A stretch of DNA of 58,808 nt, taken from Oligoflexia bacterium (lineage in GTDB: Bacteria; Bdellovibrionota; Bacteriovoracia; Bacteriovoracales; Bacteriovoracaceae). The stretch is taken from assembly GCA_015231955.1 (NCBI GenBank), contig JADGAN010000034.1, positions 1 through 58,808 on the forward strand, given 5' to 3'. The position numbers and the translations under genes are program-made. The notes beneath the pieces are model-generated. The model was not told where the DNA came from. It saw only the letters and a program-made list of their open reading frames with translations, and did not search any database. Below are positions 1 through 58,808 of the stretch, in pieces. Each line of letters begins with the position of its first letter. Position 1 is the first letter of the stretch.

Positions 1-21
1 TTTAAAAGAGGCGAGTCCATT

Positions 22-127
22 CCATTAGCTCACACCCCTCAACCTTCACCTCTCAACCAAATGCTGTTAGCTAAGCAACTTTCAGCATCCGGTAGAGGGT
101 AGATGGCTGAAGGGTGTGAGCAGTTAC
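22..127. repeat. MITE-like palindromic element, copy 1
   Basis: Positions 28-127 match, base for base, the reverse complement of the element at 10563-10668. The element is itself a long imperfect palindrome: its ends read GTAACTGCTCACACCC inward from both sides, and pairing continues to near the centre. In this copy the outer six bases of the left end (22-27) differ from the consensus GTAACT, so the left terminus is eroded or was never complete. The right end GTGTGAGCAGTTAC lies one base before the stop codon of the minus-strand response regulator, so the hairpin could also work as its 3' mRNA end. No target duplication is visible for this copy. Confidence 0.8.
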
Positions 128-128
128 A

Positions 129-521
129 TTAATTTAAAATATAACTTTTGATGGTTACTGCCACTTGCTCAATGTCCACAAACGGTTTTGAGAGCACTGC
201 CACAGCACCGGCCTTCAGCGCCTCCTGCACCTCTACCTCCTCTAACGATTGCCCACTCATAAGCACAATCGCTGTTTTTGGAAAAAACTCATTACACTGT
301 TTGATGACCTCATGAATCGTCATTTGTGGCATATTGATATCGGTTAAAATAGCATCAAACTTTTTTTGCTGCAAAGAAAGTTCTGCTATTTTTGTAGGAT
401 CAGATAATGCGGTTATTGCAAAAATTTCTCCCAGCATATCCGTCAAGACCTCCAATATTGACTCATCATCATCAATCATCAACAGCTCCGGCAAGCTCTT
501 TTCTGATCCTTTGTCCTGCAT
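129..521 (-). CDS. Single-domain response regulator (CheY-like)
   Basis: A 130-residue stand-alone receiver domain. It has the acidic pocket DDD at residues 17-19, the phospho-acceptor Asp61 in LTDINMP, the conserved Ser89 in LMSGQS and Lys112 in LSKPF. There is no DNA-binding or enzymatic output domain, so it probably acts by protein contact or as a phosphorelay intermediate. No kinase gene is adjacent; the nearest upstream gene on the same strand is the S8 protease that ends at 560. Its stop codon sits one base from the palindromic repeat at 22-127. Confident as a receiver protein; pathway unknown. Confidence 0.9.
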   Translation of the reverse strand: MQDKGSEKSLPELLMIDDDESILEVLTDMLGEIFAITALSDPTKIAELSLQQKKFDAILTDINMPQMTIHEVIKQCNEFFPKTAIVLMSGQSLEEVEVQEALKAGAVAVLSKPFVDIEQVAVTIKSYILN

Positions 522-559
522 ACGCTTTCCTTCCTTTCCTTTTATTTCTTTTTATTTTT

Positions 560-3500
560 TTATTTTTTTCGCTCTATAAATGGAGATTTAATCAACCGCT
601 TCCAAACTGCCACCGATTCTACCTCAACTCCAGGGTAATTATCCATCGCCAATTTGTATCTAAACTCAATTGGTACCTCAAAGCGATAAAAAATTTGTTC
701 CTCTGCAAAATCCATTTTCAGAGCAGGAGTGGCCCGCAATTCTAAATCCACGTAGTTCTCCTCAACCTTCTTACTAGCAAGCGATGCCTGAAAGCTGTCC
801 GCCGCAAATCGCATCTCCACCAGATAACTTTCACTCTCATTTGCAGGAGTGAAGATCACCCGATGCTTATTACTGATATCTTGAACTTTAAAGGCCATCT
901 CTTCCCATAAAGGCCACACATAAAATTCATCACCACTGCCATAAGTTTGCAATCCCACATTGGAAACATTTTCCAAGAGTAGTCCTGTGTCTGACAACTT
1001 CCTTAAGTAACCATAAATCATCCTACGCGGAAGATAACTCGATTCCGATGCAACATCACTCATGGCATTCACACTCAAAATTGCAATGCTCTTGATAGCA
1101 AACCCACCACTTACACTCTCTGGCAGCTTAAAATCCCAAGTACCACTCTTCTCAAAACGTAAAACCAGCTCTCCCTTACCTGGCGTGATCAGAAAAGAAC
1201 TCTCTTTGGAGGAGTAGACACCTCTTGGAAGGTAGCGCCACTTGCGCTGGTACTCTTGCTCGGCAACAGCAGCGGCAACTAGCACACGCTCTTGTACAAA
1301 ACGCTCCTCCATTGAAAAACGCTTAATTTCTAGATCACTGCTCACCCCTTTACCTTCACTAGAAAGCTCCCCTCTAGGCCCTGCTCGCCTGGTAACTGCA
1401 ATCTCCACCTCGTTCTCTCCACCTTCGATTAAAAAACCGTCCTCTTGTAAGGGGATATTGTATCCGTAACTGTTCATAAGATAACTTGCATGGGGAATTG
1501 CAGCACGATCAATGCCCCTAATGTAGAGTGAGACACCACTATTGTTTAAGTGAGAACGGCCACGAAGCCAAAAGAAATCTCCCTCTTGCGATTTTAGAAA
1601 AAAGCGTTCTACATCATTATTGTAAAGCGCTCTGGTTGAAAATTTTCTCTCATTAAAACGCTTCATTACTCTTATGGTAACTTTCGATACCACTTCAGCG
1701 CCAAAATGTTCTTTAAGCTTGCTTCTTCGGCCCTTAATCAATGCAATGTGCTCTCCCTCTGAAAACTCCTCGAAAGCACTACTCTCAATTTGCATATATA
1801 ATTTTAGCGAGTGCCCTGGCAAAGGGGTATCCATGCTATCGATACGCTCTTTTACTACCCCATCACTACTATCTATAAATTTCAGCCATCCCTTCTCGCT
1901 CTTATTGTAGTAATCTATAAAAAATTCCATTTTCTCCTGTGCACCTGCCATCACTCCTCTCTCGACAATAGGAATACCCTTCCATTCCACTACAAAAACT
2001 TTCCGCTTCACAGAAGAGGTCTCCTCTGGAAAAGTAAATAGCGTGCCCTTTCCACCTCGAAGCTCCAACGCCATAAAATCTTTGGCAATACTCTTATAAA
2101 GATCCCAACTCCGCTGCAAATTTAAAAATCCGTAACCGTCATATAAATCCTCCGTTGGCAGCGATCCGTTTTGAAAGAGCGTACGAATCTCAAAAAGTCC
2201 TAAATCACGCTGAAATTCACGCTTGGAGGCCTCTTTGAAAAGTGCAACCGCACCACTTACCATGGGTGTGGCACCAGAGGTTCCAGAGAAGTGATCAAGC
2301 CTGGATCCATAGGGAGCAAGCGCATACTCAGGCGCTACAATATCGGGTTTAATCCGCTCATCAGTTGCACTACCCTTGCCACTATAAAAAGAGGTTTTAA
2401 GTGCACTATCATCCGCAAACATCCGCGGATCGATGCCCACTCCTCCTTGGAAAGCAAAGCGAAGCGCGGCCGCCGAACTTGCAGCGCCCACACTTAAAAC
2501 ACAAGGAGAGTTAGCAAGTGTTTGCACACTTCCACTTAAAGGGCCAAAGTTATGGGCCGCTATCACTGGTACCACTTTGGTTTTGGAGACAATCCTGCAC
2601 AAAAGGGAGGAGAGAAAATCGTTTTGCTCCGCTGGTAGCTGCTGCTGCTGCAATCCTGGTGCATACACATCCAAATCCAAAACCCCGGCGCCCGCCTCCA
2701 CTGACTTTGCAATCGCCACAGCAAAAGGCAACCATTTCATTCCATAATCACCACCACTGTTTTGCCAACTTTGCGCAAAAATAAGACGACTCTTTGGCGC
2801 TACCCCCTGAAAACGTAAATTCACCTCTTCACTTTTTCCTCCCACCATATGAAGATTGGCAATCCCATGATCGCTGCCATTTTTTGTACCAACAAGAGCA
2901 AAAGCGTAACTACCATCCGCTTCTTTACGAAACTTAATTCCTACCACTTGCAACTCTTCTGTAAACGAAGTGCGCTCTTTAAAATATTCTCCACTATGCA
3001 TATTAATTAATGAGGGGCGCCCTTTGGCCATCCCCAAAGCGTAATCAAAAATCTTAGGCCCAAAAGGGAGAAATTTAGAAACACGAAAGCGCGCTACAGG
3101 CAGTCCACTCTCCTTATCTAAAGACAAGGCAATCACCACCCCTTTATCTTTTTCATCCAGTATCGCAAATCGTACTTTCTTCAGCTCCTCTCCCTCTGGA
3201 AATCCCAAGGCAGATCCCAAGACGGCCCCTTCTTTGGCCAAAAACTCCTCATAGGAAAGGGTGGCGCTTTTCCAAAGATCTTCATCGCCCAAAATAAAGT
3301 CGTAAAGCCGCTCTTTAAATAAAATGTTCCAACTAAGATCGATACTTTGATCAAAGACAGCAACTACCTCTCCACTACCCTCAACGCCCACACTCTCTTT
3401 AAAAGCAGTAAGTTCACTGCCATATCCGGCCGAATAGACTTCACTCATAGCGACTTTTGCTGGCGCCACCATCACAGGAGCAGGTGCATGTGTACTCTGC

Positions 3501-3913
3501 ACTTTATCATTAATCTCAATTTTAAAAATGGAGGACTCTTCTAAACCTAAATCGCCTTTGCTCTTTAAAAGTTCACGCAACTCCTTCCAGGCCACCCTCG
3601 CCTGTAATAGGCCCAAAAAACGATTTTCGTAAAGAATTTTTCCTTGATGCTCTTTAAACCAATGGAGCAACACCTCTCGGTGTGCAGGACGATCAAGATA
3701 GTAAAGTATTCCGATATCCACAACCCCTGCAGCAAGTTCCGGCACAATTACACCTGGCGTCCCATTTTTCAAGTCATCCACACTCTCTCGCTCTAAGTGT
3801 GATAGCACTTGATCTACACTCTCCTCTTGATGATTTGGCCTGGAACAAGAGTAGAGTCCTAATAACACCACCACCAACAACAACACCTTCTTCCACTTTT
3901 TCTCCATCAGCAT
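560..3913 (-). CDS. Subtilisin-like (S8) serine protease lipoprotein, very large
   Basis: About 1117 residues. I chose the ATG at 3913 because the protein then begins with a short basic stretch and a hydrophobic helix ending in LGLYSC, a lipobox, and AGGGGG lies upstream; an in-frame ATG at 3946 has no ribosome site. The S8 triad can be placed as Asp188 (AVFDQSID), His349 (SDHGIANLHMVGG) and Ser546 (SGTSGATPMVSG), with an oxyanion-hole Asn455 (IAAHNFGP). The Asp-His spacing is about 160 residues, far more than the roughly 30-40 of subtilisin, so an extra module lies inside the catalytic domain. Roughly 540 residues follow the Ser motif, with no family I recognise. Probably surface or periplasmic lipid-anchored proteolysis. 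Confidence 0.88.
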   Translation of the reverse strand: MLMEKKWKKVLLLVVVLLGLYSCSRPNHQEESVDQVLSHLERESVDDLKNGTPGVIVPELAAGVVDIGILYYLDRPAHREVLLHWFKEHQGKILYENRFLGLLQARVAWKELRELLKSKGDLGLEESSIFKIEINDKVQSTHAPAPVMVAPAKVAMSEVYSAGYGSELTAFKESVGVEGSGEVVAVFDQSIDLSWNILFKERLYDFILGDEDLWKSATLSYEEFLAKEGAVLGSALGFPEGEELKKVRFAILDEKDKGVVIALSLDKESGLPVARFRVSKFLPFGPKIFDYALGMAKGRPSLINMHSGEYFKERTSFTEELQVVGIKFRKEADGSYAFALVGTKNGSDHGIANLHMVGGKSEEVNLRFQGVAPKSRLIFAQSWQNSGGDYGMKWLPFAVAIAKSVEAGAGVLDLDVYAPGLQQQQLPAEQNDFLSSLLCRIVSKTKVVPVIAAHNFGPLSGSVQTLANSPCVLSVGAASSAAALRFAFQGGVGIDPRMFADDSALKTSFYSGKGSATDERIKPDIVAPEYALAPYGSRLDHFSGTSGATPMVSGAVALFKEASKREFQRDLGLFEIRTLFQNGSLPTEDLYDGYGFLNLQRSWDLYKSIAKDFMALELRGGKGTLFTFPEETSSVKRKVFVVEWKGIPIVERGVMAGAQEKMEFFIDYYNKSEKGWLKFIDSSDGVVKERIDSMDTPLPGHSLKLYMQIESSAFEEFSEGEHIALIKGRRSKLKEHFGAEVVSKVTIRVMKRFNERKFSTRALYNNDVERFFLKSQEGDFFWLRGRSHLNNSGVSLYIRGIDRAAIPHASYLMNSYGYNIPLQEDGFLIEGGENEVEIAVTRRAGPRGELSSEGKGVSSDLEIKRFSMEERFVQERVLVAAAVAEQEYQRKWRYLPRGVYSSKESSFLITPGKGELVLRFEKSGTWDFKLPESVSGGFAIKSIAILSVNAMSDVASESSYLPRRMIYGYLRKLSDTGLLLENVSNVGLQTYGSGDEFYVWPLWEEMAFKVQDISNKHRVIFTPANESESYLVEMRFAADSFQASLASKKVEENYVDLELRATPALKMDFAEEQIFYRFEVPIEFRYKLAMDNYPGVEVESVAVWKRLIKSPFIERKK

Positions 3914-4147
3914 AAAATGTGCGCCCCCTATTTCCCTACGAGTCATCCAAAGTAAAACTAATTTACATCAGGTTGCCACTCATAATTTGCCTACGTCAAG
4001 ACTATCCTCTTCACAATTTAATTTTTAATGACTTGCCAGAGGAAAGTTTACTCGAAAACCTGTGCCTGAAGAGGATAAATCACTTGCGATAAAGGGGCCC
4101 TTATTGTATTGCTATCAGTTAGTAATGAACCGAAGGGAGCAACACTC

Positions 4148-4813
4148 ATGTTCACAGGTATCATCGAGGAGATCGGTGAAATTCTAGAAAAGAAAACCAC
4201 TGCAGAGGGACAGAGGCTCAAGATTTTGGCGCCAAAACTTTTGGCGGGAAAAATTTTTCGTGCGCCTCTATTAAGTGTTGATGACTCTATCTCCATCTCT
4301 GGTGTTTGCCAAACCATCACCTCGCTTCAGCATGAAAGTTTTGTCGTTGATAGTGTACACACCACTTTAGCAAAAAGTGTGCTTGGATCCCTAGAAGTAG
4401 GGGACAAAGTTCACTTAGAGAGTGCACTCACCTTGCAAAAACCACTCGGTGGCCACATGGTACTTGGGCATGTGAATGGTGTCGGCCAAATCTCCTCTTA
4501 TGAAGATGCAGGAAATAATCGCACGTTATGGATCAGCATCACCTCGCCCCATCAGGAACTTTTTCAATTTATTGTCGCAGAAGGATCGATTGCTCTTGAT
4601 GGTGTCTCTCTCACTATTGCAGCAGTTGAGAACCATAGCAATCGCTTTGCTCTTTCTCTCATTCCACACACATTAGAACGCACACTTTTTCGTTACAAAA
4701 ACATTGGAGATAAAGTGAACATTGAGGTGGACATCATGGCAAAGTATGCAAAGCAGTTGCGATCACCGCAAACGAAACTCTCATTTGAATGGCTTAAAGA
4801 ACAAGGATTTTAA
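4148..4813 (+). CDS. ribE: Riboflavin synthase, alpha subunit
   Basis: 221 residues; converts two 6,7-dimethyl-8-ribityllumazines into riboflavin and the pyrimidinedione. It begins with the diagnostic MFTGIIEEIGE and has the two homologous lumazine-binding barrels (about 1-97 and 98-200), the second containing LDGVSLTI. The ATG at 4148 is preceded by AAGGGAG, and homologues start exactly there. The stop codon is one base before the ribBA start, so the two are translationally linked. First gene of ribE-ribBA-ribH. I saw no FMN riboswitch in the leader. The gene is also called ribC in some species. Confidence 0.96.
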   Translation: MFTGIIEEIGEILEKKTTAEGQRLKILAPKLLAGKIFRAPLLSVDDSISISGVCQTITSLQHESFVVDSVHTTLAKSVLGSLEVGDKVHLESALTLQKPLGGHMVLGHVNGVGQISSYEDAGNNRTLWISITSPHQELFQFIVAEGSIALDGVSLTIAAVENHSNRFALSLIPHTLERTLFRYKNIGDKVNIEVDIMAKYAKQLRSPQTKLSFEWLKEQGF

Positions 4814-4814
4814 A

Positions 4815-6080
4815 ATGCAAAAGATACAACAGCACCCCACAGATAGCTTTGATACCATTGAAAGTGCCCTAGATGAGCTCAGCATCGGCAACATGATTGT
4901 CGTTGTCGATAGCGAACACCGTGAAAATGAGGGCGACTTTGTGATGGCCGCAGAGTTTGCGCGTCCAGAGGATATCAACTTCATGGCCATGCATGGCCGA
5001 GGCATCATCTGTGCTCCACTTACCAAAGAGCGTGCAGAGGAGCTGGGCCTCGATTACATGGTTCGCGCCACTGGCAATAACTCCGCCTTTGGCACCCCCT
5101 TCACTGTATCTGTCGATTTAGCAAGAGATACCTCTACTGGTATCTCTTGTAGCGATCGCTCCAAGACGTTTCGTGCCCTTGCAAGCTCCCATTTTCAAGC
5201 TCGCGACTTCGTCCGTCCAGGCCACGTCTTTCCGCTGATCGCACGTGAGGGCGGCGTCTTAGAGCGAGAAGGTCACACCGAGGCCGCAGTTGACCTCTTA
5301 AAGATGGCAAACTTAACTCCCACTGCTGTTATTTGTGAAATCATGAATAGCGATGGCTGCATGGCACGCACCCACGATTTAATTGCAGTGGCCAAACGTT
5401 TTAACTTAAAGATCATCACCATCTCACAAATTATGGAGCGTTTACGTAGCGAACTCCGTTACCAGTGTGTGACTACCAGTAAACTCCCCACCTCCTTTGG
5501 TACCTTCAAACTTCGAATGTACGAGTACAAAAACAATCCTAACGATTATCATATAGCACTGGTAAGTGATAACTTAGACTTTGAAGGGATCTGTGGAAAA
5601 TCACCACTCATACGCATCCACTCTGAATGTTTTAGTGGTGATATCTTCTCCTCCTTACGCTGTGATTGTGGGGAGCAGTTAAGCGCCTCAATGCAGATGA
5701 TTGCAAAATCGCCTTCGGGTGGTGTGCTCATCTACCTTCGCCAGGAGGGACGTGGGATCGGCGCCGTCAACAAAATCCGCGCTTACAATCTTCAAGATGA
5801 GGGGTTGGATACCGTTTCCGCCAATCACCAACTTGGGTTTCCTTCCGACCTAAGAAACTATAAAGCAGCAGCAGATATTTTAAACGACCTAAAGATTACT
5901 CGCCTTCGCCTTATCACCAATAATCCCCACAAGCTATCGGAACTCACCGATGCGGGATTTATGATTGAGGAGCGAACACCCATTGAGATCACGCCTAATG
6001 AGTACAATGAGCACTACCTCCTCACCAAGCGCGATAAGATGGGGCACTTTATTTTAAAAAATCTTCACCCTTTTAATTAA
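4815..6080 (+). CDS. ribBA: Bifunctional DHBP synthase / GTP cyclohydrolase II
   Basis: 421 residues, catalysing the two entry steps of riboflavin synthesis. The N-terminal half (about 1-210) is 3,4-dihydroxy-2-butanone-4-phosphate synthase, with DSEHRENEGDFVMAAE; the usual acidic residue just before RENEGD is His here. The C-terminal half is GTP cyclohydrolase II, with the zinc-ligand set in HSECFSGD and RCDCGEQ and the RQEGRGIG loop. The start ATG at 4815 lies one base after the ribE stop, with AGGA inside the end of ribE. Both active sites look intact, so it should be fully bifunctional. Confidence 0.96.
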   Translation: MQKIQQHPTDSFDTIESALDELSIGNMIVVVDSEHRENEGDFVMAAEFARPEDINFMAMHGRGIICAPLTKERAEELGLDYMVRATGNNSAFGTPFTVSVDLARDTSTGISCSDRSKTFRALASSHFQARDFVRPGHVFPLIAREGGVLEREGHTEAAVDLLKMANLTPTAVICEIMNSDGCMARTHDLIAVAKRFNLKIITISQIMERLRSELRYQCVTTSKLPTSFGTFKLRMYEYKNNPNDYHIALVSDNLDFEGICGKSPLIRIHSECFSGDIFSSLRCDCGEQLSASMQMIAKSPSGGVLIYLRQEGRGIGAVNKIRAYNLQDEGLDTVSANHQLGFPSDLRNYKAAADILNDLKITRLRLITNNPHKLSELTDAGFMIEERTPIEITPNEYNEHYLLTKRDKMGHFILKNLHPFN

Positions 6081-6114
6081 TACGATTAATACGACACTGT
6101 AGGAGCTTCTGATT

Positions 6115-6585
6115 ATGTCATTCCATACTCTCGAGGGCGATCTTATTGCAAGCAACATGAAGGTTGCCGTAGTAGTTTCTCGCTTTAACGATTTTATTAC
6201 CGCAAAACTCTTAGATGGGGCCAAAGATACTTTTGTCCGCCACCAAGGCGATCACAGCGCTTTAAGCGTGGTCTATGTTCCAGGGAGCTTTGAGATCCCC
6301 TTAGTTGCTAAGCGCCTAGCAGAGAGCAAGCGCTACGATGCAGTCATTTGTTTAGGGGCCATCATCCGTGGGGCCACCGCCCACTTTGATTATGTAGCAA
6401 GTGAGGCGGCCAAAGGTATCGCCCATGTCTCCCTAAGTAGCAACATCCCGGTGATCTTTGGCGTGCTAACCACTGATAATCTTGAGCAAGCAATCGAACG
6501 CGCTGGAAGTAAAGCGGGGAACAAGGGCGCAGAAGCGATGCTCTCAGCGATTGAGATGGTCAATCTCCTTCGCAAAGTAGAGTAA
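6115..6585 (+). CDS. ribH: 6,7-dimethyl-8-ribityllumazine synthase
   Basis: 156 residues, the usual length of the family. It condenses the ribB product with 5-amino-6-ribitylaminouracil to give lumazine, the substrate of RibE. Recognisable motifs are [35 protein letters not shown] with the catalytic His, and FGVLTTDN. The ATG follows AGGAG by nine bases and lies 34 bp after ribBA. Last gene of the rib operon; ribD is not in this window. Confidence 0.96.
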
Positions 6586-6611
6586 AAATTTATAAAATTT
6601 TTAAGAAAGAG

Positions 6612-6654
6612 TGACAAAAATAGTTTGTCATCTCGATTTTAATCAGTATATATT
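6612..6654 (+). promoter_or_regulatory. Promoter with overlapping palindrome
   Basis: TTGTCA (6625-6630) and TATATA (6647-6652), separated by 16 bp, form a good sigma70-type promoter; TATATT two bases later gives an 18-bp spacer. The -35 box lies in the right arm of the inverted repeat TGACAAA-aatag-TTTGTCA (6612-6630), which could be an operator. It would start an RNA near 6659. Confidence 0.5.
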
Positions 6655-6658
6655 ACGG

Positions 6659-6781
6659 GCCTACGGGATCACTCTTAGTAATAAGGGTGGTTCATGACAG
6701 GATCCCCCCTCCTTCCTTCCTGTCTTTGGTAATCCTATAAAGGGCCTAAGAGAACTTAAATTTTCTTAGGTCTTTTTTTTT
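6659..6781 (+). ncRNA. Candidate small RNA with C-rich anti-Shine-Dalgarno tract
   Basis: A non-coding stretch lies between a good promoter and a clear intrinsic terminator, giving a predicted transcript of about 120 nt. It can fold GGGATC (6665-6670) with GATCCC (6701-6706), enclosing ACTCTT (6671-6676) with AAGGGT (6683-6688). A tract of C and T at 6704-6721 contains CCTCC, which is complementary to ribosome-binding sites. It ends in the 6745-6770 stem plus T run. It could instead be a terminated leader of the downstream flavoprotein gene. I recognise no known family. Confidence 0.4.
6745..6781 (+). terminator. Rho-independent terminator
   Basis: CCTAAGAGAA (6745-6754) pairs with TTTTCTTAGG (6761-6770) with one mismatch, followed by TC and a run of at least eight T. 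It ends the candidate small RNA and/or the rib operon, and lies just before the flavoprotein gene. Confidence 0.85.
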
Positions 6782-6804
6782 ATTTGGAAAGGAAAAATGA
6801 TCTT

Positions 6805-8304
6805 ATGCTGTTATCCTCAAATCAAAATCCGAACGATTGTTACGATGTTGTTGTTATTGGCGCAGGCCTTGGTGGTATGACTGTCGCCAACATCCTGGCC
6901 CGCTCAGGAAAGCGTGTCTTACTACTAGAGGCGCATAACAAGCTTGGTGGCTTTGCCACTTACTTTCGTCGCGACCTCTCCCAAAAGCGCTCCCTACAAA
7001 TTCCTGGATTACCTACAATTGAAGCAGAGGAGAACTCCCACCACATCTTTGATATCTCTCTTCACGGTTTTCCCTTCGGAATGTTAAAATCGTTTCGTCG
7101 CTACTGGGGAGAAGCGATCTCAAAACTTATCATTCCCTTGACTGATATTCGTTTCATCAACCCCGAATACTCTATTCAAACCTCCTATACCAGAGAGGAT
7201 TTTACTCGCATCTTAAGCTCACACTTTGGTGTGCGCGAAGAGGTGGTGCAAAGCTTTTTTAAGAGGGTGATGTCGGTCACCCCTAATGGAGAGGAGGATC
7301 CCCAAATCCCAGTGCGCGAACTCTTTGAGGAGTTCTTCCCCGGAAGAAGCGATGTTGTGCGATTCTTAATGGAGCCAATTACCTACGCCAACGGGCACAC
7401 ACTCGAAGACCCGGCACTCACCTACTCTATTGTCTTTGCCAACTTCATGAAGCATGGGATCTACACGATCCAAGGGGGAACCGACCTACTGCTTACACTC
7501 ATGCGCGAAGAACTCTTAGCAAACGGTGTGGATATCAAATTCAACACCCTTGTTGCTAAAATCGAGGTAGAGGTAAACGACAACCACAAGAGCACCCGTG
7601 GTGTGTGGGTTAAAGATCAACTGGTACAAAGTAAAGTGGTAGTCTCCAACGCCAACCTACTTAGCACCATCCACTCGCTTGTTGGTGAAGAGAAACTCTC
7701 TTTGGCCTTACTTGAAAAGAGTCGCCAGGTGCGCTTAAACAATAGCAGCTGCCAAGTCTATATCGGTATCAAAAAGGCACACTCACTTCCAGATATGGGC
7801 GACTTGGTCTTTTACTCTACCGCCTCTCACTTTGATACCAACTTGCTCTTAAGTGACAAGATCAGCAGTCGCACCTTTTCCATCTATTACCCAAGACTAC
7901 GTCCTCCGCATGGCCGCTATACCATTGTCGCCTCCTCCAATGCTCGCTATGAGGATTGGAGCGAGCTACCCCCTTCTGCCTATGAATCAAAAAAGCTTCT
8001 GATGGTAAAAGAGACCCTAGAAACCTTGGAACAACTGATCCCTGGCATCTCCTCTCACATCGATTACCTTGAGGCCGCTACTCCGCTCACTTTTGAGCGC
8101 TACACTCACCACCAAAAAGGCTCCTCTTTTGGAACAAAATTTGAGGGATTAAAAGTAGGGGAACACTTATCACAAGAGATCCAGGGCCTATATCATTGTG
8201 GATCAGTCGGGATTATCATGTCTGGGTGGCTTGGTGCTGTGAATTTTGGCGTTATCACTGCAAATAACATTGAGCGTGACCACTTTCCGCTATCGTACCC
8301 GTAA
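6805..8304 (+). CDS. FAD-dependent desaturase/isomerase-like oxidoreductase (CrtI/CrtISO superfamily)
   Basis: 499 residues. The N-terminal Rossmann fold reads DVVVIGAGLGGMTVANILAR followed by LLEAHNKLGGFATYF, the dinucleotide signature of phytoene-desaturase-like amine oxidases. The C-terminal FAD region has YHCGSVGIIMSGWLGAVNFG. The family includes carotenoid desaturases, carotenoid isomerases and retinol saturases, and the substrate cannot be assigned. No other carotenoid genes are adjacent. I use the ATG at 6805; an in-frame TTG at 6784 nearly overlaps the terminator T run. It lies directly after the rib operon, so FAD supply is a possible but weak link. Confidence 0.85.
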   Translation: MLLSSNQNPNDCYDVVVIGAGLGGMTVANILARSGKRVLLLEAHNKLGGFATYFRRDLSQKRSLQIPGLPTIEAEENSHHIFDISLHGFPFGMLKSFRRYWGEAISKLIIPLTDIRFINPEYSIQTSYTREDFTRILSSHFGVREEVVQSFFKRVMSVTPNGEEDPQIPVRELFEEFFPGRSDVVRFLMEPITYANGHTLEDPALTYSIVFANFMKHGIYTIQGGTDLLLTLMREELLANGVDIKFNTLVAKIEVEVNDNHKSTRGVWVKDQLVQSKVVVSNANLLSTIHSLVGEEKLSLALLEKSRQVRLNNSSCQVYIGIKKAHSLPDMGDLVFYSTASHFDTNLLLSDKISSRTFSIYYPRLRPPHGRYTIVASSNARYEDWSELPPSAYESKKLLMVKETLETLEQLIPGISSHIDYLEAATPLTFERYTHHQKGSSFGTKFEGLKVGEHLSQEIQGLYHCGSVGIIMSGWLGAVNFGVITANNIERDHFPLSYP

Positions 8305-8338
8305 GCAACTTTGCTATACTGACATCTACCTTGCTTAG

Positions 8339-8504
8339 AAAGGAGGGTTGCTTCCAAATAAAAGCTCAAAACCAATGCCATTAGGAATTGTCCCTAAACT
8401 AAGAACAAAAGTGAGGGACACCAAGAATGGTGGATTGGTTGCTACTTACAAAACATTGACAGTAAAAAAGTTCAAAATAAGTAGAATGAGTGGCCCTCCT
8501 TTTT
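8339..8504 (+). ncRNA. Candidate structured RNA with three-way junction
   Basis: No convincing protein is encoded here, but three nested or adjacent complementary sets are perfect or nearly so. P1: AAAGGAGGG (8339-8347) with CCCTCCTTT (8494-8502), running into a T tract at 8500-8504. P2: AACCAAT and CCATT (8370-8376, 8378-8382) with AATGG and ATTGGTT (8426-8430, 8434-8440), capped by TGTCCCT (8389-8395) with AGGGACA (8414-8420). P3: CTACTTA (8442-8448) with TAAGTAG (8478-8484). Together they form a closed three-way junction of about 165 nt ending like a terminator. It lies between convergent genes, so it could also be a dual 3' UTR. It does not match RNase P, tmRNA, SRP RNA or 6S as I know them. 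Confidence 0.45.
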
Positions 8505-8514
8505 GCCAAGGCAT

Positions 8515-9015
8515 TTATTTATTTGTCTTTACCAACTCCGAAATTTTCTCTTGATCAAACCCCTCTTGATGAGCAATGAGTTCCCAAGCACCGCTGCTGG
8601 CAGCTTTGGCCTTAAATTTATAAAGCGCCCAGTGCGGGACATTGACCACTCCCAAATCTTTAAGAAGCGATCCACTACTGTCTTGAAACACTGGAAGTGC
8701 GATCTCAAACTTTTTCACATAGTGCTTGGCCCGTGCCTCCTCCTTATCAATGTTGACTGTTACCACTTGTACGCCCAATTTTTGTGATAGCTCCGGCAAC
8801 TGCACCTTAAGTTCATACTTACAGTTGGTACACCAGGTGGCCCAAAAGTTAAGCAACACTAGCTTACTTTGATCGAGCACAACTCCCTTCGCTTTCTCTG
8901 CACTCTTTAAGTCCCAAAGCTCACCAACTGGAAGTACACTCGCCGCCAAGGCGCCACCCCCGACGGTAATCGCCAAGGCCCAAAAAGAGAAACCAATAAC
9001 CAATAATCTCATCAT
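8515..9015 (-). CDS. Exported TlpA/ResA-like thioredoxin
   Basis: 166 residues with a Sec signal peptide (cleavage near ALAAS, residue 25) and a thioredoxin fold. The redox-active site is W-C62-T-N-C65 and the cis-proline is Pro127 in VNVPHWAL. NFWATWCTNCKYE is typical of TlpA/ResA-type periplasmic reductases, which reduce apocytochromes or other envelope disulfides. AAGGAG precedes the ATG pair at 9015 by seven bases. It stands alone, with no cytochrome maturation or DsbD-type genes nearby, so its partner is unknown. Confidence 0.9.
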   Translation of the reverse strand: MMRLLVIGFSFWALAITVGGGALAASVLPVGELWDLKSAEKAKGVVLDQSKLVLLNFWATWCTNCKYELKVQLPELSQKLGVQVVTVNIDKEEARAKHYVKKFEIALPVFQDSSGSLLKDLGVVNVPHWALYKFKAKAASSGAWELIAHQEGFDQEKISELVKTNK

Positions 9016-9230
9016 GAAAAAACTCCTTTTTCCTTTCCACTCAACTGATCATAAAAACCTTCGTTTAAGTTTAGCAATTAATTTATACTGTTAAAACCAT
9101 ACAGCTCAAAAGCTACAGCTCAATGCAATGTCTGCGCAGTAGAGGCACTTTCTTGATTAATTTTGCACTTTTAGTATTATTTGTTTGAAAGTTGAGCAAA
9201 AATAATTTATTTAATTATGTATCCAGAGAT

Positions 9231-9307
9231 GGCGACGTAGCTCAGTCGGTTAGAGCGAGAGTTTCATAACCTCTAGGTCGGCCGTTCGATTCGGCCCGTC
9301 GCTACCA
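9231..9307 (+). tRNA. tRNA-Met (anticodon CAT), elongator type
   Basis: A 77-nt cloverleaf with encoded CCA. The acceptor GGCGACG pairs with CGTCGCT (one G-U), the D arm is GCTC/GAGC, the anticodon CAT is at 9265-9267, and the T arm is GGCCG/CGGCC. The start of the sequence resembles elongator tRNA-Met rather than initiator, since position 1 is paired. A tRNA-Ile2 with lysidine is the alternative for a CAT anticodon. The innermost anticodon-stem pair (31-39) is a T/C mismatch. Confidence 0.93.
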
Positions 9308-9381
9308 CTTCTAAATGAACCCTTTTCACCTTTTTACTTACATCTCTTTTTTAAAACTTATCGGGAACCAGGAATAAACGC

Positions 9382-10521
9382 ATGCTCTACTCTCCTACTT
9401 CAACACTTAAAGCTTTTCTTATAGTTCTCTCCCTTTTCTCTATGAGTGCATGCTTTAAAAATCCTTTTAAAAAAGAGGCCCCCGGCGAGTATAAAAGTTT
9501 TATCGATTATTGCGAATCGATGGATCGTGATGCCTCTATCAAAACCACTATCAGTGCCATTTTAAAAGAGTTGCAAATCCCCCTTGAAAATCCCGATTGC
9601 CAAAAGGCGATGGATCTCTTGGAAAAGAGCAGCTATCTAAATCTCTCACAGCGTGGCGACCTCGCAAATCTCGCTCCACTGGCCCACTTAAAACAGTTAC
9701 AAGCGCTCGATCTCTCTTTTAATGCCATTAGCGATCTTGCTCCGCTTGCTAGCTTAGATGCACTCAGTGCTCTGAACCTCTCACACAATAAGATCAGTAA
9801 TCTGCTTCCCCTGGCGTCCTTGAGCGGACTGCAATCACTAAACGTCGGACAAAATAAGCTCCAAGATATTACACCCCTTACAAGCTTACAAAAATTAAAG
9901 GCACTGGAGCTATCAACCAATGAAATCTCCAATATTGAGGTGCTGGGAAAATTAAGCGATCTTACTGGGCTTAATATCAGCGGTAATAAAATTGAATCGA
10001 TTGAAGTCTTACGAAACCTCCTCATGCTTGAAGGAGTCGATCTCTCCAATAATGCGATCTCCTCGCTGGCACCACTGGCCTCACTTAGTAAACTCACCGG
10101 CCTTTACGCTCTTAACTGCAAAATCGAAAAGATCGATGCCTTAAGTAATCTCACTGAACTACAAATCATCAATTTAAGTAGCAACTCCATAAGCGACCTC
10201 TCCCCCCTTAGCTCACTTACCAAGCTCACCTCCATCTATCTCGATGATAATAAAATTTCCAACCTGCAAGCGCTCTCAAAGCTTCATGCACTAAGAGGAA
10301 TCTCCATCATTAACAATCAAATAAGTGATCTCTCTCCGCTCTCCTCCTTACCAGCTCTGATGGCACTAGATGTGAGCAAAAATAAAATCACCTCTATTGC
10401 CCCTCTAAAAAACTGCAAATCACTTGAAGCGCTCCACCTAAGTGGTAATCACATAACCGACCTCTCCATCGCCAAAGAACTCCCAGCGCTCAAAGACCTG
10501 CAACCCCAGAGCAACCCCTAA
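9382..10521 (+). CDS. Leucine-rich-repeat lipoprotein (internalin/SDS22-like)
   Basis: 379 residues. The signal sequence ends in the lipobox SMSAC (Cys24), so the protein is lipid-anchored. From about residue 95 to the end it consists of roughly a dozen 21-22-residue repeats of the form LxxLxxLxxLxLSxNxIxDLxPLASL, the bacterial SDS22-like type found in internalins. Such solenoids bind other proteins. The ATG has AGGA eight bases upstream. There is no catalytic domain. The MITE-like element at 10563 lies 41 bp after the stop. A role in cell-surface recognition is plausible but unproven. Confidence 0.9.
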   Translation: MLYSPTSTLKAFLIVLSLFSMSACFKNPFKKEAPGEYKSFIDYCESMDRDASIKTTISAILKELQIPLENPDCQKAMDLLEKSSYLNLSQRGDLANLAPLAHLKQLQALDLSFNAISDLAPLASLDALSALNLSHNKISNLLPLASLSGLQSLNVGQNKLQDITPLTSLQKLKALELSTNEISNIEVLGKLSDLTGLNISGNKIESIEVLRNLLMLEGVDLSNNAISSLAPLASLSKLTGLYALNCKIEKIDALSNLTELQIINLSSNSISDLSPLSSLTKLTSIYLDDNKISNLQALSKLHALRGISIINNQISDLSPLSSLPALMALDVSKNKITSIAPLKNCKSLEALHLSGNHITDLSIAKELPALKDLQPQSNP

Positions 10522-10554
10522 ACCGGACTATGATGGTTCGTTTTGTGATCATAA

Positions 10555-10676
10555 GAAAGAAGGTAACTGCTCACACCCTTCAGCCATCTACCCTCTACCG
10601 GATGCTGAAAGTTGCTTAGCTAACAGCATTTGGTTGAGAGGTGAAGGTTGAGGGGTGTGAGCAGTTACAAAAGAAG
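10555..10676. mobile_element. MITE-like palindromic element, copy 2, with 8-bp target duplication
   Basis: The 106-bp element spans 10563-10668, with terminal inverted repeats GTAACTGCTCACACCC that continue imperfectly inward so that the whole unit folds into one long hairpin. It is flanked by GAAAGAAG (10555-10562) and AAAAGAAG (10669-10676), which match at seven of eight positions, as expected for a slightly decayed 8-bp target-site duplication. Ends beginning GTAA/TTAC and 8-bp duplications recall the IS66 family, so such a transposase may have moved it in trans. No transposase gene is present in the window. Confidence 0.75.
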
Positions 10677-10686
10677 TTTAAATTGG

Positions 10687-11985
10687 TTAATTATTTTTTC
10701 TAAAATTAACAGTAATAATAGCATCCATTCTTTCTGCTTGTGCAAACATTTCCTTACCTAAATTGGTCATTGCGTGGGCATAGCTCTTGGTCTCATGGTT
10801 TGTCGTATTGAATTTTTCCACCGCACTATTAATAGACTTTAGGCCATGATAGATTTGCTTATTAAAATTTGCTATCTCTGCAATCACTTCCGATTCTTGG
10901 AGAACTGCTTGATTAATTTCATTTAAATGAGCATTATTTTCTTGCACCAATGATTCCCCGGTCTTCACCTTTTGCGTACTGTCACCAATTAACTGTTTAA
11001 TATCTTTCGTGGCATCTGCTACCCGTTGGGCCAACTCTCTTACTTCTACAGCAACTACTCCAAAACCTTTCCCTAATTCTCCTGCTTTAGCTGCCTCAAT
11101 TGCCGCATTAATGGCCAAAATACTTGTTTGAAAAGAAATACTCTCAACAATTTTCACAATAGCTGAAATCTTTCCTGAACTAGTTGTTATCTCAGACATG
11201 GCCTCGGTCACTTTTTTCGAAATCTCAATACCATTCTGAGCACTTTGAGAAACTACTTTCCCCAAATTTGTTGCATTTTCACTGTTACTCGCAGTCTGCT
11301 TTACCGTAGAGGTAATTTCTTCAATAGAAGCAACCATTCTAGTTAGTGCCTCAAGTTGTTGATCTACTTTAACCGCCAACAACTCATTACTCTCCATCAC
11401 CATACGTGATTTGCTTTCCAAATGTTGTTGTGTAAAGATCAGTGGATCAGTCACTTTGTTAAACATCCACTGAATCACTTGTGCTAAAACAATCGAAAAT
11501 AAAACCAAAAAGATTACACTGATAATAACCATGGTAATTAAAAAGTGTTTTATTTTTTTTGTTAATTCCTCTTTAGAATAATAAATAATTACTCTGCCTA
11601 TCTTTTTCTTATCTTTTAGAATCTCTTTTTCAATGGCCCAAGCAGGATTCACAAGATCTTTATTAACCTCTTTGCTAACAAGGTCATCATTTTTGTCGAA
11701 AAAAAGAATAGAAACCACTTCTGGATCAACAAGAATAGTACTTACAATGACATCCAGTCCTTCATAATCCATGTTCCAGATATATCCAATCCCCGTTGCC
11801 TGCATGGCCAAAGCTAATACCTCTGCTTTCCTTAGTAAAGCACCTTCACTTTCTTTATAAGTATTCTTGGCAATGTAAAAGACAAACCCAACAATTACAA
11901 AGGCAGCGATGATTAGGATGGTTAACTGAATTTTCCTCAACAATGTCATATTTGATATCCAGGGTGACCGTTCTCTCAACTTCAC
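10687..11985 (-). CDS. Methyl-accepting chemotaxis protein
   Basis: 432 residues. Membrane helices are at about 19-42 and 144-172 and flank a small sensory domain of roughly 100 residues. The C-terminal half is an MCP signalling coiled coil whose hairpin tip reads [20 protein letters not shown] followed by [13 protein letters not shown], the CheA/CheW-contact region. There is no C-terminal CheR-docking pentapeptide. The start is a GTG at 11985 with AAGGGAG nine bases upstream. It stands alone, so the ligand is unknown and it should feed a chemotaxis array encoded elsewhere. Confidence 0.92.
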
Positions 11986-12435
11986 TGTTTTATTCTCCCT
12001 TCGATGAGAAGCAATACGGACATATGGAATGTGCTCTTAACCAACTTTTGCATTTTCTAAATGCGTTCTAGTCAACATCTAGCTTGTTTTCCCAAACAAG
12101 TTTCTTTAAGGAACGAGTTGTTGGCAATTCATAGTATAACGGTATTTTTAGTTTTTATCAATCATCCATGAATAATCGTTCGATTATTCAATTTAGTCGA
12201 GTAACTGCTGTGCACGTATTCGATCATCATTTGAAGCACATCGAATATGCCAGGGTCGTACCACAAACTTCTATTTTTTCATCGATTCCTCAATATTTTT
12301 GGAGAAAAATGTTCCAGCTATCTTTTACATATGTTTTACACAAGAGCTGCCAGCGAACATTGTATTCGACCTGCGAGCAAGATATTCTATTAAAGTAAAT
12401 ACATGCATAGAATATTTCCTGGGGAGGAGAAGATA
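11986..12435. other. 450-bp intergenic region with several palindromes
   Basis: No convincing gene. It contains a hairpin CTTGTTT-tccc-AAACAAG (12083-12100) followed by TTTCTTT, which would be a weak plus-strand terminator. There is a sharp palindrome AATAATCG-TT-CGATTATT (12171-12188), and an ATTCGAT...ATCGAAT pair about 50 bp further on. The palindromes lie between the divergent chemoreceptor and lipase genes and may be operator sites. The reading frame at 12168-12398 has no ribosome site and no recognisable product. Confidence 0.4.
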
Positions 12436-13485
12436 GTGGTACGATTATTTTCCGCCATGTTTTTTTATACCTTTTGTTTATTTTTTACGATTGCTTTTGC
12501 AACTAAGGTTGCCAAGGCAGATCTTAGTAATGAGTTTCAACAAATGGAGGAAGAACTCTCTTATTACAGTTCCGACTATAGTTATAATTATAATTACAAC
12601 TATGATTATGGGGACACTCTGCTGCGAAAGAAATTGCAATCCTATGTGGTTTTTTATATCGATGGTTTTTTTGCCAAATCTTTTATACAAATTGTAAATG
12701 ATGTCCGTGCGATGGGAGTTCCTATACCAAGCTCACTCTTTTTGACTTTTGGTGATCAAGAAAATTATTTTCGTACCAATAAGATTGCGTTTTATCGTGT
12801 GCCGATTGGATCCTTTGCTTCGATGGAGGATAATAGCAAAACCATTTTAAAAGCGATCAACAATCAAAAGATAGTAGGCAACAAAAAAGTGATTATCATC
12901 ACTCACAGTAAGGGAGGATTGGATCTGCTGCAGGCGCTGCTTGATCATCCAGAACTTAAACAAAAAATTGCAGGATGGATTGCGCTACAAACACCTTTTC
13001 AGGGATCACCTCTGGTGTCCCTCTTTGACAGCAACAGGGCGTTAAACAGCATATGGAGATCCTTTCTCGCCCTACTGCGCGCTAATTATCAATCGTTTTC
13101 CTGTATGACTTCTGAATTCATGAGTAATTACTTTAGTCAAAATTCGACCTCTATTCAAGATGCCCTTACTGATTTACCAAAGATCACCGTAGGCACCTAT
13201 GTTGAGGCCGATTATTTTCGTTCCATCATCGAGTTTATGAAGGGGGATTTAAGCATTCTTAATCCGCTCACCATCTATCTCAATAACCATCTTGAGGGTG
13301 GGAAGAATGATGGTTTTGTACCTGTCAAGGGCATGTGCCTTGATAGTAAAGATTGTCTTACACTTCCAGATATGGATCACGCAGCGGCGATTATGGATGT
13401 GCCTCTATTTAAGTCACTAGGAAAAGAGCAACGCCTGCACTTGACTAAAGTACTTTTACTCATGCTACTGCAACGGATCGTATAA
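12436..13485 (+). CDS. Exported triacylglycerol-lipase-like alpha/beta hydrolase
   Basis: 349 residues from a GTG at 12436, chosen because GGGGAGGAG precedes it at ideal distance and it opens directly on a hydrophobic signal peptide ending near KVAKA. The catalytic triad is Ser158 in THSKGG, Asp292 in GGKNDGFVPV and His315 in MDHAA. This matches esterases and lipases of the PGAP1/lipase-2 kind, including WIALQTPFQGSP after the nucleophile. Residues 42-59 form an unusual Tyr/Asn-rich stretch between signal peptide and hydrolase domain. Probably secreted or periplasmic lipid or ester hydrolysis. Ends eight bases before the convergent methyltransferase. Confidence 0.8.
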   Translation: MVRLFSAMFFYTFCLFFTIAFATKVAKADLSNEFQQMEEELSYYSSDYSYNYNYNYDYGDTLLRKKLQSYVVFYIDGFFAKSFIQIVNDVRAMGVPIPSSLFLTFGDQENYFRTNKIAFYRVPIGSFASMEDNSKTILKAINNQKIVGNKKVIIITHSKGGLDLLQALLDHPELKQKIAGWIALQTPFQGSPLVSLFDSNRALNSIWRSFLALLRANYQSFSCMTSEFMSNYFSQNSTSIQDALTDLPKITVGTYVEADYFRSIIEFMKGDLSILNPLTIYLNNHLEGGKNDGFVPVKGMCLDSKDCLTLPDMDHAAAIMDVPLFKSLGKEQRLHLTKVLLLMLLQRIV

Positions 13486-13493
13486 ACCTAAAG

Positions 13494-14189
13494 TCAGCAG
13501 CGATTGGCAATAACTTGAAACACTCCGAAAGACGATTCAAAACATAAATCCTGGCGATAAACCAGATACTCTATTGTAAATCCTCTAGATAAAAACTCCT
13601 GTTCTAATTCCACTCCAGTCACTGCGCGACGATAGCGATAGAACTTATCGCCTCTTTTACGCCATAAAATTTTCTCGCTCTCCCCATCATCATTATCACT
13701 GGCGGTTGCAACCGACTCTAGCAGCAGTTGTCCTCCTTTAGGCCTTAAATATTTTTGCAAATTTTCAAAATAGGCCAAGCGCTCCTGATCGAGGCAAAGG
13801 CAATGGAAACAGTGATGATCAACAATCAGATCAAACGAATGCATAAGCGTGGGGATCAAAACCCTCACATCCCCTTGCAAGTAATGGAGAGGAAATCGTC
13901 CCTGTGAATTTCCATGGTAGGTACGCGCATAGTTTACGGCACTGGGGGCGATATCAACGCCGTAGACTTCCCCCAAGTTCAGTGACGAAAGATAGTAGGC
14001 CATCTCCCCTAACCCCGATCCCAAAACTAAAATATTTTTTGAGCAACCCTTTTCTTTCGCTGCAAATAAGCTTCTCCAGCGCTTGACCAATTCCATCAAG
14101 GAGTTGCTTGGCAACAACTGACCACCGCCTGCTTGCTCCTGCTGTAATAATTCCCGGTACGCCTTTTCATAATCGATATCAAGGTTCAT
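13494..14189 (-). CDS. Class I SAM-dependent methyltransferase
   Basis: 231 residues. Motif I is ILVLGSGLGEMAYYL followed by the acidic ribose-binding strand end YGVDIAPSAV; motif IV lies near LIVDHHCFHCLC. It resembles small-molecule methyltransferases of the Methyltransf_11/25 type, but the substrate cannot be read from the sequence. It starts 12 bp after the O-methyltransferase stop and is the last of six co-directional minus-strand genes, so it probably works on the same product as its neighbours. Confidence 0.82.
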   Translation of the reverse strand: MNLDIDYEKAYRELLQQEQAGGGQLLPSNSLMELVKRWRSLFAAKEKGCSKNILVLGSGLGEMAYYLSSLNLGEVYGVDIAPSAVNYARTYHGNSQGRFPLHYLQGDVRVLIPTLMHSFDLIVDHHCFHCLCLDQERLAYFENLQKYLRPKGGQLLLESVATASDNDDGESEKILWRKRGDKFYRYRRAVTGVELEQEFLSRGFTIEYLVYRQDLCFESSFGVFQVIANRC

Positions 14190-14201
14190 GCACCACCAGC
14201 T

Positions 14202-15272
14202 TTAGCTTTGCCCTTTTTTGCCTTTTGAGGCCACAATCATGGTGTAAGGCGATTTCAAAAGCTTGCGCTTTTTAATACACTCAAATCCTGCGTTTTGTAA
14301 CCACGCTTTTACATGTTCAAAACTGTGAGTCTCTCCTGCAACATCATTAAAAAGGGTCAGTCCCATCAATTTTGCAATGGTCTTATTAAAAGTTCCATAG
14401 GGAGTATCCACCATCAAATCCAAAATAACTACTCTTCCCTCCGAATTTAGCGAGCAGTAGATTTTACGAAATAAAGTTGTGTTTCCCTCTTCCAAGTAAC
14501 CGTGGATGATACTGAAGAGAAACACAGTATCAAAGCCGGATGGCCAAGTATCTTTTTCAAAATCACCCTCTATAAAATGGATTTTCTGCAAAAGTTGGTT
14601 TGCGCCTACAATCTTTTTGCCAATGGCCACTGAGTTTGGCCAATCAAAAATGGTTCCCTCTACATGTGCGTGCTTTAAGCAGGCCTTAACCGAATAGATC
14701 CCATGGCCACCACCAACATCCAAGAGCCGGTGAGGTGTCGCCTTGGCGGGAAATTTTAAATGGCAGAGCAACTCGTCGGCCGCCAATTTTGCCCCAAACA
14801 TCATTCCCTCTTGAAAAAATTCCCACCCATCAGGAAATTTATTTAACCACTCCCAAATAGTATCTGCAGGATGATCATTTCTAATGGTCTCTTCCAGCGA
14901 TTCTAAACGATCAAAAAGCAGGTGTTTAAAGAGCTTCACTCCACGGTGAATAGAGTGAGGGGAGCTTTCTACCAACCACTTGCTCGTAAGTTTTGTGTTG
15001 GTATAACTATTGTTCGTTGCTTTTTTGACATACTTTAAAGCGTCCAATGCCTCTAACATTAAGTATGTCCCTCTGGGGCCGGCCTTAATTTTCTCTGCCA
15101 CTTCCAGCGCAGTCAGAGGTATATTGCTATCTAGCACCTCAAAAATTCCCATCTTGATTGCTAGCTCCGCTACACGAAAGGCCATTCCAGTGAAGTAGTC
15201 AGAAACAATTCCCGGGGCCAAATTCAAATCGTTCCATACAAGTTTTTCCACGAGATTCATTTGTACAGGCAT
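14202..15272 (-). CDS. O-methyltransferase, acetylserotonin-OMT / polyketide-OMT-like
   Basis: 356 residues. The N-terminal 100 residues form the winged-helix dimerisation domain of plant-type and polyketide O-methyltransferases (MGIFEVLDSN, LTALEVAEKIKAGPRGTYLM). The SAM domain has LLDVGGGHGIYSVKA and the catalytic-region motif FDTVFLFSIIHGYLEE. I take the ATG at 15272 because a perfect AAGGAGGT lies seven bases upstream. Family members methylate hydroxyls of aromatic or polyketide metabolites. Probably acts with the methyltransferase immediately downstream. Confidence 0.85.
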   Translation of the reverse strand: MPVQMNLVEKLVWNDLNLAPGIVSDYFTGMAFRVAELAIKMGIFEVLDSNIPLTALEVAEKIKAGPRGTYLMLEALDALKYVKKATNNSYTNTKLTSKWLVESSPHSIHRGVKLFKHLLFDRLESLEETIRNDHPADTIWEWLNKFPDGWEFFQEGMMFGAKLAADELLCHLKFPAKATPHRLLDVGGGHGIYSVKACLKHAHVEGTIFDWPNSVAIGKKIVGANQLLQKIHFIEGDFEKDTWPSGFDTVFLFSIIHGYLEEGNTTLFRKIYCSLNSEGRVVILDLMVDTPYGTFNKTIAKLMGLTLFNDVAGETHSFEHVKAWLQNAGFECIKKRKLLKSPYTMIVASKGKKGQS

Positions 15273-15350
15273 GCCAACACCTCCTTTAAAAGTCAAGTGC
15301 GTGGCGAGTATAGCAGTGCTTTTTTAAGTGCGATAGTTTAAATTTTAAGA

Positions 15351-16736
15351 TCAATTAAACCATGAAGGATCAACGTGTTTGTTAAAATAGTAAAATCCAC
15401 CTCTGATAAAGACATAAGAGACGTAAAACACGATAGGCCATTTCACCCACTTGATCCACCAAAAGCGATGAAGACCACTTAAAGCACCATAGACAAGAAC
15501 AATAATCAAATTAACGATAATAGGGAAATTATATCTCCCTTGAAGCCCGATACCAAACAGGCGCACTTCAAGATAGGTGGCGTAGTTGTGAAATAAAACC
15601 ACACTCATATAAGCAAGAGAGCTAAAAAAAAGAGTGTTAAATACAGGATTTGAAAAACACTCTTTGAAATTAAAGAAAAGCAGAAGAAGGATGGCCAATG
15701 TGATGATCCAAATCTCTTTAGCACACTCTGAACTATTACGAGAGAGTGTCTTATGAGCATGAATACCTACAATACTGCCAAGAGTCTGCTCAAAATAACT
15801 TCCCAAATACTCTCCAAAACTCATGACCGGAGTGTTTTTATTTTGCTCTTTTAAAGTATAGTCGCGTAAATACATGCCTGAAAAATCTCTACAGATTTGT
15901 TCGCCCAGCACTTTTCCGCAAGTAGGCAGAGGAGAGTGATAGAGAATCAGGTTACGCAGGTATATGCCGCCATTTAAGATCAGCAGAATGATTATTGCAA
16001 CAGCGATAACATATTCGTGTGTTTTTATTTTGATAGCTTTAAAGCTGGTCAAGACGGCTTTAAAGGATAGCATCAATTTGCGGTAGAAGAAACAGAGGAT
16101 CACAAGTTGGATGGCCAGCAAAGGAAGATAGGTCATCTTCGTTAACGTGCCCACAAGAGAAGCTAGTAAGAAGAGAGTAACGCTTAAGCGAAATTGCAAA
16201 ACCTCTTCGCTTTGAGTATTGACCATTTTTAGAAGATAATAAAAAGAGATCACGGCCATAGTATTGACTAAGTTATCATAGGAGATGGCAACGGAAAGAG
16301 AGACGTACATAATAAGATTGGTAAGTAAAACCATGACCAGGAGTTTAATTGCACGATCCTCTGTTAAAAGCTTGATCGTCAAATAGGCATAGTAGTATTT
16401 CACTAGGGCCAACAGGAGATTTAAAAAGCGTAAATAGAGCAGCACACTCGCTTGAGATAAGTTCAAGGGATCCACCACTCGCATCGCATTCCCAAAAAGA
16501 AAGTGATAAAGAAACGGGTTGGTTCGAAGCGACCCATAAGTGTATGTTTGCGGGCCATCGCTAATAAAAAACATAAACTCTTTTAAGTAAAAATTGGAAC
16601 GTAAATAGTGTTCATACTCATCGGGAAAGATCTCCCAGTATTTTATTCTTATAGCAAAATAAAAAAGCTGTAATAAAAGTCCTAACACGATGAGAGCAAG
16701 GAAGGTGTAAAAGAAGAGATCCGATGGTTTTCTCAC
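15351..16736 (-). CDS. Polytopic membrane protein, GT-C glycosyltransferase-like (DUF2142-like)
   Basis: 461 residues with about ten hydrophobic helices. The first extracytoplasmic loop carries IFPDEYEHYLRSNFY, with the acidic pair expected of GT-C-fold glycosyltransferases that use lipid-linked sugars. Near the C-terminus QGRYNFPIIVN resembles the DUF2142 group. Start is a GTG with AAGG upstream. It lies 27 bp after thrE in a co-directional run. Function by fold only; it might glycosylate an envelope product or be a non-enzymatic relative. Confidence 0.6.
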   Translation of the reverse strand: MRKPSDLFFYTFLALIVLGLLLQLFYFAIRIKYWEIFPDEYEHYLRSNFYLKEFMFFISDGPQTYTYGSLRTNPFLYHFLFGNAMRVVDPLNLSQASVLLYLRFLNLLLALVKYYYAYLTIKLLTEDRAIKLLVMVLLTNLIMYVSLSVAISYDNLVNTMAVISFYYLLKMVNTQSEEVLQFRLSVTLFLLASLVGTLTKMTYLPLLAIQLVILCFFYRKLMLSFKAVLTSFKAIKIKTHEYVIAVAIIILLILNGGIYLRNLILYHSPLPTCGKVLGEQICRDFSGMYLRDYTLKEQNKNTPVMSFGEYLGSYFEQTLGSIVGIHAHKTLSRNSSECAKEIWIITLAILLLLFFNFKECFSNPVFNTLFFSSLAYMSVVLFHNYATYLEVRLFGIGLQGRYNFPIIVNLIIVLVYGALSGLHRFWWIKWVKWPIVFYVSYVFIRGGFYYFNKHVDPSWFN

Positions 16737-16763
16737 AAGTCTTACCTTATTTTATATTCCAGG

Positions 16764-17981
16764 CTACAGCTCTCTTTTCGGATTGATGAGAACGTTTCCA
16801 CAAAGCAGTCCCCCGACAATGATCATCGCAATGATCCCAACAGAAACAGCACTATGAACGCCGCTGATCACATCACTACTCGCCATCATATTCAAGCTAC
16901 GATAGCTCACAAGGCCTGGAACTAAAAACAAGATCCCTGGGAATTGAATAATAGAGACAGGGCGATTCAAGAGGCGAGCAAAGAGGTTACTGCCTGCACT
17001 GACGGACAAAGCACCAGCAAAGGCCGCCAACTGCACTCCCGCATAGTAGTTACCTACTTTATAAGCGATAGAAACAGTAAAGGCCGTAATAATGATCCAG
17101 ATTATATCGCGAATATGCGCCCGAAAAAGAATCGCAAAAGAGATAGCAGAGATGAGGATGCTTCCCCATTGCAACCAATCGGGTAACGAGTGGTGAGGCA
17201 GATGGTGAGGCCTTGGCAAATAGTGTGAGACCAGTCCTGAGCCTCCCATCACTCCAATTAAAATTTTTAGTAGTCCCATGCCGGCACCTACGAGGCGGGC
17301 ACTGCCGGCAACGTAGTTTTGTGTGGCCAATTCGACGGTGGCCACCGTGATCGATAGGCCCGGCATGAGGTAGATCAGTCCTGCCAGTAACACAATCTCC
17401 TCTGAAATAGAGGGAAAAAAATAGCTGGAGACAGCTGCAATCACTGCACCGAAAAAGGCACAAAAAATATCACCAAGGTGAGCAAGTTTCGCAAGTTTAC
17501 TTGAGAGTAGCGAAATCACTCCTACCAAGAGCCCAATCACAAACGAGGGGAGTAAATCAAAAAGGCCCGCTCCTAAAACAATACTCACCGAGAGCGAAGC
17601 AAATCCAGAAGTGGCCAGCATGACCCATGCGGGATAGCGCTCTTCCAAGCTATCGATGGCCTCTAAACGCTTGACCCCGTCGTAAGGATTCATCTTTCCT
17701 TGCAATACTTGATCAGCAACATCATTAATGAGACAAATGCGCTCTAAATGCACACTTCCCGGAGCACACCTCTCTAACACACCATACTCTTCACCAGGAA
17801 AGCGAAAGGAGCCGACAAGGGAAGTGGGTGTAGAGAAGAATTGCGCATCCATCTTTAAGCTTGAGGAGACCGTTTTTAAAATAGTCTCAATCTTATGCGC
17901 ATTCGATCCATACTCGTGGAGTGAACGCCCAAGTTTGGCAACAAATAAAATTTTATCATGATCTTGTTTTGAAATTCCCAT
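16764..17981 (-). CDS. ThrE-family threonine/serine exporter
   Basis: 405 residues joining both halves of the ThrE family in one chain. The soluble N-terminal domain (about 1-115) has LGRSLHEYGSNAHKIE and FFSTPTSLVGSF; roughly ten membrane helices follow. Known members export threonine and serine. It lies 16 bp after a PduX-like L-threonine kinase, so a shared link to threonine or phosphothreonine is attractive. No strong ribosome site is visible before the ATG. Confident as a ThrE homologue; substrate inferred. Confidence 0.85.
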   Translation of the reverse strand: MGISKQDHDKILFVAKLGRSLHEYGSNAHKIETILKTVSSSLKMDAQFFSTPTSLVGSFRFPGEEYGVLERCAPGSVHLERICLINDVADQVLQGKMNPYDGVKRLEAIDSLEERYPAWVMLATSGFASLSVSIVLGAGLFDLLPSFVIGLLVGVISLLSSKLAKLAHLGDIFCAFFGAVIAAVSSYFFPSISEEIVLLAGLIYLMPGLSITVATVELATQNYVAGSARLVGAGMGLLKILIGVMGGSGLVSHYLPRPHHLPHHSLPDWLQWGSILISAISFAILFRAHIRDIIWIIITAFTVSIAYKVGNYYAGVQLAAFAGALSVSAGSNLFARLLNRPVSIIQFPGILFLVPGLVSYRSLNMMASSDVISGVHSAVSVGIIAMIIVGGLLCGNVLINPKREL

Positions 17982-17997
17982 TTCTAAGATTATATGC

Positions 17998-18888
17998 CTA
18001 GAGGGCCAGAATTTGTCTACTCCTTTTTAACTTAGCGCTAAGAAGCTTATGATACTCAGTATAATGCCTCTCCAAGGGTGAAAGCATTACTCCCATAAAA
18101 GTTCCACTATGAGCAACAACCACCCTATTGCTTAAGTTTAACTCTTTGGTGATGGTAATTACTTTTTCAAACTTTTTTTTAGGACAAAACTCTTGGTTTA
18201 AGTATGCACTCTTCGTAGAGATCTTTCCTAAGGAGGAGACACTAGAAAGCGCGGAGGGCACACTCTCCAACAATTTTTTATAAAGGCGAAAATGTGCCTG
18301 TGAATAGCTCTTTTGTCGCTTGTTGTACTCAATGGTATCGACAACACCACCATCATCAATCGCCACAATCATCAGCGGAGGAAGCTTCCCTAGATGGCGT
18401 AAAATTTTTACCTCACGATGAAAAAAGGCCACAGCATGGGTATACATCACCCCGTCAGAAGGTTCCACCTCTCGCAAGAGTTGAAACAAGAGGGTGTGGG
18501 ATACTTTTAACTTATAAGCACTCTTAATAGCACGAATAGTGGCGACTAAATCGGCGGTAGAACTTGCAAGCCCCTTTCCTTCGGGAAGTTCACTCTCTAA
18601 AAGCAGGTATCCAGAGTGTGGAAGCTTAAAATGGTTAAGCATCCTGGCCGCCACTTGGCCTGCCTTTCGTTTATGAGAAGGATAAACTACCACCTCTGAA
18701 GATTTCTTGTCGTTAGTGCCAACAGTGCCCACAGTGGCAATAAAAGTAACACGACTTTTCAGTGCGATGGGGAGTGTAACTAAAAACTCTTTCCCCTGCG
18801 CGAGTGCTCCTTGCAAAAGTTCACCAAACGACCCATGACAACACCCCTGGCCTACTACAAGTAGTGATGAACTTCTCCCTAAACTCAT
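17998..18888 (-). CDS. GHMP kinase, PduX-like L-threonine kinase
   Basis: 296 residues. The N-terminus CCHGSFGELLQGALAQGKEF followed by TLPIALKS is the P-x-x-GEL-x-QG signature of PduX. The ATP loop PEGKGLASSTADLVATI is the GHMP phosphate-binding motif in its PduX form. PduX makes L-threonine-O-3-phosphate for the aminopropanol arm of cobalamin. No cobalamin genes lie nearby, so here the product may feed a different pathway. Its ATG overlaps the stop of the upstream FAD oxidase (ATGA), which indicates coupled translation, and the threonine exporter gene follows. Confidence 0.75.
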   Translation of the reverse strand: MSLGRSSSLLVVGQGCCHGSFGELLQGALAQGKEFLVTLPIALKSRVTFIATVGTVGTNDKKSSEVVVYPSHKRKAGQVAARMLNHFKLPHSGYLLLESELPEGKGLASSTADLVATIRAIKSAYKLKVSHTLLFQLLREVEPSDGVMYTHAVAFFHREVKILRHLGKLPPLMIVAIDDGGVVDTIEYNKRQKSYSQAHFRLYKKLLESVPSALSSVSSLGKISTKSAYLNQEFCPKKKFEKVITITKELNLSNRVVVAHSGTFMGVMLSPLERHYTEYHKLLSAKLKRSRQILAL

Positions 18889-20360
18889 AAAGACATAAAT
18901 CCGTGAGGGAAAAATTGCCGATAAGGATCGTAGCGATCTTTTAACTTTTTAAACAGCTCCTGCTCCACCTCTCCGTAAAAATCTTGCATGAATTTTTTCT
19001 TTAACACCCCTACCCCATGCTCTGCAAAAGGAGAACAGAGTACAAAAGGATCTTTTTTCAGAGCAATCTTTTTATAGAGTTCCTCTAAAAATTGATCACA
19101 CTTGCTGATCGCGTGGCCATCACTACTTTTAGGCGTGAAATTAAAATGCAAATGAGCAGAAGCAAAATGGCCAAAAAGGTATGATTCCTCAATTTTGCGT
19201 GCTTCAAGGTAAAGATCTAACAATTTGGGAAAGTCGTGTGCTGCCACTTGAAGATCGGTTCCTTTTTTAGTCACTCCTTTGCGTGCATTACTCTCCTGAA
19301 TCGTTCTCGGTACGGCCACTCTTAAGCAGTGGTAATCTTCGCAAGGTAGTTGCATAATTCTATCCATAGATAGCACATGTTCATTACTTTCATTATTTTC
19401 ATTTTCAAAAAAAGCAATTAACTTATCGTAAAAATCGTCCAATGCTGCAGAAGTCACCTCTAAAAACAGCACATCTTGATCTGGAGGGAAGTTATCGATA
19501 CATTTAAGTACACTCTCCTGATCACTCATGCGCAATAACGTTAAAGAGTTTGCATCCAAAAACTCTGCTGCCCAAACTAAGGGAGCTTCCTCCGTATTAT
19601 CTTTATTATCTTTTCTACAAAATTGCTGTAAAAAATTAAAAATTTGTTGATGCCAAAAATGGCCTTTTTCCCAGCGAGGAAGCATAATTGCAAAGTAGCT
19701 ATGATCCACTAAACTGGTTACCTCCATTTCAATGGCCACAATCACACCCAGCTGTCCTTCAGTACCAATCATTAAGTCGCTCTCATATTCCATGTAAGGT
19801 GCATGGGGATTTTTAAAATGGTGTTGATGGTAAGCTGCAAGTTTTTGTTGATAGGGAACAAAATCGATAAGTGCATCAGAGTGCAACTTTTTGGCACGAA
19901 GCAGGCGTTGCACCTCTCCCTTGTAATCCATAAACTCTACTGCAACTATCTGTGCGCGCACATTTCCGAAGGCAAAAGAGCGCTCTCCACTTGCCGCAGT
20001 GGCAACTCCCCCAAGCACACTGGCACTCTCATCGGTAGGTGCCACCTTGAGATCAAGCCCCTGCTCTTTCAAAAAGAGACGCAGCTCCTCCCAAGTCACT
20101 GCTCCTTCAAGGCGAACAAGACAATTTTCTAGAAGCGTGATCCTCTTCGGTAGCATTGTTAGATCGGCCAATACCAAGCGAGCAATGGTCGCAACTGGCC
20201 TAAAGTGAAAACGCTCTTGCTCGATTAATTCAAAGGGAATCACCGTGGAGGTCTTGGAGGCGGTATAAATCGTGGGGATGCGAGTGTGAATATGTTTTTT
20301 TAACGCATCTAAATCGCAAATTCGTACTTGTTCAAGTTTCACTTCAGCTATACCCTCCAT
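18885..20360 (-). CDS. FAD-linked oxidase (GlcD/D-lactate dehydrogenase type)
   Basis: 491 residues. The N-terminal PCMH FAD-binding domain includes VRLEGAVTWEELRLFLKEQG, TDESASVLGGVATAASGE and GTEGQLGVIVAIEME. The C-terminal FAD-oxidase domain has a histidine-rich HFASAHLHFNFTPK segment and ends with DPYRQFFPHGFMSL. Enzymes of this type oxidise 2-hydroxy acids or similar alcohols. The stop overlaps the kinase start, making these two the most tightly coupled pair of the six-gene run. The ATG at 20360 lacks a ribosome site; a GTG at 20342 with GGAGG upstream is a possible alternative start. Confidence 0.82.
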   Translation of the reverse strand: MEGIAEVKLEQVRICDLDALKKHIHTRIPTIYTASKTSTVIPFELIEQERFHFRPVATIARLVLADLTMLPKRITLLENCLVRLEGAVTWEELRLFLKEQGLDLKVAPTDESASVLGGVATAASGERSFAFGNVRAQIVAVEFMDYKGEVQRLLRAKKLHSDALIDFVPYQQKLAAYHQHHFKNPHAPYMEYESDLMIGTEGQLGVIVAIEMEVTSLVDHSYFAIMLPRWEKGHFWHQQIFNFLQQFCRKDNKDNTEEAPLVWAAEFLDANSLTLLRMSDQESVLKCIDNFPPDQDVLFLEVTSAALDDFYDKLIAFFENENNESNEHVLSMDRIMQLPCEDYHCLRVAVPRTIQESNARKGVTKKGTDLQVAAHDFPKLLDLYLEARKIEESYLFGHFASAHLHFNFTPKSSDGHAISKCDQFLEELYKKIALKKDPFVLCSPFAEHGVGVLKKKFMQDFYGEVEQELFKKLKDRYDPYRQFFPHGFMSL

Positions 20361-20389
20361 TGCTACAGCATTAACTTTAAGGTAATTAT

Positions 20390-20418
20390 TTGGATTTTGT
20401 TTTTAGTAGTGCTACAAT
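20390..20418 (+). promoter_or_regulatory. Sigma70-type promoter
   Basis: TTGGAT (20390-20395) and TACAAT (20413-20418) with an exact 17-bp spacer, about 50 bp upstream of the methyltransferase start at 20468. Confidence 0.55.
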
Positions 20419-20467
20419 AAATTTTTAGACGAGATCGCAAGATCTGTCCATCGTCAGGAGAGGGAAA

Positions 20468-21313
20468 ATGAAAAAATTGTCGAAGGTGCATACAAAAACA
20501 CGTAAAAATCATTACCTTCATGGTTATACCACGAAAGAACAGGCACGCTTACGAGAGCAAGCACGTTTTTTAGAGTTCCTTACTCACCAGGATATTAATT
20601 TTTCCAATACAAAAAATATTTTAGAGGTCGGCTGTGGTGTCGGTGCTCAAAGCGAAATTCTCTTGCGACGCTTTCCAGAAGCACACCTGACCTGCATTGA
20701 TCTTAATCCTCATCAAATTGCGTCCGCACGCGAACACTTAAAAAAATTTGCACATTATCAAGGAAGGTACACCATCAAAGAGATGAATGCGTGTGATTTA
20801 TCGCTTGAATCGAAGAGCTTTGATGGTGCTTTTTTGTGTTGGGTTCTCGAGCATATTGAACGGCCGGAGCAAGTCTTAAACGAAGTCAGGCGTGTACTAC
20901 GCTCAGGTGCTCGCATCTATGTCACCGAGGTGATGAATTTTAGCTTTTTTTTAGAACCATACTCTCCCAATCTTTGGAAATATTGGATGGCCTTTAACGA
21001 CTACCAATATGAACAAGCAGGTGATCCTTTTGTTGGTGCCAAGCTTGGAAATTTGCTCACCAAAGTGGGCTTTTCCAATGTGCACACCAATGTCAAAACT
21101 ATGCATTATGATAATCGTTGGCCGGAGTTGCGCCGAGAGGTGATTGAGTATTGGACAAAGTTAATGCTTTCTGCTGCCAAACAACTCATTACCGCCAAGG
21201 CCACCTCAAAAGAGATTGTCTCTGCCGCTCTAGCAGAGTTACAACAAGTGCGCAAAGATCCCAATGCAGTCTTCTTCTACTCCTTCATGCAAGCACACGC
21301 AGACGTTCTATGA
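20468..21313 (+). CDS. SAM-dependent methyltransferase (Methyltransf_11/25 type)
   Basis: 281 residues. Motif I is ILEVGCGVGAQSEIL, then TCIDLNPHQIASA; motif IV is FDGAFLCWVLEHIERPEQVL and motif VI VRRVLRSGARIYVTEVM. The substrate is unknown. The first 20 residues are strongly basic. GAGAGGGAAA precedes the ATG and a good promoter lies upstream. It is transcribed divergently from the six-gene run at 13.5-20.4 kb and ends two bases before the convergent large secreted protein. Confidence 0.85.
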   Translation: MKKLSKVHTKTRKNHYLHGYTTKEQARLREQARFLEFLTHQDINFSNTKNILEVGCGVGAQSEILLRRFPEAHLTCIDLNPHQIASAREHLKKFAHYQGRYTIKEMNACDLSLESKSFDGAFLCWVLEHIERPEQVLNEVRRVLRSGARIYVTEVMNFSFFLEPYSPNLWKYWMAFNDYQYEQAGDPFVGAKLGNLLTKVGFSNVHTNVKTMHYDNRWPELRREVIEYWTKLMLSAAKQLITAKATSKEIVSAALAELQQVRKDPNAVFFYSFMQAHADVL

Positions 21314-21315
21314 TT

Positions 21316-24300
21316 TTATTGAGGGAGGGTGTTTAGGAGTTCGCTAGCGAGTTTAAGCCGCTTGAGTCTAAGCTCAAAAACTTCAGGCGCAAACTTTTTG
21401 AGCAGCTTATATTTGCTGGAGATTTTTTTCTCCTCCCCAGCAGGAATAAGCGTCATCTTGCTCTCTTCTGCAGCGATCTCTTCTTTAAGCTCTGCTATAC
21501 TGGAAGCGACAGGATCAACAACTCGTTGGCGTCGAAAGAGTCCTCTTGTTGTTTTTGGTGGGTTGATAAGCGACTCCTCTTTTTGTGTAACTAAGAGTAA
21601 AGCTTTTTGTAGCGGATTTAAGGATTCGTAAGGGGCCGCTTTGTACAACTCTTTTAATTTATCTTTCTCTTTTAAGATGGCACTCTTCTCAAAGGATGCA
21701 GGAATACCAATATCCATCATCTTTTCAACCGTCTCTAGTGAGCGCACTAACGCTTCCATTTTAGGCCTTGCAAAGTTACGCATTCCTTCAAATTTACTCT
21801 CTGTGCTTCGCTCTTGTTCGTCATCTTTAATTAAGGTTGGATCATCATCAACGCTCCTTACTCCATGTTCAAGCTTAGCGATAATTTGACCTCCTTGTTT
21901 AAAATAAGCAGCAGATTGATCAAGCGCCAACTGCTTTCCCTCTCCTACGGTCGCCGTTGCAGTAAATTTACTCGCCTCCTCTACCGGTTCTACTTGCGCA
22001 CTATTTTCACTCTTAATCGCCAGCGATTCACTACGGCCACCCAAGAGGAGGTGAATGGCCGCAAGGCCATCAAGCCCTTGTGTTCCAAGATCGTTAATGA
22101 ATTTTAAAATCTCCATGGCCTGCTCATCTTGCCCTTGGTGGTTTAAAGTAGAGACCAAATTGGATAACACTTTGGCAGAGATACCTGTGCGTGCAGCGGC
22201 CTCTTTAATCGCGTCGCTACCTTCACCCAGCGATTTCGCTAGTAACGTATTGATGTCCTCTGGGTAGATGGTCTTTTCTAAAGAGAGTTTCAAATTTTCT
22301 CCTTTACCCTTATGGGTATGGTAATCGAGAATTCTCCCAAAGAGGTGGTTGATCTCTTGGATGGGTCCATTGTGTTCATTACCCAAAACTTTGCTATCGT
22401 TAAATTCTGCACGTAGCGTGATACCATCAGGGTAGCTACTGGTAACCTCTCGTCCCTCTTCATTCATCTGCTGGCGATAGACAGTCTTCACACTCGCATA
22501 CACATTTCTACTCTCATCCCCGCTACGAAGCGTTCTCTTGGCAATCTCCATCTGCCAAGTTTTATACTCCATCGCCTCTTCACCATTGGTCTCTACAACG
22601 GTAGGATTGGCCTTTAACACCGATTTGGACCACTCATGCCAAGGAGTTAAATAGGCACTTATCTTATTCTTATGGGCCGGACTAATCGCTGCAGAAAAGT
22701 AACTTTGAGCAATTCCTCTACGGGCCAGCAGTGGCCCATCTTTTCTCATCGCCCCTAATATTCTTTGTGCTTCATTCATATTTTTTTTGAAGGCCTTATC
22801 TTTCATCGCCTGTGGGTCTTGAAAGTAGCGAATGTGTCCCGTCTCTACAAACTCTTTATAATCATCCTCAGCACCATCAACATCAAAATCAAAAACCAAC
22901 TGGTAATTAATACTCTTAAGTAATGACTTGGCAGCGCTTGCTCCGAAAACTCTTGCCACTTCTGTAAAAACACCCTTCTCACCAAGCGAGAGTACACTGA
23001 GATCTACTAAAACTTTTTTACCATCCAGTTTCATCACATTGACGCCAAACTCTCCTTGTAATCCACCGGCAACACCAAGCTTTGCCGCCTCAATCCCAGT
23101 AAGTGATGCTAGCGAAAGTACGATCGCCCCGGAAATGCCTCCTGACAAGCGCACATTCACCGATTCCCCATCTTCAAACTTCAAAGGGTGGTAGATATCG
23201 ATTTTTGAGAGCGCTTTTTTTGCCGACTCCAAGGCAAACACTTGATGAAAGCCGTGAATATCATTTTCTTGCAATTTTTTTCTCGCCTCTTCACTATCAT
23301 TCACCCAAAAGATGTGCTCTACCTCCTCATGCTTGTTGATACTTAAGTTCGCACCAATGCCTGGCCCCTTTAAAGATGGTGCAATAAAATCCAAGGGAAC
23401 AGAGACATTTCCAGAGAGGTCGAGTTGCCGGCCATCGGAATGGATCTCTTTAATCTGATGCTTTCCTCTTAAAGAGATAATCGGGCCATCTTTAGGATAC
23501 TGCTTTAACCAGTACACCTGTTTATCTTTAGAAAAGGCCACCGATCCTTGTGCGGCAACACTAAAGCCACACGCATTCATGCCAACGCCAAGGCCAACAC
23601 CCAAATAGTCGCGCCAGCCATACACGTTGGCAGAAGCTCCGACACTATTACCATTGTTGCCAATGTTGTGAGAGAAGTAACCACCGGCCGAGGCGTATCC
23701 AGGAGCAATCAGTCCCCAAGCACCAACAGCATGGTTTGGAGTAGTAAAGCCTCCCTTCACCGTAAGCGCAGAGTTATCTACTCCCACACTCCCCCATGCA
23801 CTGCCATCGCTGGACACAGGAAGATTTGCCTTTAAGGAGAGACCCGCTAAGGGATTTCTAAACCAGTCGACTCCATCTTTTTGAAAAAAGTATCCCGTCT
23901 CCAACTTCACACTCTTCTCACTGCTATGCTCATCAGGTTCAAACCCCACATCCAAGACAAAGGAATTGATATATTTGTGAACCATATCGTTGCTATGGTC
24001 CATGCGCACGCGATCGGAAACTTCCTGCAAGCGACGCCGGTAAGTTGCGCCCATATCTCCCTTAAAAGCACGCACTGAACCATCATTAAAGCGTTTATAA
24101 ACATCATCTAAATTATAATGGTGTTTACTAGTAAGCTCCCTGAGCGTAGCACACACCTCTTTACCATTTTCTGCTCTCGCAATAGGCACATAGTAATCGT
24201 CTAAAATTTTTGAACCCTCTATAAATTGCTCTAAGGTTTTCAAATCATTTTCAAGACAGGCAATAATTGCCTTTTTCTCCTCTGGAGATTTCCAGCGTTG

Positions 24301-24699
24301 CCTAAAATCGACTGCACACTTTGTAGGGTGTAAACGTACATCACTGCCTTCACAAATAATTTTCTCTACTGCTGCCTTATGATCAATCCGCTCAAACTTA
24401 ATCGCCTGTTTAAGATTGAACCATTTTTTTAAAAACTCATCGCCTTTCATTCCTACTTGCTCGTTTACGGGCAAGTTAATTTGAAAATTAGCGCATACAC
24501 CTTGAATAGAGTCGATCTTGGTTTTGACTTCACCTAAAACATACTTTAGAAAAGGGTTATCTTGCAAAAGAGCAGGTGGTGGTGGTGGAAGAGGCCCGCA
24601 ACCATCCTCCTCTGCAAAACTGGGTACCGCTAAGAAGATTAAAGAAAAGCAAGTAATGCTAAAGAACAAAATCCTTTTCATAAGCAATTTCATTTTCAT
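21316..24699 (-). CDS. Very large exported protein, family unknown
   Basis: 1127 residues with a clear Sec signal peptide ending PSFA (residue 29); the mature protein opens with GCG and a run of six prolines. I do not recognise a family. Residues about 250-420 are rich in Gly, Ala, Asn and aromatic residues with an alternating pattern (LIAPGYASAGGYFSHNIG), reminiscent of beta-barrel or beta-solenoid segments. The remaining parts are helical, charged and coiled-coil-prone. AGGA lies seven bases before the ATG. It probably sits in the periplasm or outer membrane. It is monocistronic, between a convergent methyltransferase and the rex region. Confidence 0.75.
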   Translation of the reverse strand: MKMKLLMKRILFFSITCFSLIFLAVPSFAEEDGCGPLPPPPPALLQDNPFLKYVLGEVKTKIDSIQGVCANFQINLPVNEQVGMKGDEFLKKWFNLKQAIKFERIDHKAAVEKIICEGSDVRLHPTKCAVDFRQRWKSPEEKKAIIACLENDLKTLEQFIEGSKILDDYYVPIARAENGKEVCATLRELTSKHHYNLDDVYKRFNDGSVRAFKGDMGATYRRRLQEVSDRVRMDHSNDMVHKYINSFVLDVGFEPDEHSSEKSVKLETGYFFQKDGVDWFRNPLAGLSLKANLPVSSDGSAWGSVGVDNSALTVKGGFTTPNHAVGAWGLIAPGYASAGGYFSHNIGNNGNSVGASANVYGWRDYLGVGLGVGMNACGFSVAAQGSVAFSKDKQVYWLKQYPKDGPIISLRGKHQIKEIHSDGRQLDLSGNVSVPLDFIAPSLKGPGIGANLSINKHEEVEHIFWVNDSEEARKKLQENDIHGFHQVFALESAKKALSKIDIYHPLKFEDGESVNVRLSGGISGAIVLSLASLTGIEAAKLGVAGGLQGEFGVNVMKLDGKKVLVDLSVLSLGEKGVFTEVARVFGASAAKSLLKSINYQLVFDFDVDGAEDDYKEFVETGHIRYFQDPQAMKDKAFKKNMNEAQRILGAMRKDGPLLARRGIAQSYFSAAISPAHKNKISAYLTPWHEWSKSVLKANPTVVETNGEEAMEYKTWQMEIAKRTLRSGDESRNVYASVKTVYRQQMNEEGREVTSSYPDGITLRAEFNDSKVLGNEHNGPIQEINHLFGRILDYHTHKGKGENLKLSLEKTIYPEDINTLLAKSLGEGSDAIKEAAARTGISAKVLSNLVSTLNHQGQDEQAMEILKFINDLGTQGLDGLAAIHLLLGGRSESLAIKSENSAQVEPVEEASKFTATATVGEGKQLALDQSAAYFKQGGQIIAKLEHGVRSVDDDPTLIKDDEQERSTESKFEGMRNFARPKMEALVRSLETVEKMMDIGIPASFEKSAILKEKDKLKELYKAAPYESLNPLQKALLLVTQKEESLINPPKTTRGLFRRQRVVDPVASSIAELKEEIAAEESKMTLIPAGEEKKISSKYKLLKKFAPEVFELRLKRLKLASELLNTLPQ

Positions 24700-24780
24700 A
24701 ACAACGTCCTATTGTTGAAAATATTTTATAAGGCCCATGCTATTTTATATGATGAAAACAAATTTTCTTTTTCTCTTGAG

Positions 24781-24813
24781 AAAAAAAATCTGCCCTCTAA
24801 AAATTTCAAGAGG
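24781..24813 (-). terminator. Rho-independent terminator downstream of rex
   Basis: Read on the minus strand, CCTCT (24813-24809) pairs with AGAGG (24798-24794) and is followed five bases later by eight consecutive T. It lies about 60 bp after the rex stop codon. The stem is short, so efficiency is uncertain. Confidence 0.5.
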
Positions 24814-24874
24814 TTATTTTAGGATCATCGTAAACGAAGCCAGGACACTGCCATCCATGGTTGCTATTAGGGCA

Positions 24875-25507
24875 TTAGCGACGGCCACGAGAAAAATAGA
24901 CAGTCTTTTCGAGGGAAGTAGTGATATCGATACACTCAAGGTAAACATCGGCAGGGACTTTCAGTAGCACTGGAGAAAAGTTTAAAATCCCACGTATTCC
25001 ACTCTCAACCAGCGTATTGGCAATCGCTTGCGCCTCTTGTGCTGGCACCGTAATAATGGCAATTTTAATTTCTCGCTCCCGAGTGAACTTTTGTAAATCG
25101 CGCATATGAAAACATTCGCAGCCTGAGATCACTCGATCCACCTTATTAGCATCAACATCAAAGGCGGCCACAATGGAGAGCTTTGGCCGTTTATGTGTAA
25201 AGTAAGATAAGATGGCCTTCCCTAAATTTCCTACCCCAATCAAGATCACATCTTGAACCTCCTTGGGATCGATCAAGTCATCGATCTCGTAGAGAAACTC
25301 ACTGACGCGATACCCTTGTTGAGGTACCCCTTTTAAGTGAAAGTACATCAAATCCCTGCGCACCTGTGCCGGAGAGACGCGCACTTCGCTGGCAAGCTCA
25401 TGGGAAAAGATAAACTCCTTTCCAATGCTCTGGTATTCGAGCAAAATCTCGCGGTAGCGACAAATCCTCTCCACACTTTTTTCTGGAATTTTTTTTCTAA
25501 CCATCAT
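24875..25507 (-). CDS. rex: Redox-sensing transcriptional repressor Rex
   Basis: 210 residues, normal for the family. The N-terminal winged helix (about 1-80) has FSHELASEVRVSPAQVRRDL, and the NAD(H)-binding Rossmann domain has VILIGVGNLGKAI and FDVDANKV. Rex releases DNA when the NADH/NAD ratio rises and typically controls fermentation and hydrogenase genes. It is divergent from the hydrogenase operon, and a site nearly identical to the Rex consensus lies in the shared intergenic region. It therefore very probably controls that operon, and perhaps itself. Confidence 0.95.
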   Translation of the reverse strand: MMVRKKIPEKSVERICRYREILLEYQSIGKEFIFSHELASEVRVSPAQVRRDLMYFHLKGVPQQGYRVSEFLYEIDDLIDPKEVQDVILIGVGNLGKAILSYFTHKRPKLSIVAAFDVDANKVDRVISGCECFHMRDLQKFTREREIKIAIITVPAQEAQAIANTLVESGIRGILNFSPVLLKVPADVYLECIDITTSLEKTVYFSRGRR

Positions 25508-25638
25508 CTGTTTTTTGCCTTCTCTTTTTTGGAAATCCTTAAAGGCCTAAAAAGGCCCATCTTTACGTTAAATAATTTTTATTTCCCGGACAATAACAAA
25601 TCGCTGATTTTTCGATAAACACAGGTTATCACAGGCAA

Positions 25639-25656
25639 TTGTGAATTAATTAACAA
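25639..25656. promoter_or_regulatory. Rex operator
   Basis: TTGTGAATTAATTAACAA matches the Rex consensus TTGTGAA-N4-TTCACAA at all but one of the 14 specified positions. It lies between divergent rex and the hydrogenase operon, eight bp upstream of a -35 box. Half-sites TTGTGAT occur again at 25680 and at 25744, and TTCACAA occurs at 25714, so there may be weaker secondary sites. Confidence 0.8.
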
Positions 25657-25663
25657 ATTGTTC

Positions 25664-25691
25664 TTGATTTGATTAAAGTTTGTGATAAAAT
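25664..25691 (+). promoter_or_regulatory. Predicted promoter of the hydrogenase operon
   Basis: TTGATT (25664-25669) and TAAAAT (25686-25691) with a 16-bp spacer, about 80 bp upstream of the first gene. A TTGTGAT half-site overlaps the end of the spacer and the Rex operator abuts the upstream side, which suits control by NADH level. Confidence 0.5.
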
Positions 25692-25772
25692 ATTCGATAT
25701 GAACGTTACAAGATTCACAAATCAAAAATACAAATTATTTTTATTGTGATTAACATTTCAAAGGAGGATCCG

Positions 25773-26192
25773 ATGGCAAAGATTATCTGCATCGACGACG
25801 ACAGAGACATTATTGACAGCTGCAAAATGACCTTGGAATCGAAGGGGCACACCGTGGAGAGCGCCCGAGGTGGCAATGAAGGGTATGAGAAGGCCAAAAG
25901 TTTCAAACCTGACCTAATTATTTTAGATGTGATGATGGATGATAATACCGATGGCTTTCACACCGCCTATAAATTCAGAGAGGAGGCAAGCTTAAAGTAT
26001 GTCCCTATTTTGATGCTCACCTCGATTAATCAAATCAGCAAACTTAAATTCAATAAGAAAAGTGATGCAGAGTTTTTACCCGTTGATGAGTTTATTGAAA
26101 AGCCTATTCGTCCTGATAAATTAATCGAAGTGACCAATAAACTGTTAAGTTTGAAAAAAGAGCAGATCAATGTTGATGGATCGAATAAATAA
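25773..26192 (+). CDS. Single-domain response regulator of the hydrogenase operon
   Basis: 139 residues. Receiver domain with CIDDDRD, the phospho-acceptor Asp in LIILDVMMDDNTDGF, a conserved Thr in LMLTSIN and Lys in FIEKPIRP. The ATG is six bases after AAGGAGG. The insertion DDNTDG after the phosphorylation site is shared with the receiver encoded at 32564 (MENKDSG), which suggests common ancestry. It has no output domain. As first gene of the hydrogenase operon it is a likely partner of the H-cluster-containing kinase at 30496. Confidence 0.92.
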   Translation: MAKIICIDDDRDIIDSCKMTLESKGHTVESARGGNEGYEKAKSFKPDLIILDVMMDDNTDGFHTAYKFREEASLKYVPILMLTSINQISKLKFNKKSDAEFLPVDEFIEKPIRPDKLIEVTNKLLSLKKEQINVDGSNK

Positions 26193-26208
26193 CTCAATTT
26201 TTTAAGTT

Positions 26209-26238
26209 ACTCCCTATAGAGGCCAATCTATAGGGAGT
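26209..26238 (+). promoter_or_regulatory. Intercistronic hairpin
   Basis: ACTCCCTATAGA (26209-26220) and TCTATAGGGAGT (26227-26238) form a perfect 12-bp stem with a six-base loop, between the response regulator and the NuoE-like gene. The T-rich stretch begins only some ten bases later, so it may be a partial terminator or an mRNA processing or stability element that sets different levels for regulator and enzyme. Confidence 0.65.
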
Positions 26239-26278
26239 GCGCTTTAACTTTTTTATTTTAAGCTGTGGAGATTTAATA

Positions 26279-26737
26279 ATGGCAATGGTGGAAAGTATCT
26301 TAAAAAAATATCACTCATCCAAGCGCGATCAATTGATACCGATACTGCAAGCAATTCAAGAAGCGCAAGGGTTCCTCTCGCGCGAAAGCATTATCCGTGT
26401 TGGAGAATTTTTAAATCTCCCAGTCTCCAAAATTTATGGAGTGGCCACCTTTTATAATCAGTTTCGCTTTAAGGCGATCGGAAAATACCATGTGATGATT
26501 TGTAGAGGAACTGCCTGCCATGTCAAGGGATCTAAGAGCATTCTAGAACTACTCGAGGAGAATTTACAAATCAAGGCCGGTGATACCAGTCGTGATGGCC
26601 TCTTTAGTATCGAAGTGGTGGCATGTATCGGGGCCTGTGGACTCGCACCAGTGATTAGTATTAATGGTGAGTTTCATGGGCACTTAACCAAAGAAAAACT
26701 CATTACACTCTTAGATGAGTGTCGAAAAAATAAATAG
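26279..26737 (+). CDS. hydC: [FeFe] hydrogenase NuoE-like [2Fe-2S] subunit (HydC/HndA)
   Basis: 152 residues from the ATG at 26279, which has GGAG eight bases upstream. The N-terminal helical bundle has KIYGVATFYNQFRF, and the thioredoxin-like C-terminal domain has the four [2Fe-2S] cysteines in CRGTACHVKG and CIGACGLAP. It is the small electron-transfer subunit of trimeric NAD(P)-linked and electron-bifurcating [FeFe] hydrogenases and sits beside the NuoF-like subunit. Symbol by analogy with Thermotoga HydABC. Confidence 0.93.
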   Translation: MAMVESILKKYHSSKRDQLIPILQAIQEAQGFLSRESIIRVGEFLNLPVSKIYGVATFYNQFRFKAIGKYHVMICRGTACHVKGSKSILELLEENLQIKAGDTSRDGLFSIEVVACIGACGLAPVISINGEFHGHLTKEKLITLLDECRKNK

Positions 26738-26751
26738 AGGAAGAGATTCAT

Positions 26752-28728
26752 ATGAGCAGCAGTATAAAAAAAATTCCTGTGGAAGTTTCGGCAAGCTTTC
26801 AAGAGATGTTTTTAAAAAACTCCCCTCTTCACACAACAGAGGTGGAACTAGAAACACTTTATAAAAAATACCGTAGAGAAATCAGTGATCGCGATGTCAT
26901 CTTTTTAGGTGCAGGAACTTGTGGACTTGCCGCTGGTGCTGGCAAAACTTTAAAGGCCATCAAGAAATATTTACAGGATAAAGCACTTGAAGATAGAGTG
27001 GAGGTCGTCGAAGTGGGCTGCATCGGTGCCTGTTTTGCCGAACCCATGGTGGATATAAAGCTCCAAGGACGCCGCCGCCTCTCTTTCCAACAGGTCACGG
27101 AAGAGAAGGTTGCTGACATCCTCGATGCACTTTTTACCAAGAACAATATCGCACCAGTGCTTAAGCATATTTTTGGGCAATTTGAAGACGAGCACGCTCT
27201 CCCTTGGGAAAATCTTCCTAGTGTTAGTGAGCACCCTTTCTTTAAAAAACAGCGGCGTTTTGTTCTCGATCAATGTGGTGTTATCAATCCTGTGAGCATT
27301 GAAGAGTATATCGCACATGGTGGGTACCAGGCCTTTTTGCGAACGATTCACACCATCACCCCATCCAATATTTGCGATATGGTAGAGAAGAGTGGACTAC
27401 GTGGACGTGGAGGTGGTGGCTTTCCAACTGGCAAGAAGTGGAAGCTCGCTCTTGCCAATAGTGCTGACCAAAAATATATTATCTGTAACGCCGACGAGGG
27501 AGATCCTGGTGCCTTCATGGATCGCGCGGTGATCGAAGGTGATCCTCATAAACTACTAGAAGGGCTGCTCATTGGTGCTTACGCTATTGGTGCCTCCAAG
27601 GCCTACATCTATATTCGTGCCGAATACCCTTTAGCGGTCAAGAATTTAACTCAGGCGATTAATGATGCTAAAAAGTATAAACTCCTCGGAGAAAATATTT
27701 ATGGCAGCGGTTTAGATCTCGATGTGATTATTAAAATGGGTGCGGGCGCTTTTGTTTGTGGTGAGGAGACAGCGCTCATTCACTCTATCGAGGGAAAACG
27801 GGGCATGCCAAGACCAAGACCACCCTATCCTGCAGCTAGCGGACTTTTTAAAAAACCCACGATCATCAATAATGTCGAAACTTTTGCCAATATCCCTTTG
27901 ATTATTAGTCGTGGCCACGAATTTTTTAGTGCGATCGGCACCTCCAATAGCAAAGGCACCAAGGTGTTTGCTCTCTCTGGAAAAATCAAACGCACAGGAC
28001 TAGTGGAAATTCCCATGGGCACCACGCTACGTGAAATTGTCTTTGAAATTGGTGGCGGTATTGAGCACGACTACAAATTTAAAGCAGTACAAATTGGTGG
28101 ACCTTCCGGTGGTTGCATTCCAGAAGAGAAGCTCGATATTGAGATCGATTATGAGTCGTTAAAAGCGGTGGGGGCCATGATGGGTTCGGGAGGACTGGTG
28201 GTGATGGATGAACACACCTGTATGGTGGATGTGGCAAAATTCTTTATGGATTTTATCCAGCGAGAAAGTTGCGGCAAGTGCATCCCTTGCCGTGAAGGCA
28301 CCAAAAGCATGCTGGAGATTTTAAAGGCCATCACCCAAAATCGCAAACACGAAAAAGAGAACGAAACCCTGGTGCGCTTTCAAGGCATCATGAATTTTGA
28401 ACGACTAGCACAAGTGATCAAGGATACCAGTTTATGTGGCCTGGGACAAACTGCTCCCAATCCTATCTTAAGCACGCTTCGCTGGTTTCGAGATGAGTAT
28501 GAAGCACACATTTACGATCGGAAATGCCCTGCTGGTGCTTGCCAGGAGCTACTGAGCTACAGCATCGATAAAGAGAAGTGCAAAGGGTGTACGCTTTGTA
28601 TGAAGGTGTGTGCCGTAAATGCCATTAGTGGCGAGAGAAAACAGGCGCACTCCATCGATCAAGAGAAGTGTATTCTTTGTGGTGCCTGTTTTCGTAGTTG
28701 TAAATTTGCAGCGATTAAAGTTTCGTAA
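26752..28728 (+). CDS. hydB: [FeFe] hydrogenase NuoF-like FMN/NAD(P)H subunit (HydB/HndC)
   Basis: 658 residues in four parts. The first 130 are a thioredoxin-like [2Fe-2S] domain with GAGTCGLAAG and GCIGACFAEP. Next is the FMN/NADH domain with GRGGGGFPTGKKW and CNADEGDPGAF. Then comes an SLBB region and the [4Fe-4S] motif ESCGKCIPCREGT. A C-terminal pair of ferredoxin clusters follows (CKGCTLCMKVC and CILCGACFRSC). This architecture is that of HydB/HndC of trimeric bifurcating or NAD(P)-dependent [FeFe] hydrogenases. It lies 14 bp before hydA, clearly one operon. Confidence 0.95.
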   Translation: MSSSIKKIPVEVSASFQEMFLKNSPLHTTEVELETLYKKYRREISDRDVIFLGAGTCGLAAGAGKTLKAIKKYLQDKALEDRVEVVEVGCIGACFAEPMVDIKLQGRRRLSFQQVTEEKVADILDALFTKNNIAPVLKHIFGQFEDEHALPWENLPSVSEHPFFKKQRRFVLDQCGVINPVSIEEYIAHGGYQAFLRTIHTITPSNICDMVEKSGLRGRGGGGFPTGKKWKLALANSADQKYIICNADEGDPGAFMDRAVIEGDPHKLLEGLLIGAYAIGASKAYIYIRAEYPLAVKNLTQAINDAKKYKLLGENIYGSGLDLDVIIKMGAGAFVCGEETALIHSIEGKRGMPRPRPPYPAASGLFKKPTIINNVETFANIPLIISRGHEFFSAIGTSNSKGTKVFALSGKIKRTGLVEIPMGTTLREIVFEIGGGIEHDYKFKAVQIGGPSGGCIPEEKLDIEIDYESLKAVGAMMGSGGLVVMDEHTCMVDVAKFFMDFIQRESCGKCIPCREGTKSMLEILKAITQNRKHEKENETLVRFQGIMNFERLAQVIKDTSLCGLGQTAPNPILSTLRWFRDEYEAHIYDRKCPAGACQELLSYSIDKEKCKGCTLCMKVCAVNAISGERKQAHSIDQEKCILCGACFRSCKFAAIKVS

Positions 28729-28742
28729 AGGAGAATTAGTAT

Positions 28743-30485
28743 ATGCCGACAACCATTAAGATCAGTGTCAATGGCAAAGAGTATAATGTAAGGCCGGGAG
28801 TTACCATCTTAGAGGCCATTCGCGACATGGGAATTTCGGTTCCCACACTTTGCCACCTCAAAAATTTATCGCCAACTGGCGCTTGTCGCCTCTGCGTGGT
28901 AGAGATCGATGGCGTAGCAGGATTAGTTCCTAGTTGCTCCTATCCCGTCAGCGAGGGCATGGTGATCAAGACACACTCACCACGTACGATGGTCGCCAGG
29001 AAGACCATCGTGGAGTTGCTGCTCGCCTCTCATCCGAATGACTGCCTCTATTGTGAGCGCAGTCGCAATTGTGAGTTATCTAAACTTGCCAGTGAATTTG
29101 GAGTGACCGCCCAACACTTCCCAGTGGTCTCCCATGGACACCACAAAGATATCTCTAGTCCCTCGATCAATCGCGATCCCGAAAAGTGTATCTTATGTGG
29201 TAAATGTGTGCGCGTGTGTGAAGAGGTGCAAAGTGTGAGCGCACTCGATTTTGTAAGTCGCGGGCATAAAGCGCAAGTGGCCCCTGCCTTTAATGAGGGG
29301 CTAAACGTCTCCAGTTGTATTAACTGCGGCCAATGCGTGATGGTCTGTCCGACTGGTGCACTAACGGAGAAGAGTAATTTAAAAGAGGTTTTGGCCGCAC
29401 TCTCTGACAAGAAAAAACATACCATTATCCAATACGCTCCTAGCATCTCAGTGACACTTGCCGAAGAGTTTGGATTAAAAGCAGGCCAAGATGTTGTAGG
29501 TAAAATGGCAGCGGCCTTTCGAAAAATTGGTTTTAAAACCATCTTTGATACCTCTTTCTCTGCCGACCTTACCATTATGGAGGAGGGTTCGGAGTTTATT
29601 CATCGCTTGCAAAATGGCGGCAATTTCCCAATGTTCACCTCCTGCTCTCCAGGATGGGTTAAATTTGTAGAGGAGTTTTATCCCGAATATATCGATCACC
29701 TCTCCACTTGTAAAAGCCCACAGCAGATGTTAGGTGCCATCAGCAAACACTACTGGGCCAAAAAAAATGGTGTCGATCCCAAAGATGTTTTTATGGTTTC
29801 CATCATGCCTTGTACTGCTAAAAAATTTGAGGCCAAACGCCCAGAGAATTTTGTGGATGGGATTCCCGATATCGATGTGGTGCTGACCACCAGGGAGACC
29901 GCCAAACTTTTAAAATTTTATGGAGTTGATCTTTCACAACTCGATCCAGAAACTGCCGATTTGCCCTTTGGCAACTACAGTACTGCAGGAAAACTTTTTG
30001 CAGCAACCGGAGGAGTGATGGAAGCGGCACTACGGAGTGTACACTTTTTATTAACTGGAAAAGAGATTGAAGATCTTAAGCTACAAACGGTGCGCGGCCT
30101 TGATGGCATCAAAACAGCAACATTAAAAATAAATGATATAGAAGTAAATATTGCAGTAGCAAGCGGTCTTGGCAATGCTAGAAAAATCATGGACGATATC
30201 AAACATAAACGTAAAAACTATCACTTTGTTGAAATCATGAGCTGCCCTGGTGGCTGTATCAACGGCGGGGGCCAGCCCTATAGTTCTCTTACCAGCACCC
30301 ATGAAAAAAATGTACGGGCCAGAATGCAAGCACTCTACAATATAGATCAGATGGGCAGTGTACGCCAATCGCACAAAAACCAGGCAGTGATCGATCTCTA
30401 CGACGATTTCTTAAAGAGGCCGTTAAGCGATGTTAGTCACCACCTCTTGCATACCCACTACCATGCAAGAAAGGTCGTAAAGTAG
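28743..30485 (+). CDS. hydA: [FeFe] hydrogenase catalytic subunit HydA (group A)
   Basis: 580 residues. It has an N-terminal [2Fe-2S] domain (PTLCHLKN, GACRLCVVE), a His-Cys [4Fe-4S] segment (HPNDCLYC, RNC), two ferredoxin clusters (CILCGKCVRVC, CINCGQCVMVC) and the H-domain. H-cluster motifs are L1 TSCSPGW (299-305), L2 MPCTAKKFE (355-363) and L3 EIMSCPGGCINGGGQP (497-512); the small-subunit-like C-terminus is fused. L1 normally reads TSCCPxW; here the second Cys position, which in Clostridium CpI ligates the [4Fe-4S] part of the H-cluster, is Ser302. Reversible H2 production coupled through HydB/HydC to NAD(H) and ferredoxin is expected. AAGGAG precedes the ATG. Confidence 0.95.
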   Translation: MPTTIKISVNGKEYNVRPGVTILEAIRDMGISVPTLCHLKNLSPTGACRLCVVEIDGVAGLVPSCSYPVSEGMVIKTHSPRTMVARKTIVELLLASHPNDCLYCERSRNCELSKLASEFGVTAQHFPVVSHGHHKDISSPSINRDPEKCILCGKCVRVCEEVQSVSALDFVSRGHKAQVAPAFNEGLNVSSCINCGQCVMVCPTGALTEKSNLKEVLAALSDKKKHTIIQYAPSISVTLAEEFGLKAGQDVVGKMAAAFRKIGFKTIFDTSFSADLTIMEEGSEFIHRLQNGGNFPMFTSCSPGWVKFVEEFYPEYIDHLSTCKSPQQMLGAISKHYWAKKNGVDPKDVFMVSIMPCTAKKFEAKRPENFVDGIPDIDVVLTTRETAKLLKFYGVDLSQLDPETADLPFGNYSTAGKLFAATGGVMEAALRSVHFLLTGKEIEDLKLQTVRGLDGIKTATLKINDIEVNIAVASGLGNARKIMDDIKHKRKNYHFVEIMSCPGGCINGGGQPYSSLTSTHEKNVRARMQALYNIDQMGSVRQSHKNQAVIDLYDDFLKRPLSDVSHHLLHTHYHARKVVK

Positions 30486-30495
30486 GTTTACGACT

Positions 30496-32544
30496 ATGAA
30501 TACAACTCAACTCATCTCCACCATAAAAGAGCGCTGTAAAGTTTGCTACACTTGCGTTCGTAAATGCCCGGCCAAAGCGATTCGTATCAATCGCGGCCAG
30601 GCGGAGGTGATTGCTGAACGCTGTATCTCTTGCGGAAGTTGCATCAAGTTTTGCACACAAAAGGCCAAACAGATCATAAGCTCCATCGGAACAACAGAAG
30701 CGATCTTAAATTTAAGTCGCCAAGCTGACAATAGTTTCAAAGTTGCAGCTTGCCTGGCCCCTAGTTTCCCCGCCGCTTACGAGGACATCGCCCCTGAAAA
30801 GCTGGTTGCGATGCTTAGGGCCTTAGGTTTTGATTTTGTCTTTGAAACTGCTTTTGCCGCCGATTTGGTAGCAATCACTTATAAGCGATTTTTAGAAACA
30901 ACTCCCTCTAAAAAATTTATCACTTCCCCTTGTCCGGCCATCGTTCACTATGTAGAGAAGTATCATCCCAATTTAGTCTCTGCCCTCATCCCTATTGTCT
31001 CTCCCATGATTGCCATGGCAAGAATTATTCACAGTCGCCATGGAGATAATGTCAAAGTGATCTTTATTGGCCCCTGTACCGCTAAGAAGATGGAAGCCTT
31101 ACGTTTTTCAGGTAAGCATTTTTCGGAGATTGATGAAGTGCTAACCTTTGATGAACTAAACCTACTCTTTAAAAAAAATGACATTTCTCCTGCTACAATT
31201 CATCTAGGGAAATCGCCTTTCGATCCCCCTCACCCTCGAAAAGGCCATCTCTTTCCTATCGGTCGAGGAATTTTAGAGACTGCAGATATTGAAGACAACC
31301 TGATGAAAAGCGATGTCATCTCTGCCGAAGGTACCAAACAGTTTATCGAGGTCTTAAATGAATTTGAAGAGGGCTCCATTAATGAAGTACGACTTTTGGA
31401 TCCACTTTGTTGCAATGGTTGTATCATGGGACCTGGGATCAGTTGCTCGCGAACCAAGCACTACCGACAAACATTAGTCAGCAGGTACGCACGCGAACAA
31501 TTTATGCAATCGTGCGAGGAGGAGTGGCAAGAGGAGATTTTGCGCTACCAATATTTAGATTTAAACTGTAAGTACTCCATTGACGACAAAAGAATACCTC
31601 CACCTTCCGATGAAGATCTTAATCGCATCTATAAGCAGATGGGAAAGAGTCTCGAGACCGATATGCTCAATTGTGGGGCCTGCGGTTATATCACTTGTAG
31701 GGATCACGCTACCGCCATTCATAAGGGGTTGGCGGAAACGGAGATGTGTCTTCCCTACACCATTGATCGCTTAAAACAAATTGCTAGTGAACTTAGCGAA
31801 TCGTATGAGCAACTTGCCAGCACCAAAAAGGCGTTAATCCAACACGAAAAACTTGCAAGCATGGGACAACTGGCGGCAGGCATTGCTCATGAGGTCAATA
31901 ATCCTTTAGGGGTAATTCTACTCTACTCCAATATTCTCTTTGAGGAGACACCAGTGGATGATAAGATCCACGACGATTTAAAGCTCATTGTTGAGCAGGC
32001 CAATCGCTGTAAAAAAATTGTCTCTGGTCTTTTAAATTTCTCCAGAAAAAATCGCATCAATATTCGACCTACACGCATTAGTGAACTCATTGGTAAAACT
32101 GTCAAGACGATAATTCATCCAGGCAATATTCGTATTAAATTTCACCCCTTAAACAATGAAAATATCGTGGCCGAGATTGATCCCGATCAGTATGTCCAAG
32201 TTATCAATAACCTGCTCACCAATGCCATCGAGGCGATGCAAGATGGAGGAACCATCACCATCACAGTGACTCACGACGAGCATAATCTCATTGTAAGTGT
32301 CCGTGACAATGGCCCGGGAATCAAAGATGAGATTCAAAAAAAGATTTTTGAACCCTTTTTTACCACCAAGCAAATGGGCAAAGGCACCGGGCTTGGCCTT
32401 GCGGTCTCTTACGGTATCATGAAGATGCATCGTGGACAGATTGTGGTTAAAAGCAATGCAGATGCAAAACACGGTGATACTGGTAGTGAATTTATATTAA
32501 TTTCTCCCTTGCAAGGGCCAACACAAGAATTGATTAGTGAATGA
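30496..32544 (+). CDS. Histidine kinase with [FeFe]-hydrogenase-like H-domain (putative H2/redox sensor)
   Basis: 682 residues. Two ferredoxin clusters lie at residues 14-24 and 43-53. A hydrogenase-like domain (about 80-330) keeps all four cysteines expected for the H-cluster cubane: Cys146 in TSPCP, Cys194 in GPCTAKK, Cys305 and Cys309 in CCNGC. The proton-relay Cys is Pro145. A further four-Cys Fe-S segment is at 393-418 (CGACGYITC...C). A coiled linker leads to a HisKA domain with His465 (GIAHEVNNP) and an HATPase with NNLLTNAIEA, DNGPGI and GTGLGLA. It sits 10 bp after hydA, between two receiver genes. I infer that it senses H2, CO or redox state through an H-cluster-like site. Confidence 0.88.
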   Translation: MNTTQLISTIKERCKVCYTCVRKCPAKAIRINRGQAEVIAERCISCGSCIKFCTQKAKQIISSIGTTEAILNLSRQADNSFKVAACLAPSFPAAYEDIAPEKLVAMLRALGFDFVFETAFAADLVAITYKRFLETTPSKKFITSPCPAIVHYVEKYHPNLVSALIPIVSPMIAMARIIHSRHGDNVKVIFIGPCTAKKMEALRFSGKHFSEIDEVLTFDELNLLFKKNDISPATIHLGKSPFDPPHPRKGHLFPIGRGILETADIEDNLMKSDVISAEGTKQFIEVLNEFEEGSINEVRLLDPLCCNGCIMGPGISCSRTKHYRQTLVSRYAREQFMQSCEEEWQEEILRYQYLDLNCKYSIDDKRIPPPSDEDLNRIYKQMGKSLETDMLNCGACGYITCRDHATAIHKGLAETEMCLPYTIDRLKQIASELSESYEQLASTKKALIQHEKLASMGQLAAGIAHEVNNPLGVILLYSNILFEETPVDDKIHDDLKLIVEQANRCKKIVSGLLNFSRKNRINIRPTRISELIGKTVKTIIHPGNIRIKFHPLNNENIVAEIDPDQYVQVINNLLTNAIEAMQDGGTITITVTHDEHNLIVSVRDNGPGIKDEIQKKIFEPFFTTKQMGKGTGLGLAVSYGIMKMHRGQIVVKSNADAKHGDTGSEFILISPLQGPTQELISE

Positions 32545-32563
32545 ATAGCTATAAGGAGCTTTT

Positions 32564-32953
32564 ATGATAGAAAAAACCATTTTAGTTGTTGATGATGATT
32601 ACGATATCAGAGAACAAGTCTCGCTCTTTTTACGCCATAAAGGCTTTACAGTGATTACCTGCGAGGGTGAGGTAGAGGCGACCAAGACCATCGGCGCTGT
32701 AAATTTTGATTTAGCAATCCTCGATCTCATGATGGAAAACAAAGATAGCGGCGTGATTTTAGGCCACAAGATTAAAAAGAAAAACCCGCGTATCCCCATC
32801 ATCATGATATCTGCAGTCACCAAAGAGACTGGACTACACTTTGATGCTGCAATAGAAGATGAGCAGCGCTGGATGAAAGCAGATGTGTTTTTGCCCAAAG
32901 ATATTCGCTTTGAAGATTTACATAGTAAAATTAATCAACTGCTTTCTAAATAA
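32564..32953 (+). CDS. Single-domain response regulator
   Basis: 129 residues. Receiver domain with VVDDDYD, phospho-acceptor Asp in LAILDLMMENKDSG, Ser in IMISAVT and Lys in FLPKDI. AAGGAG lies just upstream of the ATG, which follows the sensor kinase by 19 bp, so this is its most likely phosphorylation partner. No output domain. Confidence 0.92.
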   Translation: MIEKTILVVDDDYDIREQVSLFLRHKGFTVITCEGEVEATKTIGAVNFDLAILDLMMENKDSGVILGHKIKKKNPRIPIIMISAVTKETGLHFDAAIEDEQRWMKADVFLPKDIRFEDLHSKINQLLSK

Positions 32954-32971
32954 TAAAACGCTGAGTTCTTT

Positions 32972-34105
32972 ATGGATAAATTCAAAGTACTTGTTGTGGA
33001 TGACGAACCTGGAATGCGTATGGGTGTACTCCGGGTGCTAAAAAATTATGAAATCTTTTTTTCAGAATTCAGTGAAACCATCAGCTTCGAACTGATGGAA
33101 GCCAGCAGTGGTGAGAAGTGTTTGGAGATCATCGCTAACAATCCTCCAGACATTCTCATCCTCGACCACAAGCTACCAGGAATTCAAGGCCTAGATATCC
33201 TAAGCCAACTACGTGCAGAAAAGAAAAATATTTGTGCCATTATGATCACCGCCTTCTCTTCACTAGAGGTGGCAATCACCGCCACTAAAAATGGTGCTTT
33301 CGATTTTCTAGCAAAGCCCTTCACTCCAGATGAATTAAAAAATACCATTGATAAAGCAGTCAAGCACACTTACTTACAAAAGAAGGCACGAAAATTAGAG
33401 GAGGAAAAACGGCAAGTGCGTTTTCAATTCCTCTCGGTGCTGGCCCACGAACTAAAATCACCCCTGGCCGCCATCGAAGGCCATCTACAACTGATGGAGT
33501 GTAAAATTGCCGGTGATTCTATCGATGCTTATAAATCAATGATCGAGCGCTCGATCCTACGCATCGATGGCATGAGGAAGATGATCTACGACATGCTCGA
33601 CCTCACTCGTATCGAATCGGGAAACCGCGAGCGTAAGATTGCCACTCACAATATTGTGGCGCTTGCTCACGATGCTCTTGATGCCATTCGCATAGATGCC
33701 ACAAAAAAAAACTTGCAGCTTAACTTCGAGGCCCCTTCCGAATTACTGCTTCCCATTGATGCTGATGAAATCACCATTGTCTTTAATAACCTGCTCACCA
33801 ATGCGGTTAAATACAATAAAATGAGTGGCACCATTTTATTTAAAATCACCAGGCATGAAGATTATTTAAGCATCGTTTGCCAAGATAGTGGCATTGGCAT
33901 GAAGAAAGAGGATGTGGCAAAACTTTTTGGAGAGTTTGTTCGTATTAAAAATGAAAAAACGCGCGATATCCTTGGAAGCGGTCTAGGTCTTTCTATCCTA
34001 AAGAAAATTCTTCACCTAAATCAAGCAGAGATCAAGATCGAAAGTGCAGAGGGAGAAGGAACTACCTTTACCATCACCTGGCCGATTATTACATCCCTGG
34101 CCTAG
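32972..34105 (+). CDS. REC-histidine kinase hybrid
   Basis: 377 residues. The receiver domain comes first (VVDDEPG, Asp in LILDHKLPG, Thr in MITAFSS, Lys in AKPFTPDEL), then a coiled linker, a HisKA domain with LAHELKSPLAAIEG and an HATPase with NNLLTNAVKYN, DSGIGM and GSGLGLSI. REC-first hybrids usually have kinase activity set by phosphorylation of their own receiver, so this may be the next stage of a relay starting from the H-domain kinase. Last gene of the hydrogenase operon. No DNA-binding output is encoded in the operon. Confidence 0.92.
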   Translation: MDKFKVLVVDDEPGMRMGVLRVLKNYEIFFSEFSETISFELMEASSGEKCLEIIANNPPDILILDHKLPGIQGLDILSQLRAEKKNICAIMITAFSSLEVAITATKNGAFDFLAKPFTPDELKNTIDKAVKHTYLQKKARKLEEEKRQVRFQFLSVLAHELKSPLAAIEGHLQLMECKIAGDSIDAYKSMIERSILRIDGMRKMIYDMLDLTRIESGNRERKIATHNIVALAHDALDAIRIDATKKNLQLNFEAPSELLLPIDADEITIVFNNLLTNAVKYNKMSGTILFKITRHEDYLSIVCQDSGIGMKKEDVAKLFGEFVRIKNEKTRDILGSGLGLSILKKILHLNQAEIKIESAEGEGTTFTITWPIITSLA

Positions 34106-34114
34106 GCCCTGTGA

Positions 34115-34166
34115 ATGTGCCAGGTGCTTTCTGCTCGCCATGATTCTCAAAAAGCACCTGGCACAT
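34115..34166. repeat. Perfect 16-bp inverted repeat between convergent genes
   Basis: ATGTGCCAGGTGCTTT (34115-34130) and AAAGCACCTGGCACAT (34151-34166), 20-bp loop. It lies immediately after the hydrogenase operon; the right arm encodes the last residues (VPGAF) of the convergent ATPase. No T run follows on either strand, so it is not a canonical terminator. It may mark the boundary of the accessory island. Confidence 0.75.
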
Positions 34167-35625
34167 GAGGCATAGCGGGAGTAGCGTGATGCCCTTTCTC
34201 AGTGAGAAGCTGCTGAAACGCTACTGTTTGATAAAAGAAACGACGATACTCACTCAGTAATGAGGAAGGAATATCGGCCAAATGGATTAAGACTGGACGA
34301 AGCGCCATGCGCGCAGGAAGTTTTAAGCGATCCATCTTTTGTTTGATCTGAGCGATTACCTTTTTATCCAGCTCGCCACTTTTAATTTCACACAAGAAAA
34401 AAAGATCCATGGTAGTGTGAATCAGCAGATCAATTTGGCAAGATCCACGATTTTCAGAACTTTTATTTTGAAAGTAGGGAGCAGACGATAAAATCTGCTG
34501 AGGAGTCAGATGAAGTTGCTGATGGATAGAGGCCTTATTAAAGTGGACAAGGTTTTCCAATTGATATCCCAAGATGGACTCAAAATTGGGCCATTGGTGT
34601 AATGATGTGATCTGAAGAGAAGCCTTTTCAATCCTTAAGCTTAAAGGTTCTATGCATTTGATATAAAAACGAAGATAGTTATCTGTCACTCGTAGATGGG
34701 CACTTCTCATTGCTTCCCCACTAGGGCGAAACGAGTAATCCTTAGAGAGAAAGCCACTCAACTCGAGAATATGCACATAACGGCTAATATCCCCATCCTG
34801 CCTCTTCTTCAGCTTGCGACTAAGATCTGCCATCGATAATTTTTGAGTCAGGCACAAGCGAATAATCTTATCCAAGATGGGCCCCTTCCTTTTAAAGAGA
34901 TCAAGAAAAATCTTCTTATACTCATTAAATAAGAAGCCATTCTTACTAAAACATAGCGAGTGCAGGTTACTCTCCACAGGAAGCCGATAATTGATCTCTT
35001 CTAAATATTTGGGAACACCACCGGTAATCGCCAACAAAAAGATTTTCTCCATAGCACTATAGTGACAGTGCCTCTTCTCCCAAAATTGGTTGATCTCCAC
35101 TATATCCAAGGGGCCCAGGTTGAGTTGCCCGGAGATCCGCCCCTCAAAGCTGGCATTATTCAGAATATTATCTTCGATCCAAGAGGAGACAGAACCACAA
35201 AGCACTAAGAAAAGGCGCTCATTCTTTTTAAAAGCAACATCCCAAACCTCCTTCAACTTCAAAGCAAAATGCAAATCGCCTTGGGACATCCAGGAGATCT
35301 CATCCAAAAGGATTAACCACTCTTTTTTCTTGGTTAATTTGGCCAAAGCATAAAAGGCTTCCGACCAATCCTCAAAGTGCTCTTTGCGAGAGTTAAATTT
35401 TAAGCTAATAACACTAGCAAAGTGATCCAATTGTACTTGCAGCGAAGGATGAGAGTCTGGCCCTAGTCCCTGAATCTCAAAAAAATTTTTAAAGCCTTTC
35501 GAAAACTCTTGAATCAGCGTTGACTTGCCAATGCGCCTTCTTCCCATCAAACAAAAGAGATTGCTGCTCTCTTTTGTTTTTAACGTCATCAAAAGCTTTA
35601 ACTCATCCTGCCTGCCGATAAACAT
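34147..35625 (-). CDS. AAA-type ATPase with C-terminal nuclease-like domain (archaeal ATPase/DUF234 type)
   Basis: 492 residues. Walker A is MGRRRIGKSTLI near residue 30 and Walker B is WLILLDEISW near residue 110; a winged-helix region follows. The C-terminal part has SCQIDLLI and FFLCEIKSG, the D...ExK arrangement of PD-(D/E)XK nuclease folds found in DUF234 proteins. Genes of this type are common, mobile and of unsettled function. It is preceded by three copies of a 10-bp operator-like motif. Together with the second ATPase gene at 36525 it separates the hydrogenase and maturase operons. Confidence 0.8.
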   Translation of the reverse strand: MFIGRQDELKLLMTLKTKESSNLFCLMGRRRIGKSTLIQEFSKGFKNFFEIQGLGPDSHPSLQVQLDHFASVISLKFNSRKEHFEDWSEAFYALAKLTKKKEWLILLDEISWMSQGDLHFALKLKEVWDVAFKKNERLFLVLCGSVSSWIEDNILNNASFEGRISGQLNLGPLDIVEINQFWEKRHCHYSAMEKIFLLAITGGVPKYLEEINYRLPVESNLHSLCFSKNGFLFNEYKKIFLDLFKRKGPILDKIIRLCLTQKLSMADLSRKLKKRQDGDISRYVHILELSGFLSKDYSFRPSGEAMRSAHLRVTDNYLRFYIKCIEPLSLRIEKASLQITSLHQWPNFESILGYQLENLVHFNKASIHQQLHLTPQQILSSAPYFQNKSSENRGSCQIDLLIHTTMDLFFLCEIKSGELDKKVIAQIKQKMDRLKLPARMALRPVLIHLADIPSSLLSEYRRFFYQTVAFQQLLTEKGHHATPAMPHVPGAF

Positions 35626-35631
35626 AAAAAC

Positions 35632-35697
35632 TCCCTGAAAACCCTATTATGATGGACTTTTCAGGGAAATACAAATCAAAACTTATCTCCCTGAAAA
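35632..35697. promoter_or_regulatory. Operator-like array of TCCCTGAAAA
   Basis: TCCCTGAAAA occurs at 35632-35641 and 35688-35697, with an exact inverted copy TTTTCAGGGA at 35658-35667. The copies are spaced about 28 bp, near three helical turns. The array begins seven bases before the start of the minus-strand ATPase gene and probably binds a regulator, possibly the ATPase itself. Confidence 0.6.
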
Positions 35698-35981
35698 ACC
35701 CATTACAGAATCATCTTAGAGCGTTGACAGCACATTCACCTGATCATTTCATGGCACCAATCCTATTCAAACCTCCCACGACCCAAAGGTGCCTGCACAC
35801 CTTTATTGATTCTCCTGGTAAACGAAAGTATGCAGGCAACCTTGTGACTGGCACTTCGAGTCTTAAAAGACGGCCTGCAACTCCTCTGTACACATGATAT
35901 TATTGTCTGAAGATTGTGATTAGCAGGAGTATTTACTTTGGTTTTAGCAGCACTGACAGCAGAATATCTCTCTAAGAGCAG
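35698..35981. other. Intergenic stretch without a clear gene
   Basis: This part of the 356-bp gap between the ATPase and nucleotidyltransferase genes holds no frame with a ribosome site or a recognisable product. A TTGACA lies near 35727, but no good -10 box follows at the right distance. It may be degenerate sequence belonging to the island. Confidence 0.3.
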
Positions 35982-36341
35982 TTGAAAGAGCTGATCGACA
36001 AACTATTAGATAAAATCATGGAGCGTCAGCACAACACGCAATTCAGTAACAACAATTTAGCACAGGTCATCCTTTTTGGGTCTGCAGCTCGTAATGAAGC
36101 AACCATCTATTCCGATCTCGATGTCGTAATCGTTGTCGATAAGCAGGAGCACATTCGCCCTGCCATGCGAATGCTTGGAGGCATCTCAGGAGAAATCAAT
36201 TGGCCACTCGATCTTTTGGTCGTTGATTTAGAGCAGTTCGATCGTAAAAAAGTTATTGGTGGTGTTTTTCACGATGCAAATACACATGGAATTGTACTTT
36301 TTGATCGTGCTGCTACCAAAAATGATTCATCCAAATCCTAA
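35982..36341 (+). CDS. MNT-type minimal nucleotidyltransferase
   Basis: 119 residues from a TTG; an ATG at 36018 is the alternative and neither has a strong ribosome site. The nucleotidyltransferase signature is ILFGSAARNEATIYSDLDVVIV, with the metal-binding Asp pair, and a third Asp in WPLDLLVV. Such proteins are usually the antitoxin half of HEPN-MNT toxin-antitoxin pairs, where they modify the HEPN RNase. No HEPN gene is adjacent: the following sequence is a fur remnant. It may be an orphan or a degraded pair. Confidence 0.75.
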   Translation: MKELIDKLLDKIMERQHNTQFSNNNLAQVILFGSAARNEATIYSDLDVVIVVDKQEHIRPAMRMLGGISGEINWPLDLLVVDLEQFDRKKVIGGVFHDANTHGIVLFDRAATKNDSSKS

Positions 36342-36348
36342 CTACTAA

Positions 36349-36504
36349 CTGCCAACCATAAAGTGTGGGCATTTAGAAGAGTTTACAGATTCTAGGATAC
36401 AAGCAATCGAACAAAGCTTAGCGAAACGCTATAAATTTACAATATCCGATAGCAAAATGGAGGTTCAAGGAGTTTGTTCCAATTGTAACCTTAGGAAAAA
36501 CTAG
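36349..36504 (+). pseudogene. 3' remnant of a Fur-family regulator gene
   Basis: The plus strand reads LPTIKCGHLEEFTDSRI, continues with an amphipathic stretch and KFTISDSKMEVQGVCSNCN, then stops at 36502. This is the C-terminal dimerisation and metal-binding half of a Fur/PerR-type protein: CGH..EF, the KF.I....EVQG segment, and the CxxC pair. There is no start codon or N-terminal DNA-binding domain; an in-frame stop at 36346 cuts it off just after the nucleotidyltransferase gene. It is a truncated relic, probably created by insertion or deletion in this island. Confidence 0.75.
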
Positions 36505-36524
36505 CAGGCGATGAGGCCCAGAAA

Positions 36525-37652
36525 TTAACGATATTTCAGTAAGTAATAGTAGAGTAACGGGTTCTCTAGATGATATCCATCCTGCTCTTTTAAGAGAAAA
36601 GATTGATCATGCATCTTTTTGAAAATCTTTAAGACAGTTGCATGCGAGTTTGAAACTTTTTTCAAAAACAGCTTACTAGAAGGTTCTAACACAGGTCCAG
36701 CTTTGGCAACCGCCACTAAAATACTCTCTTCATTCTTATTCAGACCAGCAAGCATCTCTTCAAAGCGGCCACGCTTTTCCTCAATAACCGCTGCAATTGC
36801 TACCTTTACCATTTCAGCATCGATTTCTTGATGGCCGTAACGATCAAAAAGGTGCCGACAAATAATGTTGATCGGTTCAGGAATTCTAAATAAAAGGTCT
36901 TGCAAGACACGAGCATTCTCCAAGGAAATTTTTAATTTTTTCTGATGAAACCGCTCGTCAATATAGTGATGATACTCTTCATAGGCAATCTCTCTAAATT
37001 CAATATCCACTCCAAAATCAGCAAAGGGGGCATTACTTTTCGCAAACATTTGGGCCAAGATATGTTTTTTAGAACCCATTAGTATGATGGAAGATTTTGA
37101 AAATTCTTGTAGCGAGTTCCTTAATAGGCCCTCGGCCTCTGCCACAAAGGAGATGTCTTGAAATTCATCAAAAACCAGTAGAACACTCTTTTTGGGAGTG
37201 ATCTCTTTTTTGATTGTGCTTAAAATACTCTGGAAAAAATAGGGATCATCACTCTTACTCGCTTTAATTTCCAAACTAGGTGATCCAGAGAGCGGATCGA
37301 TCGTAATCGTTGGTCGCATACCTTTTAAAATTTGTGTAAAACTACTCATGGTTGCTTTAAGCGGAAAGGTTTGTGCAAAAGCTTCTGCAAAGGCAATCTT
37401 TATTCGCCTGCTAATAGACTCAAGATCCTTCACTTGCATTAAGTCAACAAATAGCACAAAGTGTTGCGGATGCTGCTTCTTAAACCAAGGAATAACCACG
37501 CTTTTCACCAGCGACGTCTTGCCCGTGTTTCTCTTTCCATAGATCACCATTTTTTCATGCCGCCTAACGCCTTGGAGAATTCGCTCTTTTTCTCGCTTAA
37601 GATTACAAATATCTTTTTCTTCTAAAAGGGTATCGTACAAGAATAGCTTCAT
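36525..37652 (-). CDS. AAA-type ATPase (archaeal ATPase family)
   Basis: 375 residues from the ATG at 37652, chosen for its upstream GAGGA. Walker A is YGKRNTGKTSLV, Walker B is LLVFDEFQD, and a sensor-like ILMGSKKH follows. The C-terminal part is winged-helix-like and ends LLYYYLLKYR. It is related in type, not closely, to the ATPase at 34147 and lacks an obvious nuclease domain. A strong inverted-repeat operator sits just upstream. Function unknown; such P-loop proteins occur in mobile and defence-type loci. Confidence 0.78.
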   Translation of the reverse strand: MKLFLYDTLLEEKDICNLKREKERILQGVRRHEKMVIYGKRNTGKTSLVKSVVIPWFKKQHPQHFVLFVDLMQVKDLESISRRIKIAFAEAFAQTFPLKATMSSFTQILKGMRPTITIDPLSGSPSLEIKASKSDDPYFFQSILSTIKKEITPKKSVLLVFDEFQDISFVAEAEGLLRNSLQEFSKSSIILMGSKKHILAQMFAKSNAPFADFGVDIEFREIAYEEYHHYIDERFHQKKLKISLENARVLQDLLFRIPEPINIICRHLFDRYGHQEIDAEMVKVAIAAVIEEKRGRFEEMLAGLNKNEESILVAVAKAGPVLEPSSKLFLKKVSNSHATVLKIFKKMHDQSFLLKEQDGYHLENPLLYYYLLKYR

Positions 37653-37670
37653 CGCTTTTTCCTCTGATGC

Positions 37671-37713
37671 TTTTAATGATAGCAACACTATGATAGCACT
37701 ACTATCATTAAAA
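37671..37713. promoter_or_regulatory. Operator-like inverted repeat upstream of ATPase
   Basis: TTTTAATGATAG (37671-37682) and CTATCATTAAAA (37702-37713) are perfect 12-bp arms. An additional direct ATGATAG lies between them at 37690-37696. The array is 18 bp upstream of the chosen ATPase start, a typical place for an autoregulatory operator. Confidence 0.65.
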
Positions 37714-37743
37714 CCACATACAAATCAATACATCGCCATTTGT

Positions 37744-39000
37744 TTATAGGTAGTCTTCACTGAGGTCAATACCAGGACGTAGTAGTTTTTCGAAGGGATG
37801 GATGGCACGCTCGAAAATGCCTTGAGCGTAAGCAATCGCCATTCCATAGTTGGTGATGGGGATGTTAGCGGCGATGGCCAGGGAGAGGCGATTTAAAATT
37901 TGTCGCCTCGTCAGCATGCAGCCCCCACACTGAATGACTAAAGCGTATTCGTGGATGGGACGAGTAAGAGTATCGAGTCCGCTCACCACATCAAACTGTA
38001 AACGCTTGCCTGTAAAATTGGAGAGCCACCTAGGAATTTTCACCCGCCCAATATCGTCTCCACTGATATGGTGAGAACACGACTCTAAGATTAAAACATT
38101 GTCGTGCTCTTTTAGTTGCTTAATGCTCTTGGTGCCTTGAATATAGCGCTCAAAATCGCCTTTTAAGCGCGCAAAGAGAATACTAAAACTTGTAAGTGAA
38201 ATCTCGGGAGGGATAACGGAGGCAACTTTCAGAAACACCTGGCTATCGGTGATCACTATTTTAGGACGGAGATCGTAACTTAATCGTTTCCAAAAATTAT
38301 CCAGCTCTCGCTCCTTCATCATGTAGATGATCCCTTCATTATCGAGGATATCACGAATGGTTTGCACTTGCGGTAAGATGATTCTTCCGCGAGGGGCCTC
38401 AGCATCGATAGGGGTCACCAAGAGCACCGACTCTCCATAGGAGATAAGATCACTTAAGATCGAAGGATTATTTAACGCCTGTTCGGGAATTTTCGATTTC
38501 ATGATCGAGATGAGATTTTTAATCTCTGCTTCACTGCTGGTAAGGGAAGAAAAATCGTAAACGGGAACGTGGTAGCTTTCAGTTAATTTTTGTGAAAAAT
38601 TTTCAGAGATTTTTTGCAGGTCCGATTTATGGTGAATAAATAGGAAAGGGGTTTCTAAGATATTTAACTCTTTAATTAAACTCTCCTCTTCGCTGCTAAT
38701 GGTGTTAGCGCAAAGGAGAATAATCGCGAGATCAACTCGTCCTAAAACCTCTTTGGACGCTTGTACGCGCTTATGGCCAATGCCACCTCCCCCTCCACTC
38801 TCATCATCAATGCCCGCAGTATCGATAAACACCACAGGACCAAGATCTCCCATCTCCATACTTTTTATCACCGGATCGGTAGTGGTACCTTTTACTTCAC
38901 TGACGATGGAGACTTGTTGTGCTGTAAGCTTATTCAGAAAGGAGCTTTTGCCACTATTTGTTTTACCAAAAATTCCAATATGCGGACGAATGCTTCTCAT
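37744..39000 (-). CDS. hydF: [FeFe] hydrogenase maturation GTPase HydF
   Basis: 418 residues. The GTPase domain (1-165) has GIFGKTNSGKSS (G1), a Thr-rich switch EVKGTTTDPV (G2), IDTAGIDD (G3) and HHKSDL (G4). A dimerisation domain follows, then a [4Fe-4S] domain with ESCSHH and QCGGCM. The usual HCGGC is QCGGC here, so the fourth, non-Cys ligand may differ. HydF is the scaffold that carries the 2Fe precursor to HydA. It overlaps the aspA stop by four bases (ATGA), so translation is coupled. Confidence 0.95.
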   Translation of the reverse strand: MRSIRPHIGIFGKTNSGKSSFLNKLTAQQVSIVSEVKGTTTDPVIKSMEMGDLGPVVFIDTAGIDDESGGGGGIGHKRVQASKEVLGRVDLAIILLCANTISSEEESLIKELNILETPFLFIHHKSDLQKISENFSQKLTESYHVPVYDFSSLTSSEAEIKNLISIMKSKIPEQALNNPSILSDLISYGESVLLVTPIDAEAPRGRIILPQVQTIRDILDNEGIIYMMKERELDNFWKRLSYDLRPKIVITDSQVFLKVASVIPPEISLTSFSILFARLKGDFERYIQGTKSIKQLKEHDNVLILESCSHHISGDDIGRVKIPRWLSNFTGKRLQFDVVSGLDTLTRPIHEYALVIQCGGCMLTRRQILNRLSLAIAANIPITNYGMAIAYAQGIFERAIHPFEKLLRPGIDLSEDYL

Positions 39001-40442
39001 AAAATTTCTTCCACGCTAAAACCCAATTTTAAAATATTTTCACTCTTTAAAATATTTTGTAACTTCTCTTCAGGAATTAAGTTTAAAGTACGATTGGCGG
39101 TAATGATATCAACTTTTTTGTCCTTCATCTCTTTGGCAAGCACTGACGCTTTTTTATGGCCAATATAGGGAACCACCAGTGTAACAATCGTCGGACGTAG
39201 CAAAATATTGCTATCACTCTTTTCCTTAGAGATCACCAGTGTGGGTATTAAATTTTCTCGAAGAGAGCGACTAATGGCAATCAACACCTCCAGCGACTCA
39301 ATAAAGGCCACTCCAATAGAGGGAAGATAAGGATTTAAATCCAAACTTCCTTGAGCACAAAGAGCTGTGATTAGTTGATCATTAGCATAGATCTTGTGAG
39401 CAAGAGAGATGGCATACTCTGAAATCACCGGGTTCACCTTTGTCGGCATAATGGAGCTTCCCAGCTGGCAAGGAGCAATTTTAAGCGTATGCTCATAGTA
39501 GAGGTCACTCGATAAGAGGCGTAGATCAGAGGCCATTTTTTCAATGTTCACCGCATACGCTTTTAAGATCGCATGCGACTCCACCAAAGCATCCAAGTTA
39601 GCGGTAGCATCTTGCAAATTTTCTGCTCGCGCTAAAGGGAAGGGTAGAAAAGTTTGTAAAAAATTAATCGCCTCAAACACAAAAAAACGAGGAACACCAA
39701 CCGCAGTACCAATAGCACTACCCCCAAGATTACAAACTTTTAAACGCTCAAAGCATTTGGAGATGCGCCACCAATCGCGAGAAAAGGCCTCTTGATAGGT
39801 GCTAAAGAGGCGACCAAAAGTTGTAGGTACCGCCTCTTGCCACTCGGTTGCACCCATACGAAGAGTATAGCGATACTCTTTTTCCTTGGCCTCAATCTCT
39901 TGTCGTAAAAGCTGTACCTCCTGCTCTAAGTTTTTAAGCTGCAATAAAATCGCAATCCTTAGTGCGGTTGGAACAACATCATTAGTAGATTGAAAGATAT
40001 TACAATTTTCTAAAGGATCGATAATACCGTAATCGCCGCAAGCACGCCCTAAAATACGCAAAGTACGATTAGCAATAATCTCATTCACATTCATATTAAT
40101 GCTGGTACCAGCGCCACCGCTAATTGCCGGTACAATGAAGTGCTCAAAGTGTTCTCCTTGCCACACCTCCCAACTTGCCTGCAATAATGCCCATACCTCT
40201 TTTTCCGCCATCACTCGAAAGGGCAAGGTCTTATGAGAGCCATACTTTTCATAAATCTTCTTCATGAATTTCTCATAAGTTTTATAGTAGACGTGTTTTA
40301 CTAGGCCCACACTACGATACCAATCGAGCGGAAAGGGCCTTGCCCAAGGAAAATTTTTTCGTGCACGAAAGGAGTTGATTCCATAGAGTGCATGTTGATC
40401 AATCTCCACACTCCCAATAAAATCACTCTCAACTCTCTTCAT
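38997..40442 (-). CDS. aspA: Aspartate ammonia-lyase
   Basis: 481 residues of the fumarase/aspartase superfamily. It has GAGTSINMNVNEIIANR, QSTNDVVPTALRIA and the SS-loop signature GSSIMPTKVNPV; the residue after MP is Thr where Gly or Ala is usual. It converts aspartate to fumarate and ammonia. It lies between hydG (39 bp) and hydF (overlapping), an arrangement seen in other hyd maturation clusters, which implies a supporting role in H-cluster synthesis or nitrogen supply. Argininosuccinate lyase and fumarase are less likely from the loop sequence. Confidence 0.88.
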   Translation of the reverse strand: MKRVESDFIGSVEIDQHALYGINSFRARKNFPWARPFPLDWYRSVGLVKHVYYKTYEKFMKKIYEKYGSHKTLPFRVMAEKEVWALLQASWEVWQGEHFEHFIVPAISGGAGTSINMNVNEIIANRTLRILGRACGDYGIIDPLENCNIFQSTNDVVPTALRIAILLQLKNLEQEVQLLRQEIEAKEKEYRYTLRMGATEWQEAVPTTFGRLFSTYQEAFSRDWWRISKCFERLKVCNLGGSAIGTAVGVPRFFVFEAINFLQTFLPFPLARAENLQDATANLDALVESHAILKAYAVNIEKMASDLRLLSSDLYYEHTLKIAPCQLGSSIMPTKVNPVISEYAISLAHKIYANDQLITALCAQGSLDLNPYLPSIGVAFIESLEVLIAISRSLRENLIPTLVISKEKSDSNILLRPTIVTLVVPYIGHKKASVLAKEMKDKKVDIITANRTLNLIPEEKLQNILKSENILKLGFSVEEIL

Positions 40443-40481
40443 AGGCCCATCCTCCTAACTCACTAGCTAACGAAAAAAACC

Positions 40482-41927
40482 TCACCAATAGATGTCACGA
40501 TTGCCGTTTGCAATCTTTACCAGCTCACTTTGAATATTTTGTACAAGTGCTGGATTTGCTATTTTCTCTTTTAAAATTTTTTCAATGAGACTTAGGCCGC
40601 TCATAAAAAGTTCACTTCCTCTGGGAGCAAAATCGTAAAGGTATTCGGCAAAAGTAAAGAGGGCATTGGGCATACAATGCTCTTTAATTGCACCAGGTTT
40701 GGCAAGATCCATAAAATCCGCCCCCACTCTTCCTAAGCGATAGCAGCCCGTACAAAAGGAGGGGATATACCCTAAGTGAACCATATCCAAAATCACTTCT
40801 GCAAGCTCCCGATGATCCCCAAGCGAAAATTGCTCTTCACAAAAATGGTTGCCAGGAGAGGCAGATCCATAACCGCCTGGATTAGTCTTAGAGCCCGCAG
40901 AGATTTGAGAGATACCCAAGGCAAAAGCATCACGCCTCATCTGTGCACTCTCGCGCGTACTTAAGATGATTCCCGTATAAGGGACTGCCAATCTCAAAAC
41001 TGCTATAATCTTTTTAAAATCGCTATCGCTTACCTCATACGGAGGCCTTTCACTAAGCTTAGAGTTGTGAGCAGGTTCAATTCTTGGAACAGAGATAGTG
41101 TGCGGGCCTACACCAAACTCTGCCTCTAAATGCCTCACATGCGCTAGCATCGCCAACATCTCGTAGCGCCAATCATAAAGTCCAAAGAGCACGCCAATGC
41201 CCACATCGTGCAGTCCTGCGTGAAGTGCCCTATCCATCGTTTGCAAACGAAAATCGTAGTTGGCCTTTGCTCCTTTGAGGTGCAACTTGCGATAACTCTC
41301 TTGATGGTAGGTCTCTTGAAAAAGCTGGTAGGTGCCAATGGGGTACTTTGCTAAAAGTTTAAACTCTTCCTCTTGTAAAGGAGCAATATTTACATTAATC
41401 CGCCGAATATTTCCCTTCGCCTCTTTTTGTGCATAGATGGTTTCAATCGAGCGAAAGATATAGTTTAGGCCCTCTTGACCATAGGACTCTCCCGTCACCA
41501 GGAGAATACGCTTATGCCCTTGTGCAATCAGCGTTTGCGTCTCTTTTGCAATCTCCTCTTGATTCAAGGCCACACGATGCAGCTGCTTATTGCTACTGCG
41601 AAAAGCACAGTAGAGGCACTCGTTATTACAAAGATTGGAGATATACATAGGTGCAAATAGCACTAAGCGGTTTCCGTAAATCTCCTCTTTCACAAAGCTT
41701 GCTGTGTGATAGAGCTGCTGCAAAAGTTCCACTTCACTCTCACCAATCTGCAAGAGCGCTAATACCTCGCTATCCTCTAAACCCCGTAGCTCTCGTGCTT
41801 TGGTCAAAATTTCTGTAACTCTGCTTTTGTCACTCTTCTCAGCTAAAAGCTTATTCATCTCTTGAGAAATTTTCTTAAAATCGATGATCATTTTTTTTGT
41901 ACTCATAAAATCACTCACTTGTAGCAT
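40482..41927 (-). CDS. hydG: [FeFe] hydrogenase maturase HydG, radical-SAM tyrosine lyase
   Basis: 481 residues. The radical-SAM cluster motif is C100-NNE-C104-LY-C107. The C-terminal auxiliary cluster is FCTGCYRLG followed by EHCMPN. HydG cleaves tyrosine to make the CO and CN ligands of the H-cluster. First gene of the minus-strand operon hydG-aspA-hydF, converging on the hydrogenase operon. The start is uncertain: ATG codons at 41927 and 41906 are both possible, neither with a strong ribosome site. hydE, the third maturase, is not in the window. Confidence 0.95.
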   Translation of the reverse strand: MLQVSDFMSTKKMIIDFKKISQEMNKLLAEKSDKSRVTEILTKARELRGLEDSEVLALLQIGESEVELLQQLYHTASFVKEEIYGNRLVLFAPMYISNLCNNECLYCAFRSSNKQLHRVALNQEEIAKETQTLIAQGHKRILLVTGESYGQEGLNYIFRSIETIYAQKEAKGNIRRINVNIAPLQEEEFKLLAKYPIGTYQLFQETYHQESYRKLHLKGAKANYDFRLQTMDRALHAGLHDVGIGVLFGLYDWRYEMLAMLAHVRHLEAEFGVGPHTISVPRIEPAHNSKLSERPPYEVSDSDFKKIIAVLRLAVPYTGIILSTRESAQMRRDAFALGISQISAGSKTNPGGYGSASPGNHFCEEQFSLGDHRELAEVILDMVHLGYIPSFCTGCYRLGRVGADFMDLAKPGAIKEHCMPNALFTFAEYLYDFAPRGSELFMSGLSLIEKILKEKIANPALVQNIQSELVKIANGNRDIYW

Positions 41928-41978
41928 GGACTGATCAACTGATCATACACCCTCCCTATCGTCTTTTCACGCAAGATA

Positions 41979-42003
41979 GTTGAGCAATTTTATTATGCTC
42001 AAC
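41979..42003. promoter_or_regulatory. Inverted repeat between hydG and metalloprotease genes
   Basis: GTTGAGCA (41979-41986) and TGCTCAAC (41996-42003), perfect 8-bp arms with a 9-bp AT spacer, in the divergent intergenic region. It could be an operator for either gene. It does not resemble the Rex consensus. Confidence 0.45.
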
Positions 42004-42082
42004 AAATTTTATTGAATGTTTAAGCGTTTTTACAAAAGACCGAAGAGCAGTGCGATCAAAACATCTTCTTTAAGGGAAATAT

Positions 42083-42937
42083 ATGCTCCGACTACCACGA
42101 TCCTTAACCATTATACTATCCCACTGCTTACTCTTCTGCTTCTTTGTTAGTTGTGGAAACAAGTCTCAACAATTACAAACAGCACTTAGTGAAAATATGA
42201 GTAATAAAAACGGTCAATCAGGCAGCGGTGGCGGCAACGGCAGCGCCAGTAATGCTCCAGTTGTGCGCTGGAATGCGAACGCCTTTCCTTTGAACATTGC
42301 CATCTCCGATAACTTTACCCCAGAGGAGAGTGCGGCCGCAGAAGAGGTATCCCAAGAGTGGGAACAAGCATTTGATGACTATCACCACCTCTTTCGCTTC
42401 TCCCCTTACGCTCCCACGCCCAGCGGGTATAATAAGTTTAGCGACTTTCGTGATGGGGTGATGGGTATCTACAAAAATGATCGCTGGTTCCCTTCCCAAT
42501 ACGCCGATGCCTTGGCGATTACACAATTTTTTGGCCACCGGATCAATCCAGGGAGAGAAGATGAGTATATCGAACTTGACCACGCCGATATTATTCTTAA
42601 TGCTCGCTACTTCTCCTTCACGCTCGACACAGAATATCCCGTTTACAATCGCTACGATTTAAAAACGGTTGTGTTACACGAGATGGGCCACCTCTTGGGA
42701 TTACCCCATAGTGAAGATAATACCACCATCATGGCGCCTTCTATTACCTACTCCACCGTAAGGAACACTCTCTCAAGTAAAGATCGTTACAACCTTCAGA
42801 AAAATTATCCTGCACTCAGTGTAAAAAGTTTTGATGTGGAGGCCACTAGTGAAGAGTACCTTGACAATAGTGAGCGCATTGTTGGCGAGGAGGTAACAGG
42901 AGTGATTGAGTTTCACGAGAAGGATTACCCTCACTAA
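42083..42937 (+). CDS. Matrixin-like zinc metalloprotease lipoprotein
   Basis: 284 residues. The signal sequence ends in FFVSC, a lipobox (Cys24), followed by a Gly/Ser/Asn linker. The zinc site is HEMGHLLGLPH (HExxHxxGxxH), with a downstream Met-turn in TTIMAPSI, the metzincin/matrixin layout of M10-type proteases. AAGGGAAA precedes the ATG. It is the second lipid-anchored protease of the window after the S8 protein. It ends 25 bp before the convergent DNA methyltransferase. Confidence 0.88.
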   Translation: MLRLPRSLTIILSHCLLFCFFVSCGNKSQQLQTALSENMSNKNGQSGSGGGNGSASNAPVVRWNANAFPLNIAISDNFTPEESAAAEEVSQEWEQAFDDYHHLFRFSPYAPTPSGYNKFSDFRDGVMGIYKNDRWFPSQYADALAITQFFGHRINPGREDEYIELDHADIILNARYFSFTLDTEYPVYNRYDLKTVVLHEMGHLLGLPHSEDNTTIMAPSITYSTVRNTLSSKDRYNLQKNYPALSVKSFDVEATSEEYLDNSERIVGEEVTGVIEFHEKDYPH

Positions 42938-42962
42938 AACAGTGCGATGTTAGGGCCTGTGC

Positions 42963-44210
42963 TTATTTTTCCTTGCAAAAAACTCTGCGTTTTTGTTTTC
43001 TCTCACTATAGATAAATGCTTTAGCACGAACATCGGCGACTACGCTTTCTGTGGTAGAAGGTGCTATATGCCCTTTAAGCAAGCGAGCTTCCGCACCCAC
43101 TCCACCAGAGAGCGCTCTCACAATCTCCGCACCGATGGCCTTGGCCATCAGAGGAGGAACTGCGTTCCCTATTTGTCTCATGATAGATCGCCTGTTTCCT
43201 TTGAAGATGTAGTTTGGAGGAAAACTTTGCAATACAGAGAACTCACGCACACTTAAAGGACGACACTCGGTGGGATGGTAATAGTGGTGGTTCATGGTAT
43301 TGATGGTAGGAGAGGGTTTGTTACGACTTAAACGATGATAATGGTTTTCACGCAAACGATTCTCTCGTAAATTTTTCCAATCCACTTTTAAGCGCAACTC
43401 TTTAGGGAGATACCTCTCTTCATCCTCTTGGTAGCGAATACAGGCACCCTCGGGAATATGTTTTAAACGAGAGCGGTCAATCTCTTTAGTAATCTTCAGC
43501 TTTTTTACATCGTGAAGCTCGTCTTTAATGTTAGTTCCTGCAACATAACTCTCTAATTCGAGGAGGGCCCCTCCTAATGTTTTAGGAGGAATGTAAAGAC
43601 TATTGTGATAGGTATCACAGGTAGGAGCAGGAAAAGCGAAGTGAAACTCCTTCTTGCAAGCAACAATGAGGGTACGCTTCCTCTTCTGAGGCACACCATA
43701 GTGTTGTGACTCTAGCACACGAATATGCAACTTATACCCAATTTGATCAAACGACTGCGCAATCGCATCCACCACAAATTGGTTTTTCTTAGCGACCAAA
43801 CCGGTGACATTTTCAAAGAGCACAAAGGAGGGCCTGACAATCTCTACCATACGAATGAAATGGCGAAAGAGGGTATTTTTTTGATCGTTAGGATCACCCT
43901 TTCCGATGGTGGAAAAACCTTGGCAAGGAGGACCCCCTGCAATTAAATGAATCTTCTTATCCCCGATATATTTTTTAAGCTTCTCTTCATTTAAAAACTC
44001 AATAGGTTCACAAAGGGCGACCGTTTCTGGATAATTGGCACGAATAGTATTGATACTCCCAACATCGGCATCGATAGAAAAAACATTTTTGAAGCCGGCC
44101 ATCTCGAGTCCTAATGACAACCCACCAGCACCACAAAAGAGATCTATACAATTGAATTGCGATGTAGACGCAGTAGACGTAGTAGACGCAGAAGACGCAG
44201 ACGTAGACAT
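42963..44210 (-). CDS. DNA (cytosine-5) methyltransferase
   Basis: 415 residues. Canonical C5-methylase motifs in order: I DLFCGAGGLSLGLEMAG, IV GGPPCQGFS with catalytic Cys, VI FENVTGL, VIII QKRKRTLI, and X QIGNAVPPLMAKAIG. The target-recognition region lies between VIII and X. There is no restriction endonuclease beside it, so it looks like an orphan regulatory or protective methylase. The N-terminal 16 residues are only Ser, Thr and Ala, encoded by a short tandem repeat. GGGGAG stands six bases before the ATG. Confidence 0.93.
   Translation of the reverse strand: MSTSASSASTTSTASTSQFNCIDLFCGAGGLSLGLEMAGFKNVFSIDADVGSINTIRANYPETVALCEPIEFLNEEKLKKYIGDKKIHLIAGGPPCQGFSTIGKGDPNDQKNTLFRHFIRMVEIVRPSFVLFENVTGLVAKKNQFVVDAIAQSFDQIGYKLHIRVLESQHYGVPQKRKRTLIVACKKEFHFAFPAPTCDTYHNSLYIPPKTLGGALLELESYVAGTNIKDELHDVKKLKITKEIDRSRLKHIPEGACIRYQEDEERYLPKELRLKVDWKNLRENRLRENHYHRLSRNKPSPTINTMNHHYYHPTECRPLSVREFSVLQSFPPNYIFKGNRRSIMRQIGNAVPPLMAKAIGAEIVRALSGGVGAEARLLKGHIAPSTTESVVADVRAKAFIYSERKQKRRVFCKEK
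44161..44209. repeat. Short tandem repeat (9-bp unit) at methylase N-terminus
   Basis: About five degenerate copies of GTAGACGCA lie at the start of the methylase gene. The unit is a multiple of three, so changes in number would lengthen or shorten the Ser/Thr/Ala tail without frameshift. Confidence 0.6.
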
Positions 44211-44309
44211 GAAGCACTCCCCTAATTCTTTATTGCCTTGCTATAGTCAATTATGTATGCGCTTTCTTATACCACGATCTGCTAGTAAAATTCTAGAAGC
44301 TTTCTCTCT

Positions 44310-45698
44310 CTATTTTGTTTTTTTCTTTTTGCGCCCTAAAAAATCTGTCAATTTTTCGTTAACCATTTTTAGCTCATCGATTAACTTTTCTCGAATCAAA
44401 ATTTGTGATCCCGCAACTGACTTAAACTCCTTCACCTTCTTTTTATCCTCGCTAATCAGAGCGCTTCGCTTGTTGATCTCCTCTTGAGTAAAGCGATAGA
44501 CGGGCATCTCTGCCAAATACTCACCGTGCAAAAATTTCTTTTGCACTAGGTACTCGATAAAGCTTTGACGGTTGGCACACTTTTGAGCAACGGTGTAGTG
44601 CTTATCATTCACAAAACGGATGATCTCATCGTTACGCGAGATACGCTCTTCCGCGGCACTGGCCCAAAGTTCATAGCGACGCTGCACCACTTGTAAACGA
44701 CGCTCTGTGAAAATTTTTAAAATCTCCTCTGGTGCCTCTAAAATCTTCACCCCACGCTCTGAAATCAGGGTGTAGTTGGGAGTAAGTGAGGTCGAAGCAC
44801 TCATCCGCTCTCGCACCTCTGCAAGCGGCGGACGCTGTCCCTTTTTAAAGATGAGTTCGATCTTAATCTCATTATCCACGGAAGAGTCGATATAATCTTT
44901 GAGGTAGTCGCGATCGATAAATTTTCCTAGGTGCTTATAAATTCTTTGCGCATCGTAACCGCGGGGGATCTCATTGATAAAAATCTTCTCATCGATCTCT
45001 TCAAAGTAGATCTCCGTGATGATCTTTCCATTCTCATCAATTTTAAAATCTTTTTTGTAGTGCCGAAACCACGGTTTTAAGCGCTTCGCTCTTCCGGTGT
45101 TAACGATGGAGATCATGGAGTCCACAATATCTTTGTGATGAAAGGAGGGAATAACCGAGGAAAATCCTGTCCCAATGCCTTCTGCTCCATTAAGCAACAT
45201 GAGAGGCAACTTAGGTAAAAAGTGCACCGGCTCCTCACTGCGCTCATCGTAGTTGGGAATCATCTGCACCTGCTCCATATCATCAAAGAGCAAGAGATTG
45301 GCGATCTCTCCAATCTTACACTCAATATATCGCCCGGCCGCAGGTGCAGTCTCTAAACGCTCTCCAAAATAACCTTTTTTGTCGATCAGCGGATAGTTGT
45401 TGGCGAAAGTAAAATCTTGCGCCAGATTCACAATCGAGGCCTCGATAGAGGCGGGCCCATGTGGATGCAACGTTAGCACTAATCCCGTAGCAGAGGAGAC
45501 TTTGAGCAGCCCTTTACTCGTATTTTTCCAAAGGGTGTAGAGGATTCTTCGTTGGCACGGTTTTAGTCCATCTTCCAGGTAAGGAATCGCACGATCCATC
45601 AGTGTATAGATTTGATAATTTCGATACTCTTGTCGCACCATCTGCGATAAGGGTACAGACGCAATATTGTATTGGATGGTTGAATTTTCAATGGCCAT
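44310..45698 (-). CDS. Type IIA topoisomerase A subunit, compact (T4 gp52/eukaryote-like)
   Basis: 462 residues. The breakage-reunion core has DGLKPCQRRILYTL, HPHGPASIEASIVNLAQDF and the active-site tyrosine in AAGRYIEC. Bacterial GyrA and ParC read AAxRYTE, have GD(T/S)A before the helix and are 740-880 residues with a beta-pinwheel. This protein has no pinwheel, and its motif wording (NNYPLIDKKGYFGERL) is closer to phage T4 gp52 and eukaryotic topoisomerase II. It probably decatenates or relaxes DNA with the B subunit encoded 28 bp upstream. It may be a phage-derived second topoisomerase. Confidence 0.85.
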   Translation of the reverse strand: MAIENSTIQYNIASVPLSQMVRQEYRNYQIYTLMDRAIPYLEDGLKPCQRRILYTLWKNTSKGLLKVSSATGLVLTLHPHGPASIEASIVNLAQDFTFANNYPLIDKKGYFGERLETAPAAGRYIECKIGEIANLLLFDDMEQVQMIPNYDERSEEPVHFLPKLPLMLLNGAEGIGTGFSSVIPSFHHKDIVDSMISIVNTGRAKRLKPWFRHYKKDFKIDENGKIITEIYFEEIDEKIFINEIPRGYDAQRIYKHLGKFIDRDYLKDYIDSSVDNEIKIELIFKKGQRPPLAEVRERMSASTSLTPNYTLISERGVKILEAPEEILKIFTERRLQVVQRRYELWASAAEERISRNDEIIRFVNDKHYTVAQKCANRQSFIEYLVQKKFLHGEYLAEMPVYRFTQEEINKRSALISEDKKKVKEFKSVAGSQILIREKLIDELKMVNEKLTDFLGRKKKKTK

Positions 45699-45726
45699 GA
45701 TTTTTTCTTAACCTCTTAAGCAAACG

Positions 45727-47682
45727 TTACTGATCTAACAACAGATCTTTTCGAAGATTAGTATCTTTACCAAAACACACCTCAAGAGCACGCTTGGCCG
45801 CCTCCATATCTTCAACTGTAATTTTGATATAATTTTTTCTCGCCATCAACTCGCGAAAGGCCTCTGCGGACATCTCCCCGAGTCCTTTGTTCCGCTGAAT
45901 CTCTTTGACCTTCGCCCCACTCTTCTTTAAGCGCTCCAACTCCTCGATCGACTCCACATACACCTTTTTTCCCTGTTCGAGAATTACTTCATAAAGAGGT
46001 GGTCTTGCAATTTGAATCATACCTTTGGCAAAGAGTTCGGGCCAAAAGATAAAAAAGAAGTTGGTTAAAAGGGTGTTGATATGCCCACCATCAACATCGG
46101 CATCAGCAAGAAAGACAATTTTAGAGTAGCGAATCCGATCAAAATCGACCGGGGCACCTAGTGTAAGTCCCACTGAGGCCATAATGTCACAAAGCTCTTG
46201 ATTGGCGAGTACATCTTTAATTGAACTTTGCGCCACATTCATCGGCTTCCCTTTAATCGCCATCCCACCTTGGTAAAGTTTATCCCGGGCAGAGCGTAGT
46301 CCTCCAATGGCCGAATCCCCTTCACAAATAAAAAGAGTACACTTGCTGCGATCTTTTCTCTCATTGGCATCGAGTAGCTTCTCTACACGCACGCGTTTTT
46401 GCTGCTTTCCTTTTTTAGTCGCCTCTTTCATCTCCTCGAAACGCTGGCGGTGGCGTGCACGCTCCACTACTGCATCAAGATACTCTTGCGACTTCTTAAT
46501 AAATTTCTCTCCATACTTATTTAAAAATTCATTAAGAGCAGCATCGAGGTGTACATCACGAACCAGTTTACGCTTAGTTTGCGACTCAAAACGTGGGTTA
46601 GGCATAGTAATACCCACAATAAAAATAGTGCCGCTTAAAATATCATTATCGGTAATCGTAACTCCCTCTTTCTTTGCCACCCGCTCCAGCTTCTCTTTTA
46701 CCAGGTTGGTAAAAACTTTTTTCACGCGCTCATGGTGAAAACCACCATCATAGGTGGGTGTGGAGTTCACAAAAGAGATAAAACGCTCGCGACCACTCTC
46801 CTCCTTCGAAAAAACCATCGACAACGAAAGATCGATCTTCCCTTTAAAAGCAATACCCTTTGCATTCACTCCGCTATAGGTGTACTCATCATCTCCAAGA
46901 TGGAACGGAACAAACCCCGGTGTCTTGGCACATCTCTCGGCAAGCTCCGACAAACCTTGCTTAAAAAGATACTTCTCTCCATTCAGATAAAAAGTAAGTC
47001 CAGGGTTGTTATAGGCCAAGTCGATAATACGCTTGCGTAACATCTCCTCATTGATCACATTGTCCTTGTACACCTCTGCGGCGAGAGAAAGTTCTACCTT
47101 CACTCCCGAAGCTCCTTCAAAACTTTTAGCAGGAGTCTTCTTCACTTGATTAGCACCATCAACAAAGAGGAAAGTTTGCTCCTTTTTTGACAGGTAGTGA
47201 CGAACCGTCACCTTAAAAAAGTCGCATGTAAGGCAAGTGGCCGCAGCGCCTAAGCCATTTTGCCCCAATGTACGAAACAAAAATCCCTTGTCATCCACCT
47301 CTTCATCACGAAATTTTGATCCCGTTCTAAACTCTGCATAAACGGCACGAATTTTATCGTGCGGAAAACCAATACCGTTATCGCTAATGGTGACAATCTT
47401 CTTATCTGGTGACAAAACGGTGCGAATCTCAGTCACGTGGCCACGATAAAATTCATCGATAGAGTTATCTAAAATCTCTTCGATCGCTTTTGATTTTGCC
47501 TGATGAAAAGAGACCGACCTGAACACCAGCCCATTTTCATCGTAAAGATAGGTGTCTAATTCTTCAACATCGTTACTTCCAAACACCAATGTGACTCGAT
47601 TACGGCAATGCCAACGCTGATCTTTGCTTTCAATTTCAGCATCCTTGACAACACCTCTACGTCGAACAACTTCCATTTCCAT
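45727..47682 (-). CDS. Type IIA topoisomerase B subunit (T4 gp39/eukaryote-like)
   Basis: 651 residues. The GHKL ATPase has EEILDNSIDEF, SDNGIGFP and GQNGLGAA. The transducer has MPNPRFESQTKRKL with the switch Lys. The Toprim domain has FICEGDSAIGG, FLADADVDGGHI and RNKGLGEMS. Bacterial GyrB/ParE read GLHGVGxSVVN at the GQNGLGAA position, so this is a divergent, phage- or eukaryote-like variant. Start uncertain: ATG 47682, with AAGGA 12 bases upstream, is preferred over ATG 47694. First gene of a two-gene topoisomerase operon. Confidence 0.88.
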   Translation of the reverse strand: MEMEVVRRRGVVKDAEIESKDQRWHCRNRVTLVFGSNDVEELDTYLYDENGLVFRSVSFHQAKSKAIEEILDNSIDEFYRGHVTEIRTVLSPDKKIVTISDNGIGFPHDKIRAVYAEFRTGSKFRDEEVDDKGFLFRTLGQNGLGAAATCLTCDFFKVTVRHYLSKKEQTFLFVDGANQVKKTPAKSFEGASGVKVELSLAAEVYKDNVINEEMLRKRIIDLAYNNPGLTFYLNGEKYLFKQGLSELAERCAKTPGFVPFHLGDDEYTYSGVNAKGIAFKGKIDLSLSMVFSKEESGRERFISFVNSTPTYDGGFHHERVKKVFTNLVKEKLERVAKKEGVTITDNDILSGTIFIVGITMPNPRFESQTKRKLVRDVHLDAALNEFLNKYGEKFIKKSQEYLDAVVERARHRQRFEEMKEATKKGKQQKRVRVEKLLDANERKDRSKCTLFICEGDSAIGGLRSARDKLYQGGMAIKGKPMNVAQSSIKDVLANQELCDIMASVGLTLGAPVDFDRIRYSKIVFLADADVDGGHINTLLTNFFFIFWPELFAKGMIQIARPPLYEVILEQGKKVYVESIEELERLKKSGAKVKEIQRNKGLGEMSAEAFRELMARKNYIKITVEDMEAAKRALEVCFGKDTNLRKDLLLDQ

Positions 47683-47829
47683 AGAGCAACACATTCCTTT
47701 TATTTAGTCGTTTAGTTAGTACCCATAGTAACTATGCTTGTAAAATGATTTTGCTTTAACTAATCTAAAAGAAGAAGAAAAAAAATCAACCCTCTCCCTT
47801 GAACTTAAATCTATCAACAGGGTCAAGCT

Positions 47830-48453
47830 TTGTTTACTCAACTTTTTTTGCTCTTCATTTTTTTCGCACTACCTACGCACACTCACGCTCACCCTAACTC
47901 TGGCCCAAACACTAGCGAGCAACTCTTCCTCGAAAAATTAAACCAAAGGGATATCATCGCTTTGGTTACCGTGGAAGATCATTATGACAATAGCAGTGGG
48001 GAGCAATTAACCCGAGAACAAAAGCTTAACTTTAAGCTCGCAGGAGTACACCGAAGGTCATGCAACAAAATCCTTCCTATTTTAAGTCGATACGAAAAGT
48101 ACGATGAATATCTTAGTTTTATTAAGAAGAGTCAATACGATGAGAGAAATAAGCTGATTCTCTTCTTACTTGATCATGCGCTTATTCCCTCCCCTTTTTA
48201 CCTGATGTTTAAACTTGATCGCATCAAAACTATTGGGAACTACCCTTTCCACTTTGATGGGGGAATCTTTCCTGGACTCACTGGCACCATTACCATCCAA
48301 GAAAGTAGTGAGCGCTGCCGCATCTTTATTCACGCTCACTGGCAAGGCACACCGACACGCTTTCCTAGTTTCATTCTTGAACTCTTTTCTGAGACTATTG
48401 CAAAAATAGGCATCGAAGCGCTATTTAGAGAGGCAGATAGGGCCCATAATTAG
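47830..48453 (+). CDS. Exported protein of unknown function (possible START/SRPBCC-like)
   Basis: 207 residues from a TTG with AGGG upstream; no ATG is available before the signal peptide. The signal peptide ends HTHA (about residue 20). The C-terminal part (YPFHFDGGIFPGLTGTITIQ) could be the strand pattern of a START/SRPBCC lipid-binding fold, which is a weak guess. It lies 41 bp before the acetyltransferase gene. Periplasmic or secreted; function unknown. Confidence 0.65.
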   Translation: MFTQLFLLFIFFALPTHTHAHPNSGPNTSEQLFLEKLNQRDIIALVTVEDHYDNSSGEQLTREQKLNFKLAGVHRRSCNKILPILSRYEKYDEYLSFIKKSQYDERNKLILFLLDHALIPSPFYLMFKLDRIKTIGNYPFHFDGGIFPGLTGTITIQESSERCRIFIHAHWQGTPTRFPSFILELFSETIAKIGIEALFREADRAHN

Positions 48454-48494
48454 ATCTTTTCAACTTAGAGAATAGTGTCTATGATAGTCTTACT

Positions 48495-48938
48495 ATGCAG
48501 ATTTTGATTATACAGCCACACGATACCTACCAATTGCGACAACTACTCCCCATGCACCGAAATGGGCAGGTGCCGATTGCTTATCCTGATGATAGTGACG
48601 AAAAGAGTTTTCACCTTGGTAATTTTGTAGAAAAAAAGTTGGTCTCTATTGCCTCTTTTTACTTCTCTAAACACCCCGATATCGATGCCCTTTATCAATA
48701 CGAAGTGCGTGGCCTAACCAGGCCCGATATGTATCGCAAAGGTTGTTCACGGGCACTATTGGAGGCGGCCTATCCTTTAATCTTGCAAAACCAAGGACAC
48801 ATACTTTGGTGTTACTCTTCAGGAGATTCAATTGCCGCTTTACTGGCAATAGGTCTGAAACCCATTGGAAGCCCCCAAGAGATCAGTGATTTTTTTGGAA
48901 CCAGTGTACGGCAGTTGATGTACAAAAGGATTCAATAG
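48495..48938 (+). CDS. GNAT-family N-acetyltransferase
   Basis: 147 residues. The acetyl-CoA-binding region is YEVRGLTRPDMYRKGCSRAL, resembling the R/Q-x-x-G-x-G/A loop followed by the long helix. The later FFGTSVRQLMYKRIQ is a typical last strand. Substrate unknown. Its last 56 bp overlap the convergent gene at 48883-49275. Confidence 0.75.
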   Translation: MQILIIQPHDTYQLRQLLPMHRNGQVPIAYPDDSDEKSFHLGNFVEKKLVSIASFYFSKHPDIDALYQYEVRGLTRPDMYRKGCSRALLEAAYPLILQNQGHILWCYSSGDSIAALLAIGLKPIGSPQEISDFFGTSVRQLMYKRIQ

Positions 48939-49275
48939 ACTCTCTTTTTGCTCGATCATTGACCATCTGTTCTTGATTAAATGCACACTCCCGCTGACTC
49001 TTAAAGGACTTAATCGCAATACAACGAAATGCCCCTTTGCGCTTTTTTTTGTCCTCATCCCGCCACGCCTTACACTCAATAAAACCTTTGGTGCTCACAC
49101 AAGCATAGTGCTTTTTTTGGCAATAATAAATAAAATGAGTGCCTCGCCGAAACTCTTTGGAGATCTCCATTGCATATCGCTCCTCCTCATCTGGATCGAG
49201 CGCAAAAAGGTTACAAGCAAGCAAAATGAAAATTATAAAATTTATAAAAATTAAAAGAGCACTTCGATAATTCAC
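48883..49275 (-). CDS. Small exported cysteine-containing protein, unknown
   Basis: 130 residues. An N-terminal hydrophobic segment (about 5-25) is followed by LFALD, a plausible signal peptide. The mature part is basic with six cysteines (YYCQKKHYACVSTKGFIEC, FRC, REC, SFC), suggesting disulfides. No family recognised. The 3' end overlaps the end of the acetyltransferase gene on the other strand. The coding case rests on the signal peptide and the cysteine spacing. Confidence 0.6.
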   Translation of the reverse strand: MNYRSALLIFINFIIFILLACNLFALDPDEEERYAMEISKEFRRGTHFIYYCQKKHYACVSTKGFIECKAWRDEDKKKRKGAFRCIAIKSFKSQRECAFNQEQMVNDRAKRESIESFCTSTAVHWFQKNH

Positions 49276-49374
49276 GTTTCCCTCTTAAAAATATTTGATA
49301 TACTAGCTTTATTACTATCCATTCATAGTCGACTCAACTATAAAATTATAAATCTTATAAGGATGAAAGATAAT

Positions 49375-51180
49375 ATGCAACGACAAGAATATATCGACCC
49401 TATAAAAAAAGACTTGAGTCACTTCCTTTTGGGCATCATTGAAAAAAGTGGCGCTGCTTGCAGTGTGGACATGCTTCAAAAAAACTTCTGTGCCCCTCCT
49501 TCACTCGATCTTGGACACATTGCTTTTCCTTGCTTCTTTCTTGCTAAAAGTTTAAAGAAGGCCCCCTTGCAAATCGCGAGTACCCTCGCGCAAACAATAG
49601 CAGCATTGCCAGCAGCTGCGCGCCCAACCCTTATAAAGCAAGCAAAGGCAGAGGGCCCTTACCTCAATTTTTATTTAGACTTAAAAGAGCTGGGGACGCT
49701 GGTCTTGGAGCAGATCTTACAAGAAGATCAGACCTTCTTTAAAATTACCATTTCTGGCCAGGCCCTGCCTAAAACCATGATTGAATTTTCTCAACCCAAC
49801 ACCCACAAAGAGCTACACGTGGGACACATGAGAAATTTGGCATTAGGGGATTCACTCATTCGCCTCTATCGCTATTGTGGTTTTCCTGTGGTGAGCACCA
49901 CTTTCCCTGGTGACGTAGGCACCCATGTGGCCAAATGCCTCTGGTACTTAAAGCATCACCAAAAAGAGGCCATTCCCACTACCATGGAAAAGCGGGGTGA
50001 ATTTCTTGGAAAAATTTACACTTTAGCACACAAAAAACTGGAGGAGGAACTCGGTACTCCTTTGGAGAGTGAGAATCGCGAAATCCTCACCCAAATTTTA
50101 AAAGAGTTGCACCAAGGACACGGCGAATATTTTAATCTTTGGAAAGAGAGCAGAGAGTGGTCACTACTACAAATGCGTAACCTCTATAAGTGGTCAGATG
50201 TGCACTTTGACCAATGGTATTTTGAATCCGAAGTTGATGCCCCTTCAGTTGCATTAATAAAAAAATATTTAGAAAAGGGGTTGTTTGTACAATCGGAGGG
50301 GGCCGTCGGTGTTGATCTCTCCAGTGATAACTTAGGTTTTTGCCTCCTCTTAAAGAGTGATGGCAACGGTCTTTACGCCACCAAAGATATTGAACTTGCC
50401 CGCAGAAAATTTGAAGAGCACAAAATCGAAAAGAGCATCTATGTGGTAGATGTTCGCCAGTCACTGCACTTTGCTCAAGTATTTAAAGTACTCGAGCTTA
50501 TGGGTTTTGCACACGCTAAAGATTGCATCCATCTTGCCTACGATTTTGTGGAGCTTCCCGATGGGGCCATGAGTTCACGCAAAGGCAATATTGTTCCGAT
50601 TCAAGAGCTCATCGATGAGATGGTGAAACTCATTCGTAACAACTACCTGTTGCAATATGAAAACCTTTGGAGTGAAGAGGAGATTGCCAGAACCGCCCAC
50701 CACGTGGCCATTGGCGCGATTAAATACGGCATGCTTCGAATCGATCCCCAACGCAAGATTGTCTTTGATCTCCCAGAGTGGCTAAAGATTGATGGGGAGT
50801 CTGGCCCTTATATCCAATACTCTCATGCGCGCATCTCTTCGCTTATTGAAAAGGTTGCTCCTAAATACGCCGCTTCTGCTAATAATAGCGCGATCCCTTG
50901 GGAAGAGTTAAAAGAGAGAAGCGAAGAGGCGCTGATGTTGAAGCTTGCTGATTTTAATCAGGTGGTGATCTCAGCGCAAGAGAATAATCGCCCCTCTTTT
51001 GTGTGTGCTTACCTTTACGATCTTTGCAAACTTTATAATAATTTTTATGCTGAATGTTCGGTGGCGCATGCGGCCTCTCCCGAAATCGGCAGTGCAAGGC
51101 TTGCTCTCTCAAAATGTGTGCGTGAAGTTTTGCGTGAAGGACTTTCGCTCTTAGGCATTCCTGCACCTAAACGTATGTAG
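49375..51180 (+). CDS. argS: Arginyl-tRNA synthetase
   Basis: 601 residues. The N-terminal additional domain (about 1-110) is followed by the class I catalytic core with the HIGH motif as PNTHKELHVGHMRN. The KMSKS loop is replaced by SSRKGN, and a C-terminal anticodon-binding helical domain follows. It charges tRNA-Arg. I use the ATG at 49375 because AAGGA abuts the earlier ATG at 49363. Upstream is AT-rich non-coding DNA. An essential gene and a good phylogenetic marker for this window. Confidence 0.96.
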   Translation: MQRQEYIDPIKKDLSHFLLGIIEKSGAACSVDMLQKNFCAPPSLDLGHIAFPCFFLAKSLKKAPLQIASTLAQTIAALPAAARPTLIKQAKAEGPYLNFYLDLKELGTLVLEQILQEDQTFFKITISGQALPKTMIEFSQPNTHKELHVGHMRNLALGDSLIRLYRYCGFPVVSTTFPGDVGTHVAKCLWYLKHHQKEAIPTTMEKRGEFLGKIYTLAHKKLEEELGTPLESENREILTQILKELHQGHGEYFNLWKESREWSLLQMRNLYKWSDVHFDQWYFESEVDAPSVALIKKYLEKGLFVQSEGAVGVDLSSDNLGFCLLLKSDGNGLYATKDIELARRKFEEHKIEKSIYVVDVRQSLHFAQVFKVLELMGFAHAKDCIHLAYDFVELPDGAMSSRKGNIVPIQELIDEMVKLIRNNYLLQYENLWSEEEIARTAHHVAIGAIKYGMLRIDPQRKIVFDLPEWLKIDGESGPYIQYSHARISSLIEKVAPKYAASANNSAIPWEELKERSEEALMLKLADFNQVVISAQENNRPSFVCAYLYDLCKLYNNFYAECSVAHAASPEIGSARLALSKCVREVLREGLSLLGIPAPKRM

Positions 51181-51222
51181 AGGTATGACTTATTTTTTAA
51201 CTTTTTTTTCAAGGAAACTCTG

Positions 51223-51756
51223 GTGTTTAAACTATTACGTACAATTGATTCTTTAGTGGCAAATTTTGCTCTCTACGCCCTACTAACTATCATTTTTTCT
51301 ATCTTATCATTAACCATCTTAAACATTCTCTTGCGTCCAGTGGAGATCAGCTTCTTATGGATCGACCCTTTAGTTCGCCATTTGGTCTTTTTAAGCGCCT
51401 TCTTAGGTGGGGTGCTGGCAATTGGAAAAAAACAGCTTATTGCCATTGATATTGTCTCTCGCTACCTCGAAAAAAGCAGTCAACACCGCTTAAAAAAAGC
51501 ACTCGAACGCATCATCTACACCACCTGTATCGGTGCGCTGCTTTGGTTAATCTACGGCTCCTTTGAGTTTATTCAATACGCTTTTGAATATGAGGGGGCC
51601 GATTTTTTTGGAATCCAGCGCGGATTTTTAGTCGCGATTATTCCCTTCGGTTTTTCGCTGATGGTATACCGCTTTTTTTATTTACTAATGCATTCGCTCC
51701 TAGGTGAAGCCGCCGCAGAAAAACTTCCCATTCACCTCTCCGGTGATGTTATATAG
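51223..51756 (+). CDS. TRAP transporter small permease (DctQ)
   Basis: 177 residues with four membrane helices, the DctQ pattern, including ISFLWIDPLVRHLVFLSAFLGG. Start is a GTG with AAGGA seven bases upstream. It pairs with the large permease 63 bp downstream to take up an organic acid or similar solute using an ion gradient. No DctP-type binding protein lies next to it, so the substrate is unknown. Confidence 0.9.
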   Translation: MFKLLRTIDSLVANFALYALLTIIFSILSLTILNILLRPVEISFLWIDPLVRHLVFLSAFLGGVLAIGKKQLIAIDIVSRYLEKSSQHRLKKALERIIYTTCIGALLWLIYGSFEFIQYAFEYEGADFFGIQRGFLVAIIPFGFSLMVYRFFYLLMHSLLGEAAAEKLPIHLSGDVI

Positions 51757-51819
51757 CGAATACACAAATTGAAAAAACAAAAGAATAAAAAAACAAAAAA
51801 ATAAAATACGGAGTCGATC

Positions 51820-53082
51820 TTGTTAGCAACTACCCTTTACCTTTTGATTATTGTTCTGGCAATCCTGGGAACACCTCTCTTTGTAATAATGGTGTTAGCA
51901 TCAATGGTGGCCTTCTCCTTTGCTGACATCTCTATCAGCACCGTCTCCATTGCCATCTACCAAATCTCGGCACAGCCGATGATGGTCTCGATTCCCCTCT
52001 TTACCTTTGCAGGCTATCTCATTGCTGAATCAAAATCGCCTCACCGACTTTTGCGTCTAGGGCAAGCACTCCTCGGCTGGATGCCAGGAGGAGTGGCGAT
52101 TATGGGACTGGTGGTTTGTGCGATCTTTACCGCGTTTACCGGCGCCTCTGGAGTCACCATCATCGCACTCGGTGGACTTCTCTACACTATCATGAAAGAG
52201 GAGGGTTATGGTGAACACTTCAACCTAGGACTAATCACCACTTGTGGCTCGCTAGGGCTGCTACTCCCACCAAGCTTACCCCTGATTCTCTATGGACTTG
52301 TCTCCCGCACCGACATCAATGCACTCTTCAAAGCAGGTCCGATTCCTGGTATTTTTCTGATTATTGTTCTCTCCCTCTATGCGATGAAAGCAAAACGTAC
52401 CAATAATAGCATCAGGCCTCCCTTTAATTTGCATGAAGCACTTCGAGCAATCAAAGGTGCCATCTGGGAGATGTTTTTGCCTTTTGGTGTTCTTATCGGG
52501 ATCTATGGCGGGATCACCACCGTCTCTGAGGCCGCGGCATTCACCGCCCTTTATGTCTTTATCATGAGCTGTTTTATCTATCGTGACGTTAAACTTTCTG
52601 ATCTACGCAAAGTCATCTTAAACTCCATGTCTTTGGTTGGCGCTATTCTGCTTATGGTTTGTAGTGCTCTGGCCCTCACCAACTACCTCGTCGATGAAGA
52701 AGTACCCATGAAACTTTTGGCCTTAATCAAACTCTATATCTCTAACAAATACGTTTTCTTACTGGCCTTAAACCTCTTTTTAGTGCTGGTTGGTTGTATG
52801 ATGGATATCTTTAGCGCCATCGTGATTGTAGTGCCGCTGATTCTACCCATGGCCGTCGAGTATGGTGTGCACCCTATTCACTTGGCGATTATTTTTCTAA
52901 CTAACTTAGAGATTGGTTATTTAACCCCTCCTGTGGGTATCAACCTCTTTATCAGCAGTTTCCGTTTCAAACGCAACATCACTGAACTCTACCGCTCCGT
53001 GATCCCCTTCATTCTTTTGTTGTGGATTTGCTTGATGATTATTACCTATGTCCCCAAGCTTAGCCTCCTCTTGCAACCCTAA
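51820..53082 (+). CDS. TRAP transporter large permease (DctM)
   Basis: 420 residues, about eleven to twelve membrane helices. DctM signatures include SIPLFTFAGYLIAES, AFTGASGVTIIALG, LGLLLPPSLPLILYG and LEIGYLTPPVGINLF. Start is a TTG with GGAG six bases upstream. It forms the translocation channel with DctQ. The periplasmic binding protein must be encoded elsewhere, if the system is functional. Confidence 0.93.
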   Translation: MLATTLYLLIIVLAILGTPLFVIMVLASMVAFSFADISISTVSIAIYQISAQPMMVSIPLFTFAGYLIAESKSPHRLLRLGQALLGWMPGGVAIMGLVVCAIFTAFTGASGVTIIALGGLLYTIMKEEGYGEHFNLGLITTCGSLGLLLPPSLPLILYGLVSRTDINALFKAGPIPGIFLIIVLSLYAMKAKRTNNSIRPPFNLHEALRAIKGAIWEMFLPFGVLIGIYGGITTVSEAAAFTALYVFIMSCFIYRDVKLSDLRKVILNSMSLVGAILLMVCSALALTNYLVDEEVPMKLLALIKLYISNKYVFLLALNLFLVLVGCMMDIFSAIVIVVPLILPMAVEYGVHPIHLAIIFLTNLEIGYLTPPVGINLFISSFRFKRNITELYRSVIPFILLLWICLMIITYVPKLSLLLQP

Positions 53083-53111
53083 CTTAAAACCAGACAGGGA
53101 GAGCTGCTCTC

Positions 53112-54347
53112 ATGATCAAAGAACTTTTCTCACTCGCCTTTTACCAAAAAAAAAATGTCCGCAATACTTGCTTCATGGCCATGGCGGCCTTTTTCACGCT
53201 CTTTGGCTACGAGTGTGTTCGCAGCACCTCCACCGTGCTCTTTAAAAATAGTTTTGGAAATCAAAACCTTCCTCTAGTTCTCGCTCTCACTCCCTTTGTT
53301 TTACTGCCCATGCTCTACCTCTACAGCTTCTCCCTAAAAAAATTTGGCCCACAAAAGACACTCATCTACTCCACCACCCTCTCCTCCATTATCTTCATCC
53401 TTCTCTACCAATTGGCCACCCTCGAATTAAAATGGCCGATTGTTCTCCTCTATCTTTTACGTGAAGGCTACATCGTTCTCCTCATCGAACAGTATTGGTC
53501 CTTCATCAACAGCAGCATTGAAAGCCAAGAAGCAAAAAAATTAAATGGTATTGTCACTGCACTCTCCGGTATCGGAGGTGTGCTAGGTGGCATCTTCGTA
53601 CACGCTTACGCAAAAAAATGGGGAGCAGTTCCTCTTATCCTAGTCATGTCAGGAACCACTCTTTGCTCCCTCATTCCTGCACTGGTTGCGTACAAAAACT
53701 CTGACGTCGATGTCTTAAAGAAAAAAGAGCTTCCCCCTCAAAAAGATGGACTCGGACTGAGTTTCATTCTCTCAGAGCGCACACTTCTCCTCATCATGCT
53801 GCTCATGATCTTTTGCCAATTTTACTCTGTGGTGGTCTTCTTGAACTTTGAAACCGCCCTACAGGCCGCCTATCCTCAAACCAACGAACAAACCTCCTTT
53901 GCAGGTCTCTTCTACGCCTATGTCAATGCCGGCGCCTTTGTTTGCCAACTGCTCATCGCCCCCTACCTCCTCCATCGCCTACGTCCAGCACTAATCCACT
54001 TAACTCTACCTCTACTCCACCTCTTAACCTTTCTTTTCATCTTCATCCACCCCTCTATTGAAAGTGCGGCCCTGGCTTTTTTCCTCTTTAAAACCACAGA
54101 ATACTCCCTCTTTCGTGCGGCCAAAGAGATCCTCTATATTCCCTTCCCTGACGACGTCCGCTTCCGAACCAAGGAGTTCATCGATGTATTCTGCCATCGC
54201 ACCAGCAAAAGTGGCATCTCCTTCCTCATCTCTCTTTGTTCTAAAGCAGGCATCCTCGTCGGTCAAAGCTTCTACTTGGCCCTCATCCCTTTTGCCCTTC
54301 TTGGCTGGCTTATCAGCTCTCTTTTTCTTTGCAAAAAGAGCAATTGA
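53112..54347 (+). CDS. Npt1/Npt2 (ATP:ADP antiporter, NTT)-family transporter homologue
   Basis: 411 residues, about eleven to twelve membrane helices. Segments typical of the NTT group are LLREGYIVLLIEQYWSFINS and FRAAKEILYIPFPDDVRFRTKEFIDVF. NTT proteins exchange or import nucleotides in obligate intracellular bacteria and plastids, and relatives occur in free-living and predatory bacteria. The protein is shorter than rickettsial Tlc (about 500), so it may transport something else. It follows dctM by 29 bp, perhaps in the same operon. Confidence 0.8.
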   Translation: MIKELFSLAFYQKKNVRNTCFMAMAAFFTLFGYECVRSTSTVLFKNSFGNQNLPLVLALTPFVLLPMLYLYSFSLKKFGPQKTLIYSTTLSSIIFILLYQLATLELKWPIVLLYLLREGYIVLLIEQYWSFINSSIESQEAKKLNGIVTALSGIGGVLGGIFVHAYAKKWGAVPLILVMSGTTLCSLIPALVAYKNSDVDVLKKKELPPQKDGLGLSFILSERTLLLIMLLMIFCQFYSVVVFLNFETALQAAYPQTNEQTSFAGLFYAYVNAGAFVCQLLIAPYLLHRLRPALIHLTLPLLHLLTFLFIFIHPSIESAALAFFLFKTTEYSLFRAAKEILYIPFPDDVRFRTKEFIDVFCHRTSKSGISFLISLCSKAGILVGQSFYLALIPFALLGWLISSLFLCKKSN

Positions 54348-54388
54348 TCTTTCTTTTCCCTAAACATACAATGATTAATGGAGGCACT

Positions 54389-54766
54389 ATGAGCAAGCAA
54401 TTTAAATTCTTAGTTGTTGACGATGAAGAAGATATCACAACAATTTTGTCAGAATTCATCATTGATAACTTCCCATGTATCGTTGAAGTCGCAAGCGATG
54501 GCAAAAAAGCACTACTCCAATGTAGCAATAACAGCTATGACGTAATCATGTCCGACTACCGCATGCCAGAAATGAGTGGAACTGAATTCATCAACAATCT
54601 TCGCGCCTCAGAAGGAAAAAACCAACTAACTCCAGTCGTCATTCTTTCTAGCTTTGTTGAAGAAGCGATGAAACAACAGCACAACAGCACCCACGTCCAC
54701 TACATAGATAAAACTCGCTACCCTCAAGACCTAGTCCCCAAATTAAAACAAATCCTTGGCCAATAG
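54389..54766 (+). CDS. Single-domain response regulator
   Basis: 125 residues from the ATG at 54389, five bases after GGAGG. Receiver domain with VVDDEED, phospho-acceptor Asp in VIMSDYRMPEMSG and Ser in VVILSSF. The conserved Lys is in YIDKTRY rather than the usual KP pair. No output domain and no adjacent kinase. It follows the nucleotide-transporter homologue by 41 bp. Confidence 0.9.
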   Translation: MSKQFKFLVVDDEEDITTILSEFIIDNFPCIVEVASDGKKALLQCSNNSYDVIMSDYRMPEMSGTEFINNLRASEGKNQLTPVVILSSFVEEAMKQQHNSTHVHYIDKTRYPQDLVPKLKQILGQ

Positions 54767-54814
54767 ATTGATCTTTTCCTTTGAATGTTTTATAGTAAAA
54801 AAATCTTCTATCGA

Positions 54815-54889
54815 GCGGGTTTAACTCAATGGTAGAGTGCTTGCTTCCCAGGCAGGAAGTTGCAAGTTCGAGTCTTGTAACCCGCTCCA
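54815..54889 (+). tRNA. tRNA-Gly (anticodon CCC)
   Basis: A 75-nt cloverleaf with encoded CCA. Acceptor GCGGGTT/AACCCGC is perfect, the D arm is ACTC/GAGT, and the anticodon stem CTTGC/GCAGG surrounds CCC at 54847-54849. The T arm GCAAG/CTTGT has one G-U pair. The AT-rich fic gene begins shortly after, a common position for integrated DNA. Confidence 0.95.
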
Positions 54890-54990
54890 TTTCTCTATCA
54901 GTTAACATTCTATATCCGATGTTGCCCTTATGGTATGGCAGCTCTTGTCTGTGATCAAAACAATCAGGTAATTGAGGAGTTTTTTAATAC

Positions 54991-55055
54991 GGATGTTTTA
55001 CGGTTGTTTTTTGGATGTCCGCCACGATATTATATGGATGTTTTATGGTTGTTTT
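54991..55055 (+). repeat. Direct repeat upstream of fic
   Basis: GGATGTTTTACGGTTGTTTT (54991-55010) recurs with one change at 55036-55055, just before the likely fic start at 55070. It may be a regulatory site, since Fic loci are often autoregulated, or a local duplication. Confidence 0.65.
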
Positions 55056-55069
55056 ACGGATGGAGTTTT

Positions 55070-56128
55070 ATGCGCGATATAGACAAGTACAGTCTTAATA
55101 ATAAATTAACAAAAATTCTTATGGAAATTGAACGATTTCATGGAAAATTTCAGGCAAGTAAACTTTTTACTCCTCATTTCGTAACAGAATTAAAAAAGAC
55201 AACAATTATTACCTCTTCAGGTGCTTCAACTAGAATAGAGGGTGCAATTCTAACTGATGATGAAATTAAAAAATTTGTAAGCAATGGATGCAAGATAAGC
55301 AAGATGTCTTCTAGATCAGAGAGGGAAGTTGCTGGATATGTCAAAGCATTAAATTATATCTATAAACATTATAATGAAATAGAAGTAACAGAAAAGAACC
55401 TAAGGGAACTTCATCAAATTCTAACATCAGAGCTAACCTCAGATCAGCTTCCTAAAAAGCAAAGAGGAGCATATAAAGACATTACCAATCATGTAATAGA
55501 AAAAAATTTAGATACTGGTAAAGAAACAATTTGGTTTAAGACAACTCCTCCTGGGCCAATGACTGAAACAGCGATGAGAGATCTTGTGGATAATTTTAAT
55601 AAATTTAAGCAATCAGAGGAAATTCATCCAATTATATTGATAGCAATATTTATCGTACATTTTTTAGGCATCCACCCATTTAGAGATGGAAATGGTCGTC
55701 TTAGTCGCTTAATTTCTGTGTGGCTTATGCTCAAATTTGGGTATCTATGGATTCAATTTACCTCCCACGAGAAAGTTATTGAAGATAATAAAGAAAATTA
55801 TTACCTCTCACTTAGAGAGACACAAAATACTTTCCAAGCAAAAAAAGTTAATTATGATCGCTGGCTATATTTTTTTATTACAGTTATTTTAAAACAAACT
55901 CAAATAATTCAATCAATATTACAAAAACAAAGTCCTGTGTCAGCAATGAATAAGAATGAACAATTAGTATACGAAATAATTAAATCAAATCACAAATGCA
56001 ACATTGGTTTTATTTTAGATCAAGTAGAGATGACTCGTGCTGGACTTAAAACATTACTCAAACGCTTGATCGAGCAAAGGATCATAAAAGTTGAAGGAGT
56101 GGGAAAGGGTTCAAAGTACTATATCTAA
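55070..56128 (+). CDS. Fic-family protein (AMPylase-like)
   Basis: 352 residues from the ATG at 55070, which has GGAG upstream; longer in-frame starts would cover the direct repeat. The active loop HPFRDGNGRL (His202) is the intact FIC motif HPFxxGNGR, so it should transfer AMP or another nucleotide moiety to a target protein. S53-TRI-E57-G is the (S/T)xxxE(G/N) inhibitory motif, placed N-terminal to the Fic fold as in class II proteins. A C-terminal winged helix follows. Much more AT-rich than its neighbours and next to tRNA-Gly, so probably acquired horizontally. Confidence 0.9.
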   Translation: MRDIDKYSLNNKLTKILMEIERFHGKFQASKLFTPHFVTELKKTTIITSSGASTRIEGAILTDDEIKKFVSNGCKISKMSSRSEREVAGYVKALNYIYKHYNEIEVTEKNLRELHQILTSELTSDQLPKKQRGAYKDITNHVIEKNLDTGKETIWFKTTPPGPMTETAMRDLVDNFNKFKQSEEIHPIILIAIFIVHFLGIHPFRDGNGRLSRLISVWLMLKFGYLWIQFTSHEKVIEDNKENYYLSLRETQNTFQAKKVNYDRWLYFFITVILKQTQIIQSILQKQSPVSAMNKNEQLVYEIIKSNHKCNIGFILDQVEMTRAGLKTLLKRLIEQRIIKVEGVGKGSKYYI

Positions 56129-56158
56129 AAAGTCATATGCATAAATCACCGATTTTTG

Positions 56159-56307
56159 CTATGGCCATGTCGATACCAGCGTCAACGATCCTATGAGGAT
56201 AGCTTTCTTGACCTTCTTGGCTTCCTGGTCATAGTTCTCTAATATCTTCTCTGGGGAATAGTCTTTAGGGTAACGAAACCGCTCGCCCTTCAGGCAGGAC
56301 CTACTTT
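56159..56307 (-). other. Intergenic stretch with a possible gene remnant
   Basis: Read on the minus strand there is an open stretch of about 49 codons that includes RFRYPKDYSPEKILENYDQ and ends at a stop at 56159-56161. It has no start codon of its own and no family I recognise. It could be the tail of a broken gene brought in with the fic region, or chance. Confidence 0.25.
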
Positions 56308-57474
56308 TTATTTTGATCTTAGGAGGAGGAAGCCAAAGAGGCCAGAGAAGAGGGAGCCGAGGATGATTCCCAAGCGATCGTAGATGAAGTGGTTCGAGTC
56401 TGTATGCTCAAAAGCAAGAGTGCTGATAAAAAGACTCATGGTAAGACCAATACCACAGAGGATGGAGATGCCAACCACTTGTCTTACAGATACCTCCAAA
56501 GGAAGCTTGGCAAACTTTAATTTTATGGCAATCCATGCAAAGAGTAGAATACCAACGGGTTTACCAACAAAAAGGCCAAGGAATACACCAAGAGTGATGG
56601 GATGGATAAAAGCATCAAGGGAAAATCCTGAGAGTGAGATGCCGGTATTGGCAAAGGCAAAGAGAGGTAGAATGCCATAGGCAACGGCCGGATGTAAATC
56701 GTGTTCCAACTTTTCTAGTGGGGATTCACTAATATCATCCTTAATACTCGACTTCAAAGGAATGAAAAATGCAAGCACCACTCCTGACAGGGTTGCATGT
56801 ACGCCCGACTTAAGAAACGCGGCCCATAAGACGAGACCAACAAGAAGGTAGGGAGCAACAGAGGTCACACGCCTCCAATTGAATAAGGACAACACCATGA
56901 TTGCGGCCCCAGCAATGCTCAAGGAGGATAATGAAAGCTTCGAAGTGTAAAAGAGTGCAATGATCAAGATAGCACCTAGATCATCAAAGATGGCAATAGC
57001 GAGAAGAAAAATCCTAAGTGAGTTTGAAACTCGATTTCCAAGAAGTGCAAGCACTCCTAGCACCAAGGCAATATCGGTTGCCATGGGGATGGCCCATCCA
57101 GTGAGGGCATAGGCATCATTTCTATTCACAAGATAGTAGATCACAGAGGGAACGATCATGCCACCAATGGCGCAAATCAAAGGTAACATTGCTATCTTTT
57201 TATCTTTTAATTCGCCAATCATAAATTCGCGCTTTAATTCAAGTCCAACTAGAAAGAAAAAAATACTCATGAATCCATCATTAATCCATAGAAGCAGCGG
57301 CTTTTCGATATTGAAGTTACCGATCTTGATAGCAATCATGGTATTAAAAAAACTCTGATACCACTCATAGGCACTTGTATTGACAATCACTGTGGACATC
57401 AAGGTTGCCACTATCAGCAAGATCCCAGAGGAGGACTCTAATTGCAAGAATTGCTTAAAAATCTTTGAGAGCAT
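56308..57474 (-). CDS. nhaA: Na+/H+ antiporter NhaA
   Basis: 388 residues, about twelve helices. Family motifs GWAIPMATDIALVLGVLALLG and FDDLGAILIIALFY contain the ion-binding and pH-response aspartates of E. coli NhaA. The ATG at 57474 has GGAG six bases upstream and is preferred over 57486. It exports Na+ in exchange for protons in the cytoplasmic membrane. Monocistronic, 53 bp after the outer-membrane protein gene. Confidence 0.95.
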   Translation of the reverse strand: MLSKIFKQFLQLESSSGILLIVATLMSTVIVNTSAYEWYQSFFNTMIAIKIGNFNIEKPLLLWINDGFMSIFFFLVGLELKREFMIGELKDKKIAMLPLICAIGGMIVPSVIYYLVNRNDAYALTGWAIPMATDIALVLGVLALLGNRVSNSLRIFLLAIAIFDDLGAILIIALFYTSKLSLSSLSIAGAAIMVLSLFNWRRVTSVAPYLLVGLVLWAAFLKSGVHATLSGVVLAFFIPLKSSIKDDISESPLEKLEHDLHPAVAYGILPLFAFANTGISLSGFSLDAFIHPITLGVFLGLFVGKPVGILLFAWIAIKLKFAKLPLEVSVRQVVGISILCGIGLTMSLFISTLAFEHTDSNHFIYDRLGIILGSLFSGLFGFLLLRSK

Positions 57475-57527
57475 TACAAACTCCATTCAATAGAAAACGT
57501 ACCAGTTTCCTTTATATGTAGATATCA

Positions 57528-58157
57528 TTAGAATGCAACCCCTAAATAAAAATTAAGCGCACTTAAGTAATATTGACGAGAATCGATGCTTCCTTGATGC
57601 TCACAATTGGATAAGCACACGCTTCTTTGGGCAATGCCTATCCAATCACAACCAATCGTAAAATGCCTAAACTGCCACTGATTTCCAATTTTAGCATCCA
57701 CAACCAAATAATCGTTTTCAGCATCTTGATAATTGACTTCCATTAATGGCCCAAATGTATACTGCTTATATTGTTTTTTTTGATAGAGAACTGCTGCTTT
57801 AAGATAAAAACTATTGCCTACAAAAAATTTCAATGTAGGGCCTACGCCAAACATTTTTCTAGCAGATATTTCACTCTCTCTATTCGCAGACAACGATTCC
57901 ACGCGAATGCCAAGATGAGTGTTAGCATCTAAAGAGTGGCCATAATCAAAACTGCCCCCGTCCTGAGCATCGGCAGTAACTATTCCAGCGGTGAACATAT
58001 GCCTATTAAAATATCGGTTGTATTCACTAGGCCTCTCTTGTGCTAACTTTTGAAGTTTTAACTCTTCCTGTGACAACTGTTCCGCTGCCGCAGTCAAAGG
58101 GTAACTTAAGATCAAAGACAATGTTAACATGCAGTAAGCGCTAATTAACTTAAACAT
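57528..58157 (-). CDS. Outer-membrane beta-barrel-like protein
   Basis: 209 residues. Sec signal peptide ending TAAAEQ (about residue 25), a charged helical segment, then alternating aromatic and polar strands (FYLKAAVLYQKKQYKQYTFG) and a terminal Phe in NFYLGVAF, the C-terminal signature recognised by the BAM complex. Probably an eight- to ten-stranded barrel. A Cys pair (VCLSNC) lies near the end. No specific family recognised. Confidence 0.75.
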   Translation of the reverse strand: MFKLISAYCMLTLSLILSYPLTAAAEQLSQEELKLQKLAQERPSEYNRYFNRHMFTAGIVTADAQDGGSFDYGHSLDANTHLGIRVESLSANRESEISARKMFGVGPTLKFFVGNSFYLKAAVLYQKKQYKQYTFGPLMEVNYQDAENDYLVVDAKIGNQWQFRHFTIGCDWIGIAQRSVCLSNCEHQGSIDSRQYYLSALNFYLGVAF

Positions 58158-58266
58158 AAATCCATCCTTTGCATATTTTGTGAAAATTGCATGGCGAATT
58201 TAACTTATAAATTTTTAGAGTGCAAGTTTTGTTAATGAAACTAGCTTCTACCAGAAAATATTTCAG

Positions 58267-58686
58267 GTGCAAGTGGGAACTTTTGATTGGAGGAAATTTT
58301 TCGCGCTTAATGGGCAAGGGAGGGGTAGTGTAAAACTTAAGAGCAAGCATGTTGGCGAATTAGGTTTTGACAAAAAAAAATCTACTCTTTATCAAACACT
58401 TGTGGCCGGTGAGCAAGAATATGAAATCAGCATAGATGATCAGCTTGTTCATCAGGTTGAAATAGAAAACCATCTCCATACTTCTCATCGCTTCTACAAT
58501 TCAAAAAAACTTCTTAGGAAATATAGGGACACCATGAGCGCTGAATATACCTATACCTACGACCTCCTTGGAAGATTGCGTATGATCGTTTTTCCTAGCG
58601 GAGAAAAACACCTCATTTCCTATAATAGTTATGGTAAAATTTCGACCATAAAAAGAGACAACATCGCGACCATTGATTATGAGTAA
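58267..58686 (+). CDS. Short YD/RHS-repeat protein or truncated rhs fragment
   Basis: 139 residues from a GTG without a clear ribosome site. Residues about 93-139 are two YD/RHS units: EYTYTYDLLGRLRMIVFPSG and HLISYNSYGKISTIKRD. RHS and teneurin-like proteins normally have dozens of such units in a chain of over 1000 residues, so this is either the 3' remnant of a larger rhs gene or a mini-cassette. No signal peptide is visible. Sequence after it (to 58808) holds repeated TAGCAG words and no gene. Confidence 0.5.
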   Translation: MQVGTFDWRKFFALNGQGRGSVKLKSKHVGELGFDKKKSTLYQTLVAGEQEYEISIDDQLVHQVEIENHLHTSHRFYNSKKLLRKYRDTMSAEYTYTYDLLGRLRMIVFPSGEKHLISYNSYGKISTIKRDNIATIDYE

Positions 58687-58808
58687 GTTTAAACTGGATT
58701 CCAGTAAAACAGTTTTACAAATCCAGCAAGCAGGTAGCAGGGGGGCTGGTAGCAGTATTTGTTAGCAGTTCCAGTGTGAAGCTAGCGGGGACAGTATACG
58801 GTTTCAAA

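Follow-up and report, generated by a model that had tools for sequence, protein, structure and literature searches.

The analysed window, a 58,808-nucleotide stretch of DNA from an Oligoflexia bacterium (Bdellovibrionota), encodes a sensory [FeFe]-hydrogenase-like histidine kinase of 682 amino acids, HydS/BfuT. Its gene is a single intact open reading frame (30496–32544, + strand) that starts 10 bp past the end of hydA (28743–30485, + strand), which agrees with the placement directly after hydA given in an initial annotation of the sequence. HydS most likely belongs to the kinase type of group C, C3/BfuT, a placement based on the published description of that type and on a Calditrichota protein (L050) that is 51% identical to it. 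We assign a probability of about 0.6 to the reading that HydS is a cytoplasmic kinase-fused sensory [FeFe] hydrogenase, with a matured H-cluster that binds H2, controls His465 and feeds back on hydCBA alongside Rex. The sequence is best read as that of a sensor with an H-cluster-type domain at its core: it keeps the pocket residues and lacks the group A proton path, and genes for HydA and maturases lie close by. The initial annotation had likewise proposed HydS as a candidate direct sensor, and this part of its proposal remains the most plausible one, whereas its case for novelty and its choice of Cys305 as a cluster ligand do not.

The domain order assigned in the initial annotation (two ferredoxin clusters, a hydrogenase-like domain, a four-cysteine segment and a full HisKA/HATPase kinase) was recovered in full, with each domain above its Pfam cut-off and all of them on the + strand. 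Two 4Fe-4S motifs (Cys14/17/20/24 and Cys43/46/49/53, 30523–30654) lie within N-terminal Fer4 dicluster matches at residues 10–57, and their cysteines are invariant in 52 relatives. The H-domain (Fe_hyd_lg_C, 8e-47) covers residues 82–313 (30739–31434). A C-terminal 4Fe-4S segment follows, with Cys393/396/401/418 in the spacing Cx2Cx4Cx16C (31666–31755; FeS, Pfam accession PF04060, 2.9e-8, residues 391–420). HisKA begins about 35 residues past this segment (31861–32049; 7.8e-14, residues 456–518) and contains the invariant phospho-acceptor His465. HATPase_c (32179–32511; 6.2e-26, residues 562–672) completes the protein and carries N, G1, F and G2 boxes whose residues are invariant.

Comparisons with solved structures also divide the protein in two. 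The N-terminal half resembles the [FeFe] hydrogenases HDCR HydA2, TmHydA and DdHydAB, and the C-terminal half resembles histidine kinases such as ZraS. An AlphaFold2 model built from a 52-row alignment has a mean pLDDT of 85, reaches about 95 across most of the H-domain, and shows a low-confidence hinge at residues 436–463 ahead of HisKA. We used this model for fold matches alone, including a Foldseek search. Residues 1–363 of the model match the active hydrogenase CbA5H with a Z-score of 42.1 (rmsd 2.5 Å over 350 residues) and CpI with a Z-score of about 39.

Sixteen cysteines are exactly invariant across the 52 aligned relatives, corresponding to four clusters with four ligands each: the two ferredoxin sets, Cys146/194/306/309 and Cys393/396/401/418. 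The kinase boxes are complete and equally invariant (His465, Asn572/576, Asp604/Gly606/Gly608 and Gly630/632/634). Pairwise identity in this alignment is 44–83%, and the joint invariance of the 16 cysteines and all kinase boxes is far above chance.

All four H-cluster cubane cysteines are present in HydS. In an alignment of 83 kinase-type relatives, Cys146, Cys194, Cys306 and Cys309 correspond to CpI C300, C355, C499 and C503, and each is a cysteine in 83/83 sequences. The ligand codons, assigned by conservation, are 30931–30933 (Cys146) and 31075–31077 (Cys194), with those for Cys306 and Cys309 lying within 31411–31422 (+ strand). The ligand set first proposed was Cys146/194/305/309, of which Cys146, Cys194 and Cys309 hold and Cys305 is replaced. 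Cys306 almost certainly supplies the third cubane ligand, since it is invariant whereas position 305 (CpI A498) is Cys in 61, Ala in 19 and Ser in 3 of the 83 relatives. We rejected Cys305 on this conservation pattern and on the spacing in one relative (L048), whose sequence LCCDGGC has the normal x3 interval from its second cysteine.

The last pair of ligands in HydS is spaced by two residues, not three. The L3 motif reads CCNGCIMGPG, as initially annotated, and in 82/83 relatives the loop that separates the final ligand pair has lost one residue relative to the aligned solved [FeFe] hydrogenases. The missing residue is CpI G501, which converts C-x3-C into C-x2-C; L048 is the sole exception. 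We considered whether the short loop arose specifically with the kinase and rejected this idea, as C-x2-C also occurs in three Bacteroidales PAS-type second copies (L091, L093 and L095). No mention of the shortened loop was found in the portions of the literature on sensory [FeFe] hydrogenases that were accessible.

Residues near the 2Fe site are strongly kept among the 83 relatives (CpI numbering): A230, P231, K358 and E361 in 83/83, S232 and P354 in 82/83, and F417 in 80/83. The group A proton path is absent from HydS, where C299 is replaced by Pro145, E279 by a gap, E282 by Thr128 and S319 by Ile165. Proline at the proton-relay position had been noted in the initial annotation and is correct. 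Across the kinase-type relatives C299 and E279 are lost and S319 is mostly Ala; the C299 position is occupied by Thr (40), Ser (23), Ala (8), Pro (7), Asp (4) and Asn (1). Two further group A features are replaced in HydS, with Gly192 at M353 and Leu304 at M497, and the changes Q325 to Met, M353 to Gly and M497 to Leu are invariant in the kinase-type family.

Characterized sensory hydrogenases help to interpret these substitutions. In TmHydS, C299 is replaced by Ala, M353 by Gly and M497 by Ser (PMC10055695); in TamHydS, M497 is Leu and M353 is Ser (PMC8163306). Each of these two proteins binds a functional H-cluster (PMC10055695, PMC8163306). Gly192 and Leu304 are therefore no bar to cluster binding. 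However, 2Fe binding by HydS is not a given, because L3 is shortened and because the M497L substitution in CpI blocked proper [2Fe] integration (PMC10055695).

The surrounding genes form a bifurcating hydrogenase operon. On the − strand lies rex (24875–25507; Pfam CoA_binding and Put_DNA-bind_N), which encodes a redox-sensing repressor. Between rex and the divergent hyd operon lies a perfect Rex operator, TTGTGAATTAATTAACAA (25639–25656), with 0 mismatches to TTGTKAANNNNTTMACAA. No other perfect match occurs in the 5.6-Mb genome, and a reversed control pattern gave 0 matches. A Rex site with at most two mismatches lies close to the rex or hydC start in 28/49 relatives' loci. On the + strand, the operator is followed by the stand-alone receiver RR1 (25746–26192; Pfam Response_reg alone), the NuoE-like hydC (26237–26737, with the ATG probably at 26276; 2Fe-2S_thioredx, 5e-50), the NuoF-like hydB with C-terminal ferredoxin clusters (26752–28728; Complex1_51K, NADH_4Fe-4S and Fer4), hydA and hydS. 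A second stand-alone receiver, RR2 (32564–32953; Response_reg alone), and a receiver-HisKA-HATPase hybrid that is a conserved neighbour (32972–34105; assigned by Pfam) come next. Like the hybrid, both receivers are conserved neighbours.

HydA is a catalytic [FeFe] hydrogenase of the bifurcating, NADH-dependent type (NCBIfam FeFe_hydrog_A6, 833 bits, above cut-off), and its closest solved chains are HydA of T. kivui and A. woodii. Its TSCSPGW motif has Ser where CpI has the cubane ligand C300, as in the A. woodii HydA1 chain 7q4v. Ser is common at this position in several Hydrogenedentota subtypes (PMC11406978).

Downstream of the hybrid kinase, three maturation-cluster genes lie on the − strand: hydF (37744–39000; NCBIfam GTP_HydF, 478 bits), an aspartate ammonia-lyase-like gene (38997–40442) that relatives also carry between hydG and hydF, and hydG (40482–41927; NCBIfam rSAM_HydG, 490 bits). 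The presence of hydF and hydG near hydS, part of the original proposal, is thus borne out, with both above their NCBIfam cut-offs within the window. HydE is encoded on a separate contig (C33), so the genome has a full HydEFG set. Kinase-fused hydS occurs in only 6 of the 369 Bdellovibrionota genomes searched, the Oligoflexia genome included. Bdellovibrionota are best known for aerobic predators, and a full bifurcating [FeFe] hydrogenase with HydEFG is unusual for the phylum. Elsewhere in the window, a short gene pair resembling type II topoisomerase A and B subunits (44310–47694; 462 and 655 amino acids) scores well under the curated GyrA/ParC and GyrB/ParE cut-offs.

Relatives were collected by family and phylum searches (L004/L104, L005/L108 and L105–L107) and by a contig scan (at least 80 loci among the matches listed; 540 confirmed matches). 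Among the matches listed, at least 80 loci from more than 10 phyla share the HydS architecture, 79 of them with the HisKA motif. Carriers include Planctomycetota, Hydrogenedentota, Bacteroidota, Latescibacterota, Myxococcota, Calditrichota and Bdellovibrionota, among others, and the kinase-fused sensory type is widespread across anaerobic bacteria. The usual locus order in these matches is rex-hydCBA-hydS-receiver-receiver/kinase-hydE/G-aspA-hydF. Among the matches listed, the closest recognised gene upstream of hydS is hydA in 65/85 loci, and the closest one downstream is RR2 in 55/85.

HydA is above its cut-off in 46 and HydG in 38 of 50 relatives' genomes; these metagenome-assembled genomes vary in completeness. 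We dropped the idea of testing 2Fe binding through the co-occurrence of maturases: it does not discriminate, because the catalytic HydA, nearly always present, itself requires the same maturases. Five Bacteroidales loci (L074, L082, L091, L093 and L095) encode a second, divergently transcribed sensor of about 620–630 amino acids that lacks a kinase and is PAS-type by similarity. In a quick tree, with the outgroup and two PAS rows on long branches, these second copies group among the kinase-fused proteins. Two-sensor clusters have been noted before (PMC11406978).

These observations suggest how HydS may work. A HydEFG-matured H-cluster in the H-domain, held by Cys146/194/306/309, would bind H2. 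Because the usual proton path is missing, turnover would be slow and the cluster could settle in a reduced or H2-bound state. This state may be passed through the accessory 4Fe-4S clusters, or as a change of conformation, to the helix between the FeS segment and HisKA, which would alter autophosphorylation of His465. Electron relay through the C-terminal cluster is doubtful because the equivalent TamHydS cluster does not respond to H2 (PMC13104023); we regard a conformational route as at least as likely as an electron route. Phosphate would then move to RR2, the likely phospho-acceptor, and/or to the receiver of the adjacent hybrid kinase. The output may be feedback on hydCBA, parallel to Rex acting on NADH/NAD+ at the operator upstream of the operon. 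In this scheme 2Fe binding, H2 as the ligand, the direction of the switch, the receiver partner and the output are all inferred. A link to transcription is missing, because both RR1 and RR2 lack output domains by Pfam; Rex apart, no DNA-binding output partner for the receivers was found in the cluster, and a sigma-54 activator motif was detected in only 3 open reading frames across the relatives' loci.

The same features could be read as a departure from standard H-cluster chemistry. It is possible, though we hold it only tentatively, that the H-cluster site has been rebuilt in the kinase-fused family (C-x2-C, M497 to Leu, M353 to Gly and Q325 to Met) and now carries either a non-standard H-cluster or a 4Fe-4S cluster by itself, with direct signalling into the kinase. 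If true, the rebuilt site would make a one-polypeptide gas or redox sensor with chemistry unlike that of TmHydS and TamHydS. A somewhat less likely alternative is that the H-domain holds a [4Fe-4S] cluster alone, with no 2Fe, and that HydS senses redox, O2 or electron flux in general, its kinase responding to the ferredoxin/NADH state near HydABC. The near-universal L3 deletion and the invariant Leu at M497 fit such a protein, as do the intact ligand sets for four 4Fe-4S clusters, and the presence of Rex in this operon shows the importance of redox poise. Yet the CN-contacting Ala-Pro-Ser and K358, together with F417, are invariant or nearly so while proton-path residues drift, a pattern that is hard to explain without 2Fe. 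The maturases encoded within the same cluster also argue against this reading, as does TamHydS, a 2Fe-binding protein with an identical Leu (PMC8163306).

Other readings keep the H-cluster and change the role of the protein. CO binds H-clusters, and the sequence does not separate CO from H2, so HydS might sense CO or another H-cluster ligand instead. We consider this improbable given the steady linkage to a bifurcating hydrogenase operon, scored with homologues of the window's own genes, and the relative CO tolerance of the related group D HydS (PMC8163306). Slightly less credible still is the idea that HydS works as an auxiliary hydrogenase whose kinase is degenerate or decorative. TmHydS and TamHydS do retain low catalytic activity (PMC10055695, PMC8163306), but in HydS the proton path is lost, two-component genes come next, and all 52 relatives keep the phospho-acceptor His and the N, G1, F and G2 boxes unchanged.

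The interest of HydS lies in how sensory [FeFe] hydrogenases convey H2 binding to a signalling output. In the kinase-fused type the sensor and the output lie in one soluble protein, and H2-dependent autophosphorylation should therefore be directly measurable. The family-wide L3 deletion and the exact 16-cysteine set offer sharp mutants for such tests, and the near-invariant shortened loop turns H-cluster binding itself into a sharp, testable question. The Rex site shared with the operon suggests joint control of the hydrogenase genes by NADH/NAD+ and H2.

Kinase fusion had initially been presented as a departure from known PAS-carrying sensors. That argument for novelty fails because a kinase-fused C3 protein beside an A3 hydrogenase was published in 2024 (PMC11406978) and because roughly 10% of the sensory sequences in HydDB have Pro at C299 (PMC10055695). 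The 2024 report describes two forms of the group C3 [FeFe] hydrogenase BfuT, which carry either a PAS domain or a histidine-kinase domain. The kinase form belongs to sub-type V bfu clusters, common to Caldithrix abyssi and Hydrogenedentota, in which bfuT adjoins bfuA (PMC11406978). HydS has the corresponding features: Fe_hyd_lg_C, HisKA and HATPase_c are fused, and hydCBA of a bifurcating A3 hydrogenase lies directly upstream. The Ser in TSCSPGW of the window HydA also recalls BfuA, whose fifth P1 position is commonly Ser outside sub-type IV (PMC11406978). HydDB labels C3 'phosphatase-linked' and C1 'histidine kinase-linked' (PMC5037454). The published group label and the domain content thus do not correspond exactly. 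We found no kinase-fused sensory [FeFe] hydrogenase in the literature that had been purified or bench-tested.

HydS shares further features with PAS-type group C (M2f) proteins, namely TmHydS and T. saccharolyticum HfsB: two N-terminal 4Fe-4S sites, Gly at M353, linkage to another hydrogenase operon and, with exact spacing, the C-terminal Cx2Cx4Cx16C signature of groups C and D (PMC8163306). TmHydS-type proteins contain a PAS domain, and the recipient of their signal is believed to be another protein, whereas HydS has no Pfam match to PAS and has HisKA/HATPase directly after the FeS segment; TmHydS also has Ser at M497, where HydS has Leu. Deletion of hfsB in Thermoanaerobacterium raised hydrogenase activity, adhE expression and ethanol yield (PMC5707799), so the genetics of this PAS-type relative support a regulatory role. 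TamHydS-type group D (M2e) proteins resemble HydS in their cluster set, Leu at M497 and lack of PAS, but differ in lacking a kinase and in having Ser at M353, where HydS has Gly192. A functional parallel is the Ralstonia regulatory [NiFe] system HoxBC and HoxJ, in which an H2-sensing hydrogenase controls a histidine kinase (PMC5707799), although that hydrogenase is unrelated and HoxJ is a separate polypeptide. HydS is thus closest to kinase-type BfuT, from which it differs in coming from Bdellovibrionota, where the kinase-fused type is rare.
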